A stretch of 33,695 nt of DNA, taken from NCBI RefSeq assembly GCF_000379025.1, contig NZ_KB900618.1, positions 69,515 to 103,209 of the forward strand, given 5' to 3'. Origin of the DNA: Orenia marismortui DSM 5156. Lineage in GTDB: Bacteria > Bacillota > Halanaerobiia > Halobacteroidales > Halobacteroidaceae. The position numbers and the translations under genes were made by a program. Positions 1-33,695 of the stretch are shown piece by piece (position 1 is the stretch's first letter; every line of letters begins with the position of its first letter). A model generated the notes under the pieces. It was not told the DNA's origin, did no database searches, and worked only from the letters and a program-made list of their open reading frames with translations.

Positions 1-94
1 AGAGGAAGAAGCAGAGGAAGAAGCAGAGGAAGAAGCAGAGGAAGAAGCAGAGGAAGAAGCAGAGGAAGAAGCAGAGGAAGAAGCAGAGGAAGAA
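1..94. repeat. 12-bp tandem repeat
   Basis: The unit AGAGGAAGAAGC is repeated seven times without change from base 1 to 84 and then partly to base 94. It continues beyond the window's left edge. Within the coding frame it encodes EEEA units. Exact identity between units points to recent slippage expansion. Confidence 0.9.
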
Positions 95-97
95 TGA
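2..97 (+). CDS. C-terminal end of an acidic repeat protein (partial)
   Basis: The frame starting at base 2 is open from the window edge to a TGA at 95-97 and reads as seven (EEEA) units followed by EEE. All three forward frames are open in the repeat, but this one stops exactly where the repeat ends and gives an acidic tail, plausible for a halophile; the other two give RGRS or RKKQ repeats that run a few codons further. A terminator follows at 148-179. The protein to which this tail belongs is outside the window, so no function can be given. Confidence 0.55.
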   Translation, partial: EEEAEEEAEEEAEEEAEEEAEEEAEEEAEEE

Positions 98-147
98 TTA
101 TCAATAAATATAGTTAATAATATCAAATATTTTTATTTAAATTTAAG

Positions 148-179
148 CAAGAGTGCTGATATCAGTATTCTTGTTTTTT
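148..179 (+). terminator. Rho-independent terminator of the acidic repeat gene
   Basis: CAAGAGTGCTGA (148-159) pairs, with G-U wobbles, with TCAGTATTCTTG (162-173), followed by six T residues. It lies about 50 bases after the TGA at 95-97. Confidence 0.8.
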
Positions 180-282
180 ATTATTCAAAGTATATTTTTA
201 ACAAATATGATTAATTTTAAAATAGTCCCCCACAAAGAGTTAAAGAGAATTTTAATGTAGAAGTTAGTAGTACTGCATGAAT

Positions 283-306
283 CAGATAATAAAAAAGTAT
301 TATCTG
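283..306. repeat. 9-bp inverted repeat abutting the CRP-like site
   Basis: CAGATAATA (283-291) and TATTATCTG (298-306) form a perfect inverted repeat with a 6-base spacer. Its right arm overlaps the first two bases of the TGTGA box at 305. It could be a second operator half or a small hairpin; there is no T-tract, so it is not a terminator. Confidence 0.5.
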
Positions 307-352
307 TGACTCAAATCATATAAGCAATAGATAAATTTATTTATAATATAAT
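305..352 (+). promoter_or_regulatory. CRP-like operator and promoter of the DUF1858-hemerythrin operon
   Basis: TGTGA-CTCAAA-TCATA at 305-320 matches the CRP consensus TGTGA-N6-TCACA in 9 of 10 fixed positions. A TATAAT box is at 342-347 (an overlapping one at 347-352). With the first box the predicted start is near 354, placing the site centre at about -41.5, the class II CRP/FNR activator position. A similar box is found upstream of cooS and the HD gene. Binding by the regulator at 12100-12759 is inferred. Confidence 0.6.
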
Positions 353-410
353 TGTAGTTAAGAATATAGCATAGATAAATATAATTAAAATAAATCAGGA
401 GGTTATAATA

Positions 411-605
411 ATGAAGATAAAAAAAGAAGATATTATTTCTGAAGTGTTACAAAAATATCCAGAGACAGTAGAGGTGTTTCAATCCTTTGGTATGCATTGT
501 TTAGGTTGTCCAACAGCCACAGGAGAGCCAATTGAACAGGCTGTTATGGTACATGGAATTAACTTAGAAGAGATCCTTAAATCTCTAAATGAGAAAGTAA
601 ATTAA
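411..605 (+). CDS. DUF1858 domain protein, redox-disulfide type
   Basis: This 64-residue protein fits the DUF1858 family (also known as the hybrid-cluster-associated redox disulfide family). It consists of an N-terminal helix segment, a central turn with the Cys-x-x-Cys motif in GMHCLGC (Cys about 30 and 33), and a C-terminal helix. The family is related in pattern to the ScdA_N domain that precedes hemerythrin in RIC/YtfE/ScdA iron-sulfur repair proteins. Here the next gene, 34 bases away, is a hemerythrin, so the pair resembles a split RIC. The start is set by AGGAGG at 397-402. A CRP-like site lies upstream. The family assignment is firm; the repair role is inference. Confidence 0.88.
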   Translation: MKIKKEDIISEVLQKYPETVEVFQSFGMHCLGCPTATGEPIEQAVMVHGINLEEILKSLNEKVN

Positions 606-639
606 GCAAAGAAGCTAAATTATGAAATGGAGTGATAAA

Positions 640-1194
640 ATGAAAGCGATAAAGCTATTGGTAGAAGAACATAAAAATATTAAACGAGTATTAGCAGTTG
701 CTAGAAAATTGTCATTAAATGTATTAGAGAAAGATGAAGTAGATTTTCAATCTTTCTATGATATAATTGATGTAGTTAGAAATTATGCTGATAAGCATCA
801 TCACAGTAAAGAGGAAAAGATACTTTTTAAAAAAATGTCAGAAGAGCTTGGTGAACCATTAGCTAGTGGACCTATAACAGCTATGTTCTCTGAACATGAT
901 TTGGGTAGATTATTCATTTATAATTTAGAAGCAGCTTTAGAGAAAGTCAAAGAAGGGGATCAAGAAGCAAAGCTAGATATTATAGCCAATACTATCGCCT
1001 ATACAGACCTTTTACATAGGCATATCGATAAAGAAGATAATACTATATATACTTTTGGTGAAAATAACTTGACAGAAGAATCTTTAGTAGAGGTAGAAGA
1101 AAAGTGTAATAGAGTGGAAGAAAATGCTGCTAAAGAAGGAATACAGGATAAATATTTAACATTAATTAGTGATTTAGAAAAAAGAGTTAAGTAA
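640..1194 (+). CDS. Hemerythrin domain protein
   Basis: A four-helix hemerythrin-like protein expected to bind a non-haem di-iron centre. Candidate iron ligands are visible in order: EEHKNI near the N-terminus, HHHSKEEKILF, FSEHDLGR in the middle, and HRHIDKEDNTIY towards the C-terminus, the usual H...HxxxE...H...HxxxxD layout. An ATG at 622 in the same frame would add six residues, but GGAGTG at 629-634 sits properly before the ATG at 640, so the shorter form is preferred. It follows the DUF1858 gene with no terminator between, so both should be on one transcript. Likely roles are O2 or NO sensing or scavenging, or iron-sulfur cluster repair; the exact one cannot be told from sequence. Confidence 0.88.
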   Translation: MKAIKLLVEEHKNIKRVLAVARKLSLNVLEKDEVDFQSFYDIIDVVRNYADKHHHSKEEKILFKKMSEELGEPLASGPITAMFSEHDLGRLFIYNLEAALEKVKEGDQEAKLDIIANTIAYTDLLHRHIDKEDNTIYTFGENNLTEESLVEVEEKCNRVEENAAKEGIQDKYLTLISDLEKRVK

Positions 1195-1211
1195 AGATAT
1201 TATAAAAAAAC

Positions 1212-1297
1212 AAGCCTTAATTTAATAATTTTCTAGTTTTATAATGATAAAGATGATTTAATACTAGAGGATTATTTAAATTTTAGGGCTTTTTTTA
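1212..1297 (+). terminator. Probable long-stem terminator after the hemerythrin gene
   Basis: AAGCCTTAATTTAATAATT at 1212-1230 pairs with bulges with ATTATTTAAATTTTAGGGCTT ending at about 1291, with an inner TCTAGT/ACTAGA stem, and is followed by a run of T. The arms are imperfect, so confidence is moderate. Confidence 0.55.
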
Positions 1298-1337
1298 TTT
1301 TAGAGGTCTCTAATTATAAAATCATATTTAATGGGGA

Positions 1338-1432
1338 TATTGCGATACTTTTAGGTGATAGGTCATAGGGGTTGGGCGTTAGTTTTTCCTAATACCTATC
1401 GCCTATCTCCTAGCGCCGAAACTGTCGCAATC
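1338..1432 (-). repeat. Dispersed repeat family A, copy 1
   Basis: A roughly 95-bp quasi-palindrome bounded by TGCGATA on the left and TGTCGCA on the right. TAGGTGATAGG pairs with CCTATCGCCTA, and GGGCGTTAG with CTAGCGCC. Its reverse complement aligns with the copies at 7496 and 15823: GCGACAG, TTTCGG, TTAGG-type runs, then an AACCCCTA block. It occupies the otherwise empty region between the hemerythrin terminator and the WG-repeat gene (1195-1643). No gene was seen in the rest of that region. Confidence 0.7.
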
Positions 1433-1643
1433 TCTATCTATAACGATATATTCAAATTTAACTCTAAGGTTGTATACTTAGATGAAATTTAAATAAGACT
1501 AATTATGAAAGTTTTTAACTAGATAAAGGAATTTTAAGAATAAAAATGAATTAACTATATTAAGTGATATATATTAAATTTTTATTCAATGAAATCTAAA
1601 TTATATAAGAGCTAGGTATTGATCTATTGGCAAAGGGGGTTGT

Positions 1644-3443
1644 ATGAAAAAGTTAAAAGTAAGTTTTATTATTATATTTGTTTTTATTATTCTTATTTAT
1701 AGTAATAATTCTATTTTTGGTCAAGAAAATATTGATTTGTACCCTGTTTTTAAAGAAATTAATGGAGAAAAAAGCTGGGGATATATTGATAAAGAAGGTA
1801 GTTATGTAATTGAGCCACAATTTAAATATGCCCAAGATTTCCAAGATAATGGTTTAGCAATAGTAGAGACAGAGCAACTTTTATATGGGGTTATTGATAA
1901 AACAGGAAAGTATATAGTAGAACCTAAATTTCAATATATATGTAGTTTTAAAGAAGGGATAACTATTGCTGAAGATAAAAGAGGATATAATGCTATCAAT
2001 GAAAAGGGAGAGCTTATTTTTCAATCAGATGATTATATAAGTGATTTTAATGAGGGAAAGGCAGCCTTTAGCAAATCAGGCCAATCTTTGATCGGATATA
2101 TAAATAAATCTGGAAAGGTTATAATGCCACTTCAGTATCAATGGCATAAATATATAGATGATTTCCAAACAGGAAAGGTTTTAGTAAAGATTGACAAAGA
2201 TACTTATCTATTAATAAATGAGAATAATCAAGTTTTAGAGATATTAAACTATAAATATTTAGGTGCTAGAAATGAAGGATTTATTACTTTTAGAGATAAG
2301 GTTAATGGTAAATTAGGTTATATTGATGAGCAAGGTAATATATTAGTAGAAGCTAAATTTTCTGATGCCTATCCTTTTAAAAATGGTCTAGCTATAGTAA
2401 ATGGAGCAGAAGATACTTGGGAGAGAGAATATGGAGTTATAGATACTACAGGTAATTTTATCTTAAAGCCCCAATACAACGATATTAAGAACTTAGGACA
2501 GGGCTTACTTGCTGTAGGGGTTGCTATAGATGAAATTGTTAATTCACAGGGTTCTGTTTACGCTTTGGTAAATCATCAGGGTGAGTTTATCACAGACTTC
2601 AAATATTATTCGCTTTCAGATTTCAATAATGGGCTAGCATCGGTTTCAGATAGAAGATATACTTTCTTTATAGATGAGACAGGAAATAAGGTTAGAGATT
2701 TACCTATAGTTGAGGGTATAGGTGAATTATCTTTAACTGGTAGCTTAATCAAGGCAGAAATTGATGATAGATTATCTTATTTGACGAAATCTTCTAATAT
2801 AGTGTGGGAAGAAAGTAGAGATAGAAACTTAGGAAATATTTATACTATAGTTGAAAAGAAATATAGACCAAATCCTACGGTGCTAATTTATTATCCAAAA
2901 TTAAGAGGGATTGAAGATAATAAGATAGAAAGACGGGTTAATGATAGATTAAAGAATATTGCTATTGGCAATTTTATAGATATAAACTTTGATGAAGATT
3001 TATATTACGATTATCAAGCTGAATTTGAAATTGAATTTTATAACAAATCTTTATTAGTTTTAGAGTTTTCAAGTTATGAGTATCCTTTTGGGGCGGCTCA
3101 TGGAATGCCATCACTGGATTATCTGCATATTGATCTAAAGAGTGGAGAATTTTATAACTTAAGTGACTTATTCAAAGCAAATAGCGATTATGTGAGTATA
3201 ATTACTAAACTTATTAAAGAAGAGATAGAAAGTCAAGGTGAAGATAGTATGATCTGGTTAGATGAATATCAAGGTATAGAAGGCAATCAAAATTTTATTT
3301 TGGGAGAAGAGGCTTTAAGTATCTATTTTTATCCTTATCAAATTGCACCTTATTCTGAGGGATTCCCTACATTTAAAATTCCTTATACTAAGTTAGATAA
3401 TATCATCAATAAATCTGGAGAATTGTGGAATTCTTTTAACTAG
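1644..3443 (+). CDS. WG-repeat protein with C-terminal DUF3298/RsiV-like domain
   Basis: A 599-residue exported protein. Residues 1-26 form a signal peptide or N-terminal anchor (MKKLKV then a long I/F/V run). From about residue 35 to 350 there are repeated WG motifs of the type WGYIDKEG, YGVIDKTG, LGYIDEQG and YGVIDTTG, each followed by an F-x-x-A/G block, forming a repeat fold usually associated with surface binding. The last 200 residues (around YPFGAAHG and LSDLFK) resemble DUF3298, the extracellular domain of RsiV-type proteins. It has a good ribosome site (AAAGGGGGTTG) and stands alone between two intergenic repeats. The ligand is unknown; domain calls are from pattern recognition. Confidence 0.82.
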   Translation: MKKLKVSFIIIFVFIILIYSNNSIFGQENIDLYPVFKEINGEKSWGYIDKEGSYVIEPQFKYAQDFQDNGLAIVETEQLLYGVIDKTGKYIVEPKFQYICSFKEGITIAEDKRGYNAINEKGELIFQSDDYISDFNEGKAAFSKSGQSLIGYINKSGKVIMPLQYQWHKYIDDFQTGKVLVKIDKDTYLLINENNQVLEILNYKYLGARNEGFITFRDKVNGKLGYIDEQGNILVEAKFSDAYPFKNGLAIVNGAEDTWEREYGVIDTTGNFILKPQYNDIKNLGQGLLAVGVAIDEIVNSQGSVYALVNHQGEFITDFKYYSLSDFNNGLASVSDRRYTFFIDETGNKVRDLPIVEGIGELSLTGSLIKAEIDDRLSYLTKSSNIVWEESRDRNLGNIYTIVEKKYRPNPTVLIYYPKLRGIEDNKIERRVNDRLKNIAIGNFIDINFDEDLYYDYQAEFEIEFYNKSLLVLEFSSYEYPFGAAHGMPSLDYLHIDLKSGEFYNLSDLFKANSDYVSIITKLIKEEIESQGEDSMIWLDEYQGIEGNQNFILGEEALSIYFYPYQIAPYSEGFPTFKIPYTKLDNIINKSGELWNSFN

Positions 3444-3466
3444 AAATAATACTATAACTAATTAAC

Positions 3467-3678
3467 TATATAAGTTGAACTAATTATTTTCACAAAAGAT
3501 TCAAAGTAAAATCTTTTTTTACCATGGATATACACGAATCTACACTAATAGTTCAAAAGAGTTTTATTTATAAGTTAATTCTTTAGTCCTTTATTCGTGT
3601 TCCATTAGTGTTAATTCGTGGTTAACCATTCTTTTAATAATTAGAATTTAATGAAATTCTTTAATTCAATCTATATAG
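3467..3678 (-). repeat. Dispersed repeat family B, copy 1
   Basis: Read on the minus strand, this copy shares three exact blocks in the same order with 8914-9403: 32 bases at 3647-3678, 16 bases at 3585-3600, and 18 bases at 3467-3484. The middle contains TTAATTCGTGGTTAACCA, the common 'AACCACGAATTAACAC' type of intergenic repeat. It fills most of the 418-base gap between the WG gene and the lipid kinase and may overlap the terminator. No coding potential is seen. Confidence 0.7.
3494..3520 (+). terminator. Terminator of the WG-repeat gene
   Basis: AAAAGATT (3494-3501) pairs with AATCTTTT starting at 3510, followed by T residues. It is a short A/T-rich stem. Confidence 0.6.
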
Positions 3679-3861
3679 TAAGCAGTAATAAATTAATTTC
3701 TGATCTGTTGCTTGTGATTTTATATCTGAAATATACTATTTTCATAGTAGAATCTTGTATATTTAAAGTCAATATAATAATTGTAGAGGGTATAGAATTA
3801 AGAATAATTTAATATTTAATAAATTAAATAAAGAATGTTGGATAAGGTGGTGGACTGGTTT

Positions 3862-4758
3862 ATGAAAAAGGTAAAATTGATTTATAATCCTATGTCAGGT
3901 AATAAGAAGTTCCCTAATTTCTTAGATAGTTTCATTAAAAAATTTCAAGATTCAGAATATGAAGTTAGTATTTTTAGGACCTGTGCTAATGGCAATATTT
4001 CTTTAGCTTTAGAAGGGGTGGATAAAGCAGACTATGATGCTATTGTTGTAGCTGGTGGTGATGGATCTGTGAATGAGGTTGTGAATGAAATGATCAAACA
4101 TGATTTGGATCTTCCTTTAGGAATAATACCTGCTGGTACTGCTAATGATTTTGCGAATAATTTAAATATGCCTACAGATTTTAATAAATGTTTTGAGGTT
4201 ATTTTAAAAAATAATATTCAAAAGGTTGATGTAGGTGAAGTAAATGGTAGATATTTCATTAATGTTTGTGCTGGAGGATTATTATCAAGTGTATCCCACA
4301 ATATTGATAGGAATTTTAAGAATACTTTGGGAAAGATGGCTTATTATATTAAAGGAATTGAACAGATACCAAATTTGAAAGCTATTCCTTTAGAGATTCA
4401 GACTAAAAAAGAAATAATTAAAGAAGATGTATATTTATTTATGATTTTAAATAGTAAAAGTGCTGGCGGATTTAATAAATTAGCTCCAAAGGCTGCTATA
4501 GATGATGGTATGTTTGAATTTATTGCAGTAAAGTCTAGCCCCTTACATGAAATAGCAGCATTATTTTTGAAAATTTTACAAGGTGATCATCTAAATGATA
4601 AGAATATTATCTATCTTAGGGATGATTATTTTAAAATTAAGTGTAGCGACCATACTTATGATCTCCATTTTTCAGATGTGGATGGAGAGAAAGGTCCACA
4701 TTTACCCTTAGAAGTTTCTTTAGACCATCATAAGATTAAAGTCTTTACTAATTTATAA
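3862..4758 (+). CDS. Diacylglycerol/lipid kinase family protein (YegS/BmrU type)
   Basis: A cytosolic kinase of about 298 residues expected to phosphorylate diacylglycerol or a related lipid with ATP. Seen: an N-terminal KLIYNPMSGNK segment, the nucleotide-binding VVAGGDGSVNEV motif, and GIIPAGTANDFANN, both hallmarks of the DAGK catalytic fold, then a beta-rich C-terminal half with DGMFEFI and DGEKGPHLPLEV. An upstream in-frame ATG at 3835 has no ribosome site; AAGGTGG at 3844-3850 lies before the ATG at 3862, which also matches the usual family start. It is monocistronic. The lipid substrate cannot be told from sequence. Confidence 0.86.
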   Translation: MKKVKLIYNPMSGNKKFPNFLDSFIKKFQDSEYEVSIFRTCANGNISLALEGVDKADYDAIVVAGGDGSVNEVVNEMIKHDLDLPLGIIPAGTANDFANNLNMPTDFNKCFEVILKNNIQKVDVGEVNGRYFINVCAGGLLSSVSHNIDRNFKNTLGKMAYYIKGIEQIPNLKAIPLEIQTKKEIIKEDVYLFMILNSKSAGGFNKLAPKAAIDDGMFEFIAVKSSPLHEIAALFLKILQGDHLNDKNIIYLRDDYFKIKCSDHTYDLHFSDVDGEKGPHLPLEVSLDHHKIKVFTNL

Positions 4759-4821
4759 GCAAGTTTAATGGTGTATAAGTCATCTAAGCTGAAAGTAAAA
4801 TCTAAATATCTCTTTATAGAT

Positions 4822-4862
4822 ATTGCAATATTTTAGTAACTCGTCATTCGTTACTGTCTCTT
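4822..4862. repeat. Possible remnant of repeat family A
   Basis: The stretch begins with GATATTGCAATATTTT, as at the end of family A copies 1 and 4, and contains an inverted repeat GTAAC...GTTAC. It is short and degenerate, so the call is tentative. Confidence 0.35.
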
Positions 4863-4923
4863 TACACTTATTAAATTTCTACACCTATAAACTGAATATT
4901 TTAAGATAAATTGGAGGAGAACT

Positions 4924-5436
4924 ATGAATAAATTAATAGATACAAAATTAGAAAACTTAAAGTTAAGATTTGCTAAAGAAGAAGATACATCTACAATATT
5001 AAATTTTATTAAAGGTTTAGCAGAGTATGAAAAGTTATCAGATCAAGTTGTGGCTACAGAAGACATATTGAAAGAATCATTATTTGACCGTGAAGTAGCA
5101 GAGGTTATTATAGCAGAATATGAAGATGAAGCAGTAGCTTTTGCCTTGTTTTTTCATAACTTTTCTACTTTTTTAGGAAAAGCAGGTATTTATCTTGAAG
5201 ACTTATATGTAAAGCCTAAATTTAGAGGAAAAGGGATAGGAACAATTATGCTCTCTTATTTGGCTAATCTAGCACAAGAACGTAATTGTGGAAGATTTGA
5301 ATGGTCATGTCTTGATTGGAATGAAGCATCTATTAATTTTTACAAAGAGATGGGAGCGGTAGCAATGGAGGATTGGACAGTTTATAGAGTTAGTGGATCG
5401 GCTTTAGATGAATTAGCTCAAAAATATGATAGATAG
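4924..5436 (+). CDS. GNAT family N-acetyltransferase, SSAT-like
   Basis: A 170-residue GNAT-fold acetyltransferase using acetyl-CoA. The motif A region LEDLYVKPKFRGKGIG (about residues 91-106) carries the R-x-x-G-x-G pyrophosphate-binding loop, and FYKEMGA near the C-terminus is the usual motif B. The N-terminal IKGLAEYEKLSDQV block and the EWSCLDWNEASINFY segment resemble diamine acetyltransferases (SAT1/SSAT group), so a polyamine or thialysine-like substrate is plausible, but not certain. GGAGGAG precedes the ATG. It lies just upstream of another GNAT gene, with 32 bases between them, so they are probably co-transcribed. Confidence 0.87.
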   Translation: MNKLIDTKLENLKLRFAKEEDTSTILNFIKGLAEYEKLSDQVVATEDILKESLFDREVAEVIIAEYEDEAVAFALFFHNFSTFLGKAGIYLEDLYVKPKFRGKGIGTIMLSYLANLAQERNCGRFEWSCLDWNEASINFYKEMGAVAMEDWTVYRVSGSALDELAQKYDR

Positions 5437-5468
5437 TAGATATAGCTTAAAAGGAGTGAGATTGGAGA

Positions 5469-5957
5469 ATGAAGATTAGATTTGCAAAAGTAGAAGATTT
5501 AGCAAGGATAACAGAGATCTATAATGATGCAATTATAAATAGCACAGCTACCTTTGATATGGAAAAGAAGACTATTAAATCGCGTTTAGAATGGTTTAAA
5601 GATCATGATCATAAATTAGCAATATTTGTGGCAGAGAATGAAGGAAATGTAATGGGCTGGGCTTCTTTATCTTTATTATTCAAAAAGGATGCATATTCTG
5701 GGACTACTGAAATTTCATTATATGTTGATAAAGAATATCGTGGTCAAGGAATTGGGAAAGCATTGATGAAAAGAATTATAGAACATGCCAATACTAATGA
5801 TCAGATACATACAATTATTGCTAGAATAACTGGAGAGAATAAGATAAGTATAGACCTTCATCAGAAATTTGGTTTTGAATTTGTTGGTACTTTAAAAGAG
5901 GTTGGCTACAAGTTTGAACGTTATGTAGATGTTCATTTATATCAGTTTTTATCTTAA
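5469..5957 (+). CDS. GNAT family N-acetyltransferase, phosphinothricin acetyltransferase-like
   Basis: A 162-residue acetyltransferase of the Pat/MnaT type. Diagnostic are the start MKIRFAKVEDLARITEIYN, STATFDMEKKT, GWASLS, and the acetyl-CoA loop YVDKEYRGQGIGKAL (about residues 89-103), followed by NKISIDLHQKFGF and VGTLKEVGYKF. Members acetylate methionine sulfoximine, phosphinothricin or related amino-acid analogues; the natural substrate here is unknown. AAGGAGTGAG at 5450-5459 serves the ATG. It ends an apparent two-gene operon that finishes at the strong hairpin at 6052. Confidence 0.87.
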   Translation: MKIRFAKVEDLARITEIYNDAIINSTATFDMEKKTIKSRLEWFKDHDHKLAIFVAENEGNVMGWASLSLLFKKDAYSGTTEISLYVDKEYRGQGIGKALMKRIIEHANTNDQIHTIIARITGENKISIDLHQKFGFEFVGTLKEVGYKFERYVDVHLYQFLS

Positions 5958-6051
5958 ATAATAGATAAAAATACTTATATGAGTGATATAGTTTTTTATA
6001 AGATGAGCAATGGTCTTTTTTGGCATTAATGGGCATAACAATATAAAGTAA

Positions 6052-6098
6052 AAAGCTAAAGGATAGTATCCAGATGGATACTATCCTTTAGCTTTGTA
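6052..6098. terminator. Perfect 20-bp hairpin terminator
   Basis: Arms at 6052-6071 and 6076-6095 are exact complements with a 4-base AGAT loop. The T-tract on the plus strand is short (TTTGTATT); it closes the GNAT operon and lies only 36 bases before the SPFH gene. Confidence 0.75.
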
Positions 6099-6133
6099 TT
6101 ATTAAAATTTATTAATTTAAAAGGAGGAATTAG

Positions 6134-7489
6134 ATGTTAAATAATTTATTTATGTTTATTGGATCTTTGCTAATAATTGGAGGTTTAGGAATGGGACTTA
6201 GCAATTATCTTAGTAGAGAAAAGAAGTTTAGTATAATTGTTGCTGTATTTTTAGCTGTCTTAGGTATTGTGTTCTTATTTTTTGATGGTACATACTTTTA
6301 TGCAGAACCTGGATATAGTTACTTAGTTCAATATCCAACTGGAAGACAAGTGGCAGTTACACAGCCTGGCTATCATATGAAATGGTGGGGGAATTTGATT
6401 CCCTTTAGAAAAGTAGTAACTGTAAAGTTTGATACTATTAGAAATAGTGAGTTTAGTGGAATGGAAGCACCTTATAAGATTAGGTTTATTGATGCAGTTA
6501 CTGCTGATGTGAAGGCTTCTTTTAGATTTAGATTGCCTAATAATGCTGAAAAATTCAGAAAGATTGCTGTTGATTATCGTAGTCAAGAAAATTTAGTCTT
6601 AAGTTCTTTAGTTCCTAGTACAAAAGAGGTATTAAGGAATTCAGCTCGGATATTATCTGCTCAAGAATATATTTCTGGAAAAGGTGGTGAGTTTGAAAAT
6701 GCAGTAATGGACCAATTACAAAATGGAATATATACATTAGAAATTGAAGAGAAAGAGATAGAAGATGAAAAGATTGAAGAGGTAGTTGGAGCTAGAAAGA
6801 TAGGAAAAGGGAAGGTTGTAAAATATGATGTTCAAATTAAGAGAAGAAATGGAGAAATAATTCGTAAGAAACATTCTATATTGGATTATGGTATTACAGT
6901 AGTTCAATCTACCATTGAATCTGTTGATCCAGAGAAGAGGTTTAAAGAGATGTTAGGGCAACAAAGAGATGCAGCTGCACAGGCAAGTATTGAAAAGGAG
7001 AAAGCAAAACAAGCAGAATATAGGAAGCAAAGGATAATTGCAGAAGGTGAAGCAGAGAAAGCACAAATTCAAGTAGAACAAGAGAAGGAGCAGATAAAAA
7101 GAATTGTTTCTGCCGAAACTCAGAAAAAGCAAGCCAAAATAGAGGCTGAAAGAAGGCAGATTGAAAAAGAAATTTTGATTAAAACAAGAGAAGCAGAACT
7201 AAGAGCTGCTGAATTAGAAGCAAAAGCGATAAAATTAAGAGCAGATGCTTTGGCTTATGAAAAAGAAAAGATTATGAAGGCAGATGGTGCGTTAGAGAAG
7301 AAATTACAGGCTTGGATTGAGGTCAATAAAATTTATGCTGAATCTTTAACAGGAGCTAAATTAGTTCCAGATATAGTAATGGATAGTGGTAATTCTACTG
7401 GAGGTAGTTCCTCTGCTATGGATATTTTAGAGTTGTTAAAGGTAAAGACAGCTAAAGATTTACAATTGAATTTTAAGGTAGGAGAATAA
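6134..7489 (+). CDS. SPFH/prohibitin-like membrane protein
   Basis: A 451-residue membrane protein. Two N-terminal transmembrane segments (about residues 5-24 and 33-51) are followed by an SPFH domain starting near GTYFYAEPGYSYLVQYP and running to about residue 285, then a long charged E/K/A/Q coiled coil (about 270-400) and a glycine/serine-rich stretch before a short helix tail. This layout is that of prohibitin/flotillin-like proteins that oligomerise on membranes and organise microdomains or chaperone membrane proteins. AAGGAGG precedes the ATG. It is monocistronic, with a dispersed repeat directly downstream. The partner or cargo is unknown. Confidence 0.85.
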   Translation: MLNNLFMFIGSLLIIGGLGMGLSNYLSREKKFSIIVAVFLAVLGIVFLFFDGTYFYAEPGYSYLVQYPTGRQVAVTQPGYHMKWWGNLIPFRKVVTVKFDTIRNSEFSGMEAPYKIRFIDAVTADVKASFRFRLPNNAEKFRKIAVDYRSQENLVLSSLVPSTKEVLRNSARILSAQEYISGKGGEFENAVMDQLQNGIYTLEIEEKEIEDEKIEEVVGARKIGKGKVVKYDVQIKRRNGEIIRKKHSILDYGITVVQSTIESVDPEKRFKEMLGQQRDAAAQASIEKEKAKQAEYRKQRIIAEGEAEKAQIQVEQEKEQIKRIVSAETQKKQAKIEAERRQIEKEILIKTREAELRAAELEAKAIKLRADALAYEKEKIMKADGALEKKLQAWIEVNKIYAESLTGAKLVPDIVMDSGNSTGGSSSAMDILELLKVKTAKDLQLNFKVGE

Positions 7490-7495
7490 GATATA

Positions 7496-7592
7496 AAGCG
7501 ACAGTTTTCGGAATTAGGTGTTAGGAGGTAGGAGTTAGGAAGACCTTACTAACCCCTAGAACCTAAATCCTAGCACTACAATTTACACATAT
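7496..7592 (+). repeat. Dispersed repeat family A, copy 2
   Basis: It begins AAAGCGACAGTTTTCGG, continues through TTAGG/TTAGGAGG runs and the block AGACCTTACTAACCCCTA, and ends with TCCTAGCAC, which pairs with GTGTTAGGA. It aligns closely with copy 3 at 15823 in the same orientation and with copy 1 reversed. It starts 7 bases after the SPFH stop codon. Confidence 0.75.
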
Positions 7593-7739
7593 CATTATAT
7601 CTTAATAAACTAGTATAAATAGTGATGCTTATAAGCAGGAATAGATAGTAGAAAGCAGAATATTAAAGAATTAGAGTATATGATTTCAAATTTCAAATAA
7701 AGTTTAATTATGAATAAGCTTAGAAGGGGGGGGGAGATA

Positions 7740-8180
7740 GTGAAAAGTAGACAAGTGAAGGCCAAAGATAAGTTTTCAAGTGGTTTTAATTGTGCCCAAT
7801 CAGTTCTATTAGCCTTTGCTGAAGACTTAGATTTAGAAGAAGAGGTGGCATTAAAGATATCTTCAGGATTTGGAGCAGGTATGGGAAGAATGCAGAATAC
7901 TTGTGGTGCAGTAACTGGAGCTTTTATGGTAATAGGTGCTTTAAATGGACAGTATAAGGCTGAAGATAAAAGAGCAAAAGAAGAAACTCATAGCTTAGTA
8001 AGAAAATTTAGTGAAGAGTTTAAAGGACTTAATAATACAATTAATTGTCAAGAATTGATAGGAGTAAATATAAATACTAAAGCAGGAATGGAAGAAGCTA
8101 AGTCAAAGAATTTATTTAGCAATAAATGTGGGAAATATATTGAGGATGCAGTCAAATTGCTTGAAGATAAATATCTATAA
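7740..8180 (+). CDS. C-GCAxxG-C-C family redox protein
   Basis: A 146-residue member of the C_GCAxxG_C_C family, small cysteine-rich proteins often linked to redox or metal processes; their reaction is not established. Conserved cysteines: GFNCAQ near the start, TCGAVTGA (the GCAxxG-like motif, here CGAVTG, preceded by FGAGMGRMQN), INCQEL, and NKCGKYI at the end. An in-frame ATG at 7710 lacks a ribosome site, whereas the G-run and GGGGAG at 7725-7735 fit the GTG at 7740, so the GTG start is chosen. It ends at a bidirectional terminator shared with fxsA. Confidence 0.83.
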   Translation: MKSRQVKAKDKFSSGFNCAQSVLLAFAEDLDLEEEVALKISSGFGAGMGRMQNTCGAVTGAFMVIGALNGQYKAEDKRAKEETHSLVRKFSEEFKGLNNTINCQELIGVNINTKAGMEEAKSKNLFSNKCGKYIEDAVKLLEDKYL

Positions 8181-8259
8181 CTATTTATTAAATAATATTA
8201 GTTGAGGATAGTTAAGGAGATATTAAACTTGGATTTTCTTATAATATAATTTAAATCAG

Positions 8260-8305
8260 AAAAAACAGAGGTTATTGAAATTAATGTCAATAACCTCTGT
8301 TTTTT
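8260..8305. terminator. Bidirectional terminator between the C-GCAxxG gene and fxsA
   Basis: Left arm 8261-8278 (AAAAACAGAGGTTATTGA) is the exact complement of 8287-8304, with A-rich and T-rich flanks giving U-tracts on both strands. The two flanking genes converge here. Confidence 0.92.
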
Positions 8306-8307
8306 AA

Positions 8308-8739
8308 TTATTCATCTTTAATAATATCAATACTTCTATCTTCCTCTTGATTAAAGGAGAAGAATTGGAATCTACCTGATCTAATAATTTTATTTAATCT
8401 ACCTTTGGTTAAAATCTTGACTCTCTTTCTAGTAAAGGGGATTATACATGAGAATCCAACTAAATCAGTTAGCAAGCCAGGAGTAATTAAGAATGCACTA
8501 CCGATTAAGATTAACAAACCATCTATTAATCTATCAGCAGGCATTATTCCTTGTGATAGAGAATGATTGATCTCTTTTAGAACAGAAGTGCCTTGTTTTT
8601 TAGCTAAGAAAGCTCCAATTATTCCAGTGGTAGCTACTAAAGAAATGGTATATACTATTCCCATATAATAGCTCATTTTAATTAATAAAGTTAATTCTAT
8701 TAATGGGATAATAGTAAACAATAAAATTAATCTAAACAT
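8308..8739 (-). CDS. fxsA: FxsA family membrane protein
   Basis: A 143-residue integral membrane protein. The N-terminal MFRLILLFTIIPLIELTLL, a second hydrophobic segment ending GAFLAKKQGT, and DGLLILIGSAFLITPGLLTD are hallmarks of FxsA (suppressor of F exclusion of phage T7 in E. coli). The cytoplasmic C-terminus is charged and variable. GGAGGGAGATA precedes the start on the minus strand. The cellular role outside phage exclusion is unknown. The family call is firm. Confidence 0.9.
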   Translation of the reverse strand: MFRLILLFTIIPLIELTLLIKMSYYMGIVYTISLVATTGIIGAFLAKKQGTSVLKEINHSLSQGIMPADRLIDGLLILIGSAFLITPGLLTDLVGFSCIIPFTRKRVKILTKGRLNKIIRSGRFQFFSFNQEEDRSIDIIKDE

Positions 8740-8913
8740 ATTATCTCCCTCCTTATCTGCATTGCCCTCAATAATTAATATATTCTATTTAGTTTAAATA
8801 TGTTTATGGTAATATAAAGCAAGTGCTTTAATTAATAGCTACTAAACAATGAAAGATATAGTGAAGAGTGCAGGTAATTATAAATTTTTGCAGAATAAAG
8901 ATAATATAATAAT

Positions 8914-9403
8914 CTATATAGATTGAATTAAAGAATTTCATTAAAACATAATTACTTACTAAAATAATTTTTAGCCAAGAATTAACACGAATAAAGGACT
9001 GAAAAATTATAAACGAACAAATTTCAAACTATAAAACTTCTCTACAGGGAGCTAAAATAATATTAGATTATAAATAATCCCTACCTACGGGATTTAGCTC
9101 GTAGCATCCACCTTGTGGAGTGTTATGTTTTCCGATCCAGAGAGGAATGACTAAGGAAGTACTCTTGGTGATTTGCGCAGGTATTTTAGCTATTAGCTAA
9201 TAAATAAGGTCAGAACTTAATCGTAATTTAATCAGCGTCAAAAAAGGTTTGGGTTTCAATTTTTTTCTAAGTAAATTCAAATTCTTTTTTATGCTCTATA
9301 TATAATTGAATTTTTTAAATTATTTGTGTAGATTAGTTGGATTTGTAACAAAACAAGTTTTTTATTTATATTTTTTATTAAAATTATTAGTTCAACTTAT
9401 ATA
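8914..9403 (+). repeat. Dispersed repeat family B, copy 2 (interrupted)
   Basis: It shares with copy 1 (reverse complement) the 32-base block at 8914-8945, the 16-base block ACACGAATAAAGGACT at 8985-9000, and the 18-base block at 9386-9403. Copy 1 has about 100 bases between the last two blocks, copy 2 about 385; the extra length corresponds roughly to 9035-9310, which holds the structured element at 9050-9191. The 694-base gap 8740-9433 contains no gene otherwise. Confidence 0.6.
9050..9191 (+). ncRNA. Unassigned structured RNA or hairpin-rich mobile element
   Basis: AGCTAAAATA (9050-9059) pairs exactly with TATTTTAGCT (9182-9191). Enclosed are a hairpin AATCCC/GGGATT (9076-9081 with 9089-9094), a second, TAGCATCCAC/GTGGA-G-TGTTA (9102-9125), and a weaker third, CCAGAG/CTCTTGG (9137-9168). 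The right arm can alternatively form TTAGCT-ATT-AGCTAA (9186-9200). I do not recognise a known riboswitch core. It is either a leader RNA for the cyclase operon 240 bases downstream or a MITE-like insertion inside repeat B; the nesting favours the latter. Confidence 0.4.
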
Positions 9404-9433
9404 TATTAAAAATTAAGTTTGGAGGATTAAAGG

Positions 9434-11197
9434 TTGAAGATAAGAAAGAAAAAGTTAATATTATTATCAGTTATAATTACAGCTCTAACTATTTTAATTT
9501 TTCTATCTGGAATACTAAATAGTGTAGAGCTACTTACATATGATTATAGGGTATTAATTAATAGTTTGCTTACTCCAAACACTCAAGATAAAATAGTAAT
9601 TGTAAAAATAGATCAAAAATCTTTATATGAAATAGGAGAATGGCCTTGGTCGAGGGATATTCATGCTAAATTGATTGAAGAGCTTAATAAAGCAGGAGCA
9701 GCAATTGTTGGATTTGATATTTTTTTTGATCTGCCTACCGAAGAGAAAATTGATAATCTATTTGTGAATAGAATCAAGAAAGCTGAGAATGTTGTGTTAC
9801 CTTATATACTAAACTTAAAGACTATTAGAGATTATAATTTTTTGATAGGTCTATTTTCTAATGAGAAGATTAAGGTTGATGAAATCAAATATCCTTTAGA
9901 ACTTTTTAGAAAAGAGGTAGGAGCCTTGGGATATCTGAATTTAGTTCAAGATAAGGATGGTAAGATTAGACGTGTCAGATATATTTCTAATCAGCATACT
10001 CCTTTTTCTTTTGAATTAGCTAGACAATATTCTGGTAGAAATAAAGATTTAATTAGAGAAGAGCCATTAATTAATTTTCATTATCGCAATGATTATTTTG
10101 AAGAAATTTCATATGGTGAGGTTTTAAATCATAATTTCCCATCAGTTTTTTTTGAGAACAAAATAGTTTTAATAGGTGCCACTGATGACACCTTAAGAGA
10201 TTATTTAATGACTCCTATGGTTAGTGCCAAAGGATATCTTCCAGGGGTTATGATCCATGCTGAGATTATAGACAATTATCTTGAAAATTCTTTCTTTTAT
10301 GAACTTGATAGATATAAAGTAATTATACTAATTTCTTTCTTTACCTTTATAATTGTTTGGATTTATGGAAAATTAACTCCTTTACAAAGTATAATTTTTA
10401 CTTTGCTAGTCTGTATATTTATTTCTATAGTTGGATTTTTATTTCTATTTAAATTAAATATTTTTCTACCCATAGTACCTTTTATTTTAATTATGATTTT
10501 CTCTTTCATAGCAATAAACCTCTTGTCCTATTTGCAATCTGAACAAAATAGAGAGCACCTCGAAGAGATCTTTTCCAGATATTTATCTCCAAAGGTTATT
10601 CAAAAAGTGATTCGATTAGGAGATAAAGATTACTTAGCTGGTGAAAGAAGGGATATTACTGTTATATTCATTGATTTAGTTGATTTCACTAGCTTTTCTG
10701 AGAAGAATAGTCCTACAGAAGTAGTAGGTATGTTAAATAAATATTTTTCTATTATTGTGGAAGAAACTTTTAAGCTAGAAGGTACTTTAGATAAGTTTCT
10801 TGGTGATGGAGCTATGGTCTTTTTTAATGCACCAAGTAAACAGGATGATCATGCTGAATTAGCTTTAATTCTTGCTCAAAGATTGCAGCGAAGAATTAGT
10901 CAAAATTTGAGATTACCTTTAGAGATATCAATTGGTATTAATACAGGGCAAGCTATTGTAGGTAATATAGGTTCTACTAAAAGAAGTGATTATACAGCCA
11001 TAGGTGATGTAGTGAATACTGCATCTAGAATTGAAGGTTTGGCTGGAGCTGGAGAAATTATAGTTGGAGAGAAGACCTATCAATTGATAAAATATAAATA
11101 TAAGGTTGAATTGAAGAAGAATATTAAATTAAAAGGAAAGATAAATAAAAGCAACCTTTATAAAATAATAGCTGAAAAAGGGAGTGATGGTGATTAA
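9434..11197 (+). CDS. CHASE2-domain adenylate cyclase (class III)
   Basis: A 587-residue membrane protein predicted to make cAMP from ATP. Order: N-terminal transmembrane helix (about 8-28), extracytoplasmic CHASE2 sensor (about 30-290, with IVIVKIDQKSL, WPWSRD and VGFDIFFD), three transmembrane helices (about 294-370), a short linker, and a class III cyclase domain (about 405-580). The catalytic set looks complete: metal Asp residues in FIDLVDFT and FLGDGAM, the adenine-selecting Lys in DKFLGDG with Thr in DYTAIGD (the class IIIb pattern), and Asn/Arg in VVNTASR. The start is TTG, with GGAGG 8 bases upstream. Its end overlaps the FecR gene, and a Crp-like regulator follows, suggesting sensor, second messenger and effector in one operon. 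The CHASE2 ligand is unknown. Confidence 0.92.
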   Translation: MKIRKKKLILLSVIITALTILIFLSGILNSVELLTYDYRVLINSLLTPNTQDKIVIVKIDQKSLYEIGEWPWSRDIHAKLIEELNKAGAAIVGFDIFFDLPTEEKIDNLFVNRIKKAENVVLPYILNLKTIRDYNFLIGLFSNEKIKVDEIKYPLELFRKEVGALGYLNLVQDKDGKIRRVRYISNQHTPFSFELARQYSGRNKDLIREEPLINFHYRNDYFEEISYGEVLNHNFPSVFFENKIVLIGATDDTLRDYLMTPMVSAKGYLPGVMIHAEIIDNYLENSFFYELDRYKVIILISFFTFIIVWIYGKLTPLQSIIFTLLVCIFISIVGFLFLFKLNIFLPIVPFILIMIFSFIAINLLSYLQSEQNREHLEEIFSRYLSPKVIQKVIRLGDKDYLAGERRDITVIFIDLVDFTSFSEKNSPTEVVGMLNKYFSIIVEETFKLEGTLDKFLGDGAMVFFNAPSKQDDHAELALILAQRLQRRISQNLRLPLEISIGINTGQAIVGNIGSTKRSDYTAIGDVVNTASRIEGLAGAGEIIVGEKTYQLIKYKYKVELKKNIKLKGKINKSNLYKIIAEKGSDGD

Positions 11198-12080
11198 GGT
11201 AATTAAAGGTATTATATTGATTTTAATTGTTGTTATCTTCTTATCAACAGTAGTAGTTAAAAGCTTTGCTGAAGATAAGATTATATTGAATAGAATTAAA
11301 GGAGAGGTTTATTATAAGAAAAGTAGTTGGTTTATTTTTTCATCGGGATGGATTAGATTAAAAGACAGTACCAATATTAAGCCAGGTGATTTGATTAAAA
11401 CTTCTAATGGAGCTAAGGCAGAGGTGACTTTTGCTAATCAAGCCAAGGTTCTAATTAAATCTGATTCTAAATTAAAATTGCTTAAGAATAAAGATAAAAA
11501 TATAAACTTAAAGCGTGTTAAATTGACTATAGGAGAGATAATAGTTAAATTTATCCATGAAGCTTCTGGTAGTACAGAGTTTGAAGTCGAAACTCCTTCT
11601 GCAGTTGCTGGAGTGAGGGGAACTCTATTTTCTGTAAAGGTAAATAAAGAACAGGAAGTTCAAGTTCTGGTAGATGAAGGTAAAGTAGAGGTTAATAATT
11701 CAGCTGGAAGGGTATTGGTTAGAAGAGGAAATATGGCTAAGGTTTCTAGCCTAAATAATAAAGTTAGGTTAAGTAAATTTACTAATAAAGATAAGAAAGA
11801 ATGGAATAAAGAGAAGAAGTGGATAAAAGAGACTAAGGAATGGAGCAAAGAAGTTAAGGAAAAGAAGAAAGAAAATGCTAGAAAAAATAAAAATAATCAG
11901 GGAAATGGAAAGAATATAGGCAAAGATAATAAAGATAATTCTAATAAAGACAATACTAAGAATAATAGAAACCAAGATAAGAATAACAATGGAAATAATG
12001 ATAATAAAAGCAGAAATAATGGTAATAGCGGTAAGAGTCACACAGGTAGTAGTAATAATGGTAAGTCCAAAGGAAAGTAA
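11190..12080 (+). CDS. FecR-domain exported protein with K/N-rich tail
   Basis: A secreted or membrane-anchored protein of about 296 residues. A hydrophobic signal segment ending near KSFAEDK is followed by a FecR domain (about 30-170): GDLIKTSNGAKAEVTF, the middle SAVAGVRGTLFSV (the A-V-R-G-T signature of FecR-like domains), then VLVDEGKVEV and a RRGNMAKV end. The last 80 residues are low-complexity Lys/Asn/Gly/Ser. Possible starts are GTG 11184, ATG 11187 and GTG 11190; AAGGGAG at 11178-11184 best fits 11190. It overlaps the cyclase gene end. FecR domains often occur with CHASE2 proteins; it may contact the CHASE2 sensor outside the membrane, which is inference. Confidence 0.85.
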   Translation: MIKVIKGIILILIVVIFLSTVVVKSFAEDKIILNRIKGEVYYKKSSWFIFSSGWIRLKDSTNIKPGDLIKTSNGAKAEVTFANQAKVLIKSDSKLKLLKNKDKNINLKRVKLTIGEIIVKFIHEASGSTEFEVETPSAVAGVRGTLFSVKVNKEQEVQVLVDEGKVEVNNSAGRVLVRRGNMAKVSSLNNKVRLSKFTNKDKKEWNKEKKWIKETKEWSKEVKEKKKENARKNKNNQGNGKNIGKDNKDNSNKDNTKNNRNQDKNNNGNNDNKSRNNGNSGKSHTGSSNNGKSKGK

Positions 12081-12099
12081 GGTTAAGGAGGAAATATAG

Positions 12100-12759
12100 G
12101 TGTCGAAAAAGTTTTTAGAACAATTCTTTCTTTTTCAAGAGATGAATGAAAAGGAACTAGAAGAAATAAAAAAGATAGTCACAAAAAAGGTATATAAGAA
12201 AAATGAGATTATCTTCTTAGAAGGGGATTTAGGAGATAGCATTTATCTTGTTTTAGATGGACTAATAAAGGTTTTTAGAACTGGATCAACGGGTAGGGAA
12301 AAGACTTTAAGCTTATTAGGAAGAGGAGATTTTTTTGGAGAAATGGCGCTTCTTGATAATAATTTTCGCTCAGCTTCGGTACAGGCAATTAAATCTTCTC
12401 AAGTATACATTATTGATAAAGTGAAGTTTTATAAATTACTTAGTGATTTTCCACAAATTCCTTTAAAAATTATAGTTAAATTATCTCAGAGGTTGCGTAA
12501 AGCTAATAACCAAATAAAGAACCTTACGTTTAAATCTGTCAGAGATCGTTTAGAGGTAGTGTTATTAGAATTGGCTAATAGATATGGTGAAAGAAGAGAT
12601 GAGGGGCTATTGATTAGTAAAAAGATTACTCATCAAGAATTAGGTAATTTAGTTGGGACAACTAGAGAGAGTATTACCAAGTTAATAAATGAAATGGTAG
12701 AAGAGAAGAAGTTATTGGTTAAGAATAGATATCTGATTTTATTAGATTTTGATAAATAA
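12100..12759 (+). CDS. Crp/Fnr family transcriptional regulator, probably cAMP-responsive
   Basis: A 219-residue regulator: cyclic-nucleotide-binding beta-roll (about 1-115), dimerisation helix (about 118-145) and winged helix-turn-helix (about 146-215). The phosphate-binding cassette GEMALLDNNFRSA keeps Glu81, Arg90 and Ser91, equivalent to the cAMP contacts of E. coli CRP. The recognition helix TTRESITKL has Arg189, Glu190 and Lys194 in place of CRP's Arg180, Glu181 and Arg185, the residues that read TGTGA. No N-terminal cysteine cluster is present, so it is not an Fe-S FNR. The start is GTG with AAGGAGG 8 bases before. It lies directly after the cyclase and FecR genes, with a terminator at 12851. 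Confidence 0.9.
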   Translation: MSKKFLEQFFLFQEMNEKELEEIKKIVTKKVYKKNEIIFLEGDLGDSIYLVLDGLIKVFRTGSTGREKTLSLLGRGDFFGEMALLDNNFRSASVQAIKSSQVYIIDKVKFYKLLSDFPQIPLKIIVKLSQRLRKANNQIKNLTFKSVRDRLEVVLLELANRYGERRDEGLLISKKITHQELGNLVGTTRESITKLINEMVEEKKLLVKNRYLILLDFDK

Positions 12760-12850
12760 ATTAAAGAATTTATTGCTATACTTAAGAATATTTATTTAGT
12801 TCTAAGTCCATTTAAATTATAATTATTAAGTAATGTTTTAGAATTAAGTT

Positions 12851-12888
12851 AAAATAAGAAAGGAGATAATCTCCTTTCTTATTTTTTT
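12851..12888 (+). terminator. Terminator of the cyclase-FecR-Crp operon
   Basis: AAATAAGAAAGGAGA (12852-12866) pairs exactly with TCTCCTTTCTTATTT (12870-12884) across a 3-base loop, followed by T residues. Confidence 0.93.
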
Positions 12889-12991
12889 ATATAATATTCA
12901 AATTTTAGCTAATATATGAGAAGGAAAAAAATGTTTTTGAGAGAAATATAAGAAAAAGGGGTTGTAGTAATTAAGGGTGAGGGGGTAAGTT

Positions 12992-13975
12992 ATGGCTAGT
13001 GAAGGTGTTGTTCCTACTAATGATTTAGGTGTTTATAATTCAAAATATCTAACTGATAATTTAAGTGAATCAACTCAAAAAGAAGAAAGCTATATTACTA
13101 TTTTAGGGAAGTTTTGTTATGGTGGTCGAAATAAGATATGCGTATTATTCAAATCAATTATAGAAACTAACGAAAAAACTCTTATTAGATTTGATGCAAC
13201 GGTTAGTAATAGAGATGAAATTTTTTATCTTGAGCCAAGTAGTAAGGGATTTGTGAGAATTTTTAATAAGACTACAGAGAGTGAAAAGCTTGAGGGAAGA
13301 AGAATTAGAATAAAGGTTAAAGAAAGTTTTGGAAAGAATGATCTTATTAAATTAATAGACTTATTTAATGATGATAAAATAGATGAATTTAAATTTATAA
13401 TCAAAGAACAAATAGAAGATATGGTTAAAGAGCCTATCGAACTAGACATATTTACTAAATTGAACACTAAGGAAGAAATAATAGATGAATATCCTTATTT
13501 ATTTAAAGAAGATAATAAAGAAGATGAGATAATAGATAGATTAGATGGTAGATCTTTAGTTGAATGTATGCCTAAAATTTCTGCTGTTTTTGGTAAAAAA
13601 ATTGCTGAGTTAGAGGTAGGAGATCAGATCTTAACGAAGATTAGTAGCCAAACATATAAGAGTTTTAAAGAAGATCTATCAAAGCTAATTGAATCATCAG
13701 CAGATATGCTAAAAGCAACTATTAAAGAGATAAAATTAAACAAGGATGAAAAAATCTATGATTTTATTCTTGCTATTAATGATAGAGTTAGTGGAAAAAT
13801 GAGTATAGAAGCCAATTCTGAGTTTAAGTTAGCAATTCCTAAGGATGAAGATCAAAATAATGAAATATCAAATGACGGATATTTTTTCTTAAATCAAGAT
13901 AAAATAATTATTTATGGGTTTATAATATTCACATTTATTATTACAGCATTTATCTTACTATATTTTACTTTTTAA
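12992..13975 (+). CDS. Unknown protein with C-terminal membrane anchor
   Basis: A 327-residue protein that I do not recognise. It has no N-terminal signal sequence. Most of it is hydrophilic and charged (rich in K, E, D, I), with a beta-type first third and a more helical middle (KSFKEDLSKLIESSADM), and a single hydrophobic helix at the very end (about residues 305-325, IIIYGFIIFTFIIT), as in tail-anchored proteins. It has its own weak G-rich ribosome site (GAGGGGGTAAG) and is flanked by terminators on both sides, so it is a single-gene unit. Function cannot be given. Confidence 0.7.
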   Translation: MASEGVVPTNDLGVYNSKYLTDNLSESTQKEESYITILGKFCYGGRNKICVLFKSIIETNEKTLIRFDATVSNRDEIFYLEPSSKGFVRIFNKTTESEKLEGRRIRIKVKESFGKNDLIKLIDLFNDDKIDEFKFIIKEQIEDMVKEPIELDIFTKLNTKEEIIDEYPYLFKEDNKEDEIIDRLDGRSLVECMPKISAVFGKKIAELEVGDQILTKISSQTYKSFKEDLSKLIESSADMLKATIKEIKLNKDEKIYDFILAINDRVSGKMSIEANSEFKLAIPKDEDQNNEISNDGYFFLNQDKIIIYGFIIFTFIITAFILLYFTF

Positions 13976-13995
13976 AAATAATTACTATTAGAGAA

Positions 13996-14035
13996 AAATA
14001 AGAGAAAAGCCCATATGGGCTTTTCTCTTATTATA
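13996..14035. terminator. Bidirectional terminator between convergent genes
   Basis: ATAAGAGAAAAGCCC (13998-14012) pairs exactly with GGGCTTTTCTCTTAT (14017-14031) around an ATAT loop. The flanking genes at 12992 and 15101 converge on it. T-rich sequence follows on both strands, though interrupted by A residues. Confidence 0.85.
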
Positions 14036-14060
14036 TATATATATAATGAAAGTGGGCTAA

Positions 14061-15101
14061 TTAATTTGTAGAATCTGAAGTTGTATTATCAGTATCAGTG
14101 CTATCATTAACAATTGTCTTTTCTAAGGTTATTGTTTCTAAAGTTGTAACTTCTTCAGCTACTACGTTAGTAGAATTAGTAGTAGTAAGTTGATATAAAG
14201 CACTATCTTTACTTCCATCTCCATCAGTATCTATGAGAACTTCATTTCCTTCTCCATCAACTACTTTAATCTTGATGCTATAAGATCCTTCCTCAAGTCC
14301 TCTTAATAGGAAAGAACCAGCCTCTTTAATAACTTCGCCTGTTTCTTCATCTTTTATATCTGAAACAGTAGCAACTGTTGAAGCAACTTTAGTATCATTG
14401 CTCCAGGCTTCAACTAGCACATCATATCCACTAATAGCTTCTGTAGTCCCATCACCATCGGTATCAGCAACTACTCTTCCTTCAATATCACCAGAAATAA
14501 CCTTGTCTATGATTTTAATAGCAGTAGGTCTTAAGATTATCTTTCCACTTTTTCCTGCACTATGCATAATCTTGCTTACATCAGCATCTAATAATAATCT
14601 AGTAATCTTACCATCTTCAATAGTGAAGTCATGATTGATTTTTAGACCAGTTTGAGTTCCACTAGGAATGAAGATATCAGTTTCAGTACCATCATTGTAA
14701 ACAATATATGATTTACCAGTGTTTTTAGCTTTTGATCTATCTTGTTGATCTGCAGCTACAATTAATCTAATTTGATTATAATTCCCAGCTGACAGCATCT
14801 CTTGTCCTAATAATTCTTCATCAAAGCGTAATGTCAATAAGTCAAAGGTAGCTTCTCCACCAAGATCAGAGAAATCATTGATTGTTTCCCAAACCACTTG
14901 GTCATCTTCTAAACGACTTACTTGTACTTCATCAAGAGTTACATTTACTTCTGCTACATTATTTACAGGTGCATCAGCTAGTGATAGTGCTAATTCACCA
15001 CTACCATTAGTAAGAGTACTACTCCCCCCATCACTACAAGCTGTAATTGCTAAAGCCAATGTTAGTACAGCGATTAAAAATACTATTTTTTTCTTTGTCA
15101 T
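14061..15101 (-). CDS. DUF4382 domain lipoprotein
   Basis: A 346-residue lipoprotein. The signal peptide ends with a lipobox (LAITAC, Cys22), followed by a Ser/Gly linker. Residues about 36-200 match the DUF4382 pattern: LALSLADAPVNNVAEVNVTL, FDLLTL, AGNYNQIRLIV, and LLLDADVSKI. A second part (about 205-320) has a carboxypeptidase-regulatory-like beta-sandwich with two DTDGDG motifs that look like calcium-binding loops. The tail is Asp/Thr/Ser-rich. GGAGGAG precedes the start. It is a single-gene unit on the minus strand. The ligand and role are unknown, but export to the cell surface or periplasm is clear. Confidence 0.86.
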   Translation of the reverse strand: MTKKKIVFLIAVLTLALAITACSDGGSSTLTNGSGELALSLADAPVNNVAEVNVTLDEVQVSRLEDDQVVWETINDFSDLGGEATFDLLTLRFDEELLGQEMLSAGNYNQIRLIVAADQQDRSKAKNTGKSYIVYNDGTETDIFIPSGTQTGLKINHDFTIEDGKITRLLLDADVSKIMHSAGKSGKIILRPTAIKIIDKVISGDIEGRVVADTDGDGTTEAISGYDVLVEAWSNDTKVASTVATVSDIKDEETGEVIKEAGSFLLRGLEEGSYSIKIKVVDGEGNEVLIDTDGDGSKDSALYQLTTTNSTNVVAEEVTTLETITLEKTIVNDSTDTDNTTSDSTN

Positions 15102-15292
15102 ATTTATCTCCTCCTTCTTTGATGAGCAATATTTCTTAGCTTTAATTAGATTCTATCAGTAATTATCCTAAAATAATGTGATGTATAATACCAAAAAACA
15201 GATTAATCAAAATGTATTTATATTAATTCTATCTTGTTATTTTTTCTTCTTTAGTAGGTATAGTCTATAAAGGTTAATTTTAGAGTTATAAA

Positions 15293-15526
15293 TTATAAAG
15301 AGTTAAATCTTCCTTCTCTAACAAATTGTCTAATTATCTTTAATGGAACATCAGTATTTTCATGAATATTCTTGCTATTAGAACCAGGATTCTCCCATAA
15401 ATAATCTCGTATCTTTTTGAAATTTTCTCTTTCCTCCTCTAAACATTCAGGACAAAGGCTATTTCCAGTATTGATGAATATATGTTTGCAGTTTTTACAG
15501 TTTTTTAGTCTCATTTCTAGATCCAT
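15293..15526 (-). CDS. Small zinc-ribbon protein of the flagellar-region (YvyF/TIGR03826) family
   Basis: A 77-residue protein with paired Cys-x-x-Cys motifs (Cys10/13 and Cys25/28) forming a likely zinc site, followed by FKKIRDYLWENPGSN and IRQFVREGR, a helix-turn-helix-like end. This arrangement is that of the TIGR03826 flagellar operon protein (YvyF in Bacillus), normally beside flgM and flgK. No flagellar genes are next to it here, so it is a stray copy or a relative. AAGGAGA precedes the start. Family call moderately sure; role unknown. Confidence 0.75.
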   Translation of the reverse strand: MDLEMRLKNCKNCKHIFINTGNSLCPECLEEERENFKKIRDYLWENPGSNSKNIHENTDVPLKIIRQFVREGRFNSL

Positions 15527-15689
15527 AATTATCTCTCCTTAAGATTTTAGTACTTATGCTAATTTCTCTTCTCTAATAAAATTATCTTATATTTACAGCA
15601 AAATTAATGTAATGAATGATACAAAATTTGTGATAGTTGTTTTTAGTTTTTGTCATTATATATAAGTAAAAAAAGGGAATATTTGTAGA

Positions 15690-15765
15690 AATTAAAGAAT
15701 TCATTGAGATATAATTATTAAAAGATTGATTAACCACTAATGAATACGAATTATAATTGGCAATA
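15690..15765 (+). repeat. Dispersed repeat family B, copy 3
   Basis: ATTAAAGAATTCATTGA followed by a TTAACCACTAATGAATACGA block aligns with family B copies at 3467 and 8914, with more changes. It lies in the 566-base gap 15527-16092. The only long open frame there (15582-15833, minus) is made of repeat sequence and is not taken as a gene. Confidence 0.6.
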
Positions 15766-15822
15766 GAGTTAATATAATCAAATAACTCTAGAATGAAATT
15801 TAAATCTGACTTTATAGAATGA

Positions 15823-15925
15823 TAAAGCGACACTTTCGGAGTTAGGCGTTAGGAAATGGGAGGTAGAAAGACCTTACTATCCCCTATGACCTAACTCCTA
15901 TCACCTAAAAATGTTACTTTATACC
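15823..15925 (+). repeat. Dispersed repeat family A, copy 3
   Basis: It begins AAAGCGACACTTTCGGAG, runs through TTAGGCGTTAGG and AGACCTTACTATCCCCTA, and ends CCTAACTCCTATCACCTAAA. It is the closest relative of copy 2 (7496). The two arms are partly complementary, giving a long imperfect hairpin. Confidence 0.75.
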
Positions 15926-16092
15926 CATTAAGCTTAACTTTAAAATTAGTTTAATTACTAAATTAAATTGAAATCAATAGAGGTATAATATAAAATGAGT
16001 GATGAGCGATAGATAAAGGATACTTAAGTAAGAAGAAGTAGTAGGTTATTAAGTTAATAATGTAAATAAATTTAGAAAGGGAGTTAATATAA

Positions 16093-18576
16093 ATGTATAA
16101 TTATAGATCAAAACAAGTTGAGTTATTATCACCAGTAGGGAATTGGGATAGTTTATATGCTGCAGTACAGAATGGCTGTGATGCAGTTTATTTAGGTGGT
16201 AAAAGCTTTAATGCTCGTGAAAATGCCGATAATTTTAGTTTAGAAGAGTTGAAAGAGGTCTTTGATTATGCTCATATTCGTGGTGTGAAGGTTTATTTAA
16301 CTGTAAATACTTTATATAAGGATAGTGAAGTTGCAGATGTACTTGAATTTATTGAAAAAATTTATCATTATGGGGTAGATGCAGTAATCCTGCAGGACTT
16401 AGGAGTAGCAAGATTAGTTAGTTTAAATTTTCCTGATTTAGAATTGCATGCAAGTACTCAATTGACCATACATAATTTAGAAGGAGCAAGATACTTAGAA
16501 GAATTAGGATTCTCTAGAGTTGTAGTGGCAAGAGAACTATCTATTCCTGAGATCAAGGAGATAGCAGAAGGGAGCAATTTAGAAGTAGAGTCTTTTGTTC
16601 ATGGAGCTTTATGTATATCTTATTCTGGACAATGTTTAATGAGTAGTTTAATTGGTGGAAGAAGTGGAAATCGTGGCCGTTGTGCTCAGCCTTGTCGTTT
16701 GCCCTATACTCTAGTTGATCTAGAGAATGAAGGCGTAGTTAGTGAAGAATTTACTAAGAAGCATTTATTAAGCCCTAAAGATATTAATACATTAGAGATT
16801 ATACCTGAGTTAATAGATGCGGGTATTAGCTCTTTTAAGATTGAAGGTAGAATGAAAAGAGCCGAGTATACTGCATTAATAACAGAAAAGTATAGAAAAT
16901 ATCTTGATCAATCTTTGGCAGTTCAAGAAACTAAGTATCAAGTTAAGGAAGAAGACCAAGAAGAAGTTAAGCAGATATTTAATCGTGGAGGATTTATTCC
17001 AGGCTATTATTTAGGCAAGAATAATTTAGATTTAATAAGTTATCAGCGCCCTAAAAATTGGGGGATCAAAGTTGCTCAGGTAATAGATTATGATTATCAA
17101 ACTAAAGAATGTAAAGTTAAGTTGTCTAAAGAAGTTAAGGCTGGAGATGGAATTGAAATTTGGACCAAATCAGGAAGAAATCCTGGGCTAATATTATCAA
17201 AATATGATCAAATTACCGATGATATAATCCGCTTTAAGATTAGTGGAAGAATAAGCAGTGGAGATTTAGTTTATCGAACTTCGCACCAGGAATTATTGGC
17301 TAGATTGCAAGAAAGCTTTCAATTAAAAGATACTATAAAAAATTTAGAAATTTATGGTCGCTTTTCAGCTAAACTAGGAGAAAGTATGAAATTAAAGTTG
17401 TGGGATCAAGCTGGTCATTATGTTGAAAGTAGCAGTGACTTTCTGCCAGAAGAAGCTAAAAAGCGTGCTATAGGGGCTGAAGACTTTCAAGAACAACTTG
17501 AAAAGTTAGGTAACACCCCTTATCAATTAGGAAGTTTAGAATTAGATATTGATAATAATTTATTTGTTCCTATTTCTAAAATAAATGAATTGCGCCGTGA
17601 TGCAGTAGAAAAGTTAAATCAAATCAGAAGTAAACAATTTATCTCAACTCCTAGAAAGAATAAGCTTAAGATAGATAGATTTAAATTAAAGAGAGGAAGA
17701 AGATCAACTAAGAAGGAATTGTCTATTTATCTTAAAGGAAGCAAAGAGATAGAAGAAATATTAAAGCAAGATATAGATAGATTATACTATGATATTAGAG
17801 ATGTTGATCTTTCTAATTTAGATAGTTTAGTTAAAATAGTTAAGGAATATAAGACAGAATTATTTATTAGATTACCACAGATAGCTCGTTTAGAAGAAAT
17901 AAAAGAGCTTAAAAAGAAACTTGAGCTATTAGAAAAGTCTAAGATTGATGGTTATCTCGTTCCTCAATTAGGTATAGCAGAAATGTTGAAAAATACATCT
18001 AAAGATTTAATTGCTGATTACCCTCTGAATAATTTTAATAGTTATACAGTTAAGCATTGGTCAGATATGAAGTATAAAAATGTTATTTTATCTCCAGAGT
18101 TGAACTTAAAAGAGATTAAAAATATTGCTAACTATAATAATATAAATAAGGAAGTTATTATTTATGGTCATTTACCAATGATGATTACTGAGTACTGTGC
18201 TATTGCAAGTGTACATAAAGGATTTGATTCTGATAAAGATTGTAATCACGAATGTTTAACAGCAAATTATGGACTTTTAGATCGTAAAGGAATGGTAGCT
18301 CCTATTGAAGCAGATGCAAATACTTGCCGAACTATTATTTATAATAGTCAACCACTATATTTAGTAGATCACTTCGATGAGATTATGAATTCAGGTTGTC
18401 AAAGTTATCGTTTAGATTTTGTCTTGGAAGATCAAGAGGAGATCATTGAAGTAATTAAGGCTTATAAAGCAAAGCTAAATGATCCTCAAGTTAATTCTCA
18501 ATTCATCAAAGAATTAAGTCTTAAATTTAAACGTAAAGGTTATACTACTGGTCATTTTTATCGGGGAGTTGAATAA
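16093..18576 (+). CDS. U32 family peptidase/RlhA-like protein with DUF3656
   Basis: An 827-residue cytosolic protein. The first 270 residues form the U32 barrel: LLSPVGNWDSLYAAVQNGCD, VYLGGKSFNAR, ELHASTQLTIHN, then HGALCISYSGQCLMSS and NRGRCAQPCRLPY, whose four cysteines are those of the U32 iron-sulfur site, and SFKIEGRMKR. A DUF3656-type middle follows (GFIPGYYLGK onwards), then a C-terminal U32-like half ending in YGHLPMMITEYC and further cysteines. Named a collagenase family historically, its best-studied member RlhA hydroxylates 23S rRNA C2501; which applies here is unknown. Length fits the long clostridial type. The start has AAAGGGAG upstream. Confidence 0.9.
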   Translation: MYNYRSKQVELLSPVGNWDSLYAAVQNGCDAVYLGGKSFNARENADNFSLEELKEVFDYAHIRGVKVYLTVNTLYKDSEVADVLEFIEKIYHYGVDAVILQDLGVARLVSLNFPDLELHASTQLTIHNLEGARYLEELGFSRVVVARELSIPEIKEIAEGSNLEVESFVHGALCISYSGQCLMSSLIGGRSGNRGRCAQPCRLPYTLVDLENEGVVSEEFTKKHLLSPKDINTLEIIPELIDAGISSFKIEGRMKRAEYTALITEKYRKYLDQSLAVQETKYQVKEEDQEEVKQIFNRGGFIPGYYLGKNNLDLISYQRPKNWGIKVAQVIDYDYQTKECKVKLSKEVKAGDGIEIWTKSGRNPGLILSKYDQITDDIIRFKISGRISSGDLVYRTSHQELLARLQESFQLKDTIKNLEIYGRFSAKLGESMKLKLWDQAGHYVESSSDFLPEEAKKRAIGAEDFQEQLEKLGNTPYQLGSLELDIDNNLFVPISKINELRRDAVEKLNQIRSKQFISTPRKNKLKIDRFKLKRGRRSTKKELSIYLKGSKEIEEILKQDIDRLYYDIRDVDLSNLDSLVKIVKEYKTELFIRLPQIARLEEIKELKKKLELLEKSKIDGYLVPQLGIAEMLKNTSKDLIADYPLNNFNSYTVKHWSDMKYKNVILSPELNLKEIKNIANYNNINKEVIIYGHLPMMITEYCAIASVHKGFDSDKDCNHECLTANYGLLDRKGMVAPIEADANTCRTIIYNSQPLYLVDHFDEIMNSGCQSYRLDFVLEDQEEIIEVIKAYKAKLNDPQVNSQFIKELSLKFKRKGYTTGHFYRGVE

Positions 18577-18692
18577 CAGCTTATATTTTTAAGGGATTAA
18601 TTAGACAATGATACTATGATTTGATATAATAATTTTGCTATATTATTCTATAAGCACAGGATAATAGAAGAAAAGAATACAGGAGGGGAAGT

Positions 18693-20024
18693 ATGAAAAA
18701 ATACATAAAAATATTAACAGTATTAGTTATGGTAGTAGTTTTGAATCTAATAGTTTCAGATTTATCAGTTGTACATGCTGAAGAAACATTAAAATTAGAA
18801 AGTGAAAAGACATTATTTGATAAGGTTAAAGATCTTTATCAAGCTGATCAAGAAGCTGAAAGCAGAAATTTACCATTTATTTATTATATTAATGAAGCAG
18901 GGTTTATGATCGGAGATTTCTATTATGATACCAACTTATTCAATAATGGAACAACATTAACTTCTGTGTTGATGTATGCTCCAGAGAGTGGGATGATTAC
19001 CTCTTTTAATGACTTAAAAGATTATCCACTAGCAGATAAGTTAACTCTAGGTGGAAGACTTAAAATAATCAAATATAATGATATTAAAAATGGAGCTATT
19101 GGTAATGATAGCTCAGATGAAGAGATTCCAGAAGAATATATGGATATGTTAGAAGAATTACAAATAATTAAGACTAAGATTGCAAATGGAACAGCAACTT
19201 CTGAAGATATGCAAAGGGCATTAGAAATACAAAATACTATAGATAGAGATAAGTTAGATGGGTATCAATTATACCATGGGTGGAATAATAGTTTAGCTTT
19301 AAATCTGACTTATGATATTAATGAGAACAATGCTATTATTGGTGAATATAATTATGAAGAGTTAGAAAGTCAAGTTAAGGATTATAAATCTGATACTATC
19401 TCATTAGCATGGGAGAATAAAGAGGTCGATAATAAGAATAATCCAAGAAGTGGACATAGGGTGATTACCAAGGTGAAGAAGAGTTTAGACTTATTAGGCC
19501 ATGATAGTCATAATAATTGGGACTATACAAAGTATACTTTAGATGCTAGAAAGTATTTCCCAGTATTTAAGAAGTCAACCTTTGCAGTTAGAATGAGAAC
19601 CCAATCTACTACAGGAGAAAAAAGAATAGATGAAGAGAGAACTAGATTACTTCGATTCCAAACTGGTAATGAAAACGCAGTAGTTTCTACATATGCTCCA
19701 TTCTTTGATATGGCATTACTTGGTGATTTAGATACTATGAAGGGATATAATTATTATAGATTTTATGATAATAACTCTGTCTTATATCAAGCAGAGTTAA
19801 GAGTTCCTATGGATCATATCTTAACTGGATTACAAGGAAATCTATTCTTTGAAGCTGGACGAGTAAGTGATAACTTTAATAGGGAGCTATTCACTGAAGA
19901 TATGCATTATTCTGGTGGTTTAGGAATTAGATACTTCTTTAATGAAGATGTAATTGTTCGTACTGATATAGGTTATTCTGAAGAAGCGGTACAATTTAGA
20001 ATGAATATTGGACAGACATTCTAA
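18693..20024 (+). CDS. BamA/TamA-like outer membrane beta-barrel protein
   Basis: A 443-residue exported protein. A signal peptide ends near VVHAEE (about residue 30). A short helical region follows, then alternating-hydrophobicity strands through to the end; the last residues QFRMNIGQTF end in Phe, as outer membrane barrels do. GHRVITKVKKSLDLLG and the near-C-terminal ALLGDLDTMKGYNYYRFYD, EAGRVSD and GLGIRYFFNEDVIVRTDIG match the surface-antigen D15/BamA barrel. No clear POTRA domains are seen, so it is barrel-only. It implies an outer membrane. Ribosome site GGAGGGGAAG; a strong terminator follows. Confidence 0.85.
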   Translation: MKKYIKILTVLVMVVVLNLIVSDLSVVHAEETLKLESEKTLFDKVKDLYQADQEAESRNLPFIYYINEAGFMIGDFYYDTNLFNNGTTLTSVLMYAPESGMITSFNDLKDYPLADKLTLGGRLKIIKYNDIKNGAIGNDSSDEEIPEEYMDMLEELQIIKTKIANGTATSEDMQRALEIQNTIDRDKLDGYQLYHGWNNSLALNLTYDINENNAIIGEYNYEELESQVKDYKSDTISLAWENKEVDNKNNPRSGHRVITKVKKSLDLLGHDSHNNWDYTKYTLDARKYFPVFKKSTFAVRMRTQSTTGEKRIDEERTRLLRFQTGNENAVVSTYAPFFDMALLGDLDTMKGYNYYRFYDNNSVLYQAELRVPMDHILTGLQGNLFFEAGRVSDNFNRELFTEDMHYSGGLGIRYFFNEDVIVRTDIGYSEEAVQFRMNIGQTF

Positions 20025-20033
20025 GCTTGCTTT

Positions 20034-20076
20034 ATATAAGAGAGTTGAGATTAATCTCAACTCTCTTATATTTTTT
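20034..20076 (+). terminator. Terminator of the BamA-like gene
   Basis: ATATAAGAGAGTTGAGA (20034-20050) pairs exactly with TCTCAACTCTCTTATAT (20055-20071) around a TTAA loop, then T residues. Confidence 0.95.
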
Positions 20077-20192
20077 GAATTATGGAATAAACTAAATTTA
20101 TTAATTTATTTTAGCAAAATTAGATTAATAAAAAGAGAAATAAAGATTTCTTATCTTAAGTTCTTATGCCAGTAGAAAATTAGAAATTATTT

Positions 20193-20218
20193 AAAGCTAT
20201 CTCTTAAGATAGCTTTTT
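20193..20218 (+). terminator. Second hairpin with T-tract in the same gap
   Basis: AAAGCTATCT (20193-20202) pairs with AGATAGCTTT (20207-20216), with five T at 20214-20218. It is about 120 bases after the first terminator. It may end a small transcript or catch readthrough before the patatin gene; no ORF is seen between the two. Confidence 0.7.
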
Positions 20219-20302
20219 ATCATGTTATAAGCAGGAAATTTAGAAAGTAAAAGGAAATATAAGCTTAAGTATAATTATAATTTTATAAGAAGGTGGGAAG
20301 TT

Positions 20303-21160
20303 ATGATAAAAGCAGGATTGGTCTTAGAGGGTGGAGGTATGAGAGGTTTATATAGCACAGGAGTATTGGATTTTTTTATGGAAAAAGGGTTATATTTTCC
20401 TTATGTAATTGGAGTTTCTGCAGGTGCTTGTCATGGAGCATCTTATATCTCCAAACAGCAAGGTAGAGGTAAGGATGTGAATATAGATTATTTAGATCAT
20501 CCAGAGTATTTAGGTTATAAAAACTTAATTACTGGTAAGGGACTATTTGGTATGGATTTTATCTTTGATAAAATACCTAATAAATTAAACCCTTATGATT
20601 ATGATGCTTGTTATGAAAATGAGAGTAAATTTATCATAGGTGCAAGTAATTGTGAAACAGGAGAAGCAATTTATTATGATAAGGATTCTTTGAATAAAGA
20701 AGAGCTTTTAACTGTGATTAGAGCTTCAAGCAGCTTACCTTTTTTAGCACCTATCGTTGATTTTAAAGGAGATAAGTTGTTAGATGGTGGGATTTCAGAT
20801 CCAATTCCCATCAGGAAGTCAATTAAAGATGGCTATAAGAAGAATGTGATCATCCTAACTAGAAATCTTACTTATAGAAAGACTCCTTTTAAAGGAAAAT
20901 GGATCGCAAAGCTATTATATAAGAGTTATCCAGGAATAGTAGATGCACTATTAAATCGTTATCAGCTTTATAATCAAACTTTAGATTATATTGAGAAATT
21001 AGAGGAAAAAGGGCAGGTGTTTGTTATTAGGCCTAAACAGGAGTTGCAGGTTAAAAGAATAGAAAAAGATGCTAATAAGTTAGTTGATCTATATAATCAA
21101 GGCTATCAGGAAGCTAAGAATTCTTATAAAGAGATAACGGATTACTTAAAAATAAAGTAA
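20303..21160 (+). CDS. Patatin-like phospholipase
   Basis: A 285-residue serine lipid acyl hydrolase of the bacterial patatin (YjjU-like) type. Seen: the oxyanion loop LEGGGMRGLYSTGVLD (residues 8-23), the nucleophile elbow GVSAG with Ser39, and the catalytic Asp in DGGISDPIP (Asp161), together the Ser-Asp dyad. No signal peptide, so it is cytosolic or membrane-associated. AAGGTGGGAAG precedes the ATG. It lies 41 bases before the outer-membrane metallopeptidase gene with no terminator between, so the two may be co-transcribed. The lipid substrate is unknown. Confidence 0.9.
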   Translation: MIKAGLVLEGGGMRGLYSTGVLDFFMEKGLYFPYVIGVSAGACHGASYISKQQGRGKDVNIDYLDHPEYLGYKNLITGKGLFGMDFIFDKIPNKLNPYDYDACYENESKFIIGASNCETGEAIYYDKDSLNKEELLTVIRASSSLPFLAPIVDFKGDKLLDGGISDPIPIRKSIKDGYKKNVIILTRNLTYRKTPFKGKWIAKLLYKSYPGIVDALLNRYQLYNQTLDYIEKLEEKGQVFVIRPKQELQVKRIEKDANKLVDLYNQGYQEAKNSYKEITDYLKIK

Positions 21161-21201
21161 TATCGAAGTAAAAGTTAATTAACTTTAAGGAGCTGAGTAA
21201 G

Positions 21202-23775
21202 ATGAGAAGGAAGTTATATACTTTAGTTATGATTTTAATTATTGTTTTTTTATCAAGTAGTATTAATGTGGTTAATGCTAATATTTTGAATTGGAGAACT
21301 TATGAGACTGAAGATTTTCTGATCTTTTATCCTCAAGGATATGAGTGGCAAGCTAAAGAGACTTTATATTATTTGGAGAAAAACAAGGATAAAATTAAGA
21401 GGTTAACAGGAAATGAAGAAGACTTTCAAACTCATGTTGTCATTCAGGATATTGGAATGGTCAGCAATGGTTATGCTAATCCATTAAATTATAAATTAGG
21501 TATCTATACTAATAATCCAGCTACTGATTCAAGAATATCTGGTATTGAAGATTGGTTTAGATATCTTAATGTCCATGAGTTTACTCATATGAGCCATTTA
21601 ACTAATACTTCAGGTAGTGCAGAAACTTTGAGTAATATCTTTGGTAATACCTTTTCGCCTAACCTTCATGCTCCTGAATGGATTATTGAAGGGATTACTG
21701 TTTATAATGAATCACAAACTAGTCAATATGAAGGAAGGTTGCATGATGGTTATTTTGATGCTATTGTGGCAGCTAAAGTTCAAGCTGGAGATTTACCATC
21801 TATCTCAGAAGCTACTTATGAATATAATGATTTTCCTAGGGGAAAGGGATATATTTATGGTGGAGCTATCTTTGAGTATTTATCTCAAGGTTATGGTGAA
21901 GATAAATTTGCTGAATTTTTCGATGAATATGGAAGCTACTGGTGGACTCCTTTTATAGGAGATCTTTTTCCAACTATAGGAATTGATAAGGCTGCTAAGA
22001 AGGTTTATGGTTATAATTTAGAGGAATTATTTGCTGAATGGAAGGCTTATGAAAGAAAGCATTATAAGAATTGGAAAGTTGATGGTCAAAAAATTATAGA
22101 TACAAGCAAAGGAGATATTTATAGTTTAACAGTATTTGATGATAAATTATACTATTTCAAATCAGATTTATTAAGGGACAGGCCTTTTTCATATAGGAAG
22201 ATTAACAAGCTATGTGAATATGACTTAAGAAAGTCTAAAGAAAGAATATTAAAAGTGAACTTGGCTCCAGGCAATGGATCAATTACTAAAGTAGGAAGAA
22301 AATTATATTATTCTATACTAAATATCTCTAATAACTTCTCAAATGTTGATAGATCAGGGAAAGGTACAATTGCTACTTTATATAGTTATGATTTAGATAC
22401 TGCTAAAAGTAAGAAGTTATTTTCTGATGATTTCAAAGATTTTCTAGTCTCAGATAATGGTGAAGTTATTTATGTTAAGGATTCTAAGGAGGAGTTTGGT
22501 TCAGAAGTATGGAGTTATTATAATGGAGTTAAGAAATTAATAGGAAATGTGAATAGTTTAATTACTGAGCTAAGAAGATACCAAGATAAATCTATAGTAG
22601 TTAGCAAGGAGAAGAGAGGTTCTTGGGGAATCAATTATTTAGATTTAGAGCAGATGGAATTATCTACTTTGATTGATTCCAACTATGGGGAAACAGATAT
22701 TAATTTAAGGAATGATAAACTCTATTTTTCAAGCAATTATGATGGTTACCAAGCTATTTATGAATATGATCTACTGGATAAAGATTTATATAGATTAACT
22801 GATAAGGGTTATTCTATCAATGGGGTAGTTAATAATGATAGACTATATTTTGTAGGAGTTAGTTCTGATGGTAAGGGAATCTATCAAAGGGCAAAGGTAG
22901 AAAAAAATTATGATTTAGTTGCAGCAGAGAAAGAGGCTGAATCTGATAAGATAGATCTAGAAGAATTAGGGATTGATATCAAAAAGGGAAGAGGCTTTGG
23001 AAGGAGCCTGAAATATTTATTTAAGCCTCATACTAGGTTCATCTTTCCGATAATAGCGTCTGGTGAAGATGCCTTAGGTTTTAACTCTTATACTATGACC
23101 TATGGTAATGGGGGGGTTAACTTCAATTGGAATTCTAAGATGTTAATGCCTGTTAAGCTATCATTTAGTAGTAATAGAGAAGATGATGATAGAGAGAATA
23201 CTTTGAATTTAGCTTATCCACTTTATGAATCAGATTTAGGAGGGTTATCTCTTATTCAAGTAGATTATACTACTGATTTTAGCGATTCAACTCCAGGGCT
23301 TATGTTAAATTTTAGTTATCCTAGACAGGATTTATCTATATATCTACAAAAAGATATAGCAGATCAAGGCTTTAATAGTGAGCTTAACTATAGTTATTCT
23401 TTTGATAATAGCAGTATTAGCTTTAAAGCTAATAAATTTGAAGAATTTGATCAGGATGAAATGATGAGAGGTTTTGATTTTGATGAAGCAGATAATGGCT
23501 ATCAAGCTAATTTAGATTATACCCATAAGTTGATTGAAATTAGAGATGGTGCTTGGAATCCAAATTTCTTTATTGCTGATGTGTATGGTAATATTTTTGC
23601 AGATTATTATAAAGATGAAGATATTGCTAGAGATAGGTTCTCTTATGGTTATGAATTTATCTTTGAAACTGGGCTTGGAAGCCACCTTTATTTAAAACCT
23701 ACATTAGGCTTTTCATTATCTGAAGATTTTGAGGATGATATAGCTAGTTATTTAAGAATTGAATTGAGTTTTTAG
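21202..23775 (+). CDS. Metallopeptidase-beta-propeller-barrel fusion, probable outer membrane protein
   Basis: An 857-residue exported protein. The signal peptide ends near VVNAN (about residue 27). Residues about 30-290 form a gluzincin-type peptidase: HEFTH at 125-129 supplies the zinc His pair and catalytic Glu, and Glu163 in WIIEGITVYNE is the likely third ligand. Residues about 300-590 show repeated blades (KGDIYSLTVFDDKLYYFKS, DKLYFSSNYDGYQAIYEYD), as in TolB/DPP-type propellers. The last 240 residues (after RGFGRSLKYLFKPH) are a series of amphipathic strands ending IELSF, a barrel-like C-terminus. Surface proteolysis is inferred. The start has AAGGAGC upstream. Confidence 0.82.
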   Translation: MRRKLYTLVMILIIVFLSSSINVVNANILNWRTYETEDFLIFYPQGYEWQAKETLYYLEKNKDKIKRLTGNEEDFQTHVVIQDIGMVSNGYANPLNYKLGIYTNNPATDSRISGIEDWFRYLNVHEFTHMSHLTNTSGSAETLSNIFGNTFSPNLHAPEWIIEGITVYNESQTSQYEGRLHDGYFDAIVAAKVQAGDLPSISEATYEYNDFPRGKGYIYGGAIFEYLSQGYGEDKFAEFFDEYGSYWWTPFIGDLFPTIGIDKAAKKVYGYNLEELFAEWKAYERKHYKNWKVDGQKIIDTSKGDIYSLTVFDDKLYYFKSDLLRDRPFSYRKINKLCEYDLRKSKERILKVNLAPGNGSITKVGRKLYYSILNISNNFSNVDRSGKGTIATLYSYDLDTAKSKKLFSDDFKDFLVSDNGEVIYVKDSKEEFGSEVWSYYNGVKKLIGNVNSLITELRRYQDKSIVVSKEKRGSWGINYLDLEQMELSTLIDSNYGETDINLRNDKLYFSSNYDGYQAIYEYDLLDKDLYRLTDKGYSINGVVNNDRLYFVGVSSDGKGIYQRAKVEKNYDLVAAEKEAESDKIDLEELGIDIKKGRGFGRSLKYLFKPHTRFIFPIIASGEDALGFNSYTMTYGNGGVNFNWNSKMLMPVKLSFSSNREDDDRENTLNLAYPLYESDLGGLSLIQVDYTTDFSDSTPGLMLNFSYPRQDLSIYLQKDIADQGFNSELNYSYSFDNSSISFKANKFEEFDQDEMMRGFDFDEADNGYQANLDYTHKLIEIRDGAWNPNFFIADVYGNIFADYYKDEDIARDRFSYGYEFIFETGLGSHLYLKPTLGFSLSEDFEDDIASYLRIELSF

Positions 23776-24088
23776 TATAGAAGATTTTAATAAGTGTATA
23801 TCTTATACTCTCAAACCTATTGCTAAAGCAGTAGGTTTTTGTTTTAAGGACTACTTTTTAGAGAGATAGATAAATTTATTAAATAAGAAGATTACTTAAC
23901 CAAAGTCTTGTGAAAGAAGTTGTATTTTACTTCATGATCAATTAGTCTTGGTCTAATAAAACAGTGATTAAGAATAGAAAGATATTAATTTCTTATTTTA
24001 AATTTAAAATCTATATCAGATATCTATTATATTTTTTAATAAGAGTGAATAAATTTAAAATAAGAAGCTCATAAGGAAGTGAAGTTAA
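23776..24088. other. Intergenic gap with a terminator only
   Basis: After the terminator at 23813-23845, I see no gene or clear repeat. A short ATTAG/CTAAT hairpin occurs near 23940, and a 13-base match to the decayed tiny-peptide unit (AGTTGTATTTTAC near 23920) is probably chance, because no CATATATT promoter lies upstream. Confidence 0.6.
23813..23845 (+). terminator. Terminator of the metallopeptidase gene
   Basis: AAACCTATTGC (23813-23823) pairs with GCAGTAGGTTT (23828-23838, one wobble) and is followed by T residues. Confidence 0.8.
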
Positions 24089-24823
24089 TTGATTATTAGA
24101 GCTAAGAAGTATATGATTTATATATTGATTTTAATTTTTTATATAATTTTTTTCTTGCCAAATAGATTAGAAATAGATGTTTTAATTCCTAGCCAACCAA
24201 TTGCTCAACAAAGAGTTGTAGTAATTGATCCAGGCCATGGTGGGGTAGATGGTGGAACAAGTTATGGAGGTATATTAGAAAAGGATATTAACTTGGAAAT
24301 TGGATTAGAATTAAGAAGATATTTGGAAAAGAATAGTAATGTTAAAGTGATTATGACTAGGCAAGAAGATATTGCTCTAGATCACCTCAATAAATATTCT
24401 AGTAGTAGACATACAAGAGACTTGAGGGCTAGGATAGATAGAATTAATCGATTAGAGGCTGATATATTTATTAGTTTGCATGTAGATCATAGGATTAATC
24501 AGCCCTGGCAAAAAGGAGCAGTAGTCTTATATTATCCACGCCACCAACAGAATAAAATAATAGCAGAGATTGTACAAAGACATCTAAATAACTTAAAATA
24601 TCCTGGGGTTAAAATAAAAGATCATAAAATTCTCAAAAGAAGAAATCTCTATATTTTAAAAGCTAAAAAAACTCCAGGAATTTTGATTGAGCTAGGGTTT
24701 ATCACTAATTATGAAGATCGTAAGCTGTTAGTTCAAAAAAGTTATCAACGGGCTTTAGTAAAGGCTATTTACCGTGGAATAGAAGAGTATTTTTCTGGGT
24801 TTAGATTTCTTGACTTGGATTAG
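24089..24823 (+). CDS. N-acetylmuramoyl-L-alanine amidase (Amidase_3, CwlD-like)
   Basis: A 244-residue zinc amidase that cuts the amide bond between muramic acid and the peptide stem. An N-terminal membrane segment (about residues 8-26) acts as signal anchor. The Amidase_3 fold follows: VVVIDPGHGGVDGG (zinc His), LEKDINLEIGLEL (zinc Glu), FISLHVDH (third zinc His), and ILIELGFITNYEDRKLL (catalytic Glu). Size and membrane anchor recall CwlD, which makes muramic-lactam in the spore cortex; that fits a spore-former but is not proven. TTG start with AAGGAAGTGA upstream. It is 42 bases before a polysaccharide deacetylase gene, probably co-transcribed. Confidence 0.88.
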   Translation: MIIRAKKYMIYILILIFYIIFFLPNRLEIDVLIPSQPIAQQRVVVIDPGHGGVDGGTSYGGILEKDINLEIGLELRRYLEKNSNVKVIMTRQEDIALDHLNKYSSSRHTRDLRARIDRINRLEADIFISLHVDHRINQPWQKGAVVLYYPRHQQNKIIAEIVQRHLNNLKYPGVKIKDHKILKRRNLYILKAKKTPGILIELGFITNYEDRKLLVQKSYQRALVKAIYRGIEEYFSGFRFLDLD

Positions 24824-24865
24824 AAATACTAGCTTTTCTTAATTAAGAGAGTCAGGAGTGTTACT

Positions 24866-26089
24866 ATGATTAATTTTAATAAGAATAAGGTTTATCTAAT
24901 TTTTTTCTTTATCTGTTTTTTGGGGATATCTTCTTTGTGTACTTTTTTTATTAAAGGAAACTATCTTTTGGCAAAAGATCAATTAAAAGAAATTCCTCAA
25001 GAATTAAGCTTATCAGCAAAATTAAGACTAAAAGTTAGGAATTTCTTATTATATTCTAAGTTAAACCAATTGGTAGAAGTGATTATTGATCAAGAGAATA
25101 AGCAAATTAATCAAGAATTAGAGAATAGAGTAATAAGTTTTTTAAGTAGTGAAAAGTTAGCACAAGTAATAACTGATAATACTAAAAGAAAGATTATTGA
25201 AGATATAGGTTATAAAGGGGATAAAGTCTATTTGAATCTTTCTGGCAATATTTATCAATTAAATGTATTTCAGCAGTTTTTTATTATTGAGTCATTGCTT
25301 AAACTTTTTGCAGATATTGACAAGGTAGAAGAGATACAATTCTTAATTGATACTCAAAAATTAAAATTATCACCATATTTAGATATCTTAGCTCCTATTA
25401 AGATTAGAAAAAGTGATGCAAAAATTGCCATAATAATTGATGATTTTGGAAATAATGCCGAGGGAACAGGAGGAATATTAAATTTAAAGCAAAAGATGAC
25501 TTGTGCGATTATGCCTTTTAAGGAGAGTTCAACTGAAGAGGCTGAAATAGCCAAAAATTTGGGATTTGAAGTTATTATACATTTGCCTATGGAAACAGAG
25601 TTAGATAGGCCAAATTGGTTAGGAGTTAAACCAATTTTAACTTCATTGCCTGATGAAGAAATAAAAGCTAGAATGCAAGAAGCAGTCAATGATTTACCAC
25701 AAGCTATTGGCTTTAATAACCATACTGGTGATAAAGCAAGTGCTGACAAACGGGTAATGAAAGCTATTTTAGAGGTTGCTAAGCAGAATAATTTAATAGC
25801 TATAGATAGTAGAACCACTCCTAAGACAGTGGTAAGAGTGGTAGCAGAAGAACTAGGGGTTAGAGTTTTAGAAAGAGATGTCTTTTTAGATCATCATAAG
25901 AATTATGGGTATATTAGAAAGTCTATTCTAAAATTAGCAGGGAAATCGATTATAAAAGGTCAGGCTATAGGAATTGGTCATGTTGGTCCCCATGGAGGTA
26001 ATGTAACTTCATTGGCTTTAAAAAATTTACTTCCTGCTATTGAGAAAGCGGATATTAAATTTGTGACAGTTAGTGAATTAATAGATTAG
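24866..26089 (+). CDS. Divergent polysaccharide deacetylase family protein (DUF610)
   Basis: A 407-residue exported protein. N-terminal signal anchor (about 9-28), then a mixed 140-residue region with a GerM-like feel (KVYLNLSGNIYQLNVFQQFFIIESLL), then the divergent deacetylase domain (about 190-405): AIIIDDFGNNAEGT with the metal Asp pair, FEVIIHLPMETEL, GFNNHTGDKAS with the metal His, FLDHHKN and GIGHVGPHGGN. Related proteins are thought to act on polysaccharide outside the membrane, but their substrate is not established. Its neighbour, the amidase, supports a cell-wall or cortex role. Ribosome site CAGGAGTG. Confidence 0.87.
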   Translation: MINFNKNKVYLIFFFICFLGISSLCTFFIKGNYLLAKDQLKEIPQELSLSAKLRLKVRNFLLYSKLNQLVEVIIDQENKQINQELENRVISFLSSEKLAQVITDNTKRKIIEDIGYKGDKVYLNLSGNIYQLNVFQQFFIIESLLKLFADIDKVEEIQFLIDTQKLKLSPYLDILAPIKIRKSDAKIAIIIDDFGNNAEGTGGILNLKQKMTCAIMPFKESSTEEAEIAKNLGFEVIIHLPMETELDRPNWLGVKPILTSLPDEEIKARMQEAVNDLPQAIGFNNHTGDKASADKRVMKAILEVAKQNNLIAIDSRTTPKTVVRVVAEELGVRVLERDVFLDHHKNYGYIRKSILKLAGKSIIKGQAIGIGHVGPHGGNVTSLALKNLLPAIEKADIKFVTVSELID

Positions 26090-26191
26090 TATTTATAGTT
26101 TGCTAGTTAATAAAGAAACTTTATGTATAGTCTCTTCATTATGTAGTTATTTGACTTTAGAGTGAATTTTAAAAGTATTTAGCTAGAAAGA

Positions 26192-26272
26192 TAATGCGAT
26201 AGTGTAGGAGTTAGGCAAAAAATATTTTCTAACCCCTAGAGCTAACAATGAAAAAGTATTGCAATATTTCCA
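26192..26272 (-). repeat. Dispersed repeat family A, copy 4 (shortened)
   Basis: It keeps the ends TGCGATAGTGTAGGAGTTAGG and GTATTGCAATATT, and the block CTAACCCCTA, but has lost part of the centre. Its reverse complement aligns with copy 1 in the plus orientation. It lies in the 302-base gap between the deacetylase and the tiny-peptide array. Confidence 0.6.
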
Positions 26273-26331
26273 TTAAATTAAAACTTAGAATGGGATAGCT
26301 ATAGCAAAAATCAAGCTAAAGCTTTTTATTA

Positions 26332-26358
26332 ACGAATTTATTTTCTAGACATATATTG
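26332..26358 (+). promoter_or_regulatory. Sigma-K-like promoter 1 of the tiny-peptide array
   Basis: AC at 26332-26333, 16 bases, then CATATATTG at 26350. The known sigma-K pattern is AC, 16-17 bases, CATAnnnTA. The same spacing recurs in all seven units. Confidence 0.7.
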
Positions 26359-26391
26359 TAATATAACGATGAATAAGGAGGCGAGAATAAA

Positions 26392-26469
26392 ATGGATTAT
26401 TATGATGGAAGTGTAGCAATAGTATTATTTTTGATTCTAATTTTATTAGTTTTAGGAATTGACCATTAA
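26392..26469 (+). CDS. Tiny hydrophobic peptide 1 (YjcZ-like sporulation family)
   Basis: A 25-residue peptide: short polar start MDYYDGSVAIV, hydrophobic core LFLILILLVLG, and end IDH. One membrane-spanning helix is predicted. AAGGAGG at 26376-26382 and the family promoter lie upstream. The pattern (aromatic/Gly start, A-I-V, then a Leu/Ile/Val helix) recalls the tiny transmembrane YjcZ family of sporulation proteins. It is the first of six intact relatives. The lack of a G-rich cysteine end sets it apart from copies 2 and 3. Coding status is supported by the conserved family, not by length. Confidence 0.8.
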   Translation: MDYYDGSVAIVLFLILILLVLGIDH

Positions 26470-26509
26470 TCTAAGTTTACTAGTTTTATATTACATTTAT
26501 AACCTGCTT

Positions 26510-26537
26510 TTAAGGACTCCAACTAGGAGTCCTTTTA
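26510..26537 (+). terminator. Terminator of array unit 1
   Basis: TAAGGACTCC (26511-26520) pairs with GGAGTCCTTTTA. The same AAAGGACTCC/GGAGTCCTTT hairpin recurs at 27091 and 27952. Confidence 0.85.
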
Positions 26538-26581
26538 GATTTTATAAAGTAGATAAGACTAAATTCAATTTCTATTTATTA

Positions 26582-26608
26582 ACAAAATTAATCTTTGAGC
26601 ATATATTG
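26582..26608 (+). promoter_or_regulatory. Sigma-K-like promoter 2
   Basis: AC at 26582-26583, 16 bases, then CATATATTG at 26600, preceded by G. Confidence 0.72.
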
Positions 26609-26637
26609 TATTAGAAGAAAGGAAAGGAGGGAAAGCA

Positions 26638-26739
26638 ATGGGAGATTATGGAGATTGTGGTGGATATGGCGGAAGTGTAGCAATTGTATTATTTTTAATT
26701 TTAATTTTATTAGTTTTGGGAATTAATGGCGGTTATTGA
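26638..26739 (+). CDS. Tiny hydrophobic peptide 2 (YjcZ-like)
   Basis: A 33-residue peptide: start MGDYGDCGGYGGSV, then AIV, the invariant LFLILILLVLG helix, and the end INGGY. It has one cysteine (Cys7). AAAGGAGGG lies 7 bases before the ATG. Its stop codon overlaps the left arm of a perfect 22-bp hairpin. The glycine/tyrosine start is the closest match in the array to the YjcZ family pattern (GGYGG followed by a hydrophobic helix). Predicted to sit in a membrane, presumably during sporulation; role unknown. Confidence 0.85.
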   Translation: MGDYGDCGGYGGSVAIVLFLILILLVLGINGGY

Positions 26740-26785
26740 TAAGTTATGTAATAGGGGGAATCCTCCCCCTATTACATAACTTATC
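26738..26785 (+). terminator. 22-bp perfect hairpin overlapping the stop codon of peptide 2
   Basis: Arms 26738-26759 and 26764-26785 are exact complements with a 4-base loop. The T-tract is weak (TTCTT). The stem includes five G-C pairs at its top (GGGGGA/TCCCCC). Confidence 0.8.
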
Positions 26786-26863
26786 TTCTTTATTAATTAA
26801 GAGATCTATTTTTGTAGCCTTAATTTATTGTTATAAAGATAAACTAAAAAGATATTCTTATTA

Positions 26864-26890
26864 ACGAAATTAGCTTTTGAGCATATATTA
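26864..26890 (+). promoter_or_regulatory. Sigma-K-like promoter 3
   Basis: AC at 26864-26865, 16 bases, then CATATATTA at 26882, a full match to CATAnnnTA. Confidence 0.75.
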
Positions 26891-26919
26891 TAGTAGAAGA
26901 AAGGAAAGGGGGGAAGGCA

Positions 26920-27024
26920 ATGGGAAACTATGGAGATTGTGGTGGATATGATGGAAGTGTAGCAATAGTATTATTCTTAATTTTGATTTTATTAGTTTTA
27001 GGAATTTATAGCGGTGATTGCTAA
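26920..27024 (+). CDS. Tiny hydrophobic peptide 3 (YjcZ-like)
   Basis: A 34-residue peptide, the longest of the array: MGNYGDCGGYDGSV, AIV, the LFLILILLVLG helix, and the end IYSGDC. Cysteines at both ends (Cys7 and Cys34) could allow cross-linking on either side of a membrane. AAAGGGGGGAAGG lies before the ATG. It is most similar to peptide 2, with mainly synonymous codon changes in the helix. Confidence 0.85.
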   Translation: MGNYGDCGGYDGSVAIVLFLILILLVLGIYSGDC

Positions 27025-27027
27025 ACA

Positions 27028-27058
27028 ATGTAAATCGGGGGGACTCCCCCGTTTACAT
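27028..27058 (+). terminator. G/C-rich hairpin after peptide 3
   Basis: ATGTAAATCGGGGGGA pairs (one bulge) with TCCCCCGTTTACAT, in the same position as the hairpin after peptide 2. Confidence 0.75.
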
Positions 27059-27090
27059 AAGTAAATTTCCTTTCTTCTATATTAATTCAT

Positions 27091-27123
27091 AAAGGACTCC
27101 ATTTTTGGAGTCTTTGTTTTTTT
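27091..27123 (+). terminator. T-tailed terminator of array unit 3
   Basis: AAAGGACTCC (27091-27100) pairs with GGAGTCTTT, followed by a long T run. Confidence 0.88.
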
Positions 27124-27159
27124 ACTATATACAGATAAATTAAAGAGATATTCTTATTA

Positions 27160-27186
27160 ACGAAATTAGATTTTAAGCATATATTG
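27160..27186 (+). promoter_or_regulatory. Sigma-K-like promoter 4
   Basis: AC at 27160-27161, 16 bases, then CATATATTG at 27178. Confidence 0.72.
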
Positions 27187-27210
27187 TATTAAAAGAAAGG
27201 AGGAGAAATA

Positions 27211-27300
27211 ATGGGAGATTACGGAGAGTATGGAAGTGAATCTATAGTATTATTTTTAATCTTAATCTTATTGGTTTTAGGTATTAACGGAGGATACTAA
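27211..27300 (+). CDS. Tiny hydrophobic peptide 4 (YjcZ-like)
   Basis: A 29-residue peptide: MGDYGEYGSESIV, the LFLILILLVLG helix, and the end INGGY, as in peptide 2. It lacks the GGSVAI block of its siblings, having GSESI instead. AAAGGAGGAG lies 6 bases before the ATG. The helix uses different synonymous codons (ATC, TTG, GGT) from peptides 2 and 3, which suggests selection on the amino acids. Confidence 0.83.
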   Translation: MGDYGEYGSESIVLFLILILLVLGINGGY

Positions 27301-27412
27301 ATTTATAGAAGGTCTGCCCTAATCTTAAAGCAAGAGAAAAGACAGATAGATTAAAAATATTGAAGATAATATTTATTATAAAAAATACCTAGAGCTCATT
27401 GTTCTTTGTCTG

Positions 27413-27454
27413 ATAAGAGAGAACTTAGTATATACTAAGTTCTCTCTTATTTTT
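27413..27454 (+). terminator. 38-bp perfect palindrome terminator of array unit 4
   Basis: 27413-27431 and 27432-27450 are exact complements (ATAAGAGAGAACTTAGTAT and its reverse), followed by TTTT. Confidence 0.9.
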
Positions 27455-27469
27455 ATAAATTTTTAATTA

Positions 27470-27496
27470 ACAGAATTACTTTTCAAGCATATATTG
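27470..27496 (+). promoter_or_regulatory. Sigma-K-like promoter 5
   Basis: AC at 27470-27471, 16 bases, then CATATATTG at 27488. Confidence 0.72.
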
Positions 27497-27525
27497 TATT
27501 AGAAGAAGGGAAAGGAGGCAAAAAT

Positions 27526-27621
27526 ATGGGATGTTATGAAGATATAGGAGGCTATGGCGGAAGTGTAGCAATAGCACTATTTTTAATCTTAATTTTATTA
27601 GTCTTAGGCGTTGGAGTTTAA
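27526..27621 (+). CDS. Tiny hydrophobic peptide 5 (YjcZ-like)
   Basis: A 31-residue peptide: MGCYEDIGGYGGSV, AIA, the LFLILILLVLG helix, then VGV. One cysteine near the start (Cys3). AAAGGAGG lies before the ATG. AIA instead of AIV is shared with peptide 6. Its C-terminus has lost the INGGY/IDH type of ending. Confidence 0.83.
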   Translation: MGCYEDIGGYGGSVAIALFLILILLVLGVGV

Positions 27622-27631
27622 TAATATTAAG

Positions 27632-27661
27632 TAGTAGAATAGGGATTTCCCTATTCTACTT
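27632..27661 (+). terminator. Hairpin after peptide 5
   Basis: AGTAGAATAGGGA (27633-27645) pairs exactly with TCCCTATTCTACT (27648-27660). The T-tract is poor. Confidence 0.75.
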
Positions 27662-27741
27662 ACATAATCTTTGCTATTAAGAATATCTTCCTTTCTTATC
27701 TGATAAAGATTTTAATTTAGAATCCTTATTAAATTTTATTA

Positions 27742-27768
27742 ACAAAAATAATTTTACTACATATATTA
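27742..27768 (+). promoter_or_regulatory. Sigma-K-like promoter 6
   Basis: AC at 27742-27743, 16 bases, then CATATATTA at 27760, a full match to CATAnnnTA. Confidence 0.73.
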
Positions 27769-27799
27769 TAGTAGATGAAAGGAAAGGAGGGGATTAAAG

Positions 27800-27883
27800 A
27801 TGGGTTATGATAGCTATGGTGGAAGTGTAGCAATAGCATTATTTTTAATCTTAATCTTATTAGTTTTAGGAATTGATCACTAA
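27800..27883 (+). CDS. Tiny hydrophobic peptide 6 (YjcZ-like)
   Basis: A 27-residue peptide: MGYDSYGGSV, AIA, the LFLILILLVLG helix, and the end IDH, as in peptide 1. No cysteine. AAAGGAGGGG lies before the ATG. It combines the start and AIA of peptide 5 with the end of peptide 1. Confidence 0.84.
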   Translation: MGYDSYGGSVAIALFLILILLVLGIDH

Positions 27884-27894
27884 TAAAATAGTTA

Positions 27895-27922
27895 AGGGGG
27901 TTAGGTCTTTCTAATCCCCCCT
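27895..27922 (+). terminator. Hairpin after peptide 6
   Basis: AGGGGGTTAG pairs with CTAATCCCCCCT with wobble. It has the same G-run design as after peptides 2 and 3. Confidence 0.65.
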
Positions 27923-27951
27923 ACATAACTAATTTCCTTTCTTCTATATAT

Positions 27952-27979
27952 AAAAGGACTCCAATTTTGGAGCCCTTTT
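27952..27979 (+). terminator. T-tailed terminator of array unit 6
   Basis: AAAAGGACTCC (27952-27962) pairs with GGAGCCCTTTT, homologous to the terminators of units 1 and 3. Confidence 0.85.
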
Positions 27980-28014
27980 ATATTAGTTTAACAAAAATAG
28001 AAACATAGTTATTA

Positions 28015-28041
28015 ACATAAATAATCTTTAAACATATATTG
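28015..28041 (+). promoter_or_regulatory. Sigma-K-like promoter 7, without an intact peptide gene
   Basis: AC at 28015-28016, 16 bases, then CATATATTG at 28033. The first ATG after it (28049) opens a 19-codon frame without ribosome site. It may drive the remnant at 28118 or serve the acidic protein at 28249. Confidence 0.6.
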
Positions 28042-28117
28042 TAATAGAATGAATACAAATAGAAAAGTAGATAGAATTTTGTTAAGATTTATAAGAATAT
28101 GGGGATAAGATATTAAG

Positions 28118-28163
28118 ATGAGTATTTATAGTGGTCGGTGGAAGAGTTGTATTTTACAGTTAA
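28118..28163 (+). pseudogene. Decayed seventh tiny-peptide gene
   Basis: ATG at 28118 reads MSIYSG, then after a one-base frameshift near 28136 the sequence GGTGGAAGAGTTGTA resembles the GGTGGAAGTGTAGCA (GGSVA) of the intact copies, and stops at 28161. The hydrophobic helix is lost. The promoter at 28015 is intact. The match is short, so the call is tentative. Confidence 0.4.
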
Positions 28164-28248
28164 GGTATTTGTTATTAAATAAGACTAAGAATAAATCATA
28201 AAATTAAGATCTATAAAATAAAATTTAGATAGATAGGAGGGAATATTA

Positions 28249-28548
28249 ATGAGTGATGATAAATTAAAAGAACTATCAGAATTGATTGGAATTGACTTAG
28301 ATCTTTTAGAAGGTCTAGAAGCTAAAGATATTAGCGATGAACAAATAGAAACTATAGAAAGTTTGTATGAATTATATCTAGGTGATAAAGAGGCTTTTTC
28401 TAATTTCTTAAATGATAGTGGAATAGCTCAATTAATGGAAGAGATGGGTCTAGAGGGAGATGTAGATAGTCCTGAGCAAGTGGAAGAGTTAAAGAATAAT
28501 TTAGGTGAATTTATGAAAAAGAACAATTTGAATCTTGATGTAGATTAA
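28249..28548 (+). CDS. Small acidic protein of unknown function
   Basis: A 99-residue, strongly acidic protein (rich in E, D, L), predicted all-helical with no signal peptide or cysteine. It has an excellent ribosome site (AGGAGGG, 9 bases before the ATG). I do not recognise a family. It sits between the tiny-peptide array and cooS, and the sigma-K-like promoter 7 points at it, so it may be sporulation-expressed, though 210 bases separate them. It ends at a bidirectional terminator with cooS. Confidence 0.75.
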   Translation: MSDDKLKELSELIGIDLDLLEGLEAKDISDEQIETIESLYELYLGDKEAFSNFLNDSGIAQLMEEMGLEGDVDSPEQVEELKNNLGEFMKKNNLNLDVD

Positions 28549-28638
28549 TAATTTTATTTTTAACTAGCTACCAGTCAGTAGCGAACAAACAGTGGCTAAA
28601 ATGTCACAATATATTCAAATTCTAACTAAATGATTATT

Positions 28639-28684
28639 AAAAAAAGACCTCTAGAATTTTATAAAATTCTAGAGGTCTTTTTTT
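28639..28684. terminator. Bidirectional terminator shared with cooS
   Basis: AAAAAAAGACCTCTAGAATT (from 28639, the arm running to 28660) is the exact complement of 28663-28684. The right arm reaches the first two bases of the cooS stop codon. U-tracts on both strands. Confidence 0.95.
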
Positions 28685-30824
28685 AATCTAACCCCAATTC
28701 TTTACGTTTTTTATTAATATGATCTACATAGATTTGAATAGTTTTTTCGGCATCCATTTCTACTACTACCTTACCTAATCCTAGAGTTTCTGTAGTTTCA
28801 GTAAGAGTCTTAACAACTACATCACTACCTGTAATAGATGGTACAGGAGCAACATGAACCAACCAACCTAAAGCAACAGCAGTACAAGCATCAGCAACAG
28901 CTTTTTGTTCTAAATATTCTGGGGCACCAATAACTAAAGGGAGTTTATTGGTGTCAACTTCTAGTGTATCAGCAATCTCTTTAGCAGTTTGAGTCATCTT
29001 TCCTATATCTACACAAGCACCATAACTTAATACAGGTGGGATACCTAATTGTTTACAAACTGCTTTTAACCCTTCACCACATTCCTCAGCAGCTTTAGGA
29101 TTTGTTAATCCAGTATATTCCATAACAGCTGAGGTACATCCACCAGAAAGTACTAGGATATCATTTTCAATTAACCCTTTAGTAATTTTGAAGATATTAC
29201 TTCCACCTTGACCATAGCGAGCAGTAGTACACCCAACAATAGTAGCTATACCTTTGATATTACCATTGGCAATCTGTTCAATAAGTGGTTTGAAATCTCC
29301 TCCAAGAGCTTCTTTGACCGATTCTGTACTAAATCCAACGGTACAATCTGAAGTATGTGGTGGTATATATGTCTCTCTATCAGATTCTTTACGTTCTTTA
29401 AAGGAGTCAATTGCTTTATTTAAGGCTTTTTCTGCTTGTTCTTTCATCTTTTCAGGGATAAAGTCTAAGGTTTCAGTTCCTTGTAACTTAATCACCGGAT
29501 GAGTACTTAAGAGTTTGGTACCAAATTTCTTAGCAAAAAGTGGCATAGTAGGTACTGTACAGTTATAGTCGAACATGAACATATCAACTACTCCTGTGGC
29601 TAGTAGGTACTCTTGACTTAACCATTCACCCTCTTGTCCACCATAAGCTTTCTGATTATGAGTTCCTTCATAATTCATTAGTTGTTGTCCTTCACAGACA
29701 TGTCCAAGAATTTGTATACCTTCTGCACCGGCATCTTTGGCTTTCTGTTGCCATTCATCACTAGAAGCAAGCTCAATTGCAACATGAGCCAATAATGGCA
29801 TATGACCATTGGTAACGATATTGATCATATTTTCATCGAGAAGACCCATATTCTGTTTCTTTTCTGTAATCTCTTGGGTACCCATTAAAATTTCTTGAAG
29901 AATATCCAATAAGAATAATCCCTGATACTCGTTAGCAATTCCCAAGCGAACTGATCTTAGTAGAAATTCAACAGGGTCAGAGTTGAAATTAGTCATACAT
30001 TGAGTTTGAGCAAAGGCAATTTCACTATATCCACCACCTGGGAATAGACCAAGTTTCCTCCATAATTCTTTACGCTTAGCTGGAGCAAAGGCTTCAACAG
30101 CTTTAGATTCTATATGATAAGGGCTATGGATATCATTGATAACCCATTTAGCAAAAGCAACTGCAAGTTCTTCAATTGATTGACTGGAGTTTAGTCCTGC
30201 CATTTCAGCATATTTTTTTAGCTTTTCTGGATCACGAATCTTTAATCCACTTTTTGGGTGTTCTCCAGCAGCCTTTAATGTTCTAGCTGCTTGTTGTGCA
30301 TGGAATATATTTGCAGAAGTACCGATAGTAACATGGCGATACATAAAGTTTCTAGCAACCATAGTATGAGCATCAACACCACAGGTTCCACGAGGAGCTT
30401 TAGGATGGATACGGCATGGACCATTAGCACATAATTGACAAGATAGACCTTCTACACAGAACTTACATTGAATTGGTTGTTGTTCACTGAAACGGTCAAA
30501 GACATTTGTCATTTCTCCTTTATTGACTACTTGATACATCTCTCTCATAGCAGGATCAAGAATAACATTCATTGGATAACCATCTTTACCTTGGTCATCT
30601 GTTGATATATGTTCTCGTTGCCACTTATGTAATTCTTCCATAGAAGGTGATTTTTCAAAGTTATTATAATCTATCTGAAGATCATTATGAATATCACCAT
30701 GAAGATCTGGATCATTATAATCTTTATTTGATAATTGCCCCCCTATAGTTTTATCAGTTTTTGCTTTTCCTTGCATTCTTTTACTACTTCTTTGATAAGA
30801 TTCTTTTACATCTTTATCTGACAT
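28683..30824 (-). CDS. cooS: Ni-dependent anaerobic CO dehydrogenase catalytic subunit
   Basis: A 713-residue homodimeric enzyme interconverting CO and CO2 with ferredoxin-type carriers. B-cluster cysteines 129, 132, 137 and 148 lie in SCQLCANGPC and TCG. The D-cluster pair is Cys120/Cys123 (CKFC), closer than the C-x7-C of the well-studied enzymes. The C-cluster set is present: His in NGHMPLL, Cys in GHVCEGQ, DYNCTVP, VGCTTAR, SGGCTSA and YGACVDIG, and the Lys in APEYLEQK. About 119 residues precede the first cluster, roughly 80 more than usual, and this extension is hydrophilic. AAGGGGGG is 8 bases before the ATG. No cooC or cooF is in the window. Hybrid cluster protein was ruled out by length and motifs. 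Confidence 0.93.
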   Translation of the reverse strand: MSDKDVKESYQRSSKRMQGKAKTDKTIGGQLSNKDYNDPDLHGDIHNDLQIDYNNFEKSPSMEELHKWQREHISTDDQGKDGYPMNVILDPAMREMYQVVNKGEMTNVFDRFSEQQPIQCKFCVEGLSCQLCANGPCRIHPKAPRGTCGVDAHTMVARNFMYRHVTIGTSANIFHAQQAARTLKAAGEHPKSGLKIRDPEKLKKYAEMAGLNSSQSIEELAVAFAKWVINDIHSPYHIESKAVEAFAPAKRKELWRKLGLFPGGGYSEIAFAQTQCMTNFNSDPVEFLLRSVRLGIANEYQGLFLLDILQEILMGTQEITEKKQNMGLLDENMINIVTNGHMPLLAHVAIELASSDEWQQKAKDAGAEGIQILGHVCEGQQLMNYEGTHNQKAYGGQEGEWLSQEYLLATGVVDMFMFDYNCTVPTMPLFAKKFGTKLLSTHPVIKLQGTETLDFIPEKMKEQAEKALNKAIDSFKERKESDRETYIPPHTSDCTVGFSTESVKEALGGDFKPLIEQIANGNIKGIATIVGCTTARYGQGGSNIFKITKGLIENDILVLSGGCTSAVMEYTGLTNPKAAEECGEGLKAVCKQLGIPPVLSYGACVDIGKMTQTAKEIADTLEVDTNKLPLVIGAPEYLEQKAVADACTAVALGWLVHVAPVPSITGSDVVVKTLTETTETLGLGKVVVEMDAEKTIQIYVDHINKKRKELGLD

Positions 30825-30848
30825 TAAATTTCCCCCCTTTTTTCAAAA

Positions 30849-30884
30849 ATTGATTTGAATCACATACTTTTAGTTTGGAGTATA
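30849..30884 (-). promoter_or_regulatory. cooS promoter and CRP/FNR-like operator
   Basis: On the minus strand TGTGA-TTCAAA-TCAAT spans 30864-30849; 13 of its first 14 bases equal the site at 305-318. On the plus strand it reads TTGAT-TTGA-ATCAC, near the FNR consensus. A TATACT box lies at 30884-30879 on the minus strand, so the site would be just downstream of the start point, 24 bases before the cooS ATG. That position suggests repression, or a different promoter than the one I mark. Confidence 0.5.
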
Positions 30885-30973
30885 GGATAATAAATATACA
30901 ATAAAGTTGATAATTTAAAATAATAATCTTCGAATTTCAAACATTAAATTAATTATATAATGAGGTGATAATG

Positions 30974-31738
30974 ATGAATAAGAAAAGTAATAAAGAAGAA
31001 TTAAAAGATTTATTGGAAAGATTAAATTCAGGAGAAGAGGTTCAGCAAGTTAAAGAAGAAGCTAGAGATTTACTAAATCGAATTAGTCCTAAGGAGTTAT
31101 CTGAAGCAGAGCAAGAATTAATAGATGATGGATTAGAAGAGACAGAATTGCGCCACTTATGTGAAGCACATATTGAAGCAATGGCAGAAGAATTAGAAGC
31201 TTTAAAAGCAGAAGTACCTGTAGGACATCCACTTAATACTTTAATTACAGAACATGATGAAATTTTAAAGATCTTAGATAGATTAGAGAAGGTTAATAAT
31301 AGAATTCAGAAAATGAAGATCTATAATTCTGACAATGAGATATTTACTCAATTAAAAGATATAGCCTACAATCTATTAGAAACTGAAAACCATCACAAAA
31401 GAGAAGAAGAAGCATTGTTCCCAGAGGTAGATGCTACTGGTGTTACAGGACCTACAAGGATTATGAAGATGGAACATGAAGATTTATGGCCAAGAAAAGA
31501 GAAGGTTGACTATTTAGCTAATAATATTGATAGTTTAGACTTTGATGATTTAAAAAAACAACTAAATGATAATACAGAATATATAGTATTAACATTAAGA
31601 GATCATATCTTTAAAGAGAATCATATTTTATATCCAACAGCCAAAGAAGTAATAGCAGAAGAACGGTGGGCAGAGATTAAGAAAGATAGTGATCGAATAG
31701 GTTATTGTTCCTTTACGCCAAAAATTACTAAGGTTTAA
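30974..31738 (+). CDS. DUF438 and hemerythrin domain protein
   Basis: A cytosolic protein of about 254 residues. An N-terminal DUF438 domain (about 5-75; KDLLERLNSGEEVQQVKEE, EAEQELIDDGLEE, LRHLCEAHIEAM) precedes a hemerythrin domain with the di-iron ligands ITEHDEI, ENHHKREEEALFPE, KMEHEDLWP and RDHIFKENHILYP. Such proteins are common in anaerobes; roles in O2/NO handling are proposed but not settled. Starts GTG 30965 and ATG 30971 are possible, but GAGGTGA at 30962-30968 best fits ATG 30974. It is divergent from cooS and shares its 140-base intergenic region, so co-regulation is possible. Confidence 0.88.
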   Translation: MNKKSNKEELKDLLERLNSGEEVQQVKEEARDLLNRISPKELSEAEQELIDDGLEETELRHLCEAHIEAMAEELEALKAEVPVGHPLNTLITEHDEILKILDRLEKVNNRIQKMKIYNSDNEIFTQLKDIAYNLLETENHHKREEEALFPEVDATGVTGPTRIMKMEHEDLWPRKEKVDYLANNIDSLDFDDLKKQLNDNTEYIVLTLRDHIFKENHILYPTAKEVIAEERWAEIKKDSDRIGYCSFTPKITKV

Positions 31739-31898
31739 TTTAATAAATACTATATTAATCTATATAAAGTAAAGAGAATTAAAAATTTAAAAGATAGATT
31801 CAAGAATCAATTAACAGAAAAAAATGCTAATCAAATTAATAAAAGTAATTTAATTTATATATTTTATGAATAATTAAATCTTCTAGGAGGGTTATAAT

Positions 31899-32327
31899 AT
31901 GGAAAAAGCAATTATTGTTTATGGTTCAACTATGGGAAATACAGAGAGATTATCAGAAGTAGTAGAGACTTCCTTAAGTGAAAATTATGATTTGGATAGA
32001 AAGGATGTAGTTAATACAAAAGTAGAAGAATTAGAGGAATTTGATTTGATTATATTTGGATCTTCAACTTGGGGATCTGGAGAGTTACAAGAAGATTTTG
32101 ATGATTTTTATTCTTCTTTATCAGATCTTGATTTATCTACTAAAAAAGGAGGAGTTTTTGGTGCTGGTGATACAGCTTTTCCAGATTTTTGTGGAGCTGT
32201 AGATATATTAGAGAATAAATTAGAAGAATTAGGAGTTGAACTTATTATTGAAAGTTTTAGATGGGATGGAGATATAACTTCTGAAGCAGAAGATGAAATT
32301 AGAAGCTGGGCAAAAGGATTAGAATAG
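31899..32327 (+). CDS. Flavodoxin
   Basis: A 142-residue FMN electron carrier. The phosphate loop is GSTMGNTE (residues 9-16), the isoalloxazine loops are SSTWGSGELQ and GAGDTAFPDFCGAVD, and the sequence is acidic, all typical of short-chain flavodoxins. AGGAGGG precedes the ATG. It lies downstream of the DUF438-hemerythrin gene with 160 bases between and its own terminator. It may serve as electron carrier for low-potential enzymes such as the CO dehydrogenase nearby; that link is inference. Confidence 0.94.
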   Translation: MEKAIIVYGSTMGNTERLSEVVETSLSENYDLDRKDVVNTKVEELEEFDLIIFGSSTWGSGELQEDFDDFYSSLSDLDLSTKKGGVFGAGDTAFPDFCGAVDILENKLEELGVELIIESFRWDGDITSEAEDEIRSWAKGLE

Positions 32328-32337
32328 CTAAAATTAG

Positions 32338-32367
32338 AAGCTAAGGCTAACTAGCCTTAGCCTTTTT
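32338..32367 (+). terminator. Terminator of the flavodoxin gene
   Basis: GCTAAGGCTA (32340-32349) pairs exactly with TAGCCTTAGC (32352-32361), followed by C and five T. Confidence 0.9.
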
Positions 32368-32395
32368 ATTACTTGAAAGAAGGTTGTGAATACTA

Positions 32396-32533
32396 TTATT
32401 TTTTAGTTAATCTACCTAAAAGAAATGCTCCACCCATAAAAGCTAAAATTTTGGAATAGAATATTTTAGGATCTTTTTCCAATAGCCTTTTATCAAAATT
32501 ATTTTTGATTTTGATAAGGGACTGAATGTTCAT
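32396..32533 (-). CDS. 45-residue small membrane-type protein
   Basis: On the minus strand an ATG at 32533 opens 45 codons to a TAA at 32396. AAAGGAGGAGG lies just before the start. The product starts MNIQSLIKIKNNFDKRLLEK, has a helical hydrophobic stretch SKILAFMGGAFLLG, and ends RLTKK, so a single short membrane helix with basic ends is likely. No family is recognised. It is convergent with flavodoxin. The ribosome site is the main support. Confidence 0.65.
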   Translation of the reverse strand: MNIQSLIKIKNNFDKRLLEKDPKIFYSKILAFMGGAFLLGRLTKK

Positions 32534-32645
32534 TAGCCTCCTCCTTTCAAAGCTAATATTATGCTTTACATAATATATCTTTTTTATTCAGCAAATATTG
32601 CTATATAGACTGAGTTGAAGTTGTGGCTAGTAAAACTTAGTAGTT

Positions 32646-32705
32646 ATAAAGCGATTTTAAGGAGTAATAAGTTAAGTTATTTACTAGGAGCTCATCATTT
32701 CTTAC
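32646..32705. repeat. Possible remnant of repeat family A
   Basis: It begins AAAGCGATTTTAAGGAGTAA, similar to the start of copies 2 and 3, with an inverted AGTAAT.../...ATTTACT pair. The rest is diverged. It lies just downstream of the HD gene. Confidence 0.3.
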
Positions 32706-32725
32706 TAATGAAATCATCTTCTTTG

Positions 32726-33220
32726 TTATCCTAGAAATAATTTTCTCGCTAATGAGTTACCATATTTTGTTAGATATAGCTTATCAATAATTTGATCTAA
32801 TTTATCCTTGTTTTCCTTATAGTTATATTCTTCTGGGAGGTTAACTAACCAATCCGCATCATATAATATTTTAAAATTCATTGTATTAATTACTCCTGGA
32901 GAATGATGATGAGCAATTATTTCACAGATTTCACTAATTGATTTTTGAGTTATGGGAAAATCATTTAATATCTTTTTAGCAATAGGTGGGCCCTCTAATT
33001 CTTGATACTTGCCAGCAGTACTGTTATACTTTCTTTCAGCCTCATGAATTCCAATATCATGTAAGATAGCTGCATAAATTATAATTTCTTCATTGATTTC
33101 TTTATCACAATGCTTAATTAATTTTTCAGCATAATTTGTTACATTTAAGGCATGATCTATCCTTTTTTGATCTTTAGCAAAGTAATTTTTCATTTTTAGT
33201 ATTATCTCATTTTTAAACAT
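32726..33220 (-). CDS. HD domain protein (predicted metal-dependent phosphohydrolase)
   Basis: A 164-residue HD-superfamily protein. The metal-binding set is visible: His23 in RIDHALNVTNYAEKL, His54-Asp55 in ILHDIGIHEAE, a HHHSPG block around residue 103, and Asp in LYDADWLVNL. This is a complete HD signature, so it should be active as a phosphohydrolase, possibly on a nucleotide. The substrate is unknown. AAAGGAGG precedes the ATG; an internal Met10 is a second option. A CRP-like site lies 56 bases upstream. Confidence 0.88.
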   Translation of the reverse strand: MFKNEIILKMKNYFAKDQKRIDHALNVTNYAEKLIKHCDKEINEEIIIYAAILHDIGIHEAERKYNSTAGKYQELEGPPIAKKILNDFPITQKSISEICEIIAHHHSPGVINTMNFKILYDADWLVNLPEEYNYKENKDKLDQIIDKLYLTKYGNSLARKLFLG

Positions 33221-33241
33221 TATAATTCCTCCTTTCTATAA

Positions 33242-33284
33242 ATTATAACTAAAAAACTTAGTAATAGCTATGATATAGTTCACA
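33242..33284 (-). promoter_or_regulatory. CRP-like operator and promoter of the HD gene
   Basis: On the minus strand TGTGA-ACTATA-TCATA spans 33284-33269, 9 of 10 fixed positions of the CRP consensus and the same half-sites as at 305-320. TATAAT is at 33247-33242. The distance from site centre to the end of the -10 box is 34.5 bases, identical to the DUF1858 promoter, putting the site at about -41.5. Confidence 0.62.
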
Positions 33285-33413
33285 TATAAATTTACTAAGA
33301 ACTTTAAAGCTGAATTTTGAGCCAGACTATAGTATATATAATAGAAATTACAAGTAGATAATTATTATGCTTCATTGTAAAATCAAATTGAACAAAATAA
33401 AAATAGCCATAGG

Positions 33414-33469
33414 GCACCAACCTGTAATATAATTAAATCACCACAAAATAACCAGTTACAGGAGGGTGC
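33414..33469 (+). promoter_or_regulatory. Hairpin sequestering the transposase ribosome site
   Basis: GCACC-AA-CCTGTAA (33414/33415-33427) pairs with TTACAGG-AG-GGTGC (33456-33469). The right arm contains the AGGAGGG of the transposase. Readthrough transcripts entering from outside would have the site hidden, a known self-control device in insertion sequences. The IS end itself is not resolved. Confidence 0.6.
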
Positions 33470-33474
33470 ACACT

Positions 33475-33695
33475 ATGACTTACTTAAATGATACACCAAA
33501 ATCCCGAAAAAATAAACACCTAAATGCTTATGAACGTGGTCAAATTGCATTATTACATTCCGAAGGAATGAATCCAAATGCTATTGCAAAACGTTTAGGT
33601 AGAGCTTCTAATACCATTAGAAACGAACTAAAACGTGGTACAGTTTCTCAAATTAAAGCTAATAAAAAGATTATGGTCTATTACCCTGACACTGG
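33475..33695 (+). CDS. IS30-family transposase, N-terminal part (cut by window end)
   Basis: The ATG at 33475 opens a frame that runs off the window after 73 codons. The start LNAYERGQIALLHSEGMNP, AIAKRLGRASNTIRNELKRG is the IS30-family N-terminal helix-turn-helix (HTH_38). CAGGAGGG lies 8 bases before the ATG. The catalytic DDE domain is beyond the window, so intactness cannot be judged. Its presence marks an insertion sequence whose left end lies somewhere in 33300-33414. Confidence 0.9.
   Translation, partial: MTYLNDTPKSRKNKHLNAYERGQIALLHSEGMNPNAIAKRLGRASNTIRNELKRGTVSQIKANKKIMVYYPDT

Follow-up and report, generated by a model that had tools for sequence, protein, structure and literature searches.

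For spore formers other than Bacillus, the inventory of late-sporulation proteins is poor, and genes as short as those described here are easily overlooked. Their closest described counterpart is the YjcZ family of the Bacilli (TIGR01732, tiny_TM_bacill), multi-copy proteins of spore formers, 25–45 aa long, with a Gly/Tyr-rich N-terminus and one near-invariant hydrophobic core of about 15 residues ending in Gly. These traits are shared by the family under study, but the core reads FALIVVLFILLIIVGA in YjcZ and AF(V/I)xFLILILLxLG in the array family. The SpoVM and CmpA proteins of Bacillus, compared here by description, are tiny mother-cell morphogenetic proteins that resemble the array peptides in size and putative sporulation setting; they are, however, single-copy regulators. 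The array peptides have no library match. A further point of reference is provided by the Ldr and Ibs type I toxins of enterobacteria, tandem arrays of short hydrophobic peptides in which each gene has its own promoter. That arrangement recurs here, but with sporulation-type candidate promoters, a link to spore formers and no antisense gene seen. In B. subtilis, the promoter pattern of sigma-K is worded as AC/CATANNNTA. The sigma-K regulon of this organism includes yjcZ, and its consensus blocks lie 14–16 nt apart (PMC517825).

Structure of the array and its surroundings

The window, that is, the whole 33,695-nt stretch of Orenia marismortui DSM 5156 that was analysed, had been credited in a preliminary description with six intact genes of 25–34 residues and one decayed copy, arranged as separate units. 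All of them were found, and their coordinates are fixed in Table 1. The string LFLILILLVLG, reported there as invariant, is indeed identical in all six peptides, the ends of which vary in length and sequence. An AGGAGG-like ribosome site lies between CATA and the start codon in each of the six intact units, and at least one stable hairpin follows each ORF on its 3' side (folding z −2.5 to −8.9), with eight terminator-like sites found against 0.6 expected. Each intact unit can hence be read as a complete predicted transcription unit, with promoter, ribosome site, ORF and hairpin. The units have diverged too far for Tandem Repeats Finder, which did not detect the repeat when run on the array.

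Table 1. Features of the array and its neighbours in window coordinates, and further family members of the host genome in contig coordinates.
Feature	Position	Strand	Basis or remark
CwlD-like N-acetylmuramoyl-L-alanine amidase, upstream neighbour	24089..24823	+	TIGR02883 E=2.2e-48; Pfam Amidase_3 E=2e-43
Divergent polysaccharide deacetylase, weak Germane-like part, directly 5' of array	24866..26089	+	PF04748 E=1.5e-65
Unit 1 promoter, TTAAC-N16-CATATATTGTA	26329..26360	+	motif match
Unit 1 peptide, 25 aa, MDYYDGSVAIVLFLILILLVLGIDH	26392..26469	+	
Unit 1 terminator hairpin	26512..26534	+	folding z −3.5
Unit 2 promoter	26579..26610	+	motif match
Unit 2 peptide, 33 aa, MGDYGDCGGYGGSVAIVLFLILILLVLGINGGY	26638..26739	+	predicted helix 6–31
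Unit 2 hairpin, 22 bp	26738..26785	+	folding z −8.9
Unit 3 promoter	26861..26892	+	motif match
Unit 3 peptide, 34 aa, MGNYGDCGGYDGSVAIVLFLILILLVLGIYSGDC	26920..27024	+	
Unit 3 hairpins, two; T run after second	27028..27115	+	z −3.7, −5.3
Unit 4 promoter	27157..27188	+	motif match
Unit 4 peptide, 29 aa, MGDYGEYGSESIVLFLILILLVLGINGGY	27211..27300	+	
Unit 4 palindromic hairpin, T tail	27412..27451	+	z −7.5
Unit 5 promoter	27467..27498	+	motif match
Unit 5 peptide, 31 aa, MGCYEDIGGYGGSVAIALFLILILLVLGVGV	27526..27621	+	
Unit 5 hairpin	27633..27660	+	z −6.0
Unit 6 promoter	27739..27770	+	motif match
Unit 6 peptide, 27 aa, MGYDSYGGSVAIALFLILILLVLGIDH	27800..27883	+	
Unit 6 hairpins, two	27888..27982	+	z −2.5, −5.9
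Unit 7 (decayed) promoter	28012..28043	+	motif match
Unit 7 decayed body	28044..28200	+	ribosome site, intact ORF and hairpin all lost
99-aa acidic protein	28249..28548	+	conserved in family, not array-linked elsewhere
Three host members in tight group	C2:401254-401580		
Lone host member	C1:637094		own sigma-K-like site

Seven AC-N16 promoters had also been described, and both the count and the 16-base spacing proved exact, but the conserved repeat is TTAAC and not just AC. The pattern AC-N16-CATATATT occurs at seven exact sites in the window, all within the array, against 0.23 expected and a maximum of two in shuffled sequence. Extended to TTAAC-N16-CATATATT, it occurs at eight sites in the 3.46-Mb genome, seven of them in the array, and a reversed-pattern control over the whole genome returned none. 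Between units, the −35 element (TTAAC) is 100% identical and the −10 element 96%, while the 16-nt spacer has drifted to 61%; both blocks are therefore conserved beyond what copying itself would leave. The distance from CATA to ATG is 33–42 nt in the six intact units, two of which (units 3 and 6) carry the full CATANNNTA, the others having CATATATTG, ending in TG.

Upstream of the array, the CwlD-like protein scores 164.9 bits against TIGR02883, below the curated cut-off of 221.55. The same order of amidase, deacetylase and array is seen in another genus (G004), where four units are intact and one copy is broken. One family member of a further genome (G006) is divergent from prkA-yhbH; the other family loci have no consistent neighbours, and most do not lie beside sporulation genes.

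Downstream, the unit 7 promoter retains an identity of 0.79 to the others over 37 nt (0.74–0.82 for the intact units). No terminator-like site was found between this promoter and the 99-aa gene at 28249, into which it would read. Relatives of the 99-aa gene do not adjoin the array, and no promoter site was found ahead of the four relatives whose upstream region was read. Judged from this arrangement, the promoter left by unit 7 could now drive the 99-aa gene.

Conservation of the peptides and extent of the family

Over the 17-codon core of the six copies, 76 synonymous and 23 nonsynonymous differences were summed over pairs (dN/dS ~0.07); purifying selection on the core is strong. With silent sites this diverged (pS 0.41 in the core), the copies must be old, and selection, not recent copying, has preserved the helix. 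Like YjcZ, the array peptides, at 25–34 aa, appear to be tiny proteins with one membrane helix: a prediction from one sequence places a single helix at residues 6–31 of the unit 2 peptide. Across the family, all 36 aligned members, partly picked by that core, have F-L-I-L-I-L-L without a substitution, and the ends are rich in Gly (21–29%), Tyr (9–15%), Asp and Phe, with some Cys, the share of Gly and Tyr together being 36–38%. Scans of the peptides against Pfam, NCBIfam and Rfam gave no useful match, weak Pfam matches such as bCoV_NS7B (best E 0.0016) being rejected as hydrophobic-helix noise, and a literature search with the peptide string returned only an unrelated match. The family is thus unrecognised by these three libraries, though collections such as sORFdb (PMC11796252) may already include it.

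Searched with a profile built from the six array peptides, each of the seven other genomes of the host's family yielded relatives, as did others of the class, so that conservation in related genomes, named beforehand as a test, is borne out. With a broader profile built from 36 diverse members, the family was found in 87 of the 299 genomes of a phylum sample, spanning 63 of the 210 sampled genera, a set of candidates for spore-envelope work. At least two copies are present in 76 of these 87 genomes (median four), and the host genome has ten members, six in the array, three in a group and one alone. A degenerate DNA pattern scan was full of chance matches, and peptides were therefore kept only if they combined the core with a ribosome site; Orenia metallireducens, Desulfofundulus thermobenzoicus, Desulfallas and Moorella are among the pattern matches listed. 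A protein scan of genome contigs (tblastn step) with a short peptide gave no confirmed match, the peptide probably being too short for tblastn.

Membership in the YjcZ family, whose tiny sporulation proteins the peptides had been said to resemble, is not supported by comparison, including the search with TIGR01732 that had been suggested as a check. At the curated cut-off of 21.35 bits, this model matched neither the six peptides nor the 36 members, and its best score in the host genome (10.6 bits) is not at the array. The FALIVVLFILLIIVG core of YjcZ was not found in the array family, and profile–profile alignment with hhalign against six Gottfriedia YjcZ proteins gave a probability of 7.2%. 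The two families occur in different genomes, TIGR01732 in seven of the 299 and the array family in 87; since only seven genomes carry YjcZ, this lack of overlap is not significant. Membership is rejected by the tests run, and the array peptides constitute a family parallel to YjcZ that shares its anatomy. This likeness makes a similar mode of working probable but does not by itself establish common descent, and the array family would then be a distinct family with a job like that of the YjcZ-type proteins in Bacilli.

Family promoters and the link to sporulation

Promoters were compared over 111 non-redundant family genes with at least 90 free bases upstream. AC-N16/17-CATANNNTA was found ahead of 39 of them, whereas dinucleotide shuffles averaged 0.63 and never exceeded three; the spacing was 17 nt in 31 cases and 16 nt in eight, other spacings yielding 0–4. 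The 58 sites that lie at the expected distance, a median of 39 nt ahead of the start, have unforced flanks of the form (G/T)TAAC and CATANNNT(A/G)TA; 53 of the 111 upstream regions have no recognisable site at that distance. Sigma-E and sigma-F/G consensus patterns had no site in the family upstream regions. The sigma-K-type reading put forward for the array is upheld by this excess and by the peak at 16–17 nt, and, as a reading of promoter sequences, is well supported for the family. The promoter collection also serves to define sigma-K sites outside the Bacilli. The accompanying claim that each copy has its own promoter and terminator holds for the intact units of the array, which have sites and hairpins of their own, but not family-wide: closely following copies have their own site in just one of 26 short gaps, and separate promoters therefore characterise this array, that of G004 and some others rather than the family at large.

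A link to sporulation, inferred at the outset as a sporulation role, is supported by co-occurrence. SpoIVA is present in 86 of the 87 family-bearing genomes vs. 171 of the 212 without the family (Fisher p=4.8e-6, genomes treated as independent), the lone exception (G021) resting on one marginal match (E=0.008). Within the class, among 61 relatives, the family occurs in 18 of the 29 genomes with spore sigma factors (best E <1e-70) vs. one of the 32 without them (p=5e-7, genomes again treated as independent; family match at E <=0.01), the sole match among these 32 being 11 residues long. The family is tied to sporulation. It is absent from 171 of the 257 genomes with SpoIVA, including a family of the same order (f2), and, being missing from most sampled spore formers, is therefore accessory.

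Proposed function and alternative explanations

The best explanation, and one that we regard as probable, is that the array encodes single-helix proteins that are made late by the mother cell for the outer forespore membrane or the coat, and whose genes were amplified for dosage and variation; the view of the array as a birth-and-death cluster belongs to this sigma-K mother-cell explanation and shares its standing. In such a scheme, sigma-K RNA polymerase would transcribe the array in the mother cell late in sporulation, the FLILILLxLG helix would insert in a membrane, for which the outer forespore membrane and the mother-cell membrane around the spore are the likeliest candidates, and the variable Gly/Tyr/Asp-rich ends may contribute to the adjacent coat or envelope layer. 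Extra copies would boost dosage in a short time window, their ends varying on a fixed helix. More tentatively, and with doubt somewhat outweighing belief, the FLILILLxLG proteins could be an undescribed sigma-K-controlled spore-envelope family of spore formers of the Clostridia type and of the Halanaerobiales that fills the niche of YjcZ in Bacilli, with lineage-specific arrays varying exposed ends on a fixed helix and with the unit 7 promoter co-opted by the 99-aa gene. The family might likewise provide a sporulation signature in metagenomes.

Two alternatives keep the peptides in the sporulating mother cell. They might act like SpoVM or CmpA, as small regulators that target or bind a partner instead of building the coat, and so control a membrane enzyme of late sporulation. 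A helix conserved to the exact residue points to a specific partner or to self-association, and SpoVM and CmpA are themselves tiny mother-cell proteins; many copies with divergent ends, however, suit structural dosage better, and the neighbourhoods show no fixed partner gene, so that a regulatory role appears unlikely. Holin-like peptides, made late under sigma-K to lyse or permeabilise the mother cell and help to release the spore jointly with amidases, the neighbouring CwlD-like enzyme among them, would agree with tiny hydrophobic products, sigma-K-type promoters, multi-copy dosage and the adjoining amidase gene. Yet CwlD is a cortex-modifying rather than a lytic enzyme, the amidase linkage is found in two genomes only, and an exact FLILILL core exceeds the needs of a generic pore former, which renders a lytic function improbable.

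The remaining alternatives place the array outside the sporulation programme. All seven sites in the window score 9–10 of 12 against the sigma-70 consensus, a feature missing from the preliminary description, and TTAACA-N17-TATATT could accordingly be an ordinary sigma-A promoter of housekeeping small membrane proteins unrelated to sporulation. The relatives, however, keep C before ATA in 39 of 51.ATANNNTA sites (background C 15%) and A, not G, before AC in 88% of sites, TTGAC-N16-18-TATAAT was found in none of the family upstream regions, and the family is near absent where spore genes are absent; a housekeeping origin is quite unlikely. Type I toxin–antitoxin cassettes of the Ldr/Ibs kind would account for the size, the hydrophobic core and a tandem array with separate promoters. 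Against them, a tblastn search with a 33-aa query, weak at that length, found no match among 72,556 plasmid and 50,697 phage records, and since the family is also tightly linked to sporulating genomes, this explanation is disfavoured. Sigma-70-like sites on both strands together are not above chance (18 found, 16.1 expected), no antisense gene was seen, and strong ribosome sites lie a short way from the promoter. Toxin cassettes are very improbable.

The host genome contains sigK as two parts, one on contig C6 and one on C7, with 85% and 90% identity to an intact relative. The parts join in homology at residue 60–62, and a large serine recombinase lies beside the N-terminal part. Split gene and recombinase are what would be expected of a skin-type element, which has to be excised before sigma-K can be made. 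In another genome (G010), the two sigK parts are separated by 2 kb that contain a recombinase gene.

Hairpins and unit turnover

The hairpins that follow the units of the array (window 26505-27985) fall into recurring types, one reading GGACTCC...GGAGTCC and another built on a G-run/C-run stem, which is preserved while its sequence differs. In the stretch at window 28012-28548, unit 7 has an intact promoter but a decayed peptide gene, and nothing like a terminator lies between this promoter and the conserved gene for a 99-aa acidic protein, an arrangement in which the latter gene may have captured the promoter. The syntenic array of another genus (G004) includes a broken copy, with the core FLILILLVLG and no start (L199:6783-6833), showing that this array, too, gains and loses units.

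Family members and sigK elsewhere in the genome

The three further tandem members form a tight group of the FLILILLLFSGDMG type, at which no obvious sigma-K site was seen. The sigK gene is in two pieces, broken at residue 60-62, and a large serine recombinase adjoins its N-part, an arrangement resembling a skin element.

Features outside the window in O. marismortui (G000)
Feature	Position	Locus
sigK part	G000:C6:209765-209977	L227
sigK part	G000:C7:61136-61609	L228
Three further tandem family members	G000:C2:401254-401580	L235, L237, L238

sigK in relatives

A compact 2-kb version of the split, with one recombinase gene, occurs in the relative G010 (L229). In G001, of the same genus, the region G001:C8:26000-38000 (L230) contains an intact sigK and, 5 kb downstream of it, an extra, nearly identical C-terminal part.
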